Shown piece after piece: positions 1 to 58,289 of a stretch of 58,289 nucleotides of DNA; position 1 is the first letter of the stretch; every line of letters begins with the position of its first letter. Below the pieces are notes generated by a model. That model was not told the DNA's origin. It saw only the letters and a list, made by a program, of their open reading frames with translations, and searched no databases. The DNA is from an uncultured bacterium (lineage in GTDB: Bacteria > Cyanobacteriota > Vampirovibrionia > Gastranaerophilales > Gastranaerophilaceae): contig CADCKD010000011.1 of assembly GCA_902801985.1 (NCBI GenBank), positions 1 to 58,289 on the forward strand, read 5' to 3'. A program made the position numbers and the translations under genes.

Positions 1-19
1 TTATTATTTATAAATCCTT

Positions 20-98
20 GTAAAGAACTTCATACTTAGCAAACTTATCCTACTTAGCAAACTTTTTAATTAAGTTGGATAAGTACGTATAAGTTTAT
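20..98. repeat. 9-nt-unit repeat element, locus 1 (inverted arms)
   Basis: A rightward arm (about 20-65) begins GTAAAGAACTT and continues with 9-nt units of the CTTATCCTA / CTTAGCAAA type. A reverse-complement arm follows at about 72-98 (AAGTTGGATAAG...ATAAGTTT). The arms can pair as a hairpin with a very short loop. The same family recurs at 171-255, 2088-2216, 2715-2763, 3148-3195, 31372-31516 and 32479-32582. Confidence 0.75.
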
Positions 99-125
99 TA
101 TAATTTATTCAAACAAAACAGCACC

Positions 126-155
126 CCTCTTTTATCTCCCCTCACAAGGGGAGAA
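126..155. repeat. Dispersed hairpin repeat (CCTCTTTTATCTCCCCT family)
   Basis: CCTCTTTTATCTCCCCT at 126-142 is followed by a short loop and AGGGGAG, making a CTCCCCT/AGGGGAG stem. The reverse complement of the 17-mer occurs exactly at 49017-49033 between adk and pcrA, so this is a dispersed intergenic element and not a terminator peculiar to this site. Confidence 0.6.
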
Positions 156-170
156 TACTGCTAAATTCCC

Positions 171-255
171 GTAACGAACTTATCCTACCTATCCTACCTA
201 TCCTACTTATCCTACTTATCCTACCTACCTATCCTACCTATCAAACCTCCAACCT
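171..255. repeat. 9-nt-unit repeat array, locus 2
   Basis: After the flank AAATTCCCGTAACGAACT there are about eight tandem units of the CTTATCCTA / CCTATCCTA type, then a degenerate tail (TATCAAACCTCCAACCTCC). The flank AAATTCCCGTAA-GAACTTAT is shared with the array at 31470, which suggests a real element boundary. The remaining 256-366 holds a TATATAA box at 326-332 that may serve the gene at 367. Confidence 0.75.
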
Positions 256-366
256 CCAGCTCACAATTGTAAACTTTTGTAACAACATGTGAGACATGCT
301 GAAATTCATGGTTTCGGATTTTTTTTATATAAGAGAGAGAACAAAAATTGAAAGAAGAGAGCAAAG

Positions 367-1929
367 ATGACAGCAGTACATGGGTCACAATTGAATAAAC
401 CCGGATTAGGTTCTTCTACCCTTAGGAAGAATGGCAGTCGTATTGTCCCGAGAAATTTATCTCAGGCTAACGCATCTTTGTTCAGAAATATAAGAGTTGG
501 CGGGAGCTGGGGAAGTCAGAGTACGCAAATAGCGAACTTCCAAGCATTGAGATTTTCTGCTAACCCATCAGGAGCCGCACCACGAGCTATGGGAATCTTT
601 GGCGGTTCATATAATGTTGCTGATAATTTGAAAATACAAAACGGCAGCAATTCGTTCTATGCAGGCCAAGTTGTTGGTCAAGGCATAAGCATGGCACTGG
701 GCATATTGAACCAATTCGGCATAATAGGCAACAATAAAGCTCAACCTCAAGGTGCCGCAGCGCAACTTGATAATGCCGTAAGTAGCCTCGGTAGTAATAT
801 TTCTGCAGGTGAAATGTATAACAAATTATCTGGTGCAACATCATTCCACGATATAAACAGCTTACAAGAAAATATAGAACAAAAGAAAGCAAGTTTAGAT
901 TCAGACTACCAAAACATAGGAACCACTGCTAAAACGAATATAGATAACGCAATGGGAGCAGAGGGAGTCAAAGAGGGACTTGACGCAGCTAATGTAAATA
1001 TTGACACAAATAAAGTAAAATTAAGCACTCTTGATTCAAATGACCTGGGTAAAAACCTTGAAACCATAAAAAGTGATGTAGGCAACATTGAAAACTTTAT
1101 GGAATCCTTGGGCACCGCACAAACTAAAATCTCTAGCGAATCCGGAAAAGTTAAAGGTGAAATAAGTGCTAAGAAAGGAGAATTGGCACAGTTAGAGGCT
1201 AATAATAAAGATGGATGCAACGATAAGGCAATCCAAGAATTAAAAGAAAGAATAGAAGACCTTGAAAAGAAAGAAAAACAATTAGATGCAGCTAAATCTG
1301 CTGTAGATAACATAAATTCTGAATGTAAGTCTATGATAGAAAGCCTGAAAACAAAAGAAGGTGAAATCAAAGACCTCAAGAAAACAGAAGACAGCATGAA
1401 AGATAAAAAATATGATTTGGCAAAATCACAAGACCAAGAACTCGGCAAGAGCATGGCAAAACTTGAAAAACTAAATAAAGATATTGAAGCTTTGAAAGGC
1501 AAAAATGACGATAAGAGCACCCAGAAGATGGCGCAATTGATACAACAACGCACAGCAGAATATAGTAACTTGTCAAATCTTGTATCCTCACTATCAGCGG
1601 CAAACGCAACATCTTTCACTAATAGTAAAGGAACACCATATACAATACAGAATTTAAGTAAAGCTACTAATATGGCATCAAATAAGCCTGCAGATCCGGC
1701 TCCAACAGCTCAACAACCAGCAACAAAACCTACAGAAACACCGGCTGCAACAACAAATACTGATGCAGATATTCCAACACTACCACAAGGAAAACTACCA
1801 AGTGAGGATGTACTAACTAGTATGACTAAAGACCAATTGGAATCACTTAAAAATGGCCACCGTTGGACCCCGGAAGAAACAATAAGACTAAACGAGCTTA
1901 TAGACAAAGCAAAACAACAGGCATCATAA
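367..1929 (+). CDS. Coiled-coil protein of unknown function, 520 aa
   Basis: I do not recognise a family. Residues 1-90 are rich in Gly, Ser, Asn and Arg, and residues about 93-122 form a Gly/Ile/Leu-rich hydrophobic stretch without a cleavable signal peptide. Residues about 150-400 are a long charged Lys/Glu heptad-like coiled coil. About 425-470 is a Pro/Thr/Ala linker, and the last 45 residues form a short charged segment. The start follows a purine-rich GAAGAGAGCAAAG. The gene stands alone between repeat arrays and is followed by an intrinsic terminator. The 207-aa protein at 56028 has a similar Gly/Ser/Asn-rich start without a signal peptide, but homology between them is not shown. A structural or envelope-associated role is possible but unsupported. 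Confidence 0.7.
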   Translation: MTAVHGSQLNKPGLGSSTLRKNGSRIVPRNLSQANASLFRNIRVGGSWGSQSTQIANFQALRFSANPSGAAPRAMGIFGGSYNVADNLKIQNGSNSFYAGQVVGQGISMALGILNQFGIIGNNKAQPQGAAAQLDNAVSSLGSNISAGEMYNKLSGATSFHDINSLQENIEQKKASLDSDYQNIGTTAKTNIDNAMGAEGVKEGLDAANVNIDTNKVKLSTLDSNDLGKNLETIKSDVGNIENFMESLGTAQTKISSESGKVKGEISAKKGELAQLEANNKDGCNDKAIQELKERIEDLEKKEKQLDAAKSAVDNINSECKSMIESLKTKEGEIKDLKKTEDSMKDKKYDLAKSQDQELGKSMAKLEKLNKDIEALKGKNDDKSTQKMAQLIQQRTAEYSNLSNLVSSLSAANATSFTNSKGTPYTIQNLSKATNMASNKPADPAPTAQQPATKPTETPAATTNTDADIPTLPQGKLPSEDVLTSMTKDQLESLKNGHRWTPEETIRLNELIDKAKQQAS

Positions 1930-1973
1930 TTTAAAAGTGGCACATACTAAAGTTAACTTTTCTAAACAGACTC

Positions 1974-2000
1974 TTTACATTTCAAATCAAATATTATAAT
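1974..2000 (+). promoter_or_regulatory. Candidate promoter TTTACA-N15-TATAAT
   Basis: TTTACA (1974-1979) and a consensus TATAAT (1995-2000) lie downstream of the 520-aa gene and only about 40 nt upstream of an intrinsic terminator. No reading frame fits between, so it would drive a transcript of about 60 nt. The 15-nt spacing is short, so function is uncertain. Confidence 0.4.
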
Positions 2001-2040
2001 ATACAAATATAGCCACGCAGTATTGCAAAGGCACAACAAA

Positions 2041-2069
2041 AAAAAGAACGGTGACCCCGTTCTTTTTTT
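2041..2069 (+). terminator. Intrinsic terminator
   Basis: AAAAAGAACGG (2041-2051) pairs with CCGTTCTTTTT (2057-2067) around a 5-nt loop and is followed by T residues. It ends the transcript of the 520-aa gene and/or of a short RNA starting near 2007. Confidence 0.8.
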
Positions 2070-2087
2070 CAGTAATAAAAAAGCTGA

Positions 2088-2216
2088 TAAGTAAATAAGT
2101 TTATAAGCAGATAAATCCGTTTCAGATTAGATATTATTTATCACAGTACTAAATAATTAATTTTCGTAAAGAACTTATCCGACTTATCAAACTTAGCAAA
2201 CTTATAAACTTAAAAA
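2088..2216. repeat. 9-nt-unit repeat element, locus 3, upstream of rimP
   Basis: A reverse arm (2088-2115, GATAAGTAAATAAGTTTATAAG) and a forward arm (2166-2216: GTAAAGAACTTATCCGACTT then TATCAAA, TAGCAAA and TATAAA variants) are separated by about 50 nt. The forward arm runs to about 17 nt before the rimP start and so forms its 5' leader. CTTATAAACTT in the forward arm can pair with the reverse arm. Confidence 0.65.
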
Positions 2217-2232
2217 GAAAGGTCGGTAGAAA

Positions 2233-2715
2233 ATGAAACAAGAGATGAACAGGTTAGAAATTTTGAACAAAATTACACCACTCATTGAAAATACCGCAAT
2301 GAGATTTAATCTTATCCCTATTGAAATCGATTTTTCTAAAGAGAATCATCGTTGGTTTTTGAGAATATTCTTATATTCAAAAGAACGCGACATAACCTTA
2401 GATGATTGTGAAAACGTAACAAGAAGTCTTGAAGGCTTTTTAGACGAACTAATTCCGGTAAAATACTACCTTGAGGTATCATCTCCTGGGTTAGAGCGCA
2501 AATTCAAATCAGAAAAAGAGTTTATCGTCTTTAAAGGACGCCGAATCAGCCTAAAACTAAAAGAACCGCTTGAAGGCGAAAGTGAAAAAATTTTCAAAGG
2601 CGAACTTGTTGACTATGACACAAATGAGGGATTAACATTCTTCCGTTTTGATGACGGGCAAGAATTACACATCCCAAAAAATAACATTCAATCAGCAAAA
2701 TTGTATATAGATTGA
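2233..2715 (+). CDS. rimP: Ribosome maturation factor RimP
   Basis: RimP binds the 30S precursor and helps its maturation. The 160-aa length and two-part architecture fit the family. An N-terminal alpha/beta domain (about 1-80) carries the hallmark stretch around residues 55-80 (LDDCENVTRSLEGFLDE, then YYLEVSSPGLER), and an SH3-like C-terminal domain (about 85-157) contains the FKGRRISLKLKEPLEG segment. It normally sits directly before nusA; here a four-helix-bundle gene is wedged between them. The ATG at 2233 follows AAAGGTCGG; an alternative ATG at 2245 exists. The upstream leader is made of the 9-nt repeat array. Confidence 0.93.
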   Translation: MKQEMNRLEILNKITPLIENTAMRFNLIPIEIDFSKENHRWFLRIFLYSKERDITLDDCENVTRSLEGFLDELIPVKYYLEVSSPGLERKFKSEKEFIVFKGRRISLKLKEPLEGESEKIFKGELVDYDTNEGLTFFRFDDGQELHIPKNNIQSAKLYID

Positions 2716-2763
2716 AGTTTGATAAGTAGGATAAGTTTGATGAGTTAGATAAGTTCTTTACAG
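2715..2763. repeat. 9-nt-unit repeat, locus 4 (left arm of inverted pair)
   Basis: This arm starts at the last base of the rimP stop codon and is in reverse orientation. Bases 2717-2741 can pair with 3159-3183: 16 contiguous pairs (2726-2741 with 3159-3174), one A-C mismatch, then 8 more. The four-helix-bundle gene is inside the loop. Confidence 0.85.
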
Positions 2764-2783
2764 ATAATTGGATAAAGATAAAT

Positions 2784-3137
2784 ATGTACTATAAAGATTT
2801 AGAAGTATATAAAAAATCAATAGAATTAGTAAAAGAAATTTACAAACTAACTGTAAATTTCCCTAAGGATGAAGTTTTTGGAATAACTTCTCAAATCAAA
2901 CGTGCAGTAATATCTATACCTTCAAATATTGCAGAAGGTTGCGCAAGATTTTCTAATAAGGATACCGCACGTTTTATTGATATCGCGCTAGGCTCAATAG
3001 CAGAAGTTGATACACAAATAACAATAGCAAAAGAATTGAATTACATAGCAGATATTGAAGGTATTTCACGGCTTTTAAATCAGGTAAACGCACTTTTACT
3101 TGGATTTAAAAAGCATTTAAACAAAAATGACGAATAA
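2784..3137 (+). CDS. Four helix bundle protein, 23S rRNA intervening-sequence (S23/IVP) family
   Basis: The 117-aa protein matches the four-helix-bundle family first found in 23S rRNA intervening sequences. The family signature is clear: FPKDEVFGITSQIKRAVISI at about residues 30-49, PSNIAEGCARFSNKD next, then a RFIDIALGSIAEVDTQ helix at about 63-79. Molecular function is unknown for most members; relatives of this fold include the Avd accessory protein of diversity-generating retroelements, but no reverse transcriptase or template repeat is visible here. The gene interrupts the rimP-nusA order and is bracketed by inverted 9-nt repeat arms. It has only a weak ribosome binding site (GGAT ten bases upstream) and overlaps no neighbour. 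Confidence 0.85.
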   Translation: MYYKDLEVYKKSIELVKEIYKLTVNFPKDEVFGITSQIKRAVISIPSNIAEGCARFSNKDTARFIDIALGSIAEVDTQITIAKELNYIADIEGISRLLNQVNALLLGFKKHLNKNDE

Positions 3138-3147
3138 GTTTAATAAC

Positions 3148-3195
3148 ATAAAGTACTTATCAAACTTATCCTACCTATCAAACCTAACAAACTTA
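3148..3195. repeat. 9-nt-unit repeat, locus 5 (right arm of inverted pair)
   Basis: Forward units ATAAAGTACTTATC, AAACTTATCCTAC, CTATCAAAC, CTAACAAACTT. It pairs with 2717-2741 across the four-helix-bundle gene and ends 5 nt before the AGGAG-type ribosome binding site of nusA. It is translatable in the nusA frame without a stop, which produces a spurious Ser/Leu/Asn-rich N-terminal extension if the upstream ATG at 3127 is chosen. Confidence 0.85.
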
Positions 3196-3213
3196 AAAAA
3201 GGAGAATAAACAA

Positions 3214-4470
3214 ATGATTAAAATCGGAGCAGGAAACTTAAATGAAGTTTTTGAAGAATTAGAAAGAGAAAAAGGTATCACAAGAGAAGTTATCGTATCG
3301 TCTTTATGCGATGCTATGGTTGCGGCGTACAAAAAACATTTACACGTAAAAGAACTTGTTAATGTTGAAGCACTATTGGACGAACAAGCAGGTGAAATCG
3401 GCATATTTAAAGGAAAAGTAGTTGTAAAAAAAGTTGAAGACGAAGAAAACGAAATTTCTTTAAAAGAAGCAAAAGAAATCGACGAAGATGTTGAATTAGG
3501 CGACGAAGTAAGACTTGAAGTTACCCCTGAACAATTCGGCAGAATAGCTGCACAAGCTGCTAACCAAGTTTTAACTCAAAGAATTAGAGAAGCGGAAAGA
3601 AACCTTGTATTGAATGAATTTCTTGATAAAAAAGGCACATTGATTACAGGTATTATTCAAAAAGTTGATGACAGAAGAAATGTTATTGTTAATATCGGTA
3701 AAATTGATGCCATTATGCCTAAAAAGGAACAAATACCCGGAGAGTTTTACAAACCTGGTAACAGAATCAGAGTTTTTGTACTTAACGTAAAAGAAACCAC
3801 AAGACTTCCTCAAGTTATCGTTTCTCACGCACACCCTGAAATCGTTAGAGAATTATTTGAACTTGAAGTACCTGAAATTGAAGACGGAATTGTTGAAATC
3901 AAATCAATTTCTCGTGAAGCAGGTTACAGAACAAAAATTGCTGTATGGTCAAATGACCCTGAAGTTGACTCAGTTGGCGCATGTATCGGGCCAAGAGGTG
4001 CAAGAATTCAGACTATCGTTTCAGAATTAAAGAACGAAAAAATTGATATAGTAAGATATTCACTTGATCCGGTTGAATATATCGTAAATTCACTTTCACC
4101 TGCAAGAGTTGTATCTGTTGATATTATGGCAGATGATGAATTTGCTCACGAAGCATTGGTTGTTGTTCCGAATGACCAACTTTCACTTGCAATCGGTCGT
4201 GAAGGTCAAAACGTAAGACTTGCTCATAAATTGACCAACTGGAAAATTGATATCAAATCTGTTGCTCAAATGGAAGAAGCAGAAGCTCAAGGACGTCAAT
4301 ACGAACCAAGCTTTGAAGAAGAAACTGAAGAAGCAGGTGAAGATATAATGGATTCAGAAGAACTTCAACAAGAAATTGAAGAAGAGATGAACCAACAAGC
4401 TTATGATGAGGAAGACCTTCAAGCCGCAGAAGAAGCTGATGAAGCCGGTGAAGAATCAGAAGAAGAATAA
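3214..4470 (+). CDS. nusA: Transcription termination/antitermination factor NusA
   Basis: NusA binds RNA polymerase and nascent RNA and modulates pausing, termination and antitermination. Domains in order over 418 residues: N-terminal RNAP-binding domain (about 1-125), S1 domain (about 130-200, with ITGIIQKVDDRRNVIVNIG), KH1 and KH2 (about 200-350, including GACIGPRGARIQTIV and LAIGREGQNVRLA), then a Glu-rich acidic tail of about 60 residues. I start it at 3214 because AAAAAAGGAGAATAAACAA precedes that ATG; the in-frame ATG at 3127 would translate the repeat array. No ylxR or infB follows; a terminator does. Confidence 0.95.
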   Translation: MIKIGAGNLNEVFEELEREKGITREVIVSSLCDAMVAAYKKHLHVKELVNVEALLDEQAGEIGIFKGKVVVKKVEDEENEISLKEAKEIDEDVELGDEVRLEVTPEQFGRIAAQAANQVLTQRIREAERNLVLNEFLDKKGTLITGIIQKVDDRRNVIVNIGKIDAIMPKKEQIPGEFYKPGNRIRVFVLNVKETTRLPQVIVSHAHPEIVRELFELEVPEIEDGIVEIKSISREAGYRTKIAVWSNDPEVDSVGACIGPRGARIQTIVSELKNEKIDIVRYSLDPVEYIVNSLSPARVVSVDIMADDEFAHEALVVVPNDQLSLAIGREGQNVRLAHKLTNWKIDIKSVAQMEEAEAQGRQYEPSFEEETEEAGEDIMDSEELQQEIEEEMNQQAYDEEDLQAAEEADEAGEESEEE

Positions 4471-4490
4471 ATAAAATAAAAAACACAAAT

Positions 4491-4521
4491 AAAAAACCTT
4501 CCTTGTATAGGAAGGTTTTTT
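4491..4521. terminator. Intrinsic terminator after nusA
   Basis: AAAAAACCTTCC, loop TTGTATA, GGAAGGTTTTTT. The A-tract and T-tract on both sides make it usable from either direction, so it may also end the leftward response regulator gene that finishes at 4523. Confidence 0.85.
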
Positions 4522-4522
4522 A

Positions 4523-5191
4523 TTATACAAGTCCTTCTTTCAATGCTTTAACGGCTGCTTGTGTTCTGTCATCCACAAGAAGTTTTTGAATAATATTACA
4601 AACGTGGGCTTTTGCAGTGTGAGAAGATATTGTTAATTCTTCGGCTATTTCATTGTTAGATTTACCTTCAACAATGAGCTTTAAGACTTCGTATTCTCTT
4701 TGAGTAAGATCTGCGTGCTGCTGACGGAACATAGCACGAGACATCTGTCTTTGGGGAATAACACCTTGATTTTTATCACGCAAAATCGGCACTGCTAAAG
4801 GATCAATCCACATTGCACCATCTTTTATTGTTTGAATAATCATCCGCAAAATATCAGTATTAATATCTTTCATAACGTATGCACAAGCACCTGATTTTAT
4901 TGAATCCAATACTTCTTCCTCGCTAAGATGGGAAGTTAGCATAATAATTTTGGCATTGGTATTGAGTTCAAGGATTTGTTTTGCTGCTTCAATCCCGCTC
5001 ATATCAGGCAAGCCAATATCCATAAGAGTTACATCAGGATGTGTCGTTTTATATTTTTCTATGGCATCTTTTCCGTTTTGGGCTTCTGAAGCGACCTCCA
5101 GACCTTCTTGCTCCTCAAATAATGATTTCAAGCCAAAACGCATAAGTTTATGATCTTCGACTAAGAGTAATTTTATATTGGAATTTATCAT
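4523..5191 (-). CDS. NarL/FixJ-type response regulator (REC + LuxR HTH)
   Basis: A 222-aa DNA-binding response regulator. The receiver domain (about 1-125) has the acidic pair VEDH, the phospho-acceptor Asp58 in VTLMDIGLPDM, Thr in MLTS and Lys in YVMKD. A LuxR-type helix-turn-helix follows (about 155-215: LTQREYEVLKLIVEGKSNNE, then IAEELTISSHTAKAHV). The start at 5191 is chosen because AGGGAG lies 5 nt upstream; the longer form from 5215 lacks such a site. No sensor kinase is adjacent; the only kinase in the window is at 43541, and pairing them would be a guess. Confidence 0.9.
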   Translation of the reverse strand: MINSNIKLLLVEDHKLMRFGLKSLFEEQEGLEVASEAQNGKDAIEKYKTTHPDVTLMDIGLPDMSGIEAAKQILELNTNAKIIMLTSHLSEEEVLDSIKSGACAYVMKDINTDILRMIIQTIKDGAMWIDPLAVPILRDKNQGVIPQRQMSRAMFRQQHADLTQREYEVLKLIVEGKSNNEIAEELTISSHTAKAHVCNIIQKLLVDDRTQAAVKALKEGLV

Positions 5192-5379
5192 AATTGCTCC
5201 CTTTCTCGTATTCATTATATGAACAGGCTTAAAATTTAATAAACCAATACGAGGGGATTTTGAACGGTATTATTTTAGCGGGTTATTTTTGGATTTAGAT
5301 TTTAGTGTTAATTTTAATAAATATTTAATAGTTAAAACAAAGTGTTTGTTGTAATGTTATATAAAGGGACACAATAAGA

Positions 5380-6978
5380 ATGAACGAATTACAATATCCA
5401 ACAATAATTATAGGGAGCGGAATTTCAGGGCTGTATACAGCATTGAAACTTGAACAAAACATCACTTGCGGAAAAGTACTTTTACTCACCAAAAACCAAT
5501 TGACAGACAGTAACTCATATTATGCACAAGGCGGAATGGTTGCAGTATTAAAAGATAATACAAATGATTCCGTTGAAATACACACAAAAGACACCCTTAT
5601 CGCAGGAGCAGGGCTTAGTGAAGCTGAAACTGTTGAATTTATAAGTAAAAACTCCGATAAAGTTGTAAAAGATTTACTGAATTTTGGGGTGGATTTTGAC
5701 AAAGAAAACGGAAAATTTACCCTAACCAAAGAAGCTGCACACAGCGTAAACAGAATTCTCCACTCCGGCGGAGATGCAACAGGCAGAGAAATGGAAATTG
5801 CCCTTGCAAATTCAGTCAAAAATAATAAAAACATAGAAATACAAGAAAATACAACCGTTGTAGACTTAATTACGGAAAATAATACTTGTTATGGTGTTCT
5901 TACATACAAAAACGGCAAATATGAAAAGATATATTCAAATGCTGTAATCATTGCAACAGGAGGTTTGGGGCAATTATACAAATATACAACAAATCCTATT
6001 GGCGCAACAGCAGACGGTTTTGCCCTCGCATACAGAGCCGGAGCAAAATTGAGAGATATGGAATTTGTTCAATTTCACCCAACCGCACTTGCAATAGATG
6101 ACCCGATAAATCACAACCGCTTTTTAATAAGTGAAGCCGTAAGAGGAGAGGGAGCAAAACTTTGCAACAAGAACGGCATTGAATATATGTCAAAATACGA
6201 CCCCCGAAAAGAACTTGCCCCTCGTGATATAGTTGCGAGAGCTAATTTTAAAGAGATGCAGGAGAATAATACCCCTAATGTTTACCTTAATGCAACTATA
6301 ATTGGCAAAGAAAAATTACTCAAAAGATTTCCTACAATAGCAAAAAAATGCAGCGAAAACGGGATTGATATTACAAAAGATTATATTCCGGTTGCACCTG
6401 CAGCACACTATTTTATGGGCGGAGTAGAAACAAATCTCAACGGAGAAACTTCCGTTAAAAATCTTTATGCAATTGGAGAAGTATCTTCCACAGGACTTCA
6501 CGGGGCAAATCGGCTTGCAAGCAACTCTTTGTTAGAATGCGTTGTTTGCGCATATGCAGCAGCACAGTACTTAAATGATTTTTCCAATGAGTTGAACCCT
6601 CACCCTAACCCTCTCCCGAACGGAGAGGGAACAAATGTCATCTCGAACTTGATTCAGGAACTCCCACCAAACGCACACAATATAACAAACAATTTGAAAT
6701 CAAAACTTCAAAATACAATGTGGGAAAATGTAGGAATTTACCGCAACGAAACTTCACTACAAAATGCACTGCGTGATATAGAAGATATTGAAAAGGAATT
6801 TAATAAACCTGATGTTTGTGCAAATAAAGAAGAATACGAACTAAGAAATATGCTTATAGTTTCAAAAATCATAACAAAATGCGCACTTCAAAGAAAAGAA
6901 TCCCGCGGCGCGCATTACAGAACAGATTACCTGCAAACAGATGAAATCGCAAAACACAGCGAAACACAAAAATTATAA
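5380..6978 (+). CDS. nadB: L-aspartate oxidase NadB (with repeat-derived insertion)
   Basis: This FAD enzyme oxidises L-aspartate to iminoaspartate in de novo NAD synthesis. It shows the dinucleotide site GSGISGLYTA (about 11-20), the HSGGDATGRE and HPTALA motifs, the active-site stretch EAVRGEGAKL, HYFMGGV, and the FAD-binding GLHGANRLASNSLLECVV. The helical C-terminal domain follows after a linker. The linker (about residues 404-428, including HPNPLPNGEG) is encoded by two intergenic repeat modules inserted in frame. nadC follows 70 nt downstream; nadA is not in the window. In anaerobes fumarate may replace oxygen as acceptor (family knowledge). Confidence 0.95.
   Translation: MNELQYPTIIIGSGISGLYTALKLEQNITCGKVLLLTKNQLTDSNSYYAQGGMVAVLKDNTNDSVEIHTKDTLIAGAGLSEAETVEFISKNSDKVVKDLLNFGVDFDKENGKFTLTKEAAHSVNRILHSGGDATGREMEIALANSVKNNKNIEIQENTTVVDLITENNTCYGVLTYKNGKYEKIYSNAVIIATGGLGQLYKYTTNPIGATADGFALAYRAGAKLRDMEFVQFHPTALAIDDPINHNRFLISEAVRGEGAKLCNKNGIEYMSKYDPRKELAPRDIVARANFKEMQENNTPNVYLNATIIGKEKLLKRFPTIAKKCSENGIDITKDYIPVAPAAHYFMGGVETNLNGETSVKNLYAIGEVSSTGLHGANRLASNSLLECVVCAYAAAQYLNDFSNELNPHPNPLPNGEGTNVISNLIQELPPNAHNITNNLKSKLQNTMWENVGIYRNETSLQNALRDIEDIEKEFNKPDVCANKEEYELRNMLIVSKIITKCALQRKESRGAHYRTDYLQTDEIAKHSETQKL
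6591..6663 (+). repeat. Two dispersed repeats fused inside nadB
   Basis: The first module is a hairpin CCTCTCCC..GGAGAGG preceded by CCTCACCCTAACC. It resembles the intergenic CCTCACCTAACCTCCCCC..GGGGAGGAA hairpin at 12202. The second, 6634-6663, matches at 26 of 30 positions the reverse complement of the right terminal arm of the inverted-repeat element at 30773-30863. Both are read through in frame and encode the linker between the NadB catalytic and C-terminal domains. Confidence 0.8.
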
Positions 6979-7048
6979 TATTCCTTGCCATAAGAAAATA
7001 AATTATATAAAATAGAACTTGATATAATAATTCCAATAAGGAGAAATA

Positions 7049-7879
7049 ATGCTAAGTAGTTTTTATGTAGAAGGGCACGTAAAAAAAGCACTGCAAGAAG
7101 ATATCGGCTTTGGTGATGTCACAACAGAAAGTATAATCTCAGAAGGCAGAACATACAGGGCAAAGCTGGTTTCAAAATCAGAAGGTATTATCTGCGGGTT
7201 AAAAGTTTTTGAAACCGTATTCAAAGTTTTGTCAAAAGATATTGAAGTAAACCTATTATATAAAGACGGTGAGCAAATAAAAAAAGGAGATGTCCTTGGC
7301 ACATTAAAAGGGCCTGCAAAATATATTTTACTTGGTGAAAGAGTTGCATTGAATTATATCCAAAGAATGAGCGGAATTGCAACAGAAACAAGAAAATATC
7401 AAGATGCAATAGGTGATCTTCCTTGCAAAATTGTCGATACAAGAAAAACTACCCCTTGCTTTAGAGCATTTGAAAAATACTCGGTAAAATGCGGCGGAGG
7501 AGCTTTGCACAGATTTAATCTTTCAGATTGCGCAATGATAAAAGATAATCATATTCAAGTAGCAGGTTCTGTAACAAATGCCGTTAAACTTGTAAAAGAA
7601 AATTTATCTCACGCACATAAAATTGAGCTTGAATGCGACACCCTAGAACAGGTAAAAGAAGCACTGCCATTGGGAGTAGATATCATAATGCTTGATAATA
7701 TGTCACTCGAAACAATGAAAGAAGCAGTTAAAATTATTGATCATAAAGCAATTGTGGAAGCAAGCGGCAACGTAAATCTCGAAACCGTACGTGCCATTGC
7801 AGAATGCGGAGTCGATATAATATCTTCAAGTGCAATAGTAGCAAAAGCTCCTACTCTTGATTTGGGACTTGATATGTAA
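7049..7879 (+). CDS. nadC: Nicotinate-nucleotide pyrophosphorylase (carboxylating) NadC
   Basis: NadC converts quinolinate and PRPP to nicotinate mononucleotide, CO2 and pyrophosphate. The 276-aa length is typical. Visible motifs are the N-terminal DIGFGDVTTES, DTRKTTPCFRAFEKYSV with GGGALHRFNLSD and IKDNH (substrate-binding basic residues), ELECDTLEQ, IMLDNM, and EASGNV near the C-terminus. The ATG follows AAGGAGAAATA. It lies just after nadB, so the two probably share a transcript for NAD synthesis. Confidence 0.96.
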   Translation: MLSSFYVEGHVKKALQEDIGFGDVTTESIISEGRTYRAKLVSKSEGIICGLKVFETVFKVLSKDIEVNLLYKDGEQIKKGDVLGTLKGPAKYILLGERVALNYIQRMSGIATETRKYQDAIGDLPCKIVDTRKTTPCFRAFEKYSVKCGGGALHRFNLSDCAMIKDNHIQVAGSVTNAVKLVKENLSHAHKIELECDTLEQVKEALPLGVDIIMLDNMSLETMKEAVKIIDHKAIVEASGNVNLETVRAIAECGVDIISSSAIVAKAPTLDLGLDM

Positions 7880-7883
7880 ATTA

Positions 7884-10151
7884 TTATTCTTTTGGAATTA
7901 AAGCAGGACGAGTAATCGTCAAAACTACATCATTCGGAATATAAAAGTCCGTCATACCGTAGTTTGCATTTATGAATAAGAATTCTAACGATTCTCCTTC
8001 TTCTATACCAAGAGTTTCGAAAGGTATTTTTAAATCTAAAACTTCATCATAAGCAACTTCTATCTGCTTAGAGTTTTCTAAAACCCACATATCACCGGGA
8101 ATTGCTTTTACTATCCTCAGAAATCTCAATTCATCATTACGGATAGACACTTGTATTTCATTATGGAATTTTTCCATTGCAAGCGGAGAAATATTTTGTG
8201 ATTTATGAATAAGCCTGATTGGAGAAAGAGCTTGTTTTCTTCCCGCTTTTCTAAAATATATGTACATCTGGTATGTCAATTTTACCGGAGATATTATTGT
8301 TTTTATGTATTTATTAAGATGCAGTTTTAAATAAAAATTATCTTTATCATTACCAAAACGTATTTTATCGAAAAGCTTTGATTCTCTCAAAACCGGTCCG
8401 TCAGGGATTTCAATACATCCGGCATTATACCATTCATCATCTTCAGACACTATATCTTTTCCATTAACCTCAGGAGATATAAGTGCTTTCGGATAATTAG
8501 AAGGAGCAGACGGTGATAAACTTGTTAAAGGTTCATCCAAAAATTTTGGAGATTCTAAATCCAGATATTTATAAATATTTTTCAAATGCGACCTGAAAAT
8601 AAAATCAAAAATATTATCACGGCCGGAATAGTTTGGTTCTCCATACCACCAGAACCAATCACTGCCCTCACATATAAAAAGTTCCTGTCTTGCAAGCTCA
8701 ATATTCGGATTAAGCGGTTCACGTTTAACAAAATCCGAAAAATCCTGTCTTACATGTTTTAAATATGTCCAAGCCAAATCTTTTACAGGCTCATCAATCC
8801 AAAGTTTAAAATTCTTGTTAAAACTTGCACCTGAAGCAATTTTATTTAGCTTTTTATAATTGTTAATACGCTCCAAATAATCACTTATCAAAACAGTTTC
8901 CAATGTTGAATCTTCACTAATCAATTTATAAACTGTTTCTAAAAATTTATTTCCGTCATTTGGATAATTTTCCCAACAATTTTCGCCATCCATTGCAATA
9001 ACAAGCAAATGTTCTTTATCAGGGGAAGATAATATCTTACTTTGAATAACTTTTATTCTATCGTACAAATCATTAGCGGTTGCTTCAGGGCTGTGATTAG
9101 AATACTCAAACTCTATCAAATTATGAATTATAGAATCCCTGAAAATCATTTTTATATCAGAATTAGCGGATTTATATTGATAGACTTTAAGTAAATTATA
9201 CGGATCTTGTAAATATCCTTTAAAATCATGCACAAATTCAAAATCAATAGAATTTGCTAAAATACCTTCATCCGAAATCGACCACTCCACGCCCAAATCT
9301 GAAAGCATACTCAAAGTTTTTGCACTTATACACTGTTCAGACGGCCATATACCCTTTGGACGCACCCCAAATATTTCTTCCATACGATCGAGAGCCATTT
9401 TTGTTTGTACTTTTGCATCCAAATCCGTTTTCATTTTTGAAATATCATCATCATAAACACCACTTCCGCGTATTGTTTTATAATCGGTCAATATTGGTAA
9501 AATAGGATGATAGTATGGGCTTGTTGTAAGTTCTATTTTCCCTTTTTTCAAAAGTTTTTTTAATGTAGGAATGATTTTGCTTATGATTTCTCTTTGAACT
9601 TCTAAAATTTCAAGCCTGTCTTCGTAGGTATAATCACGGCCTTTTTTTACAAGCCTTTTCAAACGTCTGTCAGAAGCCTTAAAAGAAGGGTCAATCCAAG
9701 CAAGATTGAACAAAGCCATCAAATCTGAATATTCTTGCAATGTAAATATATCAGTATTTTCAGTCCCTTCCATTTGAACAATTTTATACAGCCTGTGATA
9801 CTCATCATTTGCCAATATCATATTTTGATAATTGGCATCAAAAAAGTTGTTCAATATAAATACTTTATCTTCATTCGTCAAAGATTCATCCGGCGTTGCC
9901 GTAATCCTTGAATGGATATCGAAAGCACCATTAGAATATTCCATTAAAGAATCCAAAAGCGCAGGGACATAATTAAAATTAAGTTTCAAATCAGGAATTT
10001 TATCTGCCCACAACGCCATATCAAGATAATCCTTGACGCCATGAAGCCTTACCCAAGGCATAATATAATCACCATTTGCAGACAATTGATAAACAGGCTG
10101 ATGCATATGCCAATAAAAAGCAATAGATAATTTTTTAGTTTGACTCATCAT
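7884..10151 (-). CDS. Glycoside hydrolase family 57 protein
   Basis: A cytoplasmic 755-aa alpha-glucan-active enzyme of GH57 (alpha-amylase, amylopullulanase or branching type). The family's conserved regions are visible: HQP in YWHMHQPVYQL at the N-terminus; GIWPSEQ (about 265-271), where the Glu is the expected nucleophile; and AMDGENCWENYPNDG (about 390-404), carrying the acid/base Asp. The C-terminal 200 residues look like an added beta-rich domain, as in longer GH57 members. No signal peptide is seen, so storage polysaccharide is the more likely substrate. Exact specificity cannot be told. The gene converges with nadC 4 bp away and stands alone. Confidence 0.9.
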   Translation of the reverse strand: MMSQTKKLSIAFYWHMHQPVYQLSANGDYIMPWVRLHGVKDYLDMALWADKIPDLKLNFNYVPALLDSLMEYSNGAFDIHSRITATPDESLTNEDKVFILNNFFDANYQNMILANDEYHRLYKIVQMEGTENTDIFTLQEYSDLMALFNLAWIDPSFKASDRRLKRLVKKGRDYTYEDRLEILEVQREIISKIIPTLKKLLKKGKIELTTSPYYHPILPILTDYKTIRGSGVYDDDISKMKTDLDAKVQTKMALDRMEEIFGVRPKGIWPSEQCISAKTLSMLSDLGVEWSISDEGILANSIDFEFVHDFKGYLQDPYNLLKVYQYKSANSDIKMIFRDSIIHNLIEFEYSNHSPEATANDLYDRIKVIQSKILSSPDKEHLLVIAMDGENCWENYPNDGNKFLETVYKLISEDSTLETVLISDYLERINNYKKLNKIASGASFNKNFKLWIDEPVKDLAWTYLKHVRQDFSDFVKREPLNPNIELARQELFICEGSDWFWWYGEPNYSGRDNIFDFIFRSHLKNIYKYLDLESPKFLDEPLTSLSPSAPSNYPKALISPEVNGKDIVSEDDEWYNAGCIEIPDGPVLRESKLFDKIRFGNDKDNFYLKLHLNKYIKTIISPVKLTYQMYIYFRKAGRKQALSPIRLIHKSQNISPLAMEKFHNEIQVSIRNDELRFLRIVKAIPGDMWVLENSKQIEVAYDEVLDLKIPFETLGIEEGESLEFLFINANYGMTDFYIPNDVVLTITRPALIPKE

Positions 10152-10228
10152 AGCCCGCTTAATCCCTTTACTTTCTACCTATATTTTAACACAAAACAGC
10201 TAAAATTTTAAGTTTTTGTAACGATTAT

Positions 10229-10257
10229 GTTTCGGAATATTATGTTTTTGCTATAAT
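10229..10257 (+). promoter_or_regulatory. Candidate promoter for the symporter gene
   Basis: A consensus TATAAT at 10252-10257 lies 71 nt before the chosen start; the -35 (TTTCGG, 10230-10235) is poor. The leader of about 65 nt (AATTGGGGAAAG...GAAAGGATAAATGGCAAC) shows no riboswitch I can recognise, although AGCS symporter genes often have glycine riboswitches. Confidence 0.4.
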
Positions 10258-10328
10258 GTTAGTAATTGGGGAAAGTATTTCTCAACAACGGTTATTCGAG
10301 TGTTATAGCTGAAAGGATAAATGGCAAC

Positions 10329-11885
10329 ATGAAAAAACTTATTACAATGATGATGATGTTACTCAGCACTATACAGAGTGCTAATGCAATGAGCGTAGAT
10401 GCATTTATGGACAAACATATTGCACCTATATCAGACGCAGTTGCCAAAGTTATCTTTTTCCCAATAAATATATGCGGTAATAAAATTCCAATCATCATAC
10501 TTTGGATATTATTTGCAGGAATATTTTTCACATTCTTCTTCAGAGGAATAGCTATTTGGGGCTTTAAACACGCAGTTGAATTAATCGCAAAACCTAAAAA
10601 AGGCGGAGCAAACGGAGAAGGAGAAGTTTCTTCATTCCAAGCACTTGCAACAGCCTTATCAGGGACAATTGGAATCGGAAGTATTGCAGGAGTTGCAATT
10701 TCTATTTCAATTGGAGGACCGGGAGCTGCATTTTGGATATTTGTCGGTGCAATTCTTGGTATGTCTATAAAATTTGTAGAAGCAACACTGGCCGTAAAAT
10801 ATCGTCGTTTCAACCTTGACGGATCAATATCAGGCGGGCCGATGCATTATATTGCACACGGCTTAACAAGGAAAAATATGAGATGGCTCGGCCAACCGTT
10901 ATCTGTAATCTTTGCAATTCTTTGTATCGGCGGAGGTATTACAGGTGGTAATATGATTCAAATTAACCAAACAGCGCACCAAATAATCTTTATTACAGGG
11001 GGCGAACACAGTATATTCCACGGATTTAACTGGGTAATAGGATTGGTTGTTGCAATCCTTATCGGATTAGTTGTTGTTGGCGGTATTAAAAGTATAGCAA
11101 AAGTTACAACCGTTTTGACTCCAACAATGTGCCTTATGTACATTATTTCCGGTTTGATTGTTATCGGTGCAAACTTTATGAATATTCCTCATGCAATTGC
11201 TTTAATTGTACGTGAAGCATTTCACCCGACAGCAGTTGCAGGCGGATTTTTCGGAGTAATAATATTAGGTTTAAGACGTTCTGTTCAATCAAATGAAGCC
11301 GGAACGGGTGCAGCGGCAATCGTTTATGCAACAGCTCAAACCAAAGAAGCCGTATCTCAAGGTTTTGTTGCATTACTTGAAACATTCTTAACAGGGGTAT
11401 TATGTTTGTTTACTTCTTGCGCAATTGTATTTTCAGGAGTGCTTGATCATACTACAATCGGAAAAATTTCGGGTATAGAGCTTGCTTCAAACGCTTTCCA
11501 ATCTGTAATTCCGTTCTTTCCGATAATACTTTCAATCATTGCAGTTCTGTTTGCGGTATCAACATTAATTTCGTGGGCATATTACGGACAAAAAGCTTGG
11601 ACATTCCTTTTGGGTGAAGGCAAGAAAAGAGTTTTAACTTTTAATATTATTTATTGTATTTTCATTGTAATAGGTTCTTGTATGAACGTTCAATCTATCA
11701 TTGATATTACTGACGCGATGATGATTTCAATGTGCGTACCAAACGTAATTGTTCTATATATTTTATGCAAAGATGTTAAAAAAGATTTGAAAGAATATTG
11801 TAAAAAATATGACTTGGGCAAATTAGTATACCGCAAATGGTACAAAGAAGCAGTTCCTGCAGCAGTAATTGAAGAGGTAAAATAA
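10329..11885 (+). CDS. Sodium:alanine/glycine symporter (AGCS family)
   Basis: An inner-membrane Na+-coupled amino-acid transporter, 518 aa from the chosen start. A first segment of about 18 residues ending in SANA looks like a signal-type or extra N-terminal helix. The AGCS hallmark GEVSSFQALATALSGTIGIG plus SIAGVA follows, then GGPGAAFWIF, GGPMHYI and QSNEAGTGAAAIVYA, and about ten membrane segments in all. The ATG at 10329 follows GAAAGGAT; a TTG at 10266 in the same frame would add 21 residues but lacks a binding site. An ACT-domain gene begins at the very next base after its stop, pointing to coupled expression and amino-acid-responsive control. Confidence 0.93.
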   Translation: MKKLITMMMMLLSTIQSANAMSVDAFMDKHIAPISDAVAKVIFFPINICGNKIPIIILWILFAGIFFTFFFRGIAIWGFKHAVELIAKPKKGGANGEGEVSSFQALATALSGTIGIGSIAGVAISISIGGPGAAFWIFVGAILGMSIKFVEATLAVKYRRFNLDGSISGGPMHYIAHGLTRKNMRWLGQPLSVIFAILCIGGGITGGNMIQINQTAHQIIFITGGEHSIFHGFNWVIGLVVAILIGLVVVGGIKSIAKVTTVLTPTMCLMYIISGLIVIGANFMNIPHAIALIVREAFHPTAVAGGFFGVIILGLRRSVQSNEAGTGAAAIVYATAQTKEAVSQGFVALLETFLTGVLCLFTSCAIVFSGVLDHTTIGKISGIELASNAFQSVIPFFPIILSIIAVLFAVSTLISWAYYGQKAWTFLLGEGKKRVLTFNIIYCIFIVIGSCMNVQSIIDITDAMMISMCVPNVIVLYILCKDVKKDLKEYCKKYDLGKLVYRKWYKEAVPAAVIEEVK

Positions 11886-12161
11886 ATGGCAGATCAGATT
11901 ATAGTAACAGTTTCAGGCGTAGATAAAATCGGTATAGTAGCCGAAGTAACTTCAATACTTGCCAAATATAATGTTAATATAGAAGACATTAAACAAACTC
12001 TTATGCAAGGACATTTTGTAATGTTTATGCTTTGCAATATTGAAAATTCTAAAAAGCCATTCAAAGAAATCAAAGAAGCCTTAACCGATTCAGGCAAAAG
12101 ACTGGGCATGGAAATTTGGGTCCAAAAAAGAGAAATTTTTGATAATATGCATAAGATATAA
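11886..12161 (+). CDS. ACT domain protein (UPF0237-like)
   Basis: A single 91-aa ACT domain: IIVTVSGVDKIGIVAEVTSI strand-helix start, then VNIEDIKQTLMQGHFVMFML. Stand-alone ACT proteins of this kind bind amino acids or act as small regulators; the ligand here is unknown. The ATG abuts the symporter stop codon with no gap, and GAAGAGGTAAAATAA inside the upstream gene supplies the ribosome binding site, so translation is probably coupled. Co-occurrence with an AGCS transporter suggests a role in alanine/glycine homeostasis (inference). Confidence 0.88.
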   Translation: MADQIIVTVSGVDKIGIVAEVTSILAKYNVNIEDIKQTLMQGHFVMFMLCNIENSKKPFKEIKEALTDSGKRLGMEIWVQKREIFDNMHKI

Positions 12162-12199
12162 TAATACCCAATCTCCACATAAAAGAGCAGTATAAAACA

Positions 12200-12320
12200 T
12201 TCCTCACCTAACCTCCCCCACTGGGGAGGAATACAACCATTGGTAACAACATTTACCCCCAACACACAAACATGATGGGACTCCATGCAACCATTGGTAA
12301 CGACATTTACCCCCAACACT
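12200..12320. repeat. Hairpin repeat plus 54-bp tandem units
   Basis: CCTCACCTAACCTCCCCC, loop, GGGGAGGAA (about 12202-12231) is a hairpin resembling the one inside nadB. From 12236 a 54-bp unit (ACCATTGGTAACAACATTTA then CCCCC..., CATGATGGGACTCC) is followed by a second, truncated copy from 12290. The same unit forms a four-copy array at 34603-34794. No gene is supported in 12162-12318. Confidence 0.75.
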
Positions 12321-12666
12321 AGAAAGGTTTAGTTTGATTAAGTTTTAGTCTTAAATCTCTAAATCTTGCAATATCTTCTTGTGTTTTTCCGGAATCTCTG
12401 AATACTGCTTGAGAAGTTGGATGCACCATCAAAACATAATCCATGTGAATTTCTAAGAAATTGTATCTGCGAGGAGCTTGATTGCCTGTACGAGGATAAA
12501 TTTCCGCATTAGTAACGGCTAAAAATCTTCTTTCTCTATCATTTAATAAATCTGTCAATTCGCGATTGGTATTTGTATATTTAGAAACGTGAACAACACC
12601 TTTTATATCGTGATCTGCTGTTAAAATTGTAACTTCTATAGGTACTGTATCATTATTTTTAGCCAT
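12319..12666 (-). CDS. Conserved hypothetical protein, 115 aa
   Basis: A small soluble protein without signal or membrane segments. The fold looks beta-rich: VPIEVTILTADHDIKGVVHV, RFLAVTNAEIYPR, then NFLEIHMDYVLMVHP. This resembles small cytoplasmic DUF families (possibly DUF6812-like; not certain). The start follows TAAGAGGAAGATAAA. It lies 67 nt downstream of yitT in the same direction and could belong to the lysA-cdaA-yitT transcript. No function is assigned. Confidence 0.75.
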   Translation of the reverse strand: MAKNNDTVPIEVTILTADHDIKGVVHVSKYTNTNRELTDLLNDRERRFLAVTNAEIYPRTGNQAPRRYNFLEIHMDYVLMVHPTSQAVFRDSGKTQEDIARFRDLRLKLNQTKPF

Positions 12667-12733
12667 TTTATCTTCCTCTTATTCTAAGATTAGTATATTA
12701 TATTTTTTTTTAGTTGTCTATTTCGTAACATTA

Positions 12734-13591
12734 TTATTTACGTCTCAAACGTCCGCCATAAACTTCATGCACATCAACAACAGGAACAAAAGCTTTATTA
12801 TCAATTTCTTTTACAATTTCAAGCATCTTAGGAAGCTCTAAACGGGAAATAACACAATAAATTAAATCTTTATCCTGTCCTGTATAACCACCAATACCTT
12901 GAAGATAAGTTATACTAATATCAAGTCTTTCTATAAGAGCATCCCCTATTTCACCGGCATTATCGGAAATTATACGAACAGATTTTGAACTGTTGAAACC
13001 TTCCATTACACTATCAATCACCTTAGACACAATAAAATATGTCATAACAGAATACATAGCACTTTCCCAGCCAAAGACCAAACCTGCTGCCGCATATATA
13101 AATACGTTTATAAAAAGTATAAATTCACCGACAGAAAATCCAAATTTCTTAGAAATAATCAGTGATAACATTTCAGTACCATCTAATGATGCTTCATTTT
13201 TCAATATTGTACCAACGCCGACACCAAGGATAATACCGCCAAAAACCGTGGCCAAAAGTAAATCTCCGGTAGCTTTAAAGCTGTGGAAATAGTTTGTTGA
13301 CAATGCAAGAACAATATTGGCATAACCTGTCAAGATAACAAACTTTGTACCCATTTTTTTCCAAGCCATCAAAATAAACGGCAGGTTCAAAATTATAATT
13401 AACAAACCTAAATTCAATTTAAACACATTACTCAAAATCATTGATACACCGATGACACCGCCATCAATAATATCATTTGGGGCAAGAAAAGATGCAAGCC
13501 CAAAGCCTGTAACTACGGCCCCTACGGTAATTAATATCAATTTCCATAGGAATTTTGCCAAATTATTTTTTTTAGTCATTCTATTTTTCAT
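12734..13591 (-). CDS. YitT family membrane protein
   Basis: A 285-aa integral membrane protein. About five or six hydrophobic segments fill residues 12-190, including the family-typical GFGLASFLAPNDIIDGGVIG, LNLGLLIIILNLPF and GVGTILKNEASLDGTEML. The C-terminal DUF2179 domain (about 200-280: SITYLQGIGGYTGQDKDLIY) is cytoplasmic. Function is unproved for the family; transport has been suggested. The coding region overlaps the 3' end of cdaA by 11 bp, so the two are co-translated. A second in-frame ATG lies 12 bases on. Confidence 0.92.
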   Translation of the reverse strand: MKNRMTKKNNLAKFLWKLILITVGAVVTGFGLASFLAPNDIIDGGVIGVSMILSNVFKLNLGLLIIILNLPFILMAWKKMGTKFVILTGYANIVLALSTNYFHSFKATGDLLLATVFGGIILGVGVGTILKNEASLDGTEMLSLIISKKFGFSVGEFILFINVFIYAAAGLVFGWESAMYSVMTYFIVSKVIDSVMEGFNSSKSVRIISDNAGEIGDALIERLDISITYLQGIGGYTGQDKDLIYCVISRLELPKMLEIVKEIDNKAFVPVVDVHEVYGGRLRRK

Positions 13592-14489
13592 CTCTTTTAT
13601 TTAATGTAATCAGTTTTTCTATCGGGAAAAGGTGTGTCTTATCTTTATCATCCGATTGTTTGTAACCCAAAATATTCTCTAAATCCGCCTTAAGTGTAGG
13701 TATATCGTCATATTTTTTCAATGACCCATCCAAAGTCACTGAGACATCTCCTGTTTCTTCTGAAACGACAAGACAAGCAGCATTACTGTTTTCTGTCATA
13801 CCAATTGCGGCTCTGTGACGGGTACCGTACTTCCAGCTAAGTTTCGGATCTTCAGTCAAAGGTAACAATACTCCGGCAGAAATAATCTTTGTACCGCTTA
13901 TAACAACAGCACCATCATGCAATGGAGTATTTATGTGAAAAATTGTCAAAAGTAATTCTGTTGAAACATCAGCATTCAAAGTCGTACCAACATCTTTGTA
14001 TGTATTACTCAAATCATTTTGGAATACAATCAATGCTCCGGTATGAGATTTAGATAAATATTTTACAGCTTCCAAAACCTCTTTTATAACATCAATTGAT
14101 TTATCTTCCATATACCTTTTATCATTGTCAAAGAACTTTTTGAAAAAGTCGATTTGTCCTAAATAACCCAAAAATCTTCTAAGTTCCGGTTGAAATATAA
14201 CGATTAAACTCAAAGCTACAAATGCAACTATTGAACGTATGAATACACCTATAATTCTTAAATCAATTGCAACAAGGATTTCACCTATAACCCATAAGAA
14301 AAACAGTACAAATGCACCCTTAACAAATTTCTCAGACTGCGTATTTTTTATAAATTTGCTATAAAAAACACTCAACACTGAAACAATAATGAGGACTTCA
14401 AAAATATTTTTCCAACCAAATGTTCCCCTAATAAAGGAGTGCCAATCTGCTATCAAATTTTGGATGCTAAATAAAAAATTTTCAATCAT
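13581..14489 (-). CDS. cdaA: Diadenylate cyclase CdaA
   Basis: A membrane-anchored enzyme making c-di-AMP from two ATP. Three membrane helices occupy about residues 28-97, then a DAC domain holds the catalytic DGA (192-194, in TPLHDGAVV) and RHRAA (224-228, in GTRHRAAIG) motifs. The gene lies 2 bp after lysA on the same strand and overlaps yitT. The usual neighbours cdaR and glmM are absent. c-di-AMP commonly controls potassium and osmolyte transport and envelope homeostasis (family knowledge). Confidence 0.95.
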   Translation of the reverse strand: MIENFLFSIQNLIADWHSFIRGTFGWKNIFEVLIIVSVLSVFYSKFIKNTQSEKFVKGAFVLFFLWVIGEILVAIDLRIIGVFIRSIVAFVALSLIVIFQPELRRFLGYLGQIDFFKKFFDNDKRYMEDKSIDVIKEVLEAVKYLSKSHTGALIVFQNDLSNTYKDVGTTLNADVSTELLLTIFHINTPLHDGAVVISGTKIISAGVLLPLTEDPKLSWKYGTRHRAAIGMTENSNAACLVVSEETGDVSVTLDGSLKKYDDIPTLKADLENILGYKQSDDKDKTHLFPIEKLITLNKRDEK

Positions 14490-14491
14490 AA

Positions 14492-15820
14492 CTACTTCAA
14501 CCTATCAGGAATTATATCGTGCACTAACAAATCATCATAACTTTCACGGCTTACAACTATATCGGACTTAGAATCCCTTACAAGCACCATCGCAGGTCTT
14601 GGGACCCTGTTATAATTATATGCCATAGAATAATTATATGCTCCCGTATTATAAACACATAATACATCGCCTTCCTCTAAAACAGGAAGTGTAACATCTT
14701 TTATCAAAATATCCCCTGATTCACAATATCGTCCGCATATTGTAACTTTTTCTTTTTCTGTATCTTCTTTTTTATTTACTACTTGGGCAAAATATTTTGC
14801 ATCATACAAGCTCGGGCGGGGATTGTCTGCCATCCCGCCATCGACAGAAACATATTTTTTACCCTGCGGAACTTGTTTTGAACTGCCTATTGTATATAAA
14901 GTCACACCAGATGTGGAAATTATACTTCTTCCCGGTTCTAAGAACAATGCAGGAGGTTCAATTGAATATTTTTTGATACATTCGTTTAATTTATTTACAA
15001 CAATATGTCCAATTTCGTATACAGATGGCGGCTGATCTTCATCTGTATATTTCACACCTATACCTCCACCTATATTTATTTCATTTAGATTTAGGCCAAA
15101 TTGTTTATTCAATCTTGAAATCTCACGACAGATAATATCAATTTCATCCGCATAAATACTTGTTTCAAAGATTTGAGAACCAATATGAGCGTGGAGTCCA
15201 TGTATTCTCAAATTTGTATACTCAGTTTGTATAAGTTCAACAGCCTCATCAATTTGCGACAGGTCAAATCCAAATTTTGAATCCAAATGTCCTGTTTGAA
15301 TATATTCATGCGTATGACATTCAATCCCCGGAGTAATTCTCAGCAATATGTCCACATGTTTATTCTTGCTTTGAGCAATTGTATTCAAAAGAGCCAATTC
15401 ATAAAAATTATCCGCAGAAATTCTTCCAACGCCCAAATCTATTGCCAATTCCAATTCTTCATAAGATTTGTTATTACCGTTAAATAAAACTTTTGACATA
15501 TCAACACCAGCTTTATATACAGTATAAATTTCTCCGCCGGAAACTGTATCAAACCCCAAACCTTCACTATCAAGAATACTTGACAATGCCATAGTGCACA
15601 ATGCTTTTGAAGCATACATTATATTTGTTTTTGGATATGCAGAAAAAGCTTTTTTATAATCATTACAAATCGCTCTTATTGTCTCCTCATCCAAAACATA
15701 TAAAGGAGTGCCGTATTTATCGGCAAGCTCAACCAAGTCACAACCGCCAATTTGAAGATTGCCTTTGTCATTAATCATTGTAGTAATTGGTTTTTGATTT
15801 TGATTGGTACTTGATAACAT
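14492..15820 (-). CDS. lysA: Diaminopimelate decarboxylase
   Basis: This PLP enzyme of fold type III decarboxylates meso-diaminopimelate to L-lysine. PLP lysine is Lys72 in MYASKAL. Other motifs are GFDTVSGGEIY, HAHIGSQI, EINIGGGIGVKY, FLEPGRSI and GRYCESGDIL, whose Cys reaches into the partner active site. At 442 aa it is close to the usual size. AAGGAG precedes the start, and TTATAGT about 20-40 nt upstream may be the -10. It heads the lysA-cdaA-yitT cluster. dapF is encoded separately at 55150. Confidence 0.96.
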   Translation of the reverse strand: MLSSTNQNQKPITTMINDKGNLQIGGCDLVELADKYGTPLYVLDEETIRAICNDYKKAFSAYPKTNIMYASKALCTMALSSILDSEGLGFDTVSGGEIYTVYKAGVDMSKVLFNGNNKSYEELELAIDLGVGRISADNFYELALLNTIAQSKNKHVDILLRITPGIECHTHEYIQTGHLDSKFGFDLSQIDEAVELIQTEYTNLRIHGLHAHIGSQIFETSIYADEIDIICREISRLNKQFGLNLNEINIGGGIGVKYTDEDQPPSVYEIGHIVVNKLNECIKKYSIEPPALFLEPGRSIISTSGVTLYTIGSSKQVPQGKKYVSVDGGMADNPRPSLYDAKYFAQVVNKKEDTEKEKVTICGRYCESGDILIKDVTLPVLEEGDVLCVYNTGAYNYSMAYNYNRVPRPAMVLVRDSKSDIVVSRESYDDLLVHDIIPDRLK

Positions 15821-15890
15821 TTATGCTCCTTGCTTTTGGGTATAACTATAATAACATATTTTATTTATAAAATATACATTTTTTTGAGTT

Positions 15891-16217
15891 TTAATAAGAA
15901 AAATATTTGTCAAAATCTACATCATCGAAACTGCATAACAAAAGAAAAATTTCATCATCTTCAGGCAGCCTTTGGAAATTATACTGATCAAAAGTCCACA
16001 GCTTAGGATTAATGCCTTTAACAATAGCAATATTTTTCTCTTTTAAAATATTTAATTTCTTTTTTACGACTTCTAACGGCAGATTGACTCGCTTAGACAA
16101 TTCAACAGCCGAAATACCATCTTCAGCGGAATACTTTTCAGGGGTCAAAAACATCAATTCTAACCCTACGGATTTTAATTCTTTATCTTCATTTTCTAAC
16201 GATGCATAGTATTCCAT
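15891..16217 (-). CDS. Small winged-helix-like protein, 108 aa
   Basis: Residues about 33-70 (GISAVELSKRVNLPLEVVKK, then LNILKEKNIAIVKG) read like the helix-turn-helix and wing of a winged-helix DNA-binding domain. The flanking segments are acidic (SLENEDKELK at the start; DDVDFDKYF at the end). No family was recognised. The gene is alone between lysA and the chromate transporter genes, in the same direction. A transcription-factor role is plausible but unproved. Confidence 0.65.
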   Translation of the reverse strand: MEYYASLENEDKELKSVGLELMFLTPEKYSAEDGISAVELSKRVNLPLEVVKKKLNILKEKNIAIVKGINPKLWTFDQYNFQRLPEDDEIFLLLCSFDDVDFDKYFSY

Positions 16218-16323
16218 ACTGCAATTTTAAACAAAAATTACAATATACGTATCCCTTATTTATAGGATTTGGGGTAAATATAGTAGTAAATGTTACTTTG
16301 TAACAATCTCTTCCTCCCCAACT

Positions 16324-16866
16324 CTAAACGCCAATCCAGTTTAAATGCCCAAGGATAAACCCTAAGATTGCACTTATGCCCAAATAAAACAACGGGTCGC
16401 GTTTTTTAATGAAACTTGTTGAGATAAACAAACCTAAAATAATCAATCCGATTAGTTCTAAATGAGAAGTAAAAACTAATTTTATACCAACAGCACAAAG
16501 CAGTGCACATCCTGCAGGCTTTAAAGATGCAACAATACTTTTTACATAATTATTTGATTTAAACTTATCCAAAATCTTATAAACTATTGAAACTATAATA
16601 AAAGACGGAAGCATTATAGCAAAGGTTGCAACTAAAGCGCCTAAAATCCCTGAAGTTGCGTAGCCGGAGAATGTAGCCATATTAACACCAACCGGCCCCG
16701 GGGTAATTGAAGAAATTGCAATCATGTCTGTTAATTGATCAATCGTAAACCAATCAAATTTCTCTGCAATATCATACAAAAAAGGTAACGTCGCATAACC
16801 ACCGCCGAATGAGAATAAACCGATATGGAAAAATTGGAAAAAGATTTGAACAAGCAATTTAATCAT
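16324..16866 (-). CDS. Chromate transporter family protein, half-size (second gene)
   Basis: A 180-aa single CHR domain (LchrA type half protein). Hallmarks: FHIGLFSFGGGYATLPFL, the ITPGPVGVNMATFSGY motif, and GALVATFAIMLPSF. I start it at 16866 because GGAGG lies 8 nt upstream; the earlier ATGs at 16881 and 16872 are too close to or upstream of that site. The start overlaps the preceding half gene by 8 bp, so both halves are translationally coupled and presumably form one heterodimeric antiporter. Chromate itself is not necessarily the natural substrate. Confidence 0.9.
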   Translation of the reverse strand: MIKLLVQIFFQFFHIGLFSFGGGYATLPFLYDIAEKFDWFTIDQLTDMIAISSITPGPVGVNMATFSGYATSGILGALVATFAIMLPSFIIVSIVYKILDKFKSNNYVKSIVASLKPAGCALLCAVGIKLVFTSHLELIGLIILGLFISTSFIKKRDPLFYLGISAILGFILGHLNWIGV

Positions 16867-17422
16867 GACCATTTCCTCCATGCCTGAAATCAGATATAAA
16901 CTGCTTTAATACTCCAACAATAATAACTCCTATAATTATTAATGCAGGAGATAGTTTTGTAACCAAAGCTAGTGCTAAACAGACACGAAACAGTACAGAT
17001 GAATATTTGCTTGTTAAGCACGAACTCCACATTTCTTTGACAGCAAGAAATAAAAGAGTAATAACCCCGATTCCAACACCCCAAAAAATATATTCAACAC
17101 TTTTAAAATGAGCTATTTCGCTAAGTACAGAAGCCAAAAGCACTATTGCAATAAACGCAGGTAGTGTAACCCCTATAATAGCAGCTAAAGCACCTTTCGA
17201 GCCGGCAAGTTTACGGCCCGTAAATATAGCAGTATTTGCCGCAATAATCCCCGGCAAGCTGGAACTTAGCGCATAATATTCACTTAATTCATCAACTGTA
17301 ACCCATTGTTTTTTATCAACAAGTTCGGATGTAAGTAAGGGCAGGATTACATACCCGCCACCAAGAAGCATAGTTCCCACTTTGAAAAAAGTTTTAAATA
17401 TATTATAAAAAGTTTTTTCCAT
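16859..17422 (-). CDS. Chromate transporter family protein, half-size (first gene)
   Basis: A 187-aa single CHR domain paralogous to the following gene. Motifs are FFKVGTMLLGGGYVILPLL, SSLPGIIAANTAIFTGRKLA (replacing the PGP of the partner) and GVTLPAFIAIVLLAS. The paired short-chain arrangement is common in bacteria, while long-chain ChrA fuses the two. It ends inside the start of its partner. Likely exports an oxyanion in exchange with, or in symport with, another ion (family knowledge). Confidence 0.9.
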   Translation of the reverse strand: MEKTFYNIFKTFFKVGTMLLGGGYVILPLLTSELVDKKQWVTVDELSEYYALSSSLPGIIAANTAIFTGRKLAGSKGALAAIIGVTLPAFIAIVLLASVLSEIAHFKSVEYIFWGVGIGVITLLFLAVKEMWSSCLTSKYSSVLFRVCLALALVTKLSPALIIIGVIIVGVLKQFISDFRHGGNGHD

Positions 17423-17588
17423 GACATTGTTATAGCATGTTTAAAAAATATAGGCTATATTATCAAATTCCTTTACATGGACTAGAAAAACTTTAGTCAT
17501 GTAGAAATGTTTTCATCTTTTTAAATGATGTTAATAATTCACGATATTATAGAATAGACATGTAAAACGAAAAGAGTTGGGCAGGTTA

Positions 17589-18410
17589 ATGGATCAAGAT
17601 TTTGATTACTTATCATACAGCAATATAAAACGATTATCAGAAGAAGAACTGGTAGCTTTGTGGGAAGAATACCTAAAAACAAAAAACAAAGATTCCAGAG
17701 ATTCATTAATTGTTCAGTACATTTATTTGGTAAGATATGTTGTAAGCCGTGTAAAAGTATCTTTGCCTGCTACAATTTCTGTAGAAGACATAACAGGATA
17801 TGGTGTAGAAGGTTTGATGAATGCTATTGAACGATTCTCTCCTCAAAAAAACACACGATTTGAAACATACGCACTAATCAGAATACGAGGTGCAATACTT
17901 GATAAAATAAGATCACAAGACTTTTTACCAAGAAGTGTAAGACGTAAAATTAAAGACGTAAAAAATGCGATAGAAATTCTAAAACAAGAATACGGCAGAG
18001 TTCCAACAACAAACGAGATTGCCGAGTATTTAGATATGGAGGCTTCAAAAGTCACTCAAATTCTATCGGAAGATGTTACAGTGACATCTTTGTATGAGAA
18101 AAAAGGCGCATCAGAAGACAGCGTTGAAATCATAGATACAATCGAAGATTCAAGCAAACTGACACCTGATGCTGCCGCAGAAGAAAAAAATGTTAAAACA
18201 GATTTGCAGAGGGCGCTTATGAGATTACCGGAAAGAGAACGTGTTTTGATGGTTTTGTACTATCAAGAAAACATGACAATGAAAGAAATCGGCGAGACAT
18301 TAAATATGTCAGAATCACGAGTATGCCAATTACATGCTCAAGGATTAATGAAACTCAAAAATATCTTAAACGAATCTCGTTCCTCAAGATTGCAGCAAGC
18401 AATCGTATAA
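17589..18410 (+). CDS. RNA polymerase sigma factor, FliA/WhiG type
   Basis: A 273-aa sigma-70 group 3 factor. Region 2 (about 35-105) includes YLVRYVVSRV, DITGYGVEGLMNAIERF and TRFETYALIRIRGAILD, and the FLPRSVRRK of FliA/WhiG factors follows. Region 3 (about 118-165) and region 4 (about 205-260: LPERERVLMVLYYQENMTMK, then EIGETLNMSESRVCQLH) complete it. Residues about 165-200 form an acidic linker. The ATG at 17589 follows GGCAGG at close spacing; a TTG at 17577 is possible. No flagellar, chemotaxis or anti-sigma gene lies near, so the regulon is unknown. Confidence 0.92.
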   Translation: MDQDFDYLSYSNIKRLSEEELVALWEEYLKTKNKDSRDSLIVQYIYLVRYVVSRVKVSLPATISVEDITGYGVEGLMNAIERFSPQKNTRFETYALIRIRGAILDKIRSQDFLPRSVRRKIKDVKNAIEILKQEYGRVPTTNEIAEYLDMEASKVTQILSEDVTVTSLYEKKGASEDSVEIIDTIEDSSKLTPDAAAEEKNVKTDLQRALMRLPERERVLMVLYYQENMTMKEIGETLNMSESRVCQLHAQGLMKLKNILNESRSSRLQQAIV

Positions 18411-18443
18411 AGTTTGTATATAGTATGGATAGGAAGAAATTAA

Positions 18444-18475
18444 GCCGAAGTATAAATACTTCGGCATTTTATTTT
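18444..18475 (+). terminator. Intrinsic terminator after the sigma factor gene
   Basis: GCCGAAGTAT pairs with ATACTTCGGC almost without loop (practical loop TAAA) and is followed by ATTTTATTTTTT. Confidence 0.85.
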
Positions 18476-18496
18476 TTAATAAAATCTTATATATAA

Positions 18497-19714
18497 TTAC
18501 GGTTTAATTATTGATAAAACGTATTTATCGGAGACAAAATACTTTTTAGCACAACGAAGAATATCATCTGTACTGACAGATTGAACCTGTTCTTTTATTG
18601 TATCCGAATAGTTAAATCCTAAACCTAAGACATCATATTTTGCAAAAGAGCATGCCTGCTGAATATTAGTTTCTTCCAAAAGTGCATATTTGCCGACAAC
18701 ATTGGTTTTTGCATTTTCAAGTTCTTCCTCTGATACAGGAAACTCTTTTATTTTTTCAATTTCTTCATTAAATCCTTTTAAAGATATATCGATATTTTTC
18801 GGTTCAGTCGCTATATAAATCATAAAATTACCGGCGAGTTTATATGTTTCATAAGAACTTCGAACAACATACGCCAATCCTTTTTTATCCCTTAATTCCA
18901 AGAATAATCTTGAAGAAAGTCCGCACGCACCCAGAATAATATTCAATAACACAATAGCAGGATAATCAGGTTCACCATAAGTAGGTACCAACCAACCCTT
19001 AATTATATGAGCCTGATTTATATCAGGTCTATGATTTTCGATTGTTTTAACTTCTTCCAAAACAGGTCTTTCAATTAGAAAATTACTGCTTGTTGCAATC
19101 GGAAGCCTGCCAACAGTCGCCTCTATTTGCGGCATAATATCTTCTAGCGCTAAAGTACCAACAAGAGCAAGGCTTTTTTTGCTGTTATTTAAAATATATT
19201 TATATGCTTCGATAATATCTTCTTTTTTGATAGAATCAATATTTTCGAGAATTTTTACTAAAGAATTACCATAATAGTGATCTTCAAACATCTTGCGGTA
19301 ATATGAATCCATAGCAGTAGTTCTTGGAGAATCCAGCTCTGCAGTAATTTCTCCAGTTAGTTTTGTTTTCTCTTTTTCAAATTCTTCAAATGTAGAATTT
19401 TTTAAAATATCATCCATTAATTCTACCGCTTTTGAAAAATCTTCATTCAAACATACAAATTTAACTCGCAAATAATTTGGAAATAATTCACAAGAAAAAT
19501 CTATTGCATATTTTTCAAATTCGTTCGCAAGAGCTTCAGAGTCGTATTTTTTTGTGCCTTGAAGCATTAATCTTGCCATAAGGGTATATATCCCGGGAAT
19601 TTTTTCGGCTTGATTTACTGAAAAATTAAGACACAAAGCCATTCTCGGAGTATTTTCATTAAACTTGTATATATAATCAATATTATTTTTTAATTTAGAT
19701 ATAACTTTAGCCAT
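18497..19714 (-). CDS. M16 family peptidase homologue lacking the zinc motif
   Basis: A 405-aa protein with the two-lobed M16B (pitrilysin-like) architecture. The N-terminal lobe keeps LMLQGTKKYDSEALANEFE, but where active enzymes have HXXEH (AHFLEHMLFKGT) this one has GIYTLMARLMLQGT: Thr44, Ala47 and Arg48 replace the two His and the Glu. The C-terminal lobe keeps the substrate-binding GLSSRLFLELRDKKGLAYVV segment with its Arg/Tyr pair. M16B enzymes often work as a catalytic and a non-catalytic subunit; this looks like the non-catalytic one, but its partner is not in the window. It is divergent from comM. Confidence 0.88.
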   Translation of the reverse strand: MAKVISKLKNNIDYIYKFNENTPRMALCLNFSVNQAEKIPGIYTLMARLMLQGTKKYDSEALANEFEKYAIDFSCELFPNYLRVKFVCLNEDFSKAVELMDDILKNSTFEEFEKEKTKLTGEITAELDSPRTTAMDSYYRKMFEDHYYGNSLVKILENIDSIKKEDIIEAYKYILNNSKKSLALVGTLALEDIMPQIEATVGRLPIATSSNFLIERPVLEEVKTIENHRPDINQAHIIKGWLVPTYGEPDYPAIVLLNIILGACGLSSRLFLELRDKKGLAYVVRSSYETYKLAGNFMIYIATEPKNIDISLKGFNEEIEKIKEFPVSEEELENAKTNVVGKYALLEETNIQQACSFAKYDVLGLGFNYSDTIKEQVQSVSTDDILRCAKKYFVSDKYVLSIIKP

Positions 19715-19780
19715 TACATTTCCCTCTCAACGAACTAATTTTAACATAGTGGAATACAAAAAACAATTCATAATTATTTA

Positions 19781-19789
19781 TGGTATACT
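19781..19789 (+). promoter_or_regulatory. Extended -10 promoter giving a leaderless comM mRNA
   Basis: TGGTATACT is an extended -10 (TG-N-TATACT). Six bases separate it from the comM ATG at 19796, so transcription would start at about the start codon. No Shine-Dalgarno sequence precedes that ATG, which fits leaderless translation. Confidence 0.5.
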
Positions 19790-19795
19790 ACCGAT

Positions 19796-21337
19796 ATGGT
19801 AAATCGAGTAAAAACAGGAACAGTAATCGGACTTGGAGCATACGAAGTATGGGCAGAAACAGATGTAATTAATTCGCTTCCGTCAATGTCAATTGTAGGC
19901 TTGCCTGATGCTGCTGTAAATGAAGCAAGAGATAGGGTCAAATCTGCCATAAAAAATTCCGGATATACATTCCCGTCACGAAAAATTGTTATAAATCTGG
20001 CTCCGGCAGATTTGAAAAAGAACGGAACCGTTTTTGATTTGCCAATTGCAATCGGTATCCTTATTGAGGAAGAAGTTTTAACCCAAGAACAGGTAGAAGA
20101 ATATGCATTCATCGGAGAACTTGCGCTTGATGGATTGATAAGACCTATTTCAGGAGCACTACCTTTAGCTTTAGGTTTAAAGGAACAAGGGATAAAAAAT
20201 ATTATTGTCCCAAAAGAAAATGCAAAAGAAGCTGCACTCATTGAGGGAATAAATATATTTGGTGCCGAACATTTGACAGATGTTGTAAACCATTTTACTA
20301 ACGATAAAATTCCACAGACAAAAATTAATGCAAGAGAATACCTTGAGCAAAAAGTTGAACAAAGTTATGATTTCGATTTCAAAGATGTTAAAGGTCAGCA
20401 CAAAGCAAAAAAAGCACTGGAAATTGCGGCAGCCGGAGCTCATAATATACTTATGGTAGGTTCTCCAGGGTCAGGGAAAACTCTTATGGCAAAATGTTTT
20501 CCTTCAATACTTCCGCCATTGGAGCTTGAAGAAGCATTAGAGCTAACAAAAATTTACAGTATCTCAGGAATGTTATCTCCGGATGAACCTTTAGTAACCC
20601 AAAGACCATTCCGCGCAGTACACCACACAGCATCTGCAAACGGGATTATCGGAGGAGGAACAAATCCGAAACCGGGAGAAATCACTCTTGCACACAGAGG
20701 AGTTTTATTTTTAGATGAAATGGTAGAATTCCCAAGAAATGTTTTGGAAGTTCTAAGACAACCGCTGGAAGATGGTGAAATTGTAATCTCAAGAGCACAG
20801 CATTCGGTTAAATATCCCGCGGAATTCACCTTGCTTGGGGCGATGAACCCTTGTCCTTGCGGATATTTGGGAGATAAACAAAAACAGTGTTCCTGCTCAG
20901 ATTTCCAAATTACAAGATATTTATCAAGACTTTCAGGACCGCTATTAGACCGAATTGACTTACAAATAGATGTTCCGCGCCTAACTTCAGAAGAACTTTT
21001 AAACTACAATTCGCAGGAAGAAAGTTCGGAGCAAATAAGAAACAGGGTAGTAAAAGCAAGAAAAATTCAACTCGAACGTTATAAAAACGAAGGAATTTTA
21101 ACCAATTCAGAATTAACTTCAAAGCTCATTAAAAAATATTGCCAAATAGACGAAAAATCACAAGAACTAATGAAAATGGCAATTGTCAAATATCAACTCT
21201 CAGGCAGACGATACGACAGAATACTAAAACTGGCAAGAACAATAGCAGACCTTGACGAAAGTGAAAGTATTACTCAAATTCATCTCACTCAAGCTCTGCA
21301 GTACAGGATGTTTAACTTGGAAGAATACGGGAAGTAG
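19796..21337 (+). CDS. comM: YifB/ComM family magnesium-chelatase-like AAA+ ATPase
   Basis: A 513-aa protein with an N-terminal Lon-protease-like domain (about 1-170: SMSIVGLPDAAVNEARDRVK, INLAPADLKK), a central Mg-chelatase AAA+ domain (about 190-395: Walker A VGSPGSGKT, Walker B VLFLDEM, FRAVHHTASANGIIGGG, GAMNPCPCGY) and a C-terminal helical part (YQLSGRRYDRILKLARTIAD). ComM acts as a hexameric helicase promoting branch migration in natural transformation. A DprA-like protein is encoded at 51666 and radA, another recombination factor, at 22828; whether the organism is competent is not shown. Confidence 0.93.
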   Translation: MVNRVKTGTVIGLGAYEVWAETDVINSLPSMSIVGLPDAAVNEARDRVKSAIKNSGYTFPSRKIVINLAPADLKKNGTVFDLPIAIGILIEEEVLTQEQVEEYAFIGELALDGLIRPISGALPLALGLKEQGIKNIIVPKENAKEAALIEGINIFGAEHLTDVVNHFTNDKIPQTKINAREYLEQKVEQSYDFDFKDVKGQHKAKKALEIAAAGAHNILMVGSPGSGKTLMAKCFPSILPPLELEEALELTKIYSISGMLSPDEPLVTQRPFRAVHHTASANGIIGGGTNPKPGEITLAHRGVLFLDEMVEFPRNVLEVLRQPLEDGEIVISRAQHSVKYPAEFTLLGAMNPCPCGYLGDKQKQCSCSDFQITRYLSRLSGPLLDRIDLQIDVPRLTSEELLNYNSQEESSEQIRNRVVKARKIQLERYKNEGILTNSELTSKLIKKYCQIDEKSQELMKMAIVKYQLSGRRYDRILKLARTIADLDESESITQIHLTQALQYRMFNLEEYGK

Positions 21338-21343
21338 AATAAA

Positions 21344-22336
21344 ATGAAAGAAATTCATAATATACTTGCAATAAATTTTGGCGGAATAGGAGATGAAATA
21401 TTTTTCCTCCCGACATTGATATCTTTAAAAAAAGAATTCCCGAATTCTAAAATTACCCTTGCACTAGAACCAAGGAGCAAAGGGATTTGCAGCCTGACAA
21501 GTGTTATTGATAATACTATTTTAATAGACATAAAACAAAAAAATAAATATCTTGAAATGTTAAAACTTTTATTTTTCGCAAGAGTTGGGAAATATGATAT
21601 GGTTGTTTCTTCCGGCGGAAATAAACTTATAAGTATTTTATTATTTTTAACAGGGATTAAAATTCGCTGCGGCTATGATACAGGGGATTTGAGTAAAAAA
21701 CTTCTCACTCATCCTATGCCTTTAAATAAAAATCAATATGCTTGCGATATGTACCACGACTTAATCAGAGGAATAACCCAACACAATACAAAACTTCCTC
21801 AAATAAATATCGAAAGAAAGGAAACAGTTCCAAATTCTGTACTAATTCACCCCGGAGTAAGCAAAATCAGTGTCCAAAAAAATTGCATAAAAACTATCAC
21901 TCCTCAAATTTGGGCTAAGACCATAGATTTACTTGTTTCAAAAGGTAAAAGAGTGCAACTTGTCGGCGGGCCTGATGATAAGGAATGCATTGATGATATT
22001 TTAAATTGTGTAGAAACAAAAGATTTTGAAAACCTATACGGCACAACGCACAGCTTAAAAGATTTGGCAGAATTAATCTCCGGAGCGGAAATATTTTTAT
22101 GCTCAGATTCAGCACCGCTACATATTGCGGTTTCACTGGGTGTAAAAACTTTTGTTATTTTCGGACCAACGGATGACAATACCCTAATTCCTAAAACTGA
22201 TAAAGTAACTCCGATAAAAGCAAATGATAATTGTGAACTAAAACCATGTTTGTGGGCAAGACGCCAAACCACTTGCGAAAAACTTGACTGCTTAAAAATT
22301 ACTGCAGAACAAATTGTTGACACGATAATACATTAG
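21344..22336 (+). CDS. Glycosyltransferase family 9 (heptosyltransferase-like)
   Basis: A 330-aa GT-B enzyme of the family that adds heptose or related sugars to lipopolysaccharide. The N-terminal FGGIGDEIFFLPTLISLKKE is the typical acceptor-side start. ILIHPGV and the nucleotide-sugar-binding C-terminal LCSDSAPLHIAVSLGVKTFV plus IFGPTD are the donor-site hallmarks. It starts 6 bp after comM and is probably co-transcribed. Its stop overlaps the converging pncC gene by 4 bp. It points to an outer membrane with LPS-like glycolipid. The sugar is unknown. Confidence 0.9.
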   Translation: MKEIHNILAINFGGIGDEIFFLPTLISLKKEFPNSKITLALEPRSKGICSLTSVIDNTILIDIKQKNKYLEMLKLLFFARVGKYDMVVSSGGNKLISILLFLTGIKIRCGYDTGDLSKKLLTHPMPLNKNQYACDMYHDLIRGITQHNTKLPQINIERKETVPNSVLIHPGVSKISVQKNCIKTITPQIWAKTIDLLVSKGKRVQLVGGPDDKECIDDILNCVETKDFENLYGTTHSLKDLAELISGAEIFLCSDSAPLHIAVSLGVKTFVIFGPTDDNTLIPKTDKVTPIKANDNCELKPCLWARRQTTCEKLDCLKITAEQIVDTIIH

Positions 22337-22821
22337 CAGATCCTATTTTCTGAAACAATAGAGATTGCAAGTTTCAAGGCTTCATCAGCAAAGCGTTTTT
22401 TCATTTCTATTCGTTCTAAATTTGGAGAAAGCCGAATTTCTTTTACCGTAACTATTCCTTTATATTTAACAGAAATAAAACACAACCCAACAGGCTTATC
22501 TTTAGTTCCTCCGGTTGGGCCTGCAATTCCCGTTGTGCAGAGTGCAACATCACATCCTGTTGCATTGTATAACCCTTCTGCCATGCTTTGGGCGCATTCT
22601 TCACTCACGGCGCCAAAACTGTTCAAAATATCCCAACTTACGCCAAGAACCTTATTTTTAGCTTCATTAGCATAGGTTACAAAATTTAGCATAACATACT
22701 CTGAACTTCCTGAAACATCAGTCAGACGAGAACTAACCAAGCCCCCTGTACAGGATTCAGCAGTCGCAATAGTCAATTTTTTTTCTTTTAATATTTGCCC
22801 TAATTCTTCTTCTAAAGTCAT
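22333..22821 (-). CDS. pncC: CinA C-terminal domain protein (nicotinamide-nucleotide amidohydrolase)
   Basis: A 162-aa stand-alone CinA-C/PncC domain that deamidates NMN to nicotinate mononucleotide in NAD salvage. The signature TIATAESCTGGLVSSRLTDV is at about 18-37, followed by SGSSEYVMLNFVTYANEAKN, the AVSEECAQSMAEG motif and TTGIAGPTGGTKDKPVGLC. The N-terminal CinA (MoCF-like) domain is absent, as in E. coli YgaD-type proteins. It lies 6 bp downstream of radA. Confidence 0.93.
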   Translation of the reverse strand: MTLEEELGQILKEKKLTIATAESCTGGLVSSRLTDVSGSSEYVMLNFVTYANEAKNKVLGVSWDILNSFGAVSEECAQSMAEGLYNATGCDVALCTTGIAGPTGGTKDKPVGLCFISVKYKGIVTVKEIRLSPNLERIEMKKRFADEALKLAISIVSENRIC

Positions 22822-22827
22822 TTGAAC

Positions 22828-24198
22828 CTACCCCTGCGGAGAAATGCATGCACTAATTGCGTCCATTAATCGTTTTACCGGAACAATTTTTATTTTGCTA
22901 TTCTCCACATTTCTATTTGCATAAGGTATAATTGCTTTTTTAAACCCGTTCATTGAAGCTTCATTCAAGCGTTTTTCAATATTATTCACAGGATGGATTT
23001 CGCCTGAGAGGCCAATTTCACCGATAATTACCGTTTGCGAATCCACAACAACATCTCTTGCGCAAGTTGCAATAGCAAGCGCAATCCCTAAATCCGCACT
23101 CGGTTCATCAACTTCAATTCCGCCCATGACATTTACGTATACGTCTTGTTTTGAAAGATTAAGTCCCACACGTTTTTCCAATACCGCAAGTATTTGTAAC
23201 AACCTGCTAAAATCAACTCCATTAGCAACACGGCGCGGAGAAGGATAAGGAGTTGCCCCAACAAGTGCTTGAATTTCCACAAGCAAAGGTCTTGTTCCCT
23301 CATTTGTAACTATAATCGCACTCCCCGGGATTGCTTCTTGAGAACGCTCATTCAAGAATAATTCATTCGGGTTTTTAACTTCTATAAGCCCTTTAGAACC
23401 CATTTCAAAAATTCCGACTTCAGAAGTATTTCCAAACCTATTTTTCATAGATCGAAGCATTCTATATGATTTATATTTATCCCCCTCAAAAGAAATAACC
23501 GTATCTACCATATGTTCCAAAACTTTTGGCCCTGCGATGTTTCCGTCTTTTGTAACATGCCCGATTACAAGAACTGTTATATTTTTAGTTTTTGCAATTT
23601 GCATCAAAATATTGCAGCATTCTCTTATTTGAGAAACACTTCCGGATGTACTTGTAATAGTTTGAGAATATATTGCCTGGATACTGTCAATAACAACCAT
23701 GTCAGGAGAAATTTCTTCTATCTGAGCCTTTATGCACTCCAAATTTGTCTGTGGGTAGATATAGAGACTATCACCCGAAACTCCAAGCCTTTGTGCTCTT
23801 AGTTTTAACTGCCCCAAAGATTCTTCCGCCGATACATATAGAATTTTTTTGCCTTGTTTTGAAAGTTCACCGCTTGTTTGAAGCAAAATTGTTGATTTAC
23901 CGATACCGGGATCACCCGCAATTAGAACAATTGAGCCCTGAACAAGCCCGCCGCCTAAAATTCTGTCAAATTCTGAAATATTAGTACTTACCCTGATTTC
24001 TTCCCCGATATGAATATCAGAAATCAGTTCAGGTTTTGTGTCGTCCAATATTACGGCAGAATTATTTTTGGAACCGGCACTTGCTTGAACTTCTTCAACA
24101 AAACTTCCCCAAGAAGAACACTCCGGACATTTTCCCAAATATCCTGCACTTTCATACCCGCAAGATTGACACACCCATTTTGATTTAACTTTAACCAT
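22828..24198 (-). CDS. radA: DNA repair protein RadA/Sms
   Basis: A 456-aa RecA-like branch-migration helicase. Zinc finger at residues 9-27 (CQSCGYESAGYLGKCPEC), Walker A GDPGIGKST (about 95-103), Walker B VVIDSIQ, the RadA-specific KNRFGNTSE motif, and a C-terminal Lon-protease-like domain (about 290-450, with NVMGGIEVDEPSADLGIALA). It is followed directly by pncC in the same transcript. Confidence 0.96.
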   Translation of the reverse strand: MVKVKSKWVCQSCGYESAGYLGKCPECSSWGSFVEEVQASAGSKNNSAVILDDTKPELISDIHIGEEIRVSTNISEFDRILGGGLVQGSIVLIAGDPGIGKSTILLQTSGELSKQGKKILYVSAEESLGQLKLRAQRLGVSGDSLYIYPQTNLECIKAQIEEISPDMVVIDSIQAIYSQTITSTSGSVSQIRECCNILMQIAKTKNITVLVIGHVTKDGNIAGPKVLEHMVDTVISFEGDKYKSYRMLRSMKNRFGNTSEVGIFEMGSKGLIEVKNPNELFLNERSQEAIPGSAIIVTNEGTRPLLVEIQALVGATPYPSPRRVANGVDFSRLLQILAVLEKRVGLNLSKQDVYVNVMGGIEVDEPSADLGIALAIATCARDVVVDSQTVIIGEIGLSGEIHPVNNIEKRLNEASMNGFKKAIIPYANRNVENSKIKIVPVKRLMDAISACISPQG

Positions 24199-24237
24199 AA
24201 ACCAATTATATATTTTAATAAAAAAGGGTCAAGAGAA

Positions 24238-24411
24238 TTATTTATAATAATCATTAAAATCATTCGGTTCATCCGTCCAAACAACGACAACCTCTCTTTC
24301 GTTGTTATAAAACGGATTGAACCAATGACTCTCATCTGTGAAATCTATTATTGCATCATAGTATTTTATTCTATCGGCAATTTTTTTTGTATATGTTAAT
24401 AAATCAATCAT
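24238..24411 (-). CDS. Small protein of unknown function, 57 aa
   Basis: A short frame with a good ribosome binding site (TTAGGAAAATT before the ATG at 24411). The protein starts MIDLLTYTKKIADRIKYYDA and is acidic and Trp/Tyr-rich at the end (VVVVWTDEPNDFNDYYK). No family was recognised. It lies between radA and rubrerythrin. The rest of 24199-24574 shows nothing else I can support. Confidence 0.45.
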   Translation of the reverse strand: MIDLLTYTKKIADRIKYYDAIIDFTDESHWFNPFYNNEREVVVVWTDEPNDFNDYYK

Positions 24412-24574
24412 AATTTTCCTAACTATCATAACAATTACATTATCCGCTATTGATTTATACGAATAATCCCCAAAAAGCGGTGAATATTAAAAACATACAT
24501 AATCAAAAGAATTAGATAAAATGGCTATTGCCCTTTTGTTATAAGAAATTTAACCTATTTTTGGAGGAAATATT

Positions 24575-25153
24575 ATGGGTACAAAATTCAGAGGATCTAA
24601 AACAGAACAAATCTTAATTAATGCATTCGCAGGAGAATCACAAGCTCGCAACAGATATACATATTATTCAAAAATAGCTAAAAAAGAAGGATATGAACAA
24701 ATTTCAGAAATATTTTTAATGACCGCAGAAAATGAACTTGAACACGCAAAATTATTTTTCAAACATATAGAAAATAACCCCAACGGACATGTTGATGCAT
24801 TTTACCCTTTTGTAATGGGAAATACATTGGAAAACTTAAAATATGCAATAGAAGGCGAGGAAGAAGAGTATAAAGTATTATACCTAAACGGCGAAAAAGT
24901 AGCATTAGATGAGGGTTTTGATTCGGTCGCATCCACTTTTAAACACGTAAGAAACGCCGAAGAACATCACGCAAAAAGGTTTCAAATTCTTTATGAACAT
25001 TTAAAAAACGACACAATTTTTAAAAAAGAAACAGACCAAAAATGGATTTGCAGAAAATGCGGCTACATATACATCGGTGAAAAAGCCCCTGATTACTGCC
25101 CAAACTGCTATCATTCTAAAAGTTACTTTCAATTATTGTGCGAAACATTCTAA
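24575..25153 (+). CDS. rbr: Rubrerythrin
   Basis: A 192-aa oxidative-stress protein that reduces hydrogen peroxide at a diiron site. The ferritin-like domain (about 1-145) has the iron-binding Glu/His in GESQARNRY, ENELEHAKLF and NAEEHHAKRF. The C-terminal rubredoxin-like domain has CRKCGYIYIGEKAPDYCPNC. The domain order is classical, the reverse of the protein at 35065. A strong site, TTTTGGAGGAAATATT, precedes the ATG. Supports an anaerobic, peroxide-defending cell. Confidence 0.95.
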   Translation: MGTKFRGSKTEQILINAFAGESQARNRYTYYSKIAKKEGYEQISEIFLMTAENELEHAKLFFKHIENNPNGHVDAFYPFVMGNTLENLKYAIEGEEEEYKVLYLNGEKVALDEGFDSVASTFKHVRNAEEHHAKRFQILYEHLKNDTIFKKETDQKWICRKCGYIYIGEKAPDYCPNCYHSKSYFQLLCETF

Positions 25154-25169
25154 TTTTAAGAAAAATTTA

Positions 25170-25199
25170 TTGCCCAAGCGGTGCAAAATATAATATAAT
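25170..25199 (+). promoter_or_regulatory. Promoter TTGCCC-N18-TATAAT before the AsmA-like gene
   Basis: TTGCCC at 25170-25175 and TATAAT at 25194-25199. The ATG at 25209 is only 9 nt downstream of the -10, so the leader would be about 3 nt or none. TTGCC(C/T) recurs as a -35 at 29715, 36198 and 39343. Confidence 0.5.
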
Positions 25200-25208
25200 G
25201 CATTTAAG

Positions 25209-28200
25209 ATGAAAACCAGTAAAAAAGTTATTCTTGTAACGGGGATTTTAGCAGCCTTATCCTGCACATATATGTGGGGAATTCCTGCTGCAATTAATTT
25301 ACCGAAAAGAACAACAGATATTGAACAAAAAATATACCAAAAATCAGGATTTGACGTCAAGCTTGGAAACCCAAAACTTTCCATGGGATCATTTCCTTCT
25401 GTTTGGGTTAAGAGCAATAAAATTGAAATCATAAACAAAGACAAATCAAAAGCTTTGTCTATTATTAACCCAAAAGTTAAATTAAAATTATTTCCTTTAT
25501 TATTCAAAAAAATTGAAATCAGTCATATTTATGCAGACAAAGAAGATGCAAACTTTATTCTAACAAAGAATAAAGAGTTTTATCTTGGAGATTACCCCCT
25601 AAAATTTGAAAAAAAGGATAATGAATTCTCAATAGAAAAAATAAGGACAAACCTTGGAGAATATAATTTAAATCTTGATGATAAATTAAACAACAAACAA
25701 GTTTCCCTAAACGGGAAATATTTAAATAACGGAGAATATTTAAAAAACGATAAACTCGAACTTGCAACAGAAGGAATTTTTACAACCGATAACAAAGCAA
25801 CAGACTACTTTGTTGATTTTGACATAAATCTGCCTTTAAATAAATTTAATGAAAACAAACTCAATATATCAGCAAAAATCAATGATTTTGATTTATCGTC
25901 AATTTCTGATTACATAGCAATTTTATCAAAAGACAGATACAAAAAACTTGGCGGCATAATCAATTTTGATTCGGGAACACAAATTAGTAAAAAATCCCAC
26001 AAAAGAGTTTTTTCTAATCTTACAACTGAAAACTTGGAAATAATTGGAGAAGATAAACCGTCATCCATAATATTCCCTGATAAACTTTCTGTCAAAATAA
26101 ATTTTGAAACAATAAACGGTGGAGTTGATTTTAAAAATACCACAATTAATGCAAAAGATGTTGATTTAACAATAAACGGTAAATTAACAACTTCAGGCAA
26201 AAAAATTCCGGCAATGGATTTGACAGGAGAAATTAAACCATCCAGAATTGAACAGGTAGCCAAACTTATACCCGGCTTGCCGGATCTTTTACCTGAAATA
26301 AATTTATACAAACTAAAACAATATTCACCTAACGGCTCAGGAGAAGGTAAACTTCATTTTGTCGGAAACGGACAAAGGCCTGAAGTATTCGGACAAATAA
26401 AACTACGAGATATTTTTGTAATAAAACCTATTCCAAATTCTCCGGCAAACGCCAAAGCTGATTTAACATTCAATGGGAAACATATGCAATTAGACATTGA
26501 TGTTCCGGTTGCCCCAACAGCTAATGTTACTATAAACGGATTTGTTAAAATTGACGGTTCAAAATATTCCGAATTAAAAATAAAAAGCTCAGATTACATT
26601 CAAATGGCTCCGGCTCAAGAAGTTATTATCCCAATGCATGAAATCTTCAAATTTAAAATGGGACCTGTTCCGATTATGAAACTTAGCGGACTTGGAACAG
26701 TTGATGTATTTTCTGCGGGGAAAAAGGTTGATCCGCACCTTTTTGGGACATTCAAATTTAAAAACGCAACCGCTTCATTTAATGATATTCACAATCTTGT
26801 ACTTCATAACGGCTCCGGAGAAATACTTTTCCAAAATACAAAAATCCCTTTTAGGACATATACCGCAACAATTAACGGAAAAAGTACCAGAATATATGGT
26901 GATTGTGATGTAAAAGGCGGATTGAATGTTTTTGCACAAACTACCGGACAAAATATCCCTGATATGATAAAAGTTATTAACACTTCCGAAGATATGAAAG
27001 ACGTTCAAAAAGTAGTAAAACCGTTTACTCATCCTGAAGGAAGTGCAGATCTTTTACTTAACATATACGGCAATGCAAAAGATATTGATAAAATAGAATT
27101 TAATAAGGATTTATTTGCAAAAGGTACAATTACTCTGCACAATGCAACAACAATTTTAAAAGATACACATCTGCCGCTTAAAAACATCAATGGTGTGGTT
27201 AATTTTGATAAAAAGAGTGCAGACTACAATTTAACAGGTTATATAAGAGAGTCAAAAATCTATGTAAAAGGTACTGCAAACGAACCAAATATGGATTTGA
27301 CCGCATGGTCAGACAAAGCTGCAATAGCAGATATAATTGATATGATGCATCCTAATTATCAAATGCCTTATAAAGATGAAATAGGTCAAATAAATATTTC
27401 ATTTAAAGGCGGATATAAGGGTATCGCGGATTCAGACAATCTTGATTACAGCAAAGTCATTGCAAACGGCAATATCATTTCAAACTATCACACACAAAAT
27501 CCTATAAAAATTAATAGCGGAACTTTTAAAATCCACAATGGCATTTTACAAGCGGACGGCTTAAAAGGTTTATTTAATAACAATCCGTTTACCTTGTCTT
27601 TTACAGGTACTGAAATATACCACAATATGAAAATATCGGATGCAAAATTCAATATGAACAATTTTGACCTTGCATCCGTAAACGAAATTAAAAACCAAAT
27701 ACCTCTGCCTGCCGAATATAAAAATATTATTGATAATATTACGGATATAAAAGGTAATATTGATATTAACGGTCACATGAAAAACGGTGGCATTTGGACA
27801 GATACCAACCTTGCAGGTACAAGTTTTACATACAAACCGACAGAAGCATACATAAATATCCTCAGTGGTAAAGCTAATATGCGCGGAGACACGTTATACC
27901 TTGGTAAAATAAATTCAAAACTCAGCTCAATGCCGCTGTTTATAGACGGAAATATTTCTAATATATTCAAAAATCCGAATGCTAATTTATATCTTGCCGG
28001 TAAACCGACTCAAATGTTTTTTGACAGATTTTTTAACAACAAATCTGTTTACCCTATAAAAGTAAAAGGTGATGTAAACTTCACATCAAAAATTAAAGGG
28101 ACATTAGACAAATTATTTACACACTCAGAATTGAATATTAAAGAAAACTCATCAATTTATTATATGGGAGCGACCTTATCCGGAGCCCCTTCAGGAGAAA

Positions 28201-29702
28201 CAACCCAAGAAGGACTTGCAACAAATCCTGTATCAATTATATCAGATATCTACTTATCCCCGAATAAACTCAGCATAAAATCATTAAATTACAACCAAAC
28301 TCTTAAATCGCAAAATAATAAACAAACAACTCAAAATCAACTTATAGCTTCGGGAGATATCACCCTGCTTAAAGATAATGTCCTTGGATTTAACAATGTC
28401 AAATTAAAAACATCGGAACCGACAGATGCAAAAATATTTAATATAATTCTAAAAAAACCAACAATCAAACAAGGTATATTCACTTCTGCCCTGACAATAA
28501 ACGGAACATCAACGGCACCTAAAATTCTCGGTGATTTAAATATTTCAAGCGTAGATATCCCTGTATTTGACTCTACAATAAGAGATATAAATCTCGATTT
28601 TCAACCAGATTACATAAATCTCAAATCCAGAGGAACAATACTTACAAACGAAGTAAACTTACTGGCTAAAATTGTTAATAATCCAAATCCGCCTATAATT
28701 ATTGATGATTTAAAACTGCAAATGGATGTTCTCAATTTAAATACAATAATAGAGCGTTTCAATGATTTTGACATGGATAAACTCAGAAGGAAACAAACAG
28801 CATCTTCTGAGCAAAACATAACCCAAAATCAAGTAATCCTAAATAATGGCGAAATAAATGCAGATAAAATTTTAATTAAAAAAGCAAGTGCAACCAATTT
28901 TAAATCAGCACTGCATATGGACAAAGATCAAATATTCAGTATAGATAAATTTAAATTCAACCTTGCAAACGGAGAAGTAGAAGGCAAATTATCTACAGAC
29001 CTCAATAACATAGGACTTGAAGGTCAAATGAGTATAAAAGATGCAGATGCACAAATTATCAGTGAAAATTTCTTTGATATGCCCGGTCAAATGTACGGAC
29101 ACGTAACAGGTGATATGCAAATGTCTTGCAAAGGTTCAAACAGTATGGAATGCATAAACACCCTTAAAGGAGAAGGGCATTTCAATGTTATAGACGGAAG
29201 AATGCCAAAACTTGGATCTTTGGAATATTTGTTAAAAGCTACAAACCTTATTACAGGAGGAATTACAGGAGTTTCAATAAACGGAATTATTGATTTGATT
29301 ACACCTCTAAAATCAGGCCATTTTGACAACATCAAAGGAGACATCAAAGTTTCTAACGGTGTTGCAAACGATATTAACATCTATTCTAGCGGAAAAGAAC
29401 TCAATATGTATCTCACCGGCTCTTATAACATTTCTTCTCTTATTGCGGATATGGAGATTTACGGAAGTTTATCTAAAAACTTCTCAACCTTACTGGGATT
29501 TCTCGGGAACTTATCATTAAATAAACTATTCAACACAATTCCTGGGATAAATATCAATGAAATCAACCCTAAATCAACAAGCAATATATATAAAATTCCT
29601 AATTTTGATAAAAAAACCGTATTGCGTGTATTTAAAGCAGAAATCTACGGAGATATCAACGGCACAAACTACGTTAAAAGCTTCCGCTGGATAAAACATT
29701 AG
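25209..29702 (+). CDS. Giant AsmA-like/TamB-type envelope protein, 1497 aa
   Basis: One N-terminal membrane anchor (about 7-29: VILVTGILAALSCTYMWGIP) is followed by about 1450 residues of beta-strand repeats. The N-terminal AsmA part (PKLSMGSFPSVWVKSNKIEI) and the AsmA-like C-terminal domain (about 1330-1440: LKGEGHFNVIDGRMPKLGSL through GSYNISSLIADMEIYG) are recognisable. Members of this superfamily (TamB, YhdP, YdbH) form hydrophobic grooves bridging inner and outer membranes, probably for phospholipid transport. It stands alone and again implies an outer membrane. The sequence is Lys/Asn-rich throughout and no frameshift was seen. Which AsmA subgroup it belongs to is uncertain. Confidence 0.82.
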   Translation: MKTSKKVILVTGILAALSCTYMWGIPAAINLPKRTTDIEQKIYQKSGFDVKLGNPKLSMGSFPSVWVKSNKIEIINKDKSKALSIINPKVKLKLFPLLFKKIEISHIYADKEDANFILTKNKEFYLGDYPLKFEKKDNEFSIEKIRTNLGEYNLNLDDKLNNKQVSLNGKYLNNGEYLKNDKLELATEGIFTTDNKATDYFVDFDINLPLNKFNENKLNISAKINDFDLSSISDYIAILSKDRYKKLGGIINFDSGTQISKKSHKRVFSNLTTENLEIIGEDKPSSIIFPDKLSVKINFETINGGVDFKNTTINAKDVDLTINGKLTTSGKKIPAMDLTGEIKPSRIEQVAKLIPGLPDLLPEINLYKLKQYSPNGSGEGKLHFVGNGQRPEVFGQIKLRDIFVIKPIPNSPANAKADLTFNGKHMQLDIDVPVAPTANVTINGFVKIDGSKYSELKIKSSDYIQMAPAQEVIIPMHEIFKFKMGPVPIMKLSGLGTVDVFSAGKKVDPHLFGTFKFKNATASFNDIHNLVLHNGSGEILFQNTKIPFRTYTATINGKSTRIYGDCDVKGGLNVFAQTTGQNIPDMIKVINTSEDMKDVQKVVKPFTHPEGSADLLLNIYGNAKDIDKIEFNKDLFAKGTITLHNATTILKDTHLPLKNINGVVNFDKKSADYNLTGYIRESKIYVKGTANEPNMDLTAWSDKAAIADIIDMMHPNYQMPYKDEIGQINISFKGGYKGIADSDNLDYSKVIANGNIISNYHTQNPIKINSGTFKIHNGILQADGLKGLFNNNPFTLSFTGTEIYHNMKISDAKFNMNNFDLASVNEIKNQIPLPAEYKNIIDNITDIKGNIDINGHMKNGGIWTDTNLAGTSFTYKPTEAYINILSGKANMRGDTLYLGKINSKLSSMPLFIDGNISNIFKNPNANLYLAGKPTQMFFDRFFNNKSVYPIKVKGDVNFTSKIKGTLDKLFTHSELNIKENSSIYYMGATLSGAPSGETTQEGLATNPVSIISDIYLSPNKLSIKSLNYNQTLKSQNNKQTTQNQLIASGDITLLKDNVLGFNNVKLKTSEPTDAKIFNIILKKPTIKQGIFTSALTINGTSTAPKILGDLNISSVDIPVFDSTIRDINLDFQPDYINLKSRGTILTNEVNLLAKIVNNPNPPIIIDDLKLQMDVLNLNTIIERFNDFDMDKLRRKQTASSEQNITQNQVILNNGEINADKILIKKASATNFKSALHMDKDQIFSIDKFKFNLANGEVEGKLSTDLNNIGLEGQMSIKDADAQIISENFFDMPGQMYGHVTGDMQMSCKGSNSMECINTLKGEGHFNVIDGRMPKLGSLEYLLKATNLITGGITGVSINGIIDLITPLKSGHFDNIKGDIKVSNGVANDINIYSSGKELNMYLTGSYNISSLIADMEIYGSLSKNFSTLLGFLGNLSLNKLFNTIPGININEINPKSTSNIYKIPNFDKKTVLRVFKAEIYGDINGTNYVKSFRWIKH

Positions 29703-29714
29703 GAAAAAATCCAC

Positions 29715-29742
29715 TTGCCCCTATGTAAAAAAATTATATTAT
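29715..29742 (+). promoter_or_regulatory. Candidate promoter TTGCCC-N16-TATTAT
   Basis: The -35 TTGCCC (29715-29720) and -10 TATTAT (29737-29742) lie just past the AsmA-like gene. They are followed by a leader of about 80 nt, a 23-codon frame and a terminator. Confidence 0.4.
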
Positions 29743-29830
29743 TTATAGCAATTTTTTTATAAAAAATGTTTTTGAAAACATATAGTGGAGTGTTAGAAAT
29801 TTTTCATGCTAGGGAAAGGTAGGTATTATT

Positions 29831-29902
29831 GTGACAAGTATTCAACGAGTTTTACAAGATCGAATTAATAATCTTCCGGATCTTGCAAAATATGCTGGCT
29901 AA
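29831..29902 (+). CDS. Candidate micro-protein, 23 aa
   Basis: GTG start with AAAGGTAGG about 6 nt upstream; the product is VTSIQRVLQDRINNLPDLAK followed by YAG. A possible promoter lies about 90 nt upstream and an intrinsic terminator 34 nt downstream, so a discrete transcript is plausible. The coding claim rests only on this context. The remainder of the 285-bp gap holds nothing else I can name. Confidence 0.35.
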   Translation: MTSIQRVLQDRINNLPDLAKYAG

Positions 29903-29935
29903 TACAAAAAGATAAAGCATTTATAAAATGACAAC

Positions 29936-29970
29936 AAAAGCGGCTCCGAATTATCGAAACCGCTTTTTGT
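29936..29970. terminator. Intrinsic terminator between micro-ORF and rplA
   Basis: AAAAGCGG (29936-29943) pairs with CCGCTTTT (29960-29967) and is followed by T residues. The A-tract on the other side allows it to stop leftward transcription after rplA too. Confidence 0.75.
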
Positions 29971-29987
29971 TATTTTTTAAATTTGAA

Positions 29988-30710
29988 TTAAACCAATTCT
30001 TTTACTTCAGCTGCGAAAGTCTTTGGATCTAATTTGATTCCGGGACCCATTGTAGTTGACAAGTAAACTGATTTAACAAAAGTACCTTTTGCAGAAGATG
30101 GTTTTGATTTCAAAACTGCATCAGCTAATGTTGCATAGTTTTTAATCAAATCTTCTTGAGCAAATTGAACTTTTCCAATCGGACAGTGAATCATACCCTG
30201 TTTATCAGCTCTGTATTCAACTTTACCTGCTTTAGCATCTTTAACAGCTTTAGCAATATCCATTGTTACAGTACCTGTTTTAGGGTTTGGCATCAAGCCT
30301 TTAGGTCCCAATACACGACCCAACTTACCTAACATACCCATACAGTCAGGAGTTGCAATCAATGTATCAAATTCGAACCATCCGCCTGCAATTTTATCAA
30401 CGATTTCCTCAGAACCAGCAAAATCTGCTCCTGCTTCAGTTGCTTCAGAAACTTTAGCACCTTTAGCAATAACGCAAACTCTGACAGTCTTACCCAAACC
30501 TGCAGGTAAAACTACCGTAGATCTGATTTGTTGATCTGCTTGACGAACGTCAATACCTAACCTCATGTGGCATTCAACTGTTTCATTGAATTTTGAAACT
30601 TCTTTTGAAATTTCTTGTAATTTTTTTATCGCATCAACTGCTGTTGCAGGTTGGTTAAACCCTTCAAGCATTTCGCGTGTTTTTTGTTGTTTTTTTGTTA
30701 ATTTTGACAT
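29988..30710 (-). CDS. rplA: 50S ribosomal protein L1
   Basis: A 240-aa L1 protein of the large-subunit L1 stalk. Visible motifs are [54 protein letters not shown] and [17 protein letters not shown]. It follows rplK with a 165-nt gap filled by an inverted-repeat element. L10 and L7/L12 genes do not follow; a terminator does. L1 usually represses its own L11-L1 mRNA by binding the leader (family knowledge). Confidence 0.97.
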
Positions 30711-30772
30711 TTTAATTTTCCTTTCGTGGTGTTAACGGACTATCTATATCCTTCCATTCTGTTTTACTTTTA

Positions 30773-30863
30773 AATGTCATGCCGAATTTATTTCGGCATC
30801 TCCTTATAATACATATTCAATAATGTTCTATGTGAGATCCTGAAACAAGTTCAGGATGACATT
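30773..30863. repeat. 91-bp inverted-repeat element between rplK and rplA
   Basis: Left arm 30773-30802 (AATGTCATGCCGAATTTATT then TCGGCATCTC) and right arm 30834-30863 (GAGATCCTGAAACAAGTTCA then GGATGACATT) are imperfect inverted repeats of each other. Each also contains its own small hairpin (TGCCGAA/TTCGGCA; ATCCTGAA/TTCAGGAT). One arm of the same family lies inside nadB at 6634-6663. It resembles non-autonomous palindromic (MITE/REP-like) units. Confidence 0.8.
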
Positions 30864-30875
30864 ATTGATTTTGTA

Positions 30876-31304
30876 CTAATCTTCTTTAACTGTAACGCCC
30901 ATTGCTCTGCAAGAACCTGCAATCATTTTAACTGCAGCATCCATTGTTGTAGCATTCAAGTCGTTCATTTTAATTTTAGCAATTTCCTCAAGTTGTGCTC
31001 TTGTGATTTCAGCAACTTTGTCCTTGTTTGGAGCTGATGAACCCTTTGGAATATTAAGAGCTTTTTTAATCAAAACAGGAGCCGGTGGTGATTTCAAAAC
31101 AAAAGTGAAACTTCTGTCTTCGTAAACATCAATAATAACAGGAATAATATAACCTGCTTTATCTTGAGTTTTAGCATTGAATTGCTTACAAAAATCCATG
31201 ATGTTAACACCATGTTGACCCAAAGCTGGACCAACCGGAGGTGATGGATTTGCTTTTCCGGCTTCGATTTGAAGCTTGATTTTTCCTACTACTTTTTTTG
31301 CCAT
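30876..31304 (-). CDS. rplK: 50S ribosomal protein L11
   Basis: A 142-aa L11 of the GTPase-associated centre. Motifs: [56 protein letters not shown] and the C-terminal GSCRAMGV. The start at 31304 has CAAAAGGAGAAAAAA upstream; a longer frame from 31352 would add 16 unlikely residues. It lies between nusG and rplA in the classical order, but separated from nusG by a 9-nt-unit repeat element. Confidence 0.97.
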
Positions 31305-31371
31305 TTTTTTCTCCTTTTGTGGTAATAACGAAATGTTTAACACTTCTTCCACAGTTTTGTGTGTGTACCTT

Positions 31372-31516
31372 AAGGTTTGATAGGTTTGATAAGTTAGTTA
31401 AGTTTGATTAGTTCATATCAGTCATTTAGTTTTTAATAATTGCCCGGCTATTAAGCGATTTTAAATTCCCGTAAAGAACTTATTCTACTTATCTTACTTA
31501 TCCTACATGCCAAACT
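31372..31516. repeat. 9-nt-unit repeat element, locus 6, between nusG and rplK
   Basis: A reverse arm at 31372-31415 (GGTTTGATAGGTTTGATAAG...) and a forward arm at 31470-31516 (GTAAAGAACTTATTCTACTT, then TCTTACTTATCCTAC) are separated by about 55 nt. Flanks AAATTCCCGTAA-GAACTTAT and TTTATTATAATTTATT are shared with loci 2 and 1. The right end runs up to the nusG stop codon. Confidence 0.75.
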
Positions 31517-31519
31517 TTA

Positions 31520-32137
31520 TTATAATTTATTTATTTGGTTATATTCCAATTCAACAGGCGTTTCACGGCCAAAGATTGAAACATTTGCACGAATCTTAGA
31601 TTTGTCAGGGTAAACTTCAATGATATCTGCATCAAAGTCTGCAAATGGTCCTGATACAATTCTAATTTTATCGCCAACTTTAACATCAAGTTCAACTTTT
31701 TCAACTTGAGATGATGTTCTGTGTAATATTCTTTTGATTTCGCTTTCACGAACAGGTATAGGCTTTTTAACAGAACCGACAAATTTAGAAACACCGGAAG
31801 TGTGTCTAACAACGTACCAGCTGTCTTCGTCCATAATCATTTCAACAAGTACATAGCCAGGGAATATTTTTTCTTCTTTTTCTTGTTTTTTCCCACCCTT
31901 TACTTGTACAACAGTTTTTTGAGGGACTTCGACTCTAAAAATCTTATCACCCATATTCATGTATTCGATACGTTTTTCAAGGTTGACTTTAACCTTGTTT
32001 TCATACCCTGAATAAGTATGAACAATGTACCATCTTTTTTGACTTTTTTTAGATTCTTTTTCTTCAGCTTCCATTGCTTTTTCTTGAGCAATATCTTCGT
32101 TTAGCTGTTCTTCCATTGTTTTTTCTCTTTTTGCCAT
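31520..32137 (-). CDS. nusG: Transcription termination/antitermination protein NusG
   Basis: A 205-aa NusG that links RNA polymerase to Rho or to the ribosome. A charged 32-residue extension precedes the NGN domain (about 35-145: RWYIVHTYSGYENKVKVNLE, FPGYVLVEMIMDEDSWYVVR, GVSKFVG). The KOW domain follows (about 150-205: VGDKIRIVSGPFADFDADII). secE lies immediately upstream. The stop codon abuts repeat locus 6. Confidence 0.97.
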   Translation of the reverse strand: MAKREKTMEEQLNEDIAQEKAMEAEEKESKKSQKRWYIVHTYSGYENKVKVNLEKRIEYMNMGDKIFRVEVPQKTVVQVKGGKKQEKEEKIFPGYVLVEMIMDEDSWYVVRHTSGVSKFVGSVKKPIPVRESEIKRILHRTSSQVEKVELDVKVGDKIRIVSGPFADFDADIIEVYPDKSKIRANVSIFGRETPVELEYNQINKL

Positions 32138-32168
32138 AAGCCACCTTTATATAAATTTTGGTAAAACC

Positions 32169-32360
32169 TTACTTTATCAGACTCAAAAGTCCTTTGAACA
32201 ACAAATCCATAACATAAATTGCAACCGTAAACACGAATACAATAACAATAACAGAGATTGTTTCGCCAACAACTTGATTTTTATCAGGCCAGCTTACTCT
32301 GCCCCACTCAGCTTTTACGCCTTTAAAGTATGTTTTAATAGATTCTAATGTGTTATTCAT
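32169..32360 (-). CDS. secE: Preprotein translocase subunit SecE
   Basis: A 63-aa single-span SecE of the SecYEG channel. The family motif VKAEWGRVSWPDKNQVVGET is at about residues 15-34, followed by one membrane helix (about 36-57). It lies 31 bp before nusG and just after tRNA-Trp, the classical order. Confidence 0.95.
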   Translation of the reverse strand: MNNTLESIKTYFKGVKAEWGRVSWPDKNQVVGETISVIVIVFVFTVAIYVMDLLFKGLLSLIK

Positions 32361-32388
32361 TATTTTATTCCTTTACTTTTTAGTAAAT

Positions 32389-32461
32389 CGCGCCCTGAAG
32401 GACTCGAACCCTCGACATCCGGTTTTGGAGACCGACGTTCTACCAACTGAACTAAGGACGC
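32389..32461 (-). tRNA. trnW: tRNA-Trp (anticodon CCA)
   Basis: On the minus strand the acceptor arms GCGTCCT and AGGGCGC pair (with one G-U), followed by discriminator G; CCA is not encoded. The anticodon stem CGGT/ACCG encloses loop CTCCAAA with anticodon CCA, and the T arm contains GGTTCGAGTCC. It lies between rpmG and secE and is probably processed from their common transcript. Confidence 0.95.
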
Positions 32462-32478
32462 AAATGTCGCAGATTGGC

Positions 32479-32582
32479 AAGTTTATAAGTTTGATAGGTT
32501 TGATAAGTAATTTTCAGTTTTTTATCTTTGACTTATAAAAACTTCCTACTTATCTAACCTATCCTACTTATCCTACTTACTT
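32479..32582. repeat. 9-nt-unit repeat element, locus 7, between rpmG and tRNA-Trp
   Basis: Reverse arm 32479-32510 and forward arm about 32550-32582 are inverted repeats: ACTTATC-AACCTATC--ACTTAT matches at 21 of 24 positions. The resulting hairpin would lie between the rpmG coding region and the tRNA. The forward arm includes the rpmG stop codon. Confidence 0.8.
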
Positions 32583-32744
32583 AGTTTCCTTATGTACAGT
32601 ATGTTTTTTGCACTTAGGACAATATTTATTCAACTCCATTCTTTCTTTTAGAGTCTTTTTGTTTTTTGTTGTAGTGTAGTTTCTTTCTTTGCAATCTTCG
32701 CATGCAAGAACTACCATTTTGTCATTTTTTCCTTTGATACCCAT
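32577..32744 (-). CDS. rpmG: 50S ribosomal protein L33
   Basis: A 55-aa L33 with two Cys pairs for zinc: [11 protein letters not shown] at about 13-23 and [14 protein letters not shown] at the end. Start ATG at 32744 after AAAGGAAATAAAAC. It opens the rpmG-tRNATrp-secE-nusG-rplK-rplA block. The last codons and the TAA stop lie in the beginning of a repeat array, so the array borders or has overwritten the 3' end. Confidence 0.93.
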
Positions 32745-32888
32745 TGTTTTATTTCCTTTATATTACTAATTATTTGCTATTTAAAAAGAATGTGATTAAC
32801 ACATTCTTTCGGCTTATACCATAATTTTATATTAAACAAAATAAATTGCAAACAAAATGTTAAAAAATACTACATTTTTGACAAAAAA

Positions 32889-32916
32889 AAGACCTCGGAA
32901 AACCGAAGTCTTTTTT
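32889..32916. terminator. Intrinsic terminator
   Basis: AAGACCTCGG, loop AAAA, CCGAAGTCTTTTTT, with A-tracts on the left for the leftward direction. It ends the leftward coaD cluster (last gene stops at 32932). Confidence 0.8.
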
Positions 32917-32931
32917 GTATTAAAGAATCAA

Positions 32932-33519
32932 CTAAGAACGATCACTTGATGAAGCAGTTGTTGCGTATCTGCCTGCACCTTCATTTCTAATCTGTTCCAT
33001 ATAAATTTGACCGTTTTTAACAACTTGTTGTAACTGAGTCAAATTACCTTCCAAACTTGTCAAAACTTGTTGCGCATAAAGTTCAGCGCCTTCACGAATT
33101 TTCATAGCTTCTTCTGTTGCTTGCATTCTGATTTGTTCAGAATCCTGAAGGGCAACATGTTTAATATTTTCGCAGTCAGAAACAACTTCGTTTTTAATTC
33201 TTATTCCTTCACGTTCAATAGCTTTAATCTGATCAGATTCAGACAACATTCTGTCTGCTTCTGCTTGAGCATCTTGAACAATTTTAACAGCTTTTTGTTG
33301 AGCTTCATTTTGAAGTTCTTCTTTGCGTTTTAAAAATATTCTTGCTTCTTGAACTTCCGGAGGAAGTGCTGCATAAATTCTGTCAATTAAAGTTATAACT
33401 TCCGTTTTGTTGATAACTGCAAACTTAGAAATAGAAAAACCGTCTTCTATTGTCATCTCTAGCAATTTTAGTAAATCATAAACCCCATTTGGGTGATCAT
33501 ATGCTCCATTTTGCGGCAT
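32932..33519 (-). CDS. Coiled-coil protein of the coaD cluster (V-ATPase subunit H/E-like), 195 aa
   Basis: The N-terminal domain (about 1-65) contains the motif INKTEVITLIDRIYAALPPE, then VQEAR. A long Ala/Glu/Gln-rich coiled coil follows (about 65-175: QNEAQQKAVKIVQDAQAEAD). This layout matches the 'ATPase-like' proteins often found near coaD in Firmicutes, which resemble F/V-ATPase stalk subunits but have no ATPase function shown. It is cytoplasmic, with no signal peptide. The neighbouring 126-aa gene carries the same N-terminal motif. A scaffold role is possible. Confidence 0.75.
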   Translation of the reverse strand: MPQNGAYDHPNGVYDLLKLLEMTIEDGFSISKFAVINKTEVITLIDRIYAALPPEVQEARIFLKRKEELQNEAQQKAVKIVQDAQAEADRMLSESDQIKAIEREGIRIKNEVVSDCENIKHVALQDSEQIRMQATEEAMKIREGAELYAQQVLTSLEGNLTQLQQVVKNGQIYMEQIRNEGAGRYATTASSSDRS

Positions 33520-33684
33520 GCTTAATACCCCTTATCCCTTTCAATTTTATACTAATAACATATTAAATAAACTGATAATAATTGTCAAATTATTTTATAG
33601 GGCGATTATTACATAATTTAACATGATTATTTAAGAAATAATTAAGTATAAAATTTCCGATTTTATCTTGTCATAACAGATTTA

Positions 33685-34065
33685 CTATTTATCAATTTTT
33701 TTTGCCTGAAAAATTTCTTTCGGCATATTTTCTATAACTTTATTTATAAGCTCTTTTGCTTTTGCAGAGGACACAATCGACAAATTCATAACTTCAAAAC
33801 CTTTATCAAAAAGTACAGCCAAATTTTTTATACAGCCATAAAGATCTGTACTTTTAGAATCCTTATGTTCAGGATTTATATCATTATTTTTTAGGTACTC
33901 ACGTGCTCTTTGCACATCAACAGGTAAAGAGGCATACAATTCATCAATAATTTTTTCAACTCCACGCTTGTTGATTGCAACATATCCCTTGAATATTGGA
34001 AGTGAATAGCTCGAATTCACACAGTTTTCAAGTTCCTTAATATACTCCAGCGATTTAAAAAACAT
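33685..34065 (-). CDS. Paralogue of the 195-aa protein's N-terminal domain, 126 aa
   Basis: Two copies of one motif are visible: INKRGVEKIIDELYASLPVD (then VQRAREYLK) at about 32-60, and VSSAKAKELINKVIENMPKE (then IFQAKKI) at about 97-123. They match the INKTEVITLIDRIYAALPPE region of the next gene, so the family's N-terminal module is duplicated here without the coiled coil. It begins 7 bp after coaD and belongs to its transcript. No function is assigned. Confidence 0.7.
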   Translation of the reverse strand: MFFKSLEYIKELENCVNSSYSLPIFKGYVAINKRGVEKIIDELYASLPVDVQRAREYLKNNDINPEHKDSKSTDLYGCIKNLAVLFDKGFEVMNLSIVSSAKAKELINKVIENMPKEIFQAKKIDK

Positions 34066-34071
34066 AAAAAC

Positions 34072-34545
34072 CTACTTTCTGCTTGTTAAATAATTATAAA
34101 CAGGTTCCGGCACAAACTTTGATATATCACCGCCATTTGCAAGAATCTCTTTTATAGTAGAAGATGAAATAAAGTTATATTCGGGTTTTGTAGTTAAAAA
34201 TACTGTTTTTATTTCATCACACAAAGCACTGTTAGTTTGAGATAATTGCATTTCGAACTCAAAATCAGAAACCGCACGAAGTCCGCGAATCAAAACAGTG
34301 GCACCCATTTTTTTTGCATATTCAATAGTTAAACCCTCAAAAGAATCCGCTTCGACATTGGGAATATCATCTATACTTTCTCTTATAAGCCTAACTCTTT
34401 CTTCAACATTCAAAAAACCGTTTTTAGCACCATTATGCGCCACTGCAATAATAACTTTGTCAAAAATCCCTGCCGCATTCTTTAAAATATCAAGATGACC
34501 ATATGTTATAGGATCAAAACTTCCCGGATATATAGCAATTTTCAT
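34072..34545 (-). CDS. coaD: Phosphopantetheine adenylyltransferase
   Basis: A 157-aa nucleotidyltransferase that makes dephospho-CoA from 4'-phosphopantetheine and ATP. The (T/H)xGH motif lies in YPGSFDPITYGHLDIL at residues 6-21, and ISSSTIKEI near residue 125-133 is the second ATP motif. VLIRGLRAVSDFEFEMQLSQ is the usual central segment. Start ATG follows AAAAGGAGCTAAAATTT. Heads a three-gene leftward cluster. Confidence 0.96.
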   Translation of the reverse strand: MKIAIYPGSFDPITYGHLDILKNAAGIFDKVIIAVAHNGAKNGFLNVEERVRLIRESIDDIPNVEADSFEGLTIEYAKKMGATVLIRGLRAVSDFEFEMQLSQTNSALCDEIKTVFLTTKPEYNFISSSTIKEILANGGDISKFVPEPVYNYLTSRK

Positions 34546-34602
34546 AAATTTTAGCTCCTTTTACAAAGATTATAACATAAACGCAGTACGAAGTTAAGAT
34601 TA

Positions 34603-34794
34603 ACCATTGATAACAACATTTACCCCCACACGCAAACATGATGGAAACTCCACGCAACCATTGGTAACAACATTTACCCCACACACGCAAACATGATGAA
34701 AACTCCACGCAACCATTAGTAACAACATTTACCCCCAACACACATACATGATGAAACACCACGCAACCATTAGTAACAACATTTACCCCCCCCC
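34603..34794. repeat. 54-55-bp tandem repeat array, four copies
   Basis: Units begin at 34603, 34657, 34712 and 34766 (last one truncated). The core is ACCATT-GTAACAACATTTAC followed by CCCC, then ACACGCAAACATGATG and ACTCCACGCA. Both halves of the unit are conserved, so there are no spacers and it is not a CRISPR. The same unit occurs twice at 12236-12320. Any frame across it is just translated repeat. Confidence 0.85.
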
Positions 34795-34802
34795 AAAAAA
34801 AA

Positions 34803-34821
34803 AGCTTCTAAAAAAGAAGCT
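34803..34821 (-). terminator. Terminator-like hairpin reading leftward
   Basis: AGCTTCT and AGAAGCT pair; on the minus strand a run of nine T follows. No protein gene lies upstream on that strand before 35064, so it may end a short RNA. The remainder of 34822-35064 contains a TATAAT at 35010-35015 that fits the rubrerythrin gene to the right; nothing else is clear. Confidence 0.55.
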
Positions 34822-35064
34822 CCCTTGGAATCTGTTACAATTCCTCGTGTAAAAGGTTAGTAGGTAGAAAGTAGAAGGTAGTAGTTTATATATCCTTTAT
34901 ATATAGATAAAGTATTTTTTATATAAAAAATTGCGTTTAATAATTTTACTCTTTACAAAAATTAACAATTAAGAAAAAAACAACACTGGGGGAATTTATA
35001 TTTTTTTGGTATAATGATATTTGTAAGATAGGGTTATATATTTTTAATAGAAAGGTGGTTAGAA

Positions 35065-35601
35065 ATGAAATACGTATGTACAGTTTGCGCTTGGTCAACA
35101 GAATCTGACACACAACCTGATAGATGTCCTTTGTGCGGTGCAACAACATTCAAAGCTATAGGCGGCGGAGAAAAAGTATATGCATGCGAGCATAAAGTAG
35201 GAGACGGAAAAGTTGATGATGCTGAAATCATGGAAGGTTTAAGAGCAAACTTCAACGGAGAATGCACAGAAGTCGGTATGTATCTTGCAATGTCAAGAGT
35301 AGCAGAAAGAGAAGGTTATCCGGAAGTTGCAGAAGCATACAAAAGATATGCATTTGAAGAAGCTGAACACGCAGCTAAATTTGCGGAATTGTTAGGCGAA
35401 GTTGTAACTGATTCTACAAAGAAAAACCTTGAATTAAGAGCTGATGCAGAGCAAGGCGCATGTGAAGGTAAATTAGCATTAGCAAAAAGAGCTAAAGAAA
35501 TGGGATTTGATGCTATTCATGACACAGTTCACGAAATGGCAAAAGATGAAGCTCGTCACGGAAAAGGTTTTGACGGCTTATTAAAAAGATATTTTGCATA
35601 A
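35065..35601 (+). CDS. Reverse rubrerythrin
   Basis: A 178-aa diiron peroxidase with the domain order inverted relative to classical rubrerythrin. The N-terminal rubredoxin-like domain has Cys pairs VCTVCAWS and CPLCGATT (residues about 5-26), and the ferritin-like domain follows (about 50-178, with [47 protein letters not shown] and [14 protein letters not shown]). Such proteins act as NADH-dependent peroxidases in clostridia (family knowledge). A good -10 (TATAAT, 35010-35015) and AGAAAGGTGGTTAGAA precede the ATG. Confidence 0.93.
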
Positions 35602-35621
35602 TCAAATTTTTTATTTTTTTT

Positions 35622-35651
35622 AAAAAGGGAGATGGTATTCTCCCTTTTTAT
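35622..35651 (+). terminator. Intrinsic terminator after reverse rubrerythrin
   Basis: AAAAAGGGAGA, loop TGGTAT, TCTCCCTTTTTATTT. Symmetric tracts allow use for the leftward small gene ending at 35648 as well. Confidence 0.85.
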
Positions 35652-35866
35652 TTGCGTATACTGTTTTGTTTTATTTCGCTAACCAAATCTCGTCTATTCC
35701 AAGCTTTATATTTATGATATAAATGCCATTTACATATTTCCATAGCATAATTGCTTATTCCTGATACAATCTTTATTTTATTAAAAGATAATCCTTGGCT
35801 AAGCAATTGTTCAATTCTGGCATCATATAGTCCTCTATAAATCTTTTTCCTTAATGTCATAGTCAT
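35648..35866 (-). CDS. Small basic protein, possible HTH, 72 aa
   Basis: Start at 35866 is set by GGGGGATATAAA just upstream. The protein is basic, with a helix-turn-helix-like stretch DARIEQLLSQGLSFNKIKIV then SGISNYAMEICKWHLY at about residues 15-50. It is divergent from the XRE-type regulator at 35959 with a 92-bp shared region holding an inverted repeat. Not recognised as a family; an antitoxin-like or regulatory role cannot be judged. Confidence 0.55.
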   Translation of the reverse strand: MTMTLRKKIYRGLYDARIEQLLSQGLSFNKIKIVSGISNYAMEICKWHLYHKYKAWNRRDLVSEIKQNSIRK

Positions 35867-35909
35867 TTTATATCCCCCATTGATAAATCTCAATGATTTT
35901 AAATAGATT

Positions 35910-35937
35910 GTATTTCATAATTGAGAAAATGCAATAC
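35910..35937. promoter_or_regulatory. Inverted repeat in the divergent XRE intergenic region
   Basis: GTATTTCAT (35910-35918) and ATGCAATAC (35929-35937) are inverted repeats (8 of 9 matching) spaced by 10 bp, between two divergent small genes, one of which encodes an XRE-type regulator. Further GCAATAC-like boxes follow at about 35950-35956. A likely operator for autoregulation. Confidence 0.45.
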
Positions 35938-35958
35938 TGTACAAATGGGCAATACAAT

Positions 35959-36177
35959 ATGGAATACAAATATCTTGGCGAATATATAAGAAATAAAAGA
36001 ATAGCTCTTGGATTTTCGTTGAACCAATTTGCTTTTGATTGTGATGTAGATCCTGCAATACTATCAAGAATTGAAAATTTAAAACAAAATATAAAGTTAA
36101 ACATATTGGAAAAAATTGCTAGAGGATTTCATTACTCTCCTGCAGAATTCTTAACAGAATTTGAAAAACAAAAATAA
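35959..36177 (+). CDS. XRE-family helix-turn-helix regulator
   Basis: A 72-aa single-domain DNA-binding protein: YLGEYIRNKRIALGFSLNQF, then AFDCDVDPAILSRIEN and a LNILEKIARGFHYSPAEFL tail, the full Cro/C1 helix-turn-helix fold. I prefer the ATG at 35959; starts at 35929 or 35893 are possible but run through the probable operator. It ends 56 bp before the VWA gene and may regulate it, although that gene appears to have its own promoter. Confidence 0.75.
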   Translation: MEYKYLGEYIRNKRIALGFSLNQFAFDCDVDPAILSRIENLKQNIKLNILEKIARGFHYSPAEFLTEFEKQK

Positions 36178-36197
36178 ACTATCCTTCATTTAAATTA

Positions 36198-36226
36198 TTG
36201 CCCATTAAAGATTATTTATGTTAAAT
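36198..36226 (+). promoter_or_regulatory. Promoter TTGCCC-N17-TTAAAT before the VWA gene
   Basis: -35 TTGCCC (36198-36203), -10 TTAAAT (36221-36226), ATG at 36234. Only 7 nt separate the -10 from the start codon, so the transcript would be leaderless. It shares the TTGCC(C/T) -35 with the promoters at 25170 and 39343. Confidence 0.45.
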
Positions 36227-36233
36227 TATTATT

Positions 36234-36899
36234 ATGAAAAATAAAGTTAAAATTATAATTTTTGTTGGATTATTATTAATAGCCGGATTACTTACATTCA
36301 TAGGGCTATCAAGAGTTAAGGTGGATGATTTTCATAAGGCTGCCGTAATTTTTGTTGTAGATTCTTCTGCATCAAATCAAAAACAGCTGCCCGAACAAAC
36401 AAGTACATTGAGGCAATTATGTTCTATGCTTGACCCGGAAGATCAAATAAAAATCTTAAGAGTTTCTGAAAGTTCATATTTAATATATGAAGGTTCACCT
36501 CAATCAAGTTCAGAAATAAGAAAATCAATGGACGCATTCACAAAGCTTGATGCTAAAGAATATGGTACAGCATACGGTTTGTCTTTAACTAAATCATTTA
36601 ATCACGCCAAGAATATGGCAAAAGAAGGATATATTCCTGCTGTTGTAGTAATTGGTGATTTGGAAAACGAAGGAGCGGTAGAAAAACAAATCGATTGGGA
36701 TAAATTGCCAAATGAAGTTGCACAAGTAAAAGACGAAACAGGCAATTTTTCTATGATGTTCTTATACGCATCTCCTGACAAATTAGATAGAGTTAAGGAA
36801 ACATTAACTCCTGTACTTGGCGAAGATAAATTAATCATTGGATCTGAAACAACTGCGAATAAAGCATTGAGAAAATTTTTGAATGCTATCGGCAGATAA
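36234..36899 (+). CDS. Membrane-anchored VWA-like protein, 221 aa
   Basis: One N-terminal membrane helix (about 6-25: KIIIFVGLLLIAGLLTFIGL) anchors an outward-facing domain. It begins AAVIFVVDSSASNQ, a DxSxS metal-ion-dependent adhesion site at residues 43-47; GTAYGLS could supply the MIDAS Thr and VVVIGDLENEG the Asp. VWA/MIDAS domains mediate metal-dependent protein binding. It is the first of three same-strand genes (next starts 18 bp on) with an FHA-like multispan protein and a TonB-like protein. No close family was recognised. Confidence 0.75.
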   Translation: MKNKVKIIIFVGLLLIAGLLTFIGLSRVKVDDFHKAAVIFVVDSSASNQKQLPEQTSTLRQLCSMLDPEDQIKILRVSESSYLIYEGSPQSSSEIRKSMDAFTKLDAKEYGTAYGLSLTKSFNHAKNMAKEGYIPAVVVIGDLENEGAVEKQIDWDKLPNEVAQVKDETGNFSMMFLYASPDKLDRVKETLTPVLGEDKLIIGSETTANKALRKFLNAIGR

Positions 36900-36917
36900 T
36901 ATTAGAAAGAGCTTTAT

Positions 36918-38435
36918 ATGAGAGTCTCCGTTAAATACGGCAATACAATCAGCGAATTTAAAGACCAAACGACTATCACAATGGGCAGTTCAGATAATTG
37001 TGACATTAAAATTAACAATTATACCGGCTCTAAACCGCTGAAACTCATTTTTTCTCAGAAATACAACAATTATGTGTTGGTTAATCCTGAAAATAACAAG
37101 GATATCCTGTTTAATGACGGTGCTTTCTCAAAAGTACTCGTGCCGCAAATGTTTTCTGTAAAAATAAAACATTTATCTGATCCTATTATTATTTCTATAG
37201 AAAACAACCCATTATCAGACATTAAAAATAGTATCTTTGACAGCGAAATAGAAGAAAACAGAATTACTATTGTCAAGGAAATGGGCAATAGCGTTCAGAA
37301 TTTGAAAAATGCTATCGGCTCAATGAATATAACTGCATTTATTTTAAATGCTGCAATGATAATTTTATCTTTTGTATGCGCATTTGGGATAACCAATTTT
37401 CTTTTGGGCTTAAGGGCTGACAGCTCAACTTCTGTATTAAAAATAACAACAAATGTGGGATTTTTAATATGTATAAGTGCAGTTATCTTAGCAGTTTCTG
37501 TCATATTAAAACACGGCATTTATTCAATAATGGAATTTAATGCAACAAGTAAATACGGTGACAGCAGTATAATTCAACAAATAATTATTTGTGCGGGCAT
37601 ATTTTTTATGTTCATTTTTTACACAATAAATTTGTTTTATTACAAAGATGTACCGGGATTTAATTCTGCCGCGTTTTTTATTTCAATATTATTTGTAGGA
37701 GCTTTATTAGTCGTGTCTGTTGCCGGCGGATACTATAAATATCAACTTAAGGAATATAATAACAAACTCGTAACAAGTGAATACAGAGCCGACTTTGAAA
37801 CAGTTTTAAAGAATTATTCAAGAATGATATACGCATACGTAAACAATTTGAGTAAAAATAAAATTGATTATATAAAAAGCTCATTAACAAATAATCAAAT
37901 AAGGATGACAATAGAGATAATCGCCGGAATTTTAACTTCTCCATTTTTGGCTTATGGTGTTTCAAATACTTTAGCGGCATGTTTTCCTGAAGCAGCAAGC
38001 TGGATAAGAATTTCTGGTATAAGATTCAGCCCTATATTTTTAGTTTTGGCAACTTTTTTAATCATATTTGCATTTTTCTCTTTTGTAAGAGCTTTTTCTA
38101 TATCAAAACAACTTAGAAGTTCTGAAATAATCAAATTTGACGGATTTCACGATTATAACACTCATGGAGTTACAATTCTCGGTTTGGATGCGATGAGAAG
38201 TTTGAATAAAGAAAAAAATACCGTAATGTTTATTGCATGCTTTATCATATTGATTGAATTTACGATGAACGTTTCATACTTTATCTCAGAAAATGGCGGA
38301 GATATTCAGGGAATGTTTTTGAGCTTTGTAACAGCACTTGTTCCTACGGCTCTTTTAATAGCAGAAACAATGTTATTGAGCACAACAATGCATAAAATAA
38401 ATAATTACAATGAACTTTTATCAATGCTGGATTAA
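36918..38435 (+). CDS. FHA-like domain plus multispan membrane protein, 505 aa
   Basis: Residues about 1-97 are a beta-rich module with TITMGSSDNCDIKI, matching the first loop of an FHA phosphothreonine-binding domain, though the later SxxH motif is not obvious. Membrane helices follow at about 137-164, 178-197, 218-243, 250-271, 333-355, 370-392, 436-457 and 465-488. Residues 275-330 form a soluble loop between helices 4 and 5. It sits between a VWA-like and a TonB-like gene with gaps of 18 and 6 bp, so the three are one operon. No transporter family was recognised. Probably a cytoplasm-to-membrane signalling or scaffold component (inference). Confidence 0.7.
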   Translation: MRVSVKYGNTISEFKDQTTITMGSSDNCDIKINNYTGSKPLKLIFSQKYNNYVLVNPENNKDILFNDGAFSKVLVPQMFSVKIKHLSDPIIISIENNPLSDIKNSIFDSEIEENRITIVKEMGNSVQNLKNAIGSMNITAFILNAAMIILSFVCAFGITNFLLGLRADSSTSVLKITTNVGFLICISAVILAVSVILKHGIYSIMEFNATSKYGDSSIIQQIIICAGIFFMFIFYTINLFYYKDVPGFNSAAFFISILFVGALLVVSVAGGYYKYQLKEYNNKLVTSEYRADFETVLKNYSRMIYAYVNNLSKNKIDYIKSSLTNNQIRMTIEIIAGILTSPFLAYGVSNTLAACFPEAASWIRISGIRFSPIFLVLATFLIIFAFFSFVRAFSISKQLRSSEIIKFDGFHDYNTHGVTILGLDAMRSLNKEKNTVMFIACFIILIEFTMNVSYFISENGGDIQGMFLSFVTALVPTALLIAETMLLSTTMHKINNYNELLSMLD

Positions 38436-38441
38436 TGATCT

Positions 38442-39230
38442 ATGAAACAAATATTAGCGATATTAGGAATTTTAACTTTTATACTATGTACTCTATATAT
38501 TCTTAACGCAGACGATACAAAAAAGATAAAAAGAGTGTACATACAAAATCAATCTATGTCTTTAATCCAACAAGGAACAGGGATAACGTCTTCTCAAATA
38601 AATTTTTCCAATCCTGAAATCAAAGTTGAGCAAGAACAAAACACCTACAATTCAAATGGCAGATACTCTACGACAACCACATCAAAAAATAATACTATTG
38701 ACAAATATATACAGCAATTTGACTCCGAAAATAGCGGAGGCAATAATCCATACACATACACACAAACACAAACCCATTATACAAATCCTCCACGTCCGCA
38801 ACAGGGCAGAAATCTAAATCCTCGCATAGAACCAACGCCAAAACCTGAAATTGAACATGGATTTATGAATTTGGATATTAGTTGGAACACTTGGAAAAGC
38901 AATTTTATAAACCGTATTCTTGACGATAGCATGGCTATACATTCTCTAAATAATTACAACATCGGTACGTGGTTCTATTACTCTTTTGAAGTGACCAATA
39001 CCGGCGAAATACAAAATATAAAAATAACTTCTATATCCTTGAAAAAAGAAGACAAAGAAGCTGTAATAAGAATGATACAGAGCTATGCGCACAAAGATAT
39101 CACTGCTTTTCCTAAGAATTCTAAACGCAAGAAAGCAAAAGTTGATGCAATTATGCTGCTTGGAGACACAGAATCAAAGTCTTCCCCTAATGATTTTAAC
39201 GATACAGAAAGAGTTAGAATTCATTATTAA
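38442..39230 (+). CDS. TonB-like periplasmic protein, 262 aa
   Basis: Membrane helix at about 4-22 (ILAILGILTFILCTLYILN), then a low-complexity Thr/Ser/Asn/Gln region and a Pro-rich segment (NPPRPQQG, EPTPKPEIEHG, about 114-140). A C-terminal domain (about 145-235) follows: NTWKSNFINRILDD, then WFYYSFEVTNTGEIQNIKIT, then KKEDKEAVIRMIQSYAH and the FPKNSKRKKAKVDAIML ending. This strand-helix-strand pattern is that of TonB/TolA C-terminal domains. Third gene of the operon; no ExbB/ExbD lies here. A periplasm-spanning coupler is inferred. Confidence 0.65.
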   Translation: MKQILAILGILTFILCTLYILNADDTKKIKRVYIQNQSMSLIQQGTGITSSQINFSNPEIKVEQEQNTYNSNGRYSTTTTSKNNTIDKYIQQFDSENSGGNNPYTYTQTQTHYTNPPRPQQGRNLNPRIEPTPKPEIEHGFMNLDISWNTWKSNFINRILDDSMAIHSLNNYNIGTWFYYSFEVTNTGEIQNIKITSISLKKEDKEAVIRMIQSYAHKDITAFPKNSKRKKAKVDAIMLLGDTESKSSPNDFNDTERVRIHY

Positions 39231-39342
39231 CAAAGATTTTTTATAACTTCTGATATGAATTAAATTTTCCATAAAACAATTATGGCAACTATATAATTTT
39301 TTTTTCAAGAGAGCCGAAATATAGTAAAATATGTAAATTTTC

Positions 39343-39371
39343 TTGCCTTTTTAGTCTTTATTCATTACAAT
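39343..39371 (+). promoter_or_regulatory. Promoter TTGCCT-N17-TACAAT before the TPR gene
   Basis: -35 TTGCCT (39343-39348) and -10 TACAAT (39366-39371) at ideal 17-bp spacing, with ATG at 39394 and a GAGAAAG ribosome binding site. This separates the TPR gene from the preceding three-gene operon. Confidence 0.6.
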
Positions 39372-39393
39372 TTATATAGAGAAAGCTTAAATT

Positions 39394-40986
39394 ATGAATA
39401 ATGAAACAAAAATATTAGATAAAAAAATACAAAAAGAAATTAAAACAGGGAATGTCAAAAATGCAATTGAATTGTGCCAAATAGGATTGCAAAAAGATCC
39501 TACAAATGCTCAGCTGCACCTGCGACTTGGAGATTTGTATGTTGCTTGGCATTTGGATATTTATTCATCATGCCAATATATAGATGAAGCTATAACCGAA
39601 TATCAAATGGCCTTAGAATCAATAGATTCTTATGAAATTTATTATAAAATCGGTGTTGCACAGTACTACAAAGGTGATCTTGACAAAGCAGTAAATTATT
39701 TCAACACTACAATCAAAAAAAATCCGAAATACTCAAAAGCATATTATATGCTTGCAGAAACATATACCAAAAAAGCGAGATTTTCCGACGCAATTGAAAA
39801 TGCCCAATATGCAATAAAATACGGACCGTTTACAAATTCATGCGCCCATTACCTGCTTCATAGTTTATATCAAGCATCTTCTTTCAGAGTATTGAAAAAT
39901 AAATTAAAATCATACTATGAATACATAATGTCAGTATTAACATTACCGTTTGATAAAGAGGCTATAAAAAGAGTAAAAGAATCTTTTGCATATATTAAAT
40001 TTTTACCTATATTATTTAAAGGCTATTATGCAATAAAAACCAAAGGTATAGACAATGCACTTGATATATACATAGATGCAATAGATAAAGCGCCCGGATT
40101 TGTGCCTTTATATTGCCTTTTAGGGGATATATACTCTTCACTCGGGCAATTTGAAAATGCAATAACAGAATATAAAATGGCTATATGGCTTGATAGTTTA
40201 AACATTCCGGCATACCGTCATTTATGTATGGCATACGAAGATTTAGGCGACTATGATAACGCAATAGAAATATATAAAAAACTTATCCAAATCATGCCTA
40301 ATATGCCTGAATTTCACTCAAATCTGGCAAATATTTTATACGTAAAGGGAGATGTAGACGGAGCAATTTCTCATTTCCAAACAGCAGTAACCCTCAACCC
40401 AAGTAAAGAATGGACAAGTGTAATTAACCAAACATTAGGTTTTGTATTCCAAGAATCAAAACAAGATATCAATGCAGCCATTACTTCATACCAAAGCGCA
40501 TATTTAATGACTCCAGAAGACATTGATATATACGTTAACTTGGGAAGCGCATTTTATGACAAAGAAGATTACGAAAATGCACTAACAATATACAGAAACG
40601 CACTTGAATTAAACCCTAAGAGTGCAAAAATACACTGTAATTTGGGATTTTTATACTGGGGAAAAGGAGATATGAATGAAGCAATCAGAGAATATCTCCA
40701 CGCAATTGAATATGACAACACATACTCTATTGCATATAACAACCTCGGAGTTATATATCTTGATGATTTAGGTCGTGTTCAAGATGCAATAGAAATGTTT
40801 AAAAAAGCGGTTGAATACAATCCGAATTATGCATTAGCACACTTCAACCTTGCAAGATCAATTACAATAACAGGTGACAAAATTGAAGCAGCAAAACTAT
40901 ATCAAATAGCACAAGACGTAAACAAAATTACAAATGAAATCGATCCTCAAGATATAGTTGATAAGATTAATGCTTTATTTGATTAA
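39394..40986 (+). CDS. Tetratricopeptide repeat protein, 530 aa
   Basis: About ten TPR units cover most of the protein. Clear ones include AYYMLAETYTKKARFSDAIE, LYCLLGDIYSSLGQFENAIT, AYRHLCMAYEDLGDYDNAIE, IYVNLGSAFYDKEDYENALT, IHCNLGFLYWGKGDMNEAIR and AYNNLGVIYLDDLGRVQDAI. A 50-residue non-TPR insert lies at about 170-220. No signal peptide or catalytic domain is present. A protein-protein scaffold; partners unknown, possibly the adjacent envelope operon. Its last 12 bases overlap the converging dehydrogenase gene. Confidence 0.9.
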   Translation: MNNETKILDKKIQKEIKTGNVKNAIELCQIGLQKDPTNAQLHLRLGDLYVAWHLDIYSSCQYIDEAITEYQMALESIDSYEIYYKIGVAQYYKGDLDKAVNYFNTTIKKNPKYSKAYYMLAETYTKKARFSDAIENAQYAIKYGPFTNSCAHYLLHSLYQASSFRVLKNKLKSYYEYIMSVLTLPFDKEAIKRVKESFAYIKFLPILFKGYYAIKTKGIDNALDIYIDAIDKAPGFVPLYCLLGDIYSSLGQFENAITEYKMAIWLDSLNIPAYRHLCMAYEDLGDYDNAIEIYKKLIQIMPNMPEFHSNLANILYVKGDVDGAISHFQTAVTLNPSKEWTSVINQTLGFVFQESKQDINAAITSYQSAYLMTPEDIDIYVNLGSAFYDKEDYENALTIYRNALELNPKSAKIHCNLGFLYWGKGDMNEAIREYLHAIEYDNTYSIAYNNLGVIYLDDLGRVQDAIEMFKKAVEYNPNYALAHFNLARSITITGDKIEAAKLYQIAQDVNKITNEIDPQDIVDKINALFD

Positions 40987-42003
40987 AAATTTTATAGCTT
41001 TACCTTCAATATGCTGCTCCATTGCATATTCAACTTTTTCAAGCGGAAGAGTATCCGTAATTAATTTTTCGACTTCAACCTGACCTGATGCGATATATTC
41101 AAGAGCCTTTCTGAAATATTCCGGTGTATGGTGAAAAACACTCATAATTTTAATATCGCCATAATGCATTTTTGTAGTATCCAAAGTCACCTTAGAGCCG
41201 GACTTACATCCTCCAAAAAAGTGAACAGTACCCCCGGGGCGAACACAATTAAATATTCTTTCCCAAATTTCAGGAAGTCCCACACATTCTACGGCAACAT
41301 CAAGGCCTTTACCTTCTTCTGAGAAATCTTTAAAAATCTTTTCAGGATTAGGATATTTTTTCAAATCAATAATTTCGTCAGCATGGGCAAAATCTTCTGC
41401 AGCCTTTAATTTTATAGGATTACGCCCTGCCACAATTACACGTGCGCCCATAAGTTTTGCAATCCTTGCAAACATCAATCCTATCGGTCCAATACCGATT
41501 ATACCAACACTTTGTCCGGGTTTAATATCTGTTCTGTATGCGCCATGTACAACATTTGCCAACGGTTCACAAAAGGCAGCTTTTTCAAAACTCAAATCTT
41601 GAGGAAGAATTAGCATATTTTTCTTCACAATTCTTGCCGGAACCGTTATAAATTCTGCATAAGCACCATTTAATAAATCCAAATTTTCACAAAGATTATA
41701 TTGTCCATGCCTGCAATAAAAACATTCTCCGCACGGAGCAGAATTAGCCGCAACAACCCTGTCACCGACTTTAAATCCTTCAACACCTCTGCCAAGTTTG
41801 TCAACTACACCGGCGAATTCATGCCCAAAACCTGACGGGACATTTTTTATAAGCACAGGATGACCTCTGCGATATGTTTTAACATCCGTACCACAAGTAA
41901 GTGCCGCCATAACACGCACAACAACTTCACCCTCTTGCGGCGGTCTTATAGGCACTTCTTCATATTTAATATTTTTAGGGCCATAAAATTGAATAGCTTT
42001 CAT
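40975..42003 (-). CDS. Zinc-dependent medium-chain alcohol/polyol dehydrogenase
   Basis: A 342-aa MDR-family NAD(P)-dependent dehydrogenase. The catalytic zinc ligands are Cys in LTCGTD (about 37) and His-Glu in GFGHEFAG (about 59-60). The structural zinc Cys set is CGECFYCRHGQYNLC (about 92-106). The cofactor motif is GIIGIGPIGLMFARI. The closest types are sorbitol, L-threonine or galactitol dehydrogenases; the substrate cannot be decided. Single gene, convergent with the TPR gene. Confidence 0.9.
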   Translation of the reverse strand: MKAIQFYGPKNIKYEEVPIRPPQEGEVVVRVMAALTCGTDVKTYRRGHPVLIKNVPSGFGHEFAGVVDKLGRGVEGFKVGDRVVAANSAPCGECFYCRHGQYNLCENLDLLNGAYAEFITVPARIVKKNMLILPQDLSFEKAAFCEPLANVVHGAYRTDIKPGQSVGIIGIGPIGLMFARIAKLMGARVIVAGRNPIKLKAAEDFAHADEIIDLKKYPNPEKIFKDFSEEGKGLDVAVECVGLPEIWERIFNCVRPGGTVHFFGGCKSGSKVTLDTTKMHYGDIKIMSVFHHTPEYFRKALEYIASGQVEVEKLITDTLPLEKVEYAMEQHIEGKAIKFLIK

Positions 42004-42038
42004 AAAAATATTTTACAACAAATATACTTTAATTAAAA

Positions 42039-43403
42039 TTAAACAACACCTTGTGCCTTCATAGCATCAGACAACTGTTTGAACGCAGCAATATTAGCCC
42101 CGTCCAAATAATTACCGCTATGTCCGAATTCTTCTGAAGCTTTTGCACAGTTATTAAAAATATTAATCATAATACGTTCTAATTTATGTTCAACTTCTTC
42201 GAATGTATAATAATATCTCATACTATTTTGAGACATTTCAATAGCAGAAGTCGCAACACCACCGGCATTTGCAGCTTTTGCAGGTGCAAATAACACCCCG
42301 TTTTCAATTAAATATTTTGCAGCCTCATAAGTACATGGCATATTAGCACCTTCTCCAACAGCGATTACACCATTTTTAAGAAGAACTCTTGCTTCATCGA
42401 TGCTTAATTCATTTTGTGTCGCACAAGGAAGTGCTATATCAGTTTTTATATTCCAAATCGGGTGAGAAGAATCAACTGATTCAAAATACTGTGCATTCGG
42501 ATGGAAATTCAAATACTCCTTAATACGTCCTCTTTGAACTTCTTTTATCTTTTTAATTGTATCAAGATTTATACCGTTTTCATCATATACACAACCGTTA
42601 GAATCGCTCATAGCAACGACTTTTGCACCCATTGCATAAGCTTTTTCACAAGCATATATAGCAACATTACCCGAGCCTGAAATTGTTACTATTTTGCCTT
42701 CCAAAGATTTACCGTGTTTTTTAAGCATTTCACGCATAAAGAATATCAAACCGTAACCGGTAGCCTCTTTTCTCGCCAATGAACCGCCGTAGCATATGTC
42801 TTTTCCGGTTAAAACCCCGCCTTCATAGGCATCTTTAATCTTTTTATATTGTCCGAATAAATATCCGATTTCTCTTGCACCAACACCGATATCACCTGCC
42901 GGAACATCGACATCTTGCCCAATGTGTCTATATAATTCTGTCATAAAACTTTGACAAAATCTCATAATTTCACCCTCAGATTTGCCTTTAGGATCAAAAT
43001 CACTTCCGCCCTTAGCACCTCCGATAGGTAATCCCGTCAATGCATTTTTAAAAATTTGTTCAAAACCTAAAAACTTCATAATACTAAGATTTACACTAGG
43101 GTGAAATCTCAAACCGCCTTTATAAGGTCCGATTAAAGAGCTGTATTGTATTCTGTATCCACGATTAACAACAACCTGACCCTCATCATTTACCCATGGT
43201 ACTCTGAATAATATACATCTTTCAGGTTCTACCATTCTTTCTAATACTGCAAGTTTTTCAAATTCCGGATGTGCATTTATTACCGGTTCTATTGATGTCA
43301 AAACTTCTTCAACTGCTTGCAAATATTCCGGTTGATTTTTATTTAATTCTCTTGTTCTTTCTAATACTTTATTTAAATATTCGTTCATAGCTACTCTTTC
43401 CAT
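42039..43403 (-). CDS. gdhA: NADP-type glutamate dehydrogenase
   Basis: A 454-aa hexameric class glutamate dehydrogenase interconverting 2-oxoglutarate plus ammonia and glutamate. Motifs: GYRIQYSSLIGPYKGGLRFH, the catalytic segment GLPIGGAKGGSDFDPKGKS, PAGDIGVGAREIGYLFGQYK, GSGNVAIYACEKA and GANMPCTYEAAKYL. The start at 43403 follows AAGGAAGTAAT; an internal ATG at 43388 is less well supported. Provides the main ammonia-assimilating or glutamate-catabolic step in many gut anaerobes. Confidence 0.96.
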   Translation of the reverse strand: MERVAMNEYLNKVLERTRELNKNQPEYLQAVEEVLTSIEPVINAHPEFEKLAVLERMVEPERCILFRVPWVNDEGQVVVNRGYRIQYSSLIGPYKGGLRFHPSVNLSIMKFLGFEQIFKNALTGLPIGGAKGGSDFDPKGKSEGEIMRFCQSFMTELYRHIGQDVDVPAGDIGVGAREIGYLFGQYKKIKDAYEGGVLTGKDICYGGSLARKEATGYGLIFFMREMLKKHGKSLEGKIVTISGSGNVAIYACEKAYAMGAKVVAMSDSNGCVYDENGINLDTIKKIKEVQRGRIKEYLNFHPNAQYFESVDSSHPIWNIKTDIALPCATQNELSIDEARVLLKNGVIAVGEGANMPCTYEAAKYLIENGVLFAPAKAANAGGVATSAIEMSQNSMRYYYTFEEVEHKLERIMINIFNNCAKASEEFGHSGNYLDGANIAAFKQLSDAMKAQGVV

Positions 43404-43540
43404 ATTACTTCCTTATTTTTTTATACAACAGCAAAACTCTTATTGCAACAAACTTTATATAAAATTAATGTATAAAAATAATACAAAAAGTACCCAAACG
43501 GCTAATATACACAATATTTCTTATTATAATAATATAATTT

Positions 43541-44356
43541 GTGGTGTTTATTATGTTTATAGTTTATATCATAAGTTATATTTTGATAGCTTCTATCATA
43601 TTGGAATATATTACAATAAAAAAGTACAAAAAATTGAACGAAAAGAACAAATCTTTTCTTGCCGCAATTTCACATGATTTAAAATCCCCGGCATACGCAC
43701 AAATAAATATGCTTAATCTATTACTCAAAGGGAATTTCGGCAAATTAAACCCTGAGCAATACGAAATGATAAAATTAACTTGCACCTCAAGTAAATACAT
43801 GTCGCAACTAGTCGGAAATATTTTGACAAATTATGAGTATGATGCAAAAGTTTTAAAACTCCAAAAATCAGAATTTGATTTAACATTACTCATAAGAAAA
43901 ATTTGTGATGAAAATAAATATCTTGCAAATGAAAAAGGGCAAAACATTATTTTCAACAGCACAATAGAACACTGCTTAATATACGGAGATGAACTTCAAA
44001 TTGAAAGGGTAATTTTAAACTTAATATCAAATGCAATAAAATACGGTTTTAGCAATACACCAATAATAATTACACTGGAGCACAGCAATAATAAAATACA
44101 TTTTAGAATAATAAACCAAAGTAACCCTATCCCGCCAAAAGATATGAGAACTATATTTAATAAATTTTCTAAAAATAAAAACTCAAACATAGACAGTAGC
44201 GGTTTAGGGCTTTATATTGCAAGAAAAATTATTGAAATGCATCACGGAGAAATATACGCCCATTCAAATACAGAAGGCCAATGCATATTTGAATTTATAC
44301 TCAATACAAATTCTGACAAACTTACAAATACAAACAAAACCAAAAGGATTATTTAA
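43541..44356 (+). CDS. Sensor histidine kinase (orphan)
   Basis: A compact 271-aa kinase: one N-terminal membrane helix (about 3-25), then HisKA with the H-box FLAAISHDLKSPAYAQ (His45), and an HATPase domain with N-box VILNLISNAIKYG and G-box SSGLGLYIARKIIEMHHGEI. There is no obvious sensor domain, so the input must come from the membrane segment or a partner. No response regulator is adjacent. The start is uncertain (GTG 43541 or ATG 43553, no clear ribosome binding site; TATAAT at 43525-43530). Its 3' end overlaps converging cysS by 8 bp. Confidence 0.9.
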   Translation: MVFIMFIVYIISYILIASIILEYITIKKYKKLNEKNKSFLAAISHDLKSPAYAQINMLNLLLKGNFGKLNPEQYEMIKLTCTSSKYMSQLVGNILTNYEYDAKVLKLQKSEFDLTLLIRKICDENKYLANEKGQNIIFNSTIEHCLIYGDELQIERVILNLISNAIKYGFSNTPIIITLEHSNNKIHFRIINQSNPIPPKDMRTIFNKFSKNKNSNIDSSGLGLYIARKIIEMHHGEIYAHSNTEGQCIFEFILNTNSDKLTNTNKTKRII

Positions 44357-45719
44357 GTTCCACCTTTGTACCTTCAGGAGTATCTTTTAAAACTACCCCG
44401 ACAGAATCCAACGCAATACGGATTTTGTCTGCAATATCCCAATTTTTGTCAGCTCTTGCTTGTTTTCTCAAATTCAAAATATCTTCCATAGATGAAAAAC
44501 TTTGCCCCAAGGTCTCTGATACAACCTTTATTGCATTATTTGTATCTTCTTCAGATAATCCTGCTTTCTCAAATTTGAAACCAAGCACAGTTCCTAACTT
44601 ATAAAGAATAGTATAAGCATCTTTTTCATCTTTATTTGCACGTGTTGTCAGATCAAACAACACCGCTAAAGCTTTTGATGTATTCAAATCTTCATCCATA
44701 GCTTCACAAAATGCCTTATACTCCGGTGTATTACTAATATCTAAATCCGGATTATTTACCCCTTTTGCGTTTGTTAAACGTTTTGCACCGGCTTGTGCCG
44801 CTGTTAAAGCCTCATCTGAAAATTCAACAGGCATTCTGTAATGATTTGTCAAAATAAACAATCTCAAAGTATTTGCATCATAATTCTTTAACATATCATC
44901 AATTGTTAAAAAGTTACCCAAAGATTTCGACATTTTTTCTTTGTTAATAGTAACAAAACCGTTATGTAGCCAATAATTAACAAATTTGCACCCATTAGCA
45001 CATTCACTTTGAGCAATTTCATTTTCGTGATGTGGAAATATTAAATCCGCACCGCCTGCATGAATATCAATTGTTCTGCCAAGATATTTTCTGCTCATTG
45101 CAGAGCACTCAATATGCCAACCCGGACGACCCACTCCCCAAGGAGAATTGTATCCGAATTTTTCATCTTTCTTCCACAATGCAAAATCTAGAGGGTCTTC
45201 TTTCTGTTCCCCTACTGCAATTCTTGCACCGCTTTCCAATTGATCGATCGGCTGACCAGAAAGGCTGCCGTATCTTCCGAACTTCTTAACCCTAAAATAT
45301 ACGTCCCCATTTGCTTCATAAGCATACCCTTTTTCAATCAAATCTTTAACCATTGAAATCATTTCGCCAAGAGTTTTTGTTGCAAAAGGCTCAATATCAG
45401 GAGGCAAATTATTTAATTTATTCATTGAATTTGTAAATTGCTTATACCAATATTGAGAAACTTCTTCAGGAGTTTTGCCTTCTTTTTCGGCTTTTTTAAG
45501 GATTTTATCATCAACATCAGTTACATTTCGGCAATATGTAACATCATACCCGATAAATTTTAAATACCTATATAAAACATCCCAAGTAATGTAACATCTT
45601 GCATGCCCCAGATGTGCATAATCATAAACAGTCGGCCCGCATACATACATTTTAACTTTTCCGTCTTCTATCGGTTTGAATTCTTCTAATTTACCTGAAT
45701 AAGTGTTAAATAATTGCAT
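44349..45719 (-). CDS. cysS: Cysteinyl-tRNA synthetase
   Basis: A 456-aa class I synthetase. HIGH motif as [22 protein letters not shown] as [12 protein letters not shown], zinc ligands in [23 protein letters not shown] and [10 protein letters not shown]. The C-terminal DALR-type helical domain is complete. Start at 45719 is chosen because GAGGGATTTT precedes that ATG; the frame extends upstream to 45731. Confidence 0.96.
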
Positions 45720-45866
45720 AAAATCCCTCATTTCTATAAAATAAGTTTATCACAAACATGAATATTAATAATTGTTAAGGTCTCTTAAGAAAACAGGCAA
45801 TTTTATATATAAAAAATACTTATATAGTATATATGTGTGCTTACATAATGAAAGGATGATGAAAAT

Positions 45867-46622
45867 ATGGCTGGAAACGTACCTGGAATCAGATCCACAA
45901 ACAAAACTGCGGGATTAACACCTGCAAGGCAAAAAGCGGCACCAAAAGCTGCACCTAAAACTAAAAATCAACAGACTAGAGCTACTCAAGCAAAAAAAGA
46001 GGTAATGCCAAGAGAACCTAAAAAACCAACACCAAAAGAGATTACTGTAACTATTACCAGCGGAGATAATCTTGGTTATTTCGCAGAGAAGTACCATACA
46101 ACAATTAAAGATATACAAAAACTAAATAATATAAAAGACCCTAACAAATTAAAAGAGGGCCAAAAAATCCGTATAATGGCAGTTTCTGAGCAAGATTACA
46201 AAAATTACCAAACAAAACTTAGAGAATATTACAATAAAAAGAGTGCAATTGAAGAAAAACAAAAAGTCACAAGAAAAACTAAGCAAGCAAGAGTATTAAT
46301 CGAAAAAGCCAAAAAAGACGGCCGCGGTGAAGATTATAATTATGCAATAAATACAAAAACAGGAAATATTGTAGTAACATTAAAAAATAACAGAAATATG
46401 GGCCGAATAAAAGAAGATTTTCATCTTCCTGCAGGTTCAATTTCATCCACAAACAATATGGAAGAAAAATTTGGTAAAATTCCAACATATCATACCGATA
46501 GCAGAAGTTTTGAAACTTGGGATGCTGTTGAGGTGAAAAAAGGTACCAAACTTGAAATTGACACAGATCATTTTAGTACCGAACGCACTTGGAAGCAAGC
46601 TTGGAAAGACTTTTGGAATTAA
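45867..46622 (+). CDS. LysM domain protein, 251 aa
   Basis: A basic, Lys/Ala/Thr-rich N-terminus (1-50) without signal peptide leads to one LysM domain (about 55-105: TSGDNLGYFAEKYHTTIKDI, then QKLNNIKDPNKLKEGQKIRI). A Lys-rich helical linker and a C-terminal region of about 90 residues (DFHLPAGSISSTNNMEEKFG...) follow; the latter matches no family I recognise. LysM binds peptidoglycan or other N-acetylglucosamine polymers. Lack of a signal sequence suggests an unusual export route or an intracellular role. Its terminator lies in the converging M14 gene. Confidence 0.85.
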   Translation: MAGNVPGIRSTNKTAGLTPARQKAAPKAAPKTKNQQTRATQAKKEVMPREPKKPTPKEITVTITSGDNLGYFAEKYHTTIKDIQKLNNIKDPNKLKEGQKIRIMAVSEQDYKNYQTKLREYYNKKSAIEEKQKVTRKTKQARVLIEKAKKDGRGEDYNYAINTKTGNIVVTLKNNRNMGRIKEDFHLPAGSISSTNNMEEKFGKIPTYHTDSRSFETWDAVEVKKGTKLEIDTDHFSTERTWKQAWKDFWN

Positions 46623-46628
46623 TAATAA

Positions 46629-47267
46629 TTACAACATATCAAATATATCAAATACCGGTTGGATTAAATCTTCGACCGGTATTTTTTCGTCTAGTTCAAG
46701 AGTAATCGTCGGGATTTGTCTTTCTACACCGCAATATGTACCGAAACTCCCCGGTGTAGGGTAACCTATACTTGCTTCAACGGGATAATTAATTATCTTG
46801 GAAATTTTCTGTGCAATCTCTTCTGCAGGTCCATCATAATTTACAACTTTATATGGGGAATGTAAAGTAATAATAAGGCTTGGAGAATATTTTTTTATAG
46901 TATCAATAAGAAACTGTGTTTCTATTTCACTTGCCGCAGAACTTCCTCCATAATAATCGGAAGAATTATCTCCGGCACCGCTTGTATCTTCACCCCAGTT
47001 TAAAGTAGGAAAGTTACGATTTAAATCTACTCCGTTTGCATTTGTTCTTGTGTTATTTTGAAGCCCGTCAGGATTTAAACATGGGATAAAAAGAAGATTG
47101 CTTTTATTAGCCCCTCTTTTTTTTATATACTCCTCAATCAAATATTTACCTTGAGGTTCATCTCCGTGAAAAACACCTATAATTAAAACAGATTTTTCAC
47201 TCTGTTCATCGCCGATTAATTCTATTTTATTTCCGAGTTTTGTAGTTGTGAAATCAAGTAATTTCAA
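46629..47267 (-). CDS. M14-family zinc carboxypeptidase (MpaA/DUF2817-like)
   Basis: A 212-aa cytoplasmic metallopeptidase. Zinc ligands HGDE (HxxE) at about 34-37 and His in ITLHSPYK; substrate-binding NPDGLQNNTRTNANGVDLNR; catalytic Glu in ITLELDEK. This resembles murein peptide amidase MpaA, which trims the gamma-D-Glu-DAP bond of murein tripeptide. Convergent with the LysM gene 6 bp away; together they suggest peptidoglycan handling, though that link is only by position. Confidence 0.85.
   Translation of the reverse strand: MKLLDFTTTKLGNKIELIGDEQSEKSVLIIGVFHGDEPQGKYLIEEYIKKRGANKSNLLFIPCLNPDGLQNNTRTNANGVDLNRNFPTLNWGEDTSGAGDNSSDYYGGSSAASEIETQFLIDTIKKYSPSLIITLHSPYKVVNYDGPAEEIAQKISKIINYPVEASIGYPTPGSFGTYCGVERQIPTITLELDEKIPVEDLIQPVFDIFDML
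46651..46687 (+). terminator. Rightward terminator for the LysM gene inside the antisense M14 gene
   Basis: AATACCGGT (46651-46659) pairs with ACCGGTATT (46675-46683), followed by TTTT. It lies within the last 60 bases of the M14 coding region on the opposite strand, so the same bases code for protein on one strand and terminate transcription on the other. Confidence 0.7.
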
Positions 47268-47305
47268 ATTTAACCTCTCACCAAATCACTCTCAAAAGGA
47301 GCGAA

Positions 47306-48223
47306 TTAATTAAATAACGCATCAATAAAATCATCCGGATTAAATGCTTTCAGATCTTCCATTTTTTCGCCTACACCGACGAGCTTCACGGGAAGATTCA
47401 TTTCTTTTGCAATAGCAAGAATAATCGCACCTTTTGCACTGCCGTCAAGTTTTGTAAGCGCGACAGAAGTAAGTTTTACACACTCGCCAAATACTTTTGC
47501 CTGCTGAAGTCCGTTTTGGCCTGTATTTGCATCAATTACCAATATACTTTCTCTCAGGGCTTCAGGGGCTTGTTTATCAATAACCGTCTTGATTTTCTTG
47601 AGTTCTTCCATTAGATTGAATTTATTCTGCAAACGTCCGGCAGTATCAACTAAAATCACATCATAATGTTCATTTTTAGCTTTTTGAATAGCTTCATAAA
47701 CAACAGATGCAGGGTCAGCCTTATCTCTGCGAACAATGTCAGCCCCTGCACGCACAGACCATATATTTAGCTGTTCTTCTGCAGCAGCCCTAAAGGTATC
47801 ACCTGCCGCAATAAGAACTTTTTTCCCTTCAGATTTAAATCTATACGCCATTTTTGCAATCAACGTGGTTTTTCCGGCACCGTTTACGCCTGTTATAAAA
47901 TAGATATTTACCTCGCCGTCTTTGTAGCTAAGCTCATTATCACCGGCATTTTTTAATGTTTGAATAAATTCTTCTTTAAGGTATTTTTTAAGTTCTGATG
48001 GTTTTGCATTTTTCTGTGCGCGAAGCCTGTCTACAAGTTCAGAAGCATAACTTACCCCCAAATCAGCACTTATTAAAGTATCTTCTATATCATCCAGCGC
48101 AAATTCAGAATATTCTTCTTCGTTTTCATCCACACTTGACAAAACATTCCCGACAAGACTCTTTGCAGTATTAGAAACAGCATCTTTTAAATTTTCTATT
48201 TTTTCTTTGAAAAAACCAAACAT
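47306..48223 (-). CDS. ftsY: Signal recognition particle receptor FtsY
   Basis: A 305-aa SRP GTPase. Short N-terminal acidic helix, N domain (about 20-95) and G domain: G1 GVNGAGKTTLIAKMA, the IBD-region insert DTFRAAAEEQLNIWS, G3 DTAGRLQNKFNLMEEL, G4 TKLDGSAKG, then a GVGEKMEDLKAFNPDDF end. The long acidic A domain of E. coli FtsY is nearly absent. Lies 12 bp after adk in the same direction. Confidence 0.96.
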   Translation of the reverse strand: MFGFFKEKIENLKDAVSNTAKSLVGNVLSSVDENEEEYSEFALDDIEDTLISADLGVSYASELVDRLRAQKNAKPSELKKYLKEEFIQTLKNAGDNELSYKDGEVNIYFITGVNGAGKTTLIAKMAYRFKSEGKKVLIAAGDTFRAAAEEQLNIWSVRAGADIVRRDKADPASVVYEAIQKAKNEHYDVILVDTAGRLQNKFNLMEELKKIKTVIDKQAPEALRESILVIDANTGQNGLQQAKVFGECVKLTSVALTKLDGSAKGAIILAIAKEMNLPVKLVGVGEKMEDLKAFNPDDFIDALFN

Positions 48224-48235
48224 CTATAACCCTTA

Positions 48236-48892
48236 TTATTTAACAATTTCCAATAGACGCTGCCAAACTTCATCTATTGTACCATCAGCCTTTAAATCTT
48301 TTAGCACACCTTGTTTTTGGTAATATTCAATAAGAGGAGCAGTTTCTTTGAAATATGTATCAAAACGAGCATGAGCAGTTTCCTCGTTGTCATCTTTTCT
48401 TTGAGTCAAAACACCGCCACATATATCACAAACCCCTTCAACTTTGGTAGGCTTATATTTTAAGTTATAAATTTCACCACAATCCTTACAAGAACGGCGA
48501 TTTACTATTCGTGAAATTAAAACACTCTCATCTATATCAAAATATATAGCCTGAAAATCAACATCTATACCGTCATCAAGTTCTTTATTGATTTTAGTAA
48601 GCATATCAGCCTGTTCTTCGCTACGAGGGAAACCATCTAAAATATAACCATTTTTGCAATCATCCATGCTGAGCCTGTTTTTAATAATCTCACCAACAAG
48701 CCATACAGGAACAAGATTACCTTTATCAATAAAAGATTTTGCAATTTTGCCATTTTCAGAACCACTTGCAATTTCAGCTCTGAGCAAGGAACCGGTATCT
48801 ACATGCGGCAAATTAAAATATTTTGCGAGCATTGAAGTTTGTGTACCTTTTCCACATGCCGGCGGTCCTAAAAATATAAACTCTTTCTTCAT
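48236..48892 (-). CDS. adk: Adenylate kinase (zinc-lid type)
   Basis: A 218-aa long-form adenylate kinase. P-loop GPPACGKGTQ at residues 7-16, NMP-binding DTGSLLRAEI, DGFPRSEEQA, and a LID with two Cys pairs (CKDCGEIYNLKYKPTK and CDICGG) that bind zinc, as in Gram-positive and some other bacteria. The ATG at 48892 has AGGGGAG six bases upstream; the frame extends 33 codons further without support. Confidence 0.95.
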   Translation of the reverse strand: MKKEFIFLGPPACGKGTQTSMLAKYFNLPHVDTGSLLRAEIASGSENGKIAKSFIDKGNLVPVWLVGEIIKNRLSMDDCKNGYILDGFPRSEEQADMLTKINKELDDGIDVDFQAIYFDIDESVLISRIVNRRSCKDCGEIYNLKYKPTKVEGVCDICGGVLTQRKDDNEETAHARFDTYFKETAPLIEYYQKQGVLKDLKADGTIDEVWQRLLEIVK

Positions 48893-48999
48893 GGTTTTCT
48901 CCCCTGTTCGTAATAATTCAGTTATATTATAACCTAAAATAAAAATAATGTCATTGAGCAAAATTATAAACATAGTGCGAATAAACGGCACTCAAAATT

Positions 49000-49082
49000 A
49001 AAAGTCCCCCCTTATTAGGGGAGATAAAAGAGGTTTAAATTAGAACCTTCACTCAATAGGGAAGGAAACTTAGTATTTACCC
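49000..49082. repeat. Dispersed hairpin repeat between adk and pcrA
   Basis: AGGGGAGATAAAAGAGG at 49017-49033 is the exact reverse complement of 126-142; a C-run and TTATTAGGGG form a small stem. A GTATTTACCCC module like those in the 54-bp repeats lies at 49073-49083. The rest of 48893-49082 shows nothing else. Confidence 0.6.
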
Positions 49083-51578
49083 CTAAAATTTCTTTAATTT
49101 AGCATAAGATGCATCCATAGCTTTTTTGCCGAGCTTGCCAAAATCTATGGTGTACATAACACTTTCCCCGAGCTTCATAACATCAGTTATATGCCCAACA
49201 CCCATTTGATTATGGAATACACGCTGGCCAACGTCATAAACTTCTGTTATTATTTGTGAATTTTTACGCTCCTGCTCACGAGCTTGAGCTTCTTCTTGTT
49301 CTCTGGCAAGCCTCTGACGGCGTTCCTCTGCCATACGTTTAATTTTGTTATCAGCAAAAAATGCCTTAATTTTTTCTTCTTCACGTTGTTTATTTATGGC
49401 AGATTTTTTTATAAACGATTTAGGCGGAGTCCTTTTGACAGTTGTAGTGTGATTAGAGGACAAATGACGTCTTGACGGCGCCACAAAATTTGCACCAAAT
49501 CCTGTTGATGGTTTTACATACCCGTCAGAATCCGCATGGGCATAAAATTCTTTAGCTTTAGAAACTGCACTGCGAAATGTTGAATAATCTCTGTCAAAGC
49601 TTTCATCAGATTCAAAGGATTCAACCAGATTGGTCGGAATTTCTTCAATAAACCTTGACGGATTATAATATTTATATTCTCCGTATTGTCTTCTGCGTTT
49701 TGAAGATACAAGATATAGTTTTTCTTTCGCACGGGTAACACCTACATACATCAAACGGCGTTCTTCTTCAATTTCAGCATTTGAACCGGAATTAAGATTT
49801 CTTTGGCTTGGGAAAATGCCTTCATCCATACCGGCAATAAAGACTATCGGAAATTCCAAACCTTTAGCAGCGTGTAATGTCATCAAAGTAACATTATTTG
49901 ATTCTTCATCCATTGAATCCAAATCAGAAACCAACGCTACCTGTTGAAGAAACTCTGACAACTGTTCTTCTGGATTTTCCGGAACAAATTCTTCCGCAAC
50001 GTTGATAAGTTCTTGCAAATTGTCTATATCATCCTGATATTCAGGATCTGTAACGGCTTTTTCTTGAAGTTCCGCAAGATATCCCGTTTTTTCGATAACA
50101 GCAGCAACAAAATCTTTTAATGAAAAAGAGTTTTGCGCCTGTTGGAATTTGTATATCAACTGGGCAAAAGCTTTTAATTTTGCACAAGTTTTAGCATTAA
50201 ATTCGGAATATTCATCACAAACTTTAATAGCTTCATAAAGACTTATATCACGTTCATTTGCAAAATCAGAAAGGTGCTTGACAGTAGTATCACCTATTGC
50301 ACGCTTTGGAACATTGATTATTCTGCGCAAACTTTGAGAATCGTCAGTGTTGTTAATGAGCTTTAAATACGCAAGGACATTTTTTACTTCTGCACGGTCA
50401 TAGAATTTTGTATTTCCATAAATTCTATACGGAATGCCTGTTGCCATACAAGCTTCTTCCAACGCACGAGATTGATTGTTAGTTCTGTATAAAATAGCAA
50501 ATTTATTATAGTTTCCGCCGGCTTCTTTGCGGATATTTCTTATAATATAATTAGCTTCATCAGCTTCATCAGCAGCAATATAATAACTAAGCTTTTCCCC
50601 TTCGCCTTTATTTGAATATAATACTTTTTCTACACGCTCATTATTATTCTCAATAACTGCATTTGCAGCATTCAGAATATTGGCGGTAGAACGATAATTT
50701 TGTTCAAGCTTAATCAGTTTAACATCCTTGTAATCGTGCTGAAAATTCATAATAATCTTGAAATCTGCACCGCGCCAAGAATAAATTGACTGATCAACAT
50801 CACCTACAACACACAAAGAACGCTCATGCGGAACATCCTGTTCAAGATTGGTATATAACATATGAACAAGCTGATACTGAGCAAGGTTTGTATCCTGATA
50901 TTCATCAACCATTATATGAATAAATCTGTCATAATATTTTTTTCTGACTTCATCATTTTGCTCAAATAATTTGACCGTAAGCATCAGCATATCGTCAAAA
51001 TCTATTGCGTTATTAAGATTTAGCGCTTTTTCATATTCTTCATAAACAGCTGCAATCCTTTGCGATTTAAAATCCCTTGAATGAGTAGCAAAATCGTGTG
51101 CATCCTGCATTTTATTTTTCGCATTAGAAATAACCGCTTTTACAAGCTTTGGGGCATACATTTTTTCATCTAAATTCAATTTTTTAATTATACGGGTCAA
51201 AATCTGATTTGTATCAGAATCGTCGTATATAGTAAAATTTTTATCAAGCGTTTTGCCTGAAGAGGTATTATATTTGTCGATATTTTCTCTCAAAATCCTT
51301 CCGCATATACCGTGAAATGTTCCAACCCACATTGATTTTACACAATCTTCACCAACAAGAGCACCTATACGTTCTTTCATTTCTTTTGCAGCTTTGTTTG
51401 TAAAGGTTACAGCTAAAATATTCCAAGGCTTTACACCATTTTGAATCATATAAGCTATACGAGTAGTCAAAACTTTGGTCTTACCGGAACCTGCTCCGGC
51501 CAGTATTAATAAAGGTCCCTGAGTTGTCTGAACGGCTTGAGCCTGCTCCTTATTAAGATTTCCTAATAGATTTTCCAT
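49083..51578 (-). CDS. pcrA: ATP-dependent DNA helicase PcrA/UvrD
   Basis: An 831-aa SF1A helicase for repair and replication. Walker A ILAGAGSGKTKVLTTRIAYM near the N-terminus, DEAD-box-like MVDEYQDTNLAQYQLV, motif III DQSIYSWRGAD, motif IV QNYRSTANIL, and motifs V/VI (VTLMTLHAAKGLEFPIVFIA, RLMYVGVTRAKEKLYL). The C-terminal 170 residues are a basic linker ending in a Tudor-like domain (VFHNQMGVGHI), typical of PcrA. Longer than the usual 720-750 by its linker. The start shares an intergenic region with a divergent DprA-like gene. Confidence 0.96.
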   Translation of the reverse strand: MENLLGNLNKEQAQAVQTTQGPLLILAGAGSGKTKVLTTRIAYMIQNGVKPWNILAVTFTNKAAKEMKERIGALVGEDCVKSMWVGTFHGICGRILRENIDKYNTSSGKTLDKNFTIYDDSDTNQILTRIIKKLNLDEKMYAPKLVKAVISNAKNKMQDAHDFATHSRDFKSQRIAAVYEEYEKALNLNNAIDFDDMLMLTVKLFEQNDEVRKKYYDRFIHIMVDEYQDTNLAQYQLVHMLYTNLEQDVPHERSLCVVGDVDQSIYSWRGADFKIIMNFQHDYKDVKLIKLEQNYRSTANILNAANAVIENNNERVEKVLYSNKGEGEKLSYYIAADEADEANYIIRNIRKEAGGNYNKFAILYRTNNQSRALEEACMATGIPYRIYGNTKFYDRAEVKNVLAYLKLINNTDDSQSLRRIINVPKRAIGDTTVKHLSDFANERDISLYEAIKVCDEYSEFNAKTCAKLKAFAQLIYKFQQAQNSFSLKDFVAAVIEKTGYLAELQEKAVTDPEYQDDIDNLQELINVAEEFVPENPEEQLSEFLQQVALVSDLDSMDEESNNVTLMTLHAAKGLEFPIVFIAGMDEGIFPSQRNLNSGSNAEIEEERRLMYVGVTRAKEKLYLVSSKRRRQYGEYKYYNPSRFIEEIPTNLVESFESDESFDRDYSTFRSAVSKAKEFYAHADSDGYVKPSTGFGANFVAPSRRHLSSNHTTTVKRTPPKSFIKKSAINKQREEEKIKAFFADNKIKRMAEERRQRLAREQEEAQAREQERKNSQIITEVYDVGQRVFHNQMGVGHITDVMKLGESVMYTIDFGKLGKKAMDASYAKLKKF

Positions 51579-51600
51579 TACCTCTTCCCAAATCGAAAAA

Positions 51601-51624
51601 AATATGCTATAATCATAGCATATT
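51601..51624. promoter_or_regulatory. Perfect palindrome over a -10 box
   Basis: AATATGCTAT-AATC-ATAGCATATT: ten-base arms match perfectly. It covers TATAAT (51608-51613), the -10 for the rightward DprA-like gene (a TTCCCA -35 lies at 51585-51590, 17 bp away), and lies 23 bp upstream of the pcrA start. A repressor bound here would block the rightward promoter and possibly pcrA. Confidence 0.6.
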
Positions 51625-51665
51625 CGAAAAATGTAATTAATGCAATCAAAAAGGTAAAGGAAAAA

Positions 51666-52265
51666 ATGACAGATAGTGGTATAGGTATTTTAAATTCAGA
51701 TGATACAAGCGAAAACAAAGAACAGCAATCCATTGTAGTACCAATTGATGATGATATGGATACTGTTAAAGCAGGATCTCCAAATACAGTTGATGAACTC
51801 GCTATGGAACTTGCAACAATTAAGCAATCAGCAAAGAAAATTGCAATCATCGGAAGCCGTAATCTTCCTATAACACATCAACAAATGATAGAAACCTTGG
51901 CAACAGCTCTTGTTATGCAAGGGAATACAATTATTACATCCGGAGGTTCTTCAGGGACAAATGCTGCAGCTATAAGAGGTGCAATGAAAGCTAATCCTGA
52001 AAAACTTAGCGTTGTTCTTCCTCAAACAATTGGTCAACAACCTAGTGACGTTCAAGACCAACTGATTGGGGTGCCAAATATTATTGAACACGCAGACCGT
52101 GCAATGATGACTCTTGCAGATGCTTCTCGTGTTTGCAACAGAGAAATTATTGACGAATGCAATCAGTTAATTTGTTTCTTGTCTCATACAAGTAAAACTC
52201 TTTATAGTGCCGTTAAATATGCTGAAGAAGGGCACAAAGTTATTACTGTATTTTACTTAGATTAA
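51666..52265 (+). CDS. DprA-like Rossmann-fold protein, 199 aa
   Basis: Residues 1-45 are acidic and disordered. From about 58 the Rossmann-like core of DprA/Smf or LOG proteins is visible: KKIAIIGSRNLPITHQQMIE, TLATALVMQGNTIITSGGSS, then GTNAAAIRGAM. VVLPQTIGQ, the CNREIIDECNQLICFLSH stretch and AEEGHKVITVFYLD follow. The DprA GLA-GID nucleotide loop is replaced by SGGSSGTN. DprA loads RecA on transforming DNA; whether this shortened relative does so is unknown. It precedes the HEAT and EF-hand genes. Confidence 0.75.
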   Translation: MTDSGIGILNSDDTSENKEQQSIVVPIDDDMDTVKAGSPNTVDELAMELATIKQSAKKIAIIGSRNLPITHQQMIETLATALVMQGNTIITSGGSSGTNAAAIRGAMKANPEKLSVVLPQTIGQQPSDVQDQLIGVPNIIEHADRAMMTLADASRVCNREIIDECNQLICFLSHTSKTLYSAVKYAEEGHKVITVFYLD

Positions 52266-52269
52266 TTTA

Positions 52270-52345
52270 CTCGTCATTCCGAGGCGATAATATTGAGATT
52301 CTTCGCCGGCTCTGAATGATTATAAAAGCTGAAGAATCTCAGTAT
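52270..52345. repeat. Inverted-repeat element between DprA-like and HEAT genes
   Basis: TGAGATTCTTC (52294-52304) and GAAGAATCTCA (52331-52341) are perfect inverted repeats around GCCGGCTCTGAATGAT..., preceded by CGTCATTCCGAGGCGA. Similar CGTCATTGCGAGG-type elements are common dispersed palindromes in bacteria. It ends about 15 nt before the HEAT gene start. Confidence 0.65.
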
Positions 52346-52356
52346 AGTAGGTTTTT

Positions 52357-53526
52357 ATGAGTGATAAATTAAAAAAATTGACAGGTAGAGATCCTCGTGA
52401 TTTTGAGCCTATGGCTTATAGCCTTGTAAATATGCCTGATGTTGATTTGTTTTGCGAACTTGTAGAACAAGATGATTTTTTATTTGATTTTGTTAAACAA
52501 AATGTGGCTTACAGAATCGAAAAAAATCTAAACAAATCAAATTATTTAAATCTTCTTAAACTGTTAAAATGTTATTCTCCGTCGTATGAAGACACTATTG
52601 TATCCACTTTAGCGAAATTTGCTGATGAAGATCTGACAGATATTATGCTTGACCTGCTTGAAAACGGAGATGAGAATGAAAAAACATATTGCGCAAGTTT
52701 TTTCTCAAAAATACAAGATCCTCTTGCGCTTGAATATCTGAGAGAAAATGCATTTAGCCCTAATTCATTTCTTAGTGCCAACTGCATTTCGGCCCTTGCA
52801 GCCTTTGGAGATAGAGAAGTATATAATAAAGCTCTTGAAAAAATTAATTCAAACGATGAATTTGAACAACTGGACGGAGTAAAGTGTTTGGTTTCTTACG
52901 GAGATAAAAAAGCACTACCTGAAATTATTAACACTATTAAAACTTCTTCAATGGCAGAAAATATGGCCGCTGAAATCCCTTATTTATGCAATATACAAGA
53001 ACTTATTAAAACAAATAAAAGTGACGGATTATATATTCTGAATTTAATAATTAACGGGCTTGGAGAAATTAGTGCTCTATCGCAAGTATTTGATTTTCAA
53101 TTATATGAAATCTTTGAATACCTTATAAATAACGAATTAACTTCTCAAAGTGCTCTTGTACTAATTAATGCTAAAGACAAATTTGAAACTTTAACCGAAA
53201 ACGATGAATACCTTTATGATGAATCAAAAGATGTTAAACAAGAGATTTTTGATATTAAAAAACTTTTATCATCTCTTCATAATGAGGTTTTAGAACCTTT
53301 AACAGAAAAAGAATTGGATGAGAATAGCATTTTTATCTATACGGTACTTGATTATACAAAAAATACAGAACTTGTAAGAAAACTTTTGCATTCTAATAAC
53401 CAAACCGTTATACTAAAATCTATTGAAACACTCAAAAAATTAAATAATTTAAAACAAGAAGACAAAGATTGTGCACTCAATAATATTACAAATGAAAATA
53501 TCAAAAATATCATCAACGCAATATAG
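52357..53526 (+). CDS. HEAT-repeat-like helical protein, 389 aa
   Basis: An all-helical protein whose repeated pairs look like HEAT/armadillo units: DLTDIMLDLLENGDENEKTY, CASFFSKIQDPLALEYLREN, SANCISALAAFGDREVYNKA, LDGVKCLVSYGDKKALPEII. The C-terminal third is helical and charged (LVRKLLHSNNQTVILKSIET). No signal peptide and no enzymatic motif. Likely a scaffold. The weak TAGGTTTTT site precedes the ATG at 52357. The EF-hand gene begins 11 bp downstream, so the two form an operon. Confidence 0.78.
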   Translation: MSDKLKKLTGRDPRDFEPMAYSLVNMPDVDLFCELVEQDDFLFDFVKQNVAYRIEKNLNKSNYLNLLKLLKCYSPSYEDTIVSTLAKFADEDLTDIMLDLLENGDENEKTYCASFFSKIQDPLALEYLRENAFSPNSFLSANCISALAAFGDREVYNKALEKINSNDEFEQLDGVKCLVSYGDKKALPEIINTIKTSSMAENMAAEIPYLCNIQELIKTNKSDGLYILNLIINGLGEISALSQVFDFQLYEIFEYLINNELTSQSALVLINAKDKFETLTENDEYLYDESKDVKQEIFDIKKLLSSLHNEVLEPLTEKELDENSIFIYTVLDYTKNTELVRKLLHSNNQTVILKSIETLKKLNNLKQEDKDCALNNITNENIKNIINAI

Positions 53527-53537
53527 AAGGAGAAGAA

Positions 53538-53858
53538 ATGGGTTTTATTATAAAAAATAAAGACAATAGAATTCCGCAAGGATACCACAAAGCTGAAGAG
53601 AAATTTATTTTAGATAACTATTTTTATTATGACAAAAACGGTGACTGCAACGTTTCTAAAAATGAATGGATGGTCGCTTTTATAAAAATGCTTGGCAATG
53701 ATATGCCTTCATTAGAAAAAGAAGGACCGAATGCCATAATGAAAAAAATTCAAGAACTCTCTGATGAATTTGATTCGTATGATACAGATAAAAATGGATA
53801 TCTCGAGTTTCAAGAATTCAAAAAAATCATAGAAAATAATATATATATTTCAGACTAA
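53538..53858 (+). CDS. EF-hand calcium-binding protein, 106 aa
   Basis: Two complete EF-hand loops: residues 32-43 (ligands D32, N34, D36, N38, S40, E43) and 82-93 (D82, D84, N86, Y88, E90, E93), each flanked by helices. There is no signal peptide, so calcium would be bound in the cytoplasm, which is unusual for bacteria and recalls calmodulin-like proteins. AGAAGGAGAAGAA precedes the start. It is paired with the HEAT-like gene 11 bp upstream and followed by a strong terminator. Confidence 0.88.
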   Translation: MGFIIKNKDNRIPQGYHKAEEKFILDNYFYYDKNGDCNVSKNEWMVAFIKMLGNDMPSLEKEGPNAIMKKIQELSDEFDSYDTDKNGYLEFQEFKKIIENNIYISD

Positions 53859-53863
53859 GATAA

Positions 53864-53902
53864 AAAAAGCGCCGAATCTTTAAATAAGATTCGGCGCTTT
53901 TT
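53864..53902. terminator. Strong bidirectional terminator
   Basis: AAAAAGCGCCGAATCTT (53864-53880), loop TAAAT, AAGATTCGGCGCTTTTT: a perfect 17-bp stem with A and T tracts. It serves the rightward EF-hand gene and the leftward rpsR. Confidence 0.92.
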
Positions 53903-53914
53903 AAGAACTATTGA

Positions 53915-54142
53915 TTAGTCAAATACATAACTGATAATAGAAGCTTCTCTGGCTTTTTTAATAGCCTTTGCAATCATTCTTTGGTGAGCTGCACAGTTAC
54001 CTGTGATGCGTCTTGGAATAATTTTTCCTGCTTCTGTTAAGTATCTTCTCAATTTAGCAGCATCTTTGTAGTCTATTTCAGTAACTTTGTCTGCACATAG
54101 ACTGCAATTTTTGTGCTTTCTTTTGTCTTCCATTTTTGCCAT
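53915..54142 (-). CDS. rpsR: 30S ribosomal protein S18
   Basis: A 75-aa S18. Motifs: CSLCADKVTEIDYKDAAKLR, then RYLTEAGKIIPRRITGNCAA and HQRMIAKAIKKAREASIISY. A short form Met at 54133 is possible. Last gene of the rpsF-ssb-rpsR operon, separated from ssb by a GC-rich repeat-bearing gap of 201 bp. Ends at a shared bidirectional terminator. Confidence 0.95.
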   Translation of the reverse strand: MAKMEDKRKHKNCSLCADKVTEIDYKDAAKLRRYLTEAGKIIPRRITGNCAAHQRMIAKAIKKAREASIISYVFD

Positions 54143-54194
54143 TTTGTTAATTTGCCTTTCTAGCCTTATAATTTACTTTTATTATACTTATTTT

Positions 54195-54347
54195 CTCCGG
54201 CACTACGCACCGGCTTTCGCTTTTAGCTCCTGTGGTGCTCAGAACTTACGCTCTTGCGCTCCTACGTCGCTATATTGTGGCTTCGTGCCCTGCTTGTCTT
54301 GCTATCGCAAGCCAACTCCGGCACTACGCACCGGCTTTTGCTTTTAG
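54195..54347. repeat. 32-bp direct repeats flanking a GC-richer insert between ssb and rpsR
   Basis: CTCCGGCACTACGCACCGGC followed by TTTCGCTTTTAG (54195-54226) recurs at 54316-54347 with a single difference, 89 bp of intervening sequence apart. The segment between is GC-richer than its surroundings (CTCTTGCGCTCCTACGTCGC and so on). The right copy overlaps the ssb stop codon. Rightward frames across this region are not gene-like. Confidence 0.75.
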
Positions 54348-54763
54348 AACGGGACTTCTTCTTCACTCATCAAAGCATCAGCGCTCTCAGAAGATGATTC
54401 CATTTCTCCGAATGAAAGGATATCGCCCTCTTGTGAATATGAAGAACTTGAAGAAACCTCTGAAGAACTGCCACTCATCAATTCTATTGATGAAGCTTCA
54501 ATTTCAAACACTTTCTTTTCTGTTCCGTCATCAAGTTTACTAACACCTGTTTGAAGTCTGCCGCCAACCAATACTTTTTGGTTTTTAGTTAAACTTTCAA
54601 CAATGTTAGAAAGAGCCTGTCTTTTAGATATTACACGCACTAATGTTTCTTCGCCTTCTCCTACATTCAACACAAATGAAGAAACAGCAACATTATTCTG
54701 AGTAAATCCTGTTTTAGGCTCTTTATATACAATACCTGTAACTACAGCTTTTGCTAATGTCAT
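54344..54763 (-). CDS. ssb: Single-stranded DNA-binding protein
   Basis: A 139-aa SSB. OB fold in residues 1-100 (AKAVVTGIVYKEPKTGFTQN, VGEGEETLVRVISKRQALSN, VLVGGRLQTG), a Ser/Glu-rich disordered tail, and the acidic tip EEEVPF, the protein-docking peptide (canonical DDDIPF). It lies between rpsF and rpsR as in many bacteria. The stop codon coincides with the border of the 32-bp direct repeat. Confidence 0.93.
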   Translation of the reverse strand: MTLAKAVVTGIVYKEPKTGFTQNNVAVSSFVLNVGEGEETLVRVISKRQALSNIVESLTKNQKVLVGGRLQTGVSKLDDGTEKKVFEIEASSIELMSGSSSEVSSSSSYSQEGDILSFGEMESSSESADALMSEEEVPF

Positions 54764-54786
54764 AATCTATCCTTTACTTAATTAAG

Positions 54787-55086
54787 TTATACAGATGCTT
54801 TTTCGCTAACTTCTACAAACATTGTTCTTAAAATATTGTCATTTAATCTCAATTGTCTTTTGAATTCAGCGATTTTGTCAGCCGGAATAGTTAAGATAGT
54901 TGTTGAAAAATAACCATCTCTGAATTTTTGAATATCGTATGCCAATTTTTTTCTTCCTGCTTTGTCAACAGATTCAACATTTCCGCCAAAATCTGAAATA
55001 ACAGAACCTAATTTTTCAATTAATTTATCTACTTCTTCAGCATCCAAATTAGGTTTGAATATTGTTAATAATTCGTACTTTTTCAT
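54787..55086 (-). CDS. rpsF: 30S ribosomal protein S6
   Basis: A 99-aa S6 with KKYELLTIFKPNLDAEEVDK, GGNVESVDKAGRKKLAYDIQ, GYFSTTILTIPADKIAEFKR and RLNDNILRTMFVEV. Start at 55086 after AAAAGGAGAAATAAAAAA; the frame extends 13 basic residues upstream without support. First gene of the rpsF-ssb-rpsR operon; S6 and S18 bind 16S rRNA as a heterodimer. Confidence 0.95.
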   Translation of the reverse strand: MKKYELLTIFKPNLDAEEVDKLIEKLGSVISDFGGNVESVDKAGRKKLAYDIQKFRDGYFSTTILTIPADKIAEFKRQLRLNDNILRTMFVEVSEKASV

Positions 55087-55149
55087 TTTTTTATTTCTCC
55101 TTTTATATTTTTTACTTTTAAACAAATAATATCATGAAAAAAATTTTAT

Positions 55150-55986
55150 TTACAACATGAAATCTGCATAAAATGTATATTCGGCAGGCCCTATCAAGAA
55201 TACATCGTGTTCTACATCTGACTCTGAACCTTGCCACTCAACAAATACAGACCCACCGGGCAGATTAACTTTCACTTTATTTTCTGTTAAGTTATTTAAA
55301 ACACCGGCAACAACTGTTGCACAAGAACCCGTGCCACAGGCAAGCGTAATACCACAGCCTCTTTCATACACACTCATTTCAACATCTGTCGGACTTATAA
55401 CCCTTACAAATTCTGTGTTTGTTTTTTCCGGAAAATATGGATGGACTTCAATATCAGGGCCGTAATTTTTTGCCATACACATAGTATCTTCGTCAGTAAA
55501 AATTATGCAATGAGGATTGCCCATAGAAACAGGGAAAATATCAAAATCCTTGCCGCGTACAGAAATTTTTTTCTCTCCCTGAAAAGGAATTAACCAATCT
55601 GTCAAAATAGGTTTTCCCATATTTACTTTGATATTCCCATCATCAAGAATTTCCGGAGTCTTTACTCCTGCCAGAGTTTTAACTTTAAATGTTTTACCTT
55701 TCACAAGTTTTTTGTCATATACATATCTGGCAAAACATCTCATACCATTTCCGCACATTTGAGCACTTGTACCGTCAGAATTGTAATAATTCCAAGCAAT
55801 ATCTGCATCTTCACCTTTATAAGGAACGGGAATGATAAGCCCGTCAGCTCCAACGCCAAAATGTCTGTCACAAAGTTTTTTAGCAAGATCTGAAATAGAC
55901 ATTCCGGTTTTTATAAATTCCTCATAATCCATAAAAACAAAGTCATTACCGCAGCCATGCATCTTAGTTATTTTAATTTCTGTCAT
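55150..55986 (-). CDS. dapF: Diaminopimelate epimerase
   Basis: A 278-aa cofactor-free racemase converting LL- to meso-diaminopimelate for peptidoglycan and lysine. Active-site Cys pair: CGNGMRCFARY (about 76-86) and ACGTGSCATVVAG (about 217-229). MHGCGNDFVFMDYE at the N-terminus and MGNPHCIIF are also typical. It works upstream of LysA (14492) in the same pathway though encoded 40 kb away. ATG follows AAGAGGTAAATT. Confidence 0.96.
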   Translation of the reverse strand: MTEIKITKMHGCGNDFVFMDYEEFIKTGMSISDLAKKLCDRHFGVGADGLIIPVPYKGEDADIAWNYYNSDGTSAQMCGNGMRCFARYVYDKKLVKGKTFKVKTLAGVKTPEILDDGNIKVNMGKPILTDWLIPFQGEKKISVRGKDFDIFPVSMGNPHCIIFTDEDTMCMAKNYGPDIEVHPYFPEKTNTEFVRVISPTDVEMSVYERGCGITLACGTGSCATVVAGVLNNLTENKVKVNLPGGSVFVEWQGSESDVEHDVFLIGPAEYTFYADFML

Positions 55987-56027
55987 AATTTACCTCTTTT
56001 GTAAGAGATATTATAACATAAAAAACG

Positions 56028-56651
56028 TTATGCTTTGATAGCTATACTTTTTGGCATAGTATTTTGAACTTCTTGAGCCTTATACTCTTCATTAGATTTT
56101 TTAATTTTTGCAGCAATTTTTTTGCCGATATTATAACAAATTGTAGAACCTGTGATTGAACCAATTACAAACAATATCCCTTCAATAACAGGTTTCATTT
56201 TGCTATTGATAGGTAATTTATTTACATATTTTGCTAAATTCTTTTTCATCCAGCCTTCAACCGCAAACATACCTGCAATATTACCTGTTTGAGCCAAAAG
56301 TTCAGACTCTTTATCTTTTGCGGTTAAAACCTTTATACCACTTGATACACAAATTAAATTATTTACATTTTTACTTGCAAAATCTACTACCTTTTCAAGT
56401 TTGCCAAAAACCTTACTGTTTTCAGCAACTCTGTTACATAAATCTATAACTTTCTGCGGAGCATTTTTCACAGCCCCTTTGGAATTACCGAAAACTGAAT
56501 TCAATTTAGTTAAAGCATTTTTTGCCTGACCTGCAGCAACAAGTGTCCTTACCTGATTATTTTGTTCAGGCGCCATGATACCGGTACCAAGAAGACTGTT
56601 TCTTGTTCCGAATAATAAACTTTGAACTACTTGAGCACCAACAGAAGACAT
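56028..56651 (-). CDS. Hypothetical protein with hydrophobic C-terminal segment, 207 aa
   Basis: No family recognised. The N-terminal half is Ala/Asn/Val-rich and amphipathic (AQVVQSLLFGTRNSLLGTGI, KNALTKLNSVFGNSKGAVKN). One likely membrane segment lies at about 152-172 (PVIEGILFVIGSITGSTICY), followed by a Lys-rich helix ending the protein. There is no signal peptide. The start follows a TTAATGTCTTC-rich context without a strong ribosome binding site. The gene stands alone between dapF and lpdA. Confidence 0.6.
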   Translation of the reverse strand: MSSVGAQVVQSLLFGTRNSLLGTGIMAPEQNNQVRTLVAAGQAKNALTKLNSVFGNSKGAVKNAPQKVIDLCNRVAENSKVFGKLEKVVDFASKNVNNLICVSSGIKVLTAKDKESELLAQTGNIAGMFAVEGWMKKNLAKYVNKLPINSKMKPVIEGILFVIGSITGSTICYNIGKKIAAKIKKSNEEYKAQEVQNTMPKSIAIKA

Positions 56652-56748
56652 TAAAACACAATACCTTTCACTAATCTACACACTTATATAAAGTATTTTT
56701 TAAGCGTGAAATTGCATTGTTTTTTAATATCTTTACAATTTGTAAAAA

Positions 56749-57987
56749 TTATTTTAAGCGGAACAAACTTTCAAAAATTCCTTCTGAATAAGTCGGATGA
56801 GGGAAACATACTTCTTTTAATTGTTCTGCCGATATGCCAAACTGCATTGCAATAAGGATTTGTTGAATAAGTGCGGATGCCTCACTTGAAACAATATGAG
56901 CCCCTACAATTTTGTCTTCTTGTGTTAACAATTTTATAAAACCTTCTGTCTCACCGTCACATTGAGCTTTACCCAAAGACGAAACAAGAAGCATTGATTT
57001 TTTATATTCTTCTCCTGCTAAATCCTGTTCTCTTTTGCCGACCCAGGCAATTTCAGGAGAACCGTATACAACAGACGGAGTCAAATCTTTCCTAAAATCA
57101 ATATTTTCAATAACATCATAAGCCTGCTTTATCGCAAAATGAGCAAGTTGAATTTCACCTGACACATCACCAATATATTCAACTCCTTCAATTTTTTCTA
57201 CTTCATTTGGTTTTCTTCCAACACCGACAAGAACAAGTTCAGGACTGAGGATTTCGCCATTTGATAAGAAAAGATTTTTATTTTCAATTTTATCTATTGT
57301 TGTTGACGTATAAAATTTTATTCCTTCGGACTTAAAAATACGTTCTAATCTTTTTGACACTTCAACATCAGCAAGCGGGAGTATATTTGAAGCAAGTTCA
57401 ACAACTGTTGTTTCAACTCCAAAATTATTAAATATCCTTGCCCATTCTGTTCCAATAGCACCTGAACCAACAATTACAATACTTCTAGGCAATTTTTTTA
57501 ACTCTAAAATATCATCAGAGGACAACAAAAACTCATGGTCAAACTCTAAACCCTTGACAACTCTTGGAGAAGAACCAACAGCACAAATAATCTTTTCACA
57601 ATTATAAACTTCTCCGCGTGCTTCAATTTCATTTTTTGAAAGAATTTTAGCCTCTGAATTTACAACAGTAATTTTCAAATTTTTAAAAGCAAGCTCAAGC
57701 CCTTTGCGTAAACGTTCAATAACGAAATTTTTACGTTCTGTTACCTTTTTATAATCTATGCTTATGCCTTGTGCATTTACCCCAAAATCCATACCGTTAA
57801 GAGCTTTTTTATACAATTCTGAAGAATGTAATATAGTTTTTGTTGGTATACAGCCTTTATTTAAACAGACCCCGCCAAGAAAATCTTTTTCAAACAGTAT
57901 AACTTTCTTTCCTTGCTTTGCAGCCGCAAACGCAGCCGTATAACCAGCAGGCCCTCCACCTATTATCCCTATATTATATAATTCCAT
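56749..57987 (-). CDS. lpdA: Dihydrolipoamide dehydrogenase-like flavoprotein, shortened
   Basis: A class I pyridine nucleotide-disulphide oxidoreductase. FAD motif GIIGGGPAGYTAAFAAAKQG, redox disulphide GGVCLNKGCIPTK, NAD motif VIVGSGAIGTEWARIFNNFG, and the C-terminal dimerisation domain with the catalytic HPTYSE. At 412 aa it is about 50 residues shorter than usual: the stretch between VGVGRKPN and IGDV is cut to about 11 residues, so the usual ...RTNVPGIYAIGD segment is mostly missing. AAAGGAGAATAT precedes the ATG. No lipoyl-dependent dehydrogenase partner is in the window. Confidence 0.88.
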   Translation of the reverse strand: MELYNIGIIGGGPAGYTAAFAAAKQGKKVILFEKDFLGGVCLNKGCIPTKTILHSSELYKKALNGMDFGVNAQGISIDYKKVTERKNFVIERLRKGLELAFKNLKITVVNSEAKILSKNEIEARGEVYNCEKIICAVGSSPRVVKGLEFDHEFLLSSDDILELKKLPRSIVIVGSGAIGTEWARIFNNFGVETTVVELASNILPLADVEVSKRLERIFKSEGIKFYTSTTIDKIENKNLFLSNGEILSPELVLVGVGRKPNEVEKIEGVEYIGDVSGEIQLAHFAIKQAYDVIENIDFRKDLTPSVVYGSPEIAWVGKREQDLAGEEYKKSMLLVSSLGKAQCDGETEGFIKLLTQEDKIVGAHIVSSEASALIQQILIAMQFGISAEQLKEVCFPHPTYSEGIFESLFRLK

Positions 57988-58091
57988 TACATATTCTCCT
58001 TTAAAGCTTTCGTCTATTCATTATGATATGAATATTATATTGTAATTCTAAATTTATTGCATCATATTCATGCAATAAAATATATCAAAAA

Positions 58092-58241
58092 GCTGGATTG
58101 CTTCGCTCCGCTCGCAAGGACAGAGAAACAGACACGCAAAAATTGTAAACAATATTTACCCCCGCTCGCAATGACAGGGAAGTTATGAGCAAACATGTCG
58201 TTGCGAGGAAGTCAAAAGATTGACTGACGAAGCAACCCAGC
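58092..58241. repeat. 150-bp inverted-repeat element
   Basis: GCTGGATTGCTTCG (58092-58105) and CGAAGCAACCCAGC (58228-58241) are terminal inverted repeats with one mismatch. Inside are GCTCGCAAGGACAG / CTCGCAATGACAG / GTCGTTGCGAGG modules and a GTAAACAATATTTACCCCC module like that of the 54-bp repeats. It is a composite palindromic element. 57988-58091 holds nothing recognisable. Confidence 0.75.
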
Positions 58242-58254
58242 CTATAATACGACT

Positions 58255-58289
58255 ATGAGTGAAGCAATACAATACTACGTTTATATATT
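58255..58289 (+). CDS. Start of a probable GIY-YIG nuclease (cut by window edge)
   Basis: The first residues read MSEAIQYYVYI and then the window ends. YYVYI is how small GIY-YIG endonuclease-domain proteins begin (YYVYILTN...). TATAAT at 58243-58248 ends 6 bp before the ATG, so the transcript would be leaderless. Only 11 codons are visible, so the call is tentative. Confidence 0.45.
   Translation, partial: MSEAIQYYVYI

Follow-up and report, generated by a model that had tools for sequence, protein, structure and literature searches.

What does a gene of the S23/IVP family represent when it lies between two protein-coding genes and is enclosed by inverted sequences? Intervening sequences (IVS) of 23S rRNA which carry an S23p ORF are known in Coxiella and Leptospira; the rRNA helices in which IVS lie are 9, 25 or 45. 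The family itself (PF05635) is common in bacteria, and we know of no role established for it. The case considered here was found in a stretch of 58,289 nt (hereafter the window) from an uncultured member of the Gastranaerophilaceae, whose genome is referred to as G000.

The cassette between rimP and nusA

Three genes, all on the + strand, make up the locus: rimP, the upstream host gene (2233-2715, RimP_N and DUF150_C profile matches); the S23/IVP gene (2784-3137), which encodes a four-helix-bundle protein of 117 aa; and nusA, the downstream host gene (3214-4470), recognized by profile matches and with a start backed by the junctions of relatives. In profile searches the S23 product matches PF05635 at E 5.1e-36, above the cut-off, which confirms the gene assignment proposed in an earlier note on this DNA, and TIGR02436 at E 4.5e-34; PDB 2gsc is a relative of the protein. 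A search of the whole genome returned this gene as its single PF05635 match. The nusA ribosome-binding site (about 3199-3205) is preserved despite the insertion of the cassette. From 3127 to 3213 the 3' arm is open in the nusA reading frame, and automatic annotation may therefore place the NusA start too early, within the S23 gene. Upstream of rimP, positions 367-1929 encode a coiled-coil-like protein of 520 aa without Pfam match.

The 5' arm (2715-2758, + strand) begins on the final base of the rimP stop codon (2715) and is composed of 9-nt direct repeats, AAGTTTGAT/AAGTAGGAT/AAGTTTGAT/GAGTTAGAT/AAGTTC. The 3' arm (3142-3183, + strand), also built of 9-nt direct repeats, is an inverted copy of it: 2717-2758 pairs with 3142-3183 over 42 nt with 81% complementarity, and a further unit-like stretch lies beyond, up to about 3195. 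The pairing of 2717-2741 with 3159-3183 which had first been noticed (8 bp and 16 bp on either side of one mismatch) is exact, the arms being in fact longer than that. Their alignment score of 48 was reached in 0 of 2000 dinucleotide shuffles, for which the maximum was 31. Scans for promoters and terminators around the cassette gave chance-level output, and no terminator was found.

The rimP-nusA junction was readable in 41 genomes of the window's genus. In 31 of them it is short, measuring 14 to about 65 nt, and contains neither a gene nor an arm pair; the 5' arm of the window is absent from these empty-site relatives. S23 occupies the junction in 7 genomes (in one of them at a contig end), a GIY-YIG gene takes the S23 slot in 2 (G062 and G026), and another repeat is present in 1. 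Short inverted repeats (CGTCATTCAGAG) lie on either side of the GIY-YIG gene, whose identity was confirmed, and the two genomes are close to S23 carriers. Short arm-like remnants persist in two of the empty genomes, G064 and G065. Empty sites were also found in close relatives at three further S23 loci of the genus, and the alignment is clean at two of these, gene and arms both missing. As gene and arms are absent jointly, the insertion comprises arm, gene and arm. The earlier note was thus right about the anatomy, an IVS-like cassette inserted between rimP and nusA, and the empty-site comparison that it called for showed arms which come and go with the gene, at this junction (31 of 41) and, in very close relatives, at a second and a third locus. 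Arms as pre-existing targets of insertion are ruled out at sites whose empty relatives show no arm pair. Outside the genus, six genomes from other genera of the family also have S23 at the rimP-nusA junction.

Inverted arms and dispersed arrays in other genomes

S23 loci were drawn from relatives, from named genomes of many phyla and from the window's phylum. For each locus we scored the best inverted match between the 250 nt upstream and the 250 nt downstream of the gene, the null being obtained by swapping flanks between loci; these scores refer to flanks fixed at 250 nt and to start codons assigned automatically. In the first set (115 S23 loci, many phyla), the locus's own partner flank was in the top 5% of swaps in 83 cases and was the single best in 53. 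The corresponding figures were 67 and 41 of 75 in a second set, fetched once the discovery set had been analysed. The median pairing score of S23 loci was 30 with their own flanks versus 16 with swapped ones, and a score of at least 32 was attained by 47.5% of S23 loci versus 3.8% of 132 control genes which neighbour them on the same contigs (p 4e-18). About a quarter of the S23 loci of the broad set are without clear arms. Ten control genes score at least 28, among them one second S23 gene and one DUF559 gene. The latter, a nuclease-like gene of Geobacter sp. AOG1 (L064:4666-5106), lies within inverted arms of 38 nt which score 51, a hint at dispersed-repeat elements belonging to other small genes as well. 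No rRNA was found at any of the 40 S23 loci scanned with Rfam.

The arms consist of arrayed units of 7, 8 or 9 nt, with periods mostly of 7 (and 14) and 8 and some of 9. The 5' arms are rich in G, the G:C counts being 772:261 in the first set and 942:222 in the second. An arm sequence common to all S23 loci was rejected, as arms differ locus by locus; the suggestion that other S23 genes might be flanked by the same arms therefore holds for their kind and fails for their sequence, the repeat unit differing at each locus. The same is seen among twelve rimP-nusA cassettes, which differ in arm sequence, yet L145 and L147 are near-copies. In these twelve, own arms score 60 on average versus 25 for swapped arms, and 0 of 100,000 permutations reach the observed sum of own-arm scores. 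What changes from one cassette to another is whole repeat units and not single compensatory pairs.

Array counts were obtained over 46 genomes of the genus by pattern searches with single arm units. The picture is near-diagonal, each unit being mostly confined to its own carrier genome. The GATAAGT unit (a 9-nt unit) has 42 exact matches in G000; TAAGACCG has 20 in G008 and 0 in the other 45 genomes; TAAGTAG has 10 in G005 and 5 in G033. For GTGAATNA (10 matches in G031, 5 in G065) the evidence is weaker, because the reversed-pattern control also gave some matches. Every carrier genome tested holds dispersed arrays of its own arm unit; G022 is an exception, with 23 array matches and no S23 detected. 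Arrays resembling its own S23 arms also occur elsewhere in the genome of Geobacter sp. AOG1. The arrays of G000 are largely inverted pairs, gene-less, with loops of about 60 nt.

Several of them are visible in the window (listed without strand). The repeat-unit search located at 2083-2213, between an upstream terminator and rimP, a hairpin which encloses no gene and shares the repeat family of the S23 arms; in G011 and G020 no such hairpin was seen ahead of rimP. Another, of the 9-nt family, lies at 31374-31521 (arms of about 44 nt, loop of about 61 nt), and a third at 32478-32585 adjoins a tRNA gene (32389-32461). At the left end of the window (15-250), arrays of the S23-arm unit are found in both orientations, interleaved with another repeat. 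A second dispersed repeat family, of CCCCTCACAAGGGGAG type, occurs beside or inside 9-nt hairpins (121-160 of the window; L219, L232 and L234).

Possible spread, turnover and upkeep of the arms

On balance, if narrowly, we favour the explanation that the feature of the window represents a dispersed or mobile hairpin element in its gene-bearing form, the gene being S23; the rRNA IVS would be a special case. Several observations weigh against it: the lack of a clear target-site duplication at the genus sites, the terminal repeats around the G180 unit, the spread of the rimP-nusA cassette over several genera, the arrays of G022 in which no S23 was detected, the quarter or so of broad-set loci without clear arms, and the similar orientation of control genes.

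The patchy occurrence of the cassette, its empty sites and its multiplication in one genome suggest mobility, as far as sequence comparison goes. G180, a cyanobacterium-like genome, contains ten S23 copies which are 97-99% identical and lie at different sites. These copies (loci L167-L178) sit inside 15-16-nt terminal repeats AACTGAYGTTACGCA, which are also present without S23 (30 motif matches), so another transposase may have moved the unit. In the copies L172 and L178 a nested gene-less hairpin has repeated AAATAAT on its flanks. Mobility, as supposed at the outset, is thus suggested. At the genus loci the target site shows A/T-rich junctions (sites A and B) and no clear duplication.

Between G000 and G005, at the same rimP-nusA site, the S23 proteins are 65% identical versus 97% and 96% for RimP and NusA, a divergence which would be consistent with a turnover of cassettes or with a fast-evolving gene. 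Synonymous distances come close to saturation, and the S23 tree has too little resolution to separate a single origin from repeated insertion when set against the species tree. Several genera of the family have the rimP-nusA cassette, which may therefore be old, vertically inherited and often lost.

At which level are the arms kept complementary? Selection for an RNA stem on the S23 sense strand is expected to leave an excess of G.U over A.C mismatches. We counted 60 G.U and 88 A.C in the first set, 74 and 69 in the second, and 134 and 157 combined (p 0.20), i.e. no significant wobble excess in either set, and the arms consequently look maintained at the DNA level. This mismatch pattern argues against slow RNA-level compensation and for DNA-level copying; RNA processing may nevertheless take place. 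As for transcription, 96 loci could be scored: S23 runs in the direction of both neighbours at 82 of them and is antisense to both at 5, and the element therefore probably relies on host transcription. Ordinary control genes on the same contigs show a similar sense pattern (62 of 81), which weakens the idea of an orientation bias unique to S23.

These observations bear on the view that the cassette is an intervening sequence of an mRNA: the arms would pair in a rimP-S23-nusA transcript, RNase III would cut the stem and separate the messages, and selection for RNA pairing would keep the arms complementary. The predicted RNA, if transcribed, does form the stem in its minimum-energy fold (z = -4.3 versus shuffles), the prevailing sense orientation means that the arms are probably transcribed, and by analogy with the S23-bearing IVS of Coxiella, where excision by RNase III is known (PMC4990558), cleavage is conceivable. 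Complementarity selected in RNA should however have left the missing wobble excess, and the replacement of whole units in place of compensatory pairs speaks against it too, as does the lack of rRNA at the 40 scanned loci. We consider this view unlikely, and the processing switch envisaged in the earlier note, or an excision by RNase III, is unsupported as a function.

S23 might also be a passenger, riding between arrays which owe their formation and spread to host slippage, to recombination or to unrelated transposases, with no part in the process. The unrelated terminal repeats around the G180 unit, the arrays of G022 and the GIY-YIG and DUF559 genes likewise placed between short inverted repeats would all be compatible with this. 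Against it stand the association of gene and arms across phyla, the match between arm units and dispersed arrays in every carrier tested, and the empty sites without arms, which indicate that arms are not pre-existing targets; we judge it improbable to a similar degree. That S23 is a long-standing, domesticated gene of the rimP-nusA operon which serves the host, its hairpin being a regulatory or mRNA-stability structure, is very improbable: several genera do carry it at this site, and in the sense orientation of ordinary operon genes, but it is present at just 7 of 41 congeneric junctions, differs strongly between sister species whose flanking genes are 96-97% identical, and occupies other, variable sites in other genomes.

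Comparison with known elements and proposed mechanism

In Coxiella the IVS of 23S rRNA measures 428 nt; it carries an S23p ORF between complementary borders and is cut by RNase III (PMC4990558). The cassette of the window shares with such IVS an S23/IVP gene of about 350 nt, a unit length of about 430-480 nt, complementary arms at its borders and a sporadic occurrence. It differs from them in lying between two protein genes, with no rRNA in the window, in its tandem 7-9-nt arms and in the matching gene-less hairpins dispersed in the genome.

The arms also recall bacterial heptamer repeats, whose units are GGGAATC in Xanthomonas, GGGGA(C/T)T in Nostoc and TAACTGA in Beggiatoaceae. Such tandem repeats have been reported for decades and, to our knowledge, there is no agreed origin for them. 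Xanthomonas genomes contain 70-75 convergent inverted pairs each (PMC4692102), and the TAACTGA repeats were reported without mention of S23 (PMC4679880). Heptamers and S23 arms alike form intergenic arrays of 7-nt units, and the polarity of the Xanthomonas inverted pairs equals that of the S23 arms. As in STRR (intergenic 7-nt or 8-9-nt arrays dispersed in one genome), the 9-nt unit recurs through G000. Unlike the heptamers, with which the published accounts that we searched associate no protein gene, the arrays of S23 loci enclose the S23 gene. No earlier description of a link between S23 and repeats was found in the open-access literature that the search covered.

With MITE and REP palindromes the family shares short gene-less intergenic hairpins accompanied by one gene-bearing relative. 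It differs from them in that the S23 unit has no transposase or RAYT gene and its tandem-repeat arms vary by species. The conserved shared terminal inverted repeats of MITEs and DNA transposons are lacking, as arms differ by locus and species (the G180 composite excepted), and no conserved terminal sequence was found in the window's genus. A further comparison concerns diversity-generating retroelements (DGR), which consist of a reverse transcriptase with template and variable repeats. The S23 protein gives weak matches to profiles of the DGR accessory protein Avd (bAvd E 8e-4, DivGenRetAVD E 8e-5, both below curated cut-offs), so the two may belong to one superfamily, a homology which has been argued elsewhere (PMC10053308). 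Unlike Avd, the cassette has rimP and nusA as neighbours and not a reverse transcriptase.

For the dispersed or mobile hairpin element favoured above, we propose the following mechanism. The unit comprises the 5' arm (the G-rich strand of a 7-9-nt tandem array), the S23 gene and the 3' arm (the inverted array); it lies in sense between co-directional genes and is probably expressed from the host transcript. Gene-less hairpins with the S23-arm unit elsewhere in the genome would be its non-autonomous relatives. The S23 protein, a putative Avd relative, may bind the hairpin formed by the repeat arms, either in single-stranded DNA or in a cruciform, while the DNA is replicated or transcribed, and could promote the copying of this hairpin and, in trans, of gene-less ones into new intergenic sites. 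Slippage would reshape the tandem units and one arm would template the other; arms would therefore diverge fast between species and stay complementary within a copy. A 23S rRNA IVS would be such a unit which landed in a tolerant rRNA helix.

The S23 gene-plus-arms unit suggests a dispersed or mobile element of a class not described before. More tentatively, and with less expectation that it will hold, S23/IVP could define a bacteria-wide class of hairpin elements with a new, transposase-free way of spreading on tandem-repeat hairpins, heptamer repeats being their arms and gene-less derivatives and rRNA IVS those members which landed in rRNA. PF05635 is named after what appears to be a minority setting, as none of the 40 scanned loci is near rRNA. 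A link between S23 and heptamers would provide each of them with an identity open to test, in which a single protein goes with a single DNA or RNA ligand and a single kind of unit. Arms which change completely yet stay complementary offer a natural case bearing on how hairpins are copied and maintained in bacterial genomes, and the S23 unit may account for a family of bacterial repeats which has long been a puzzle.
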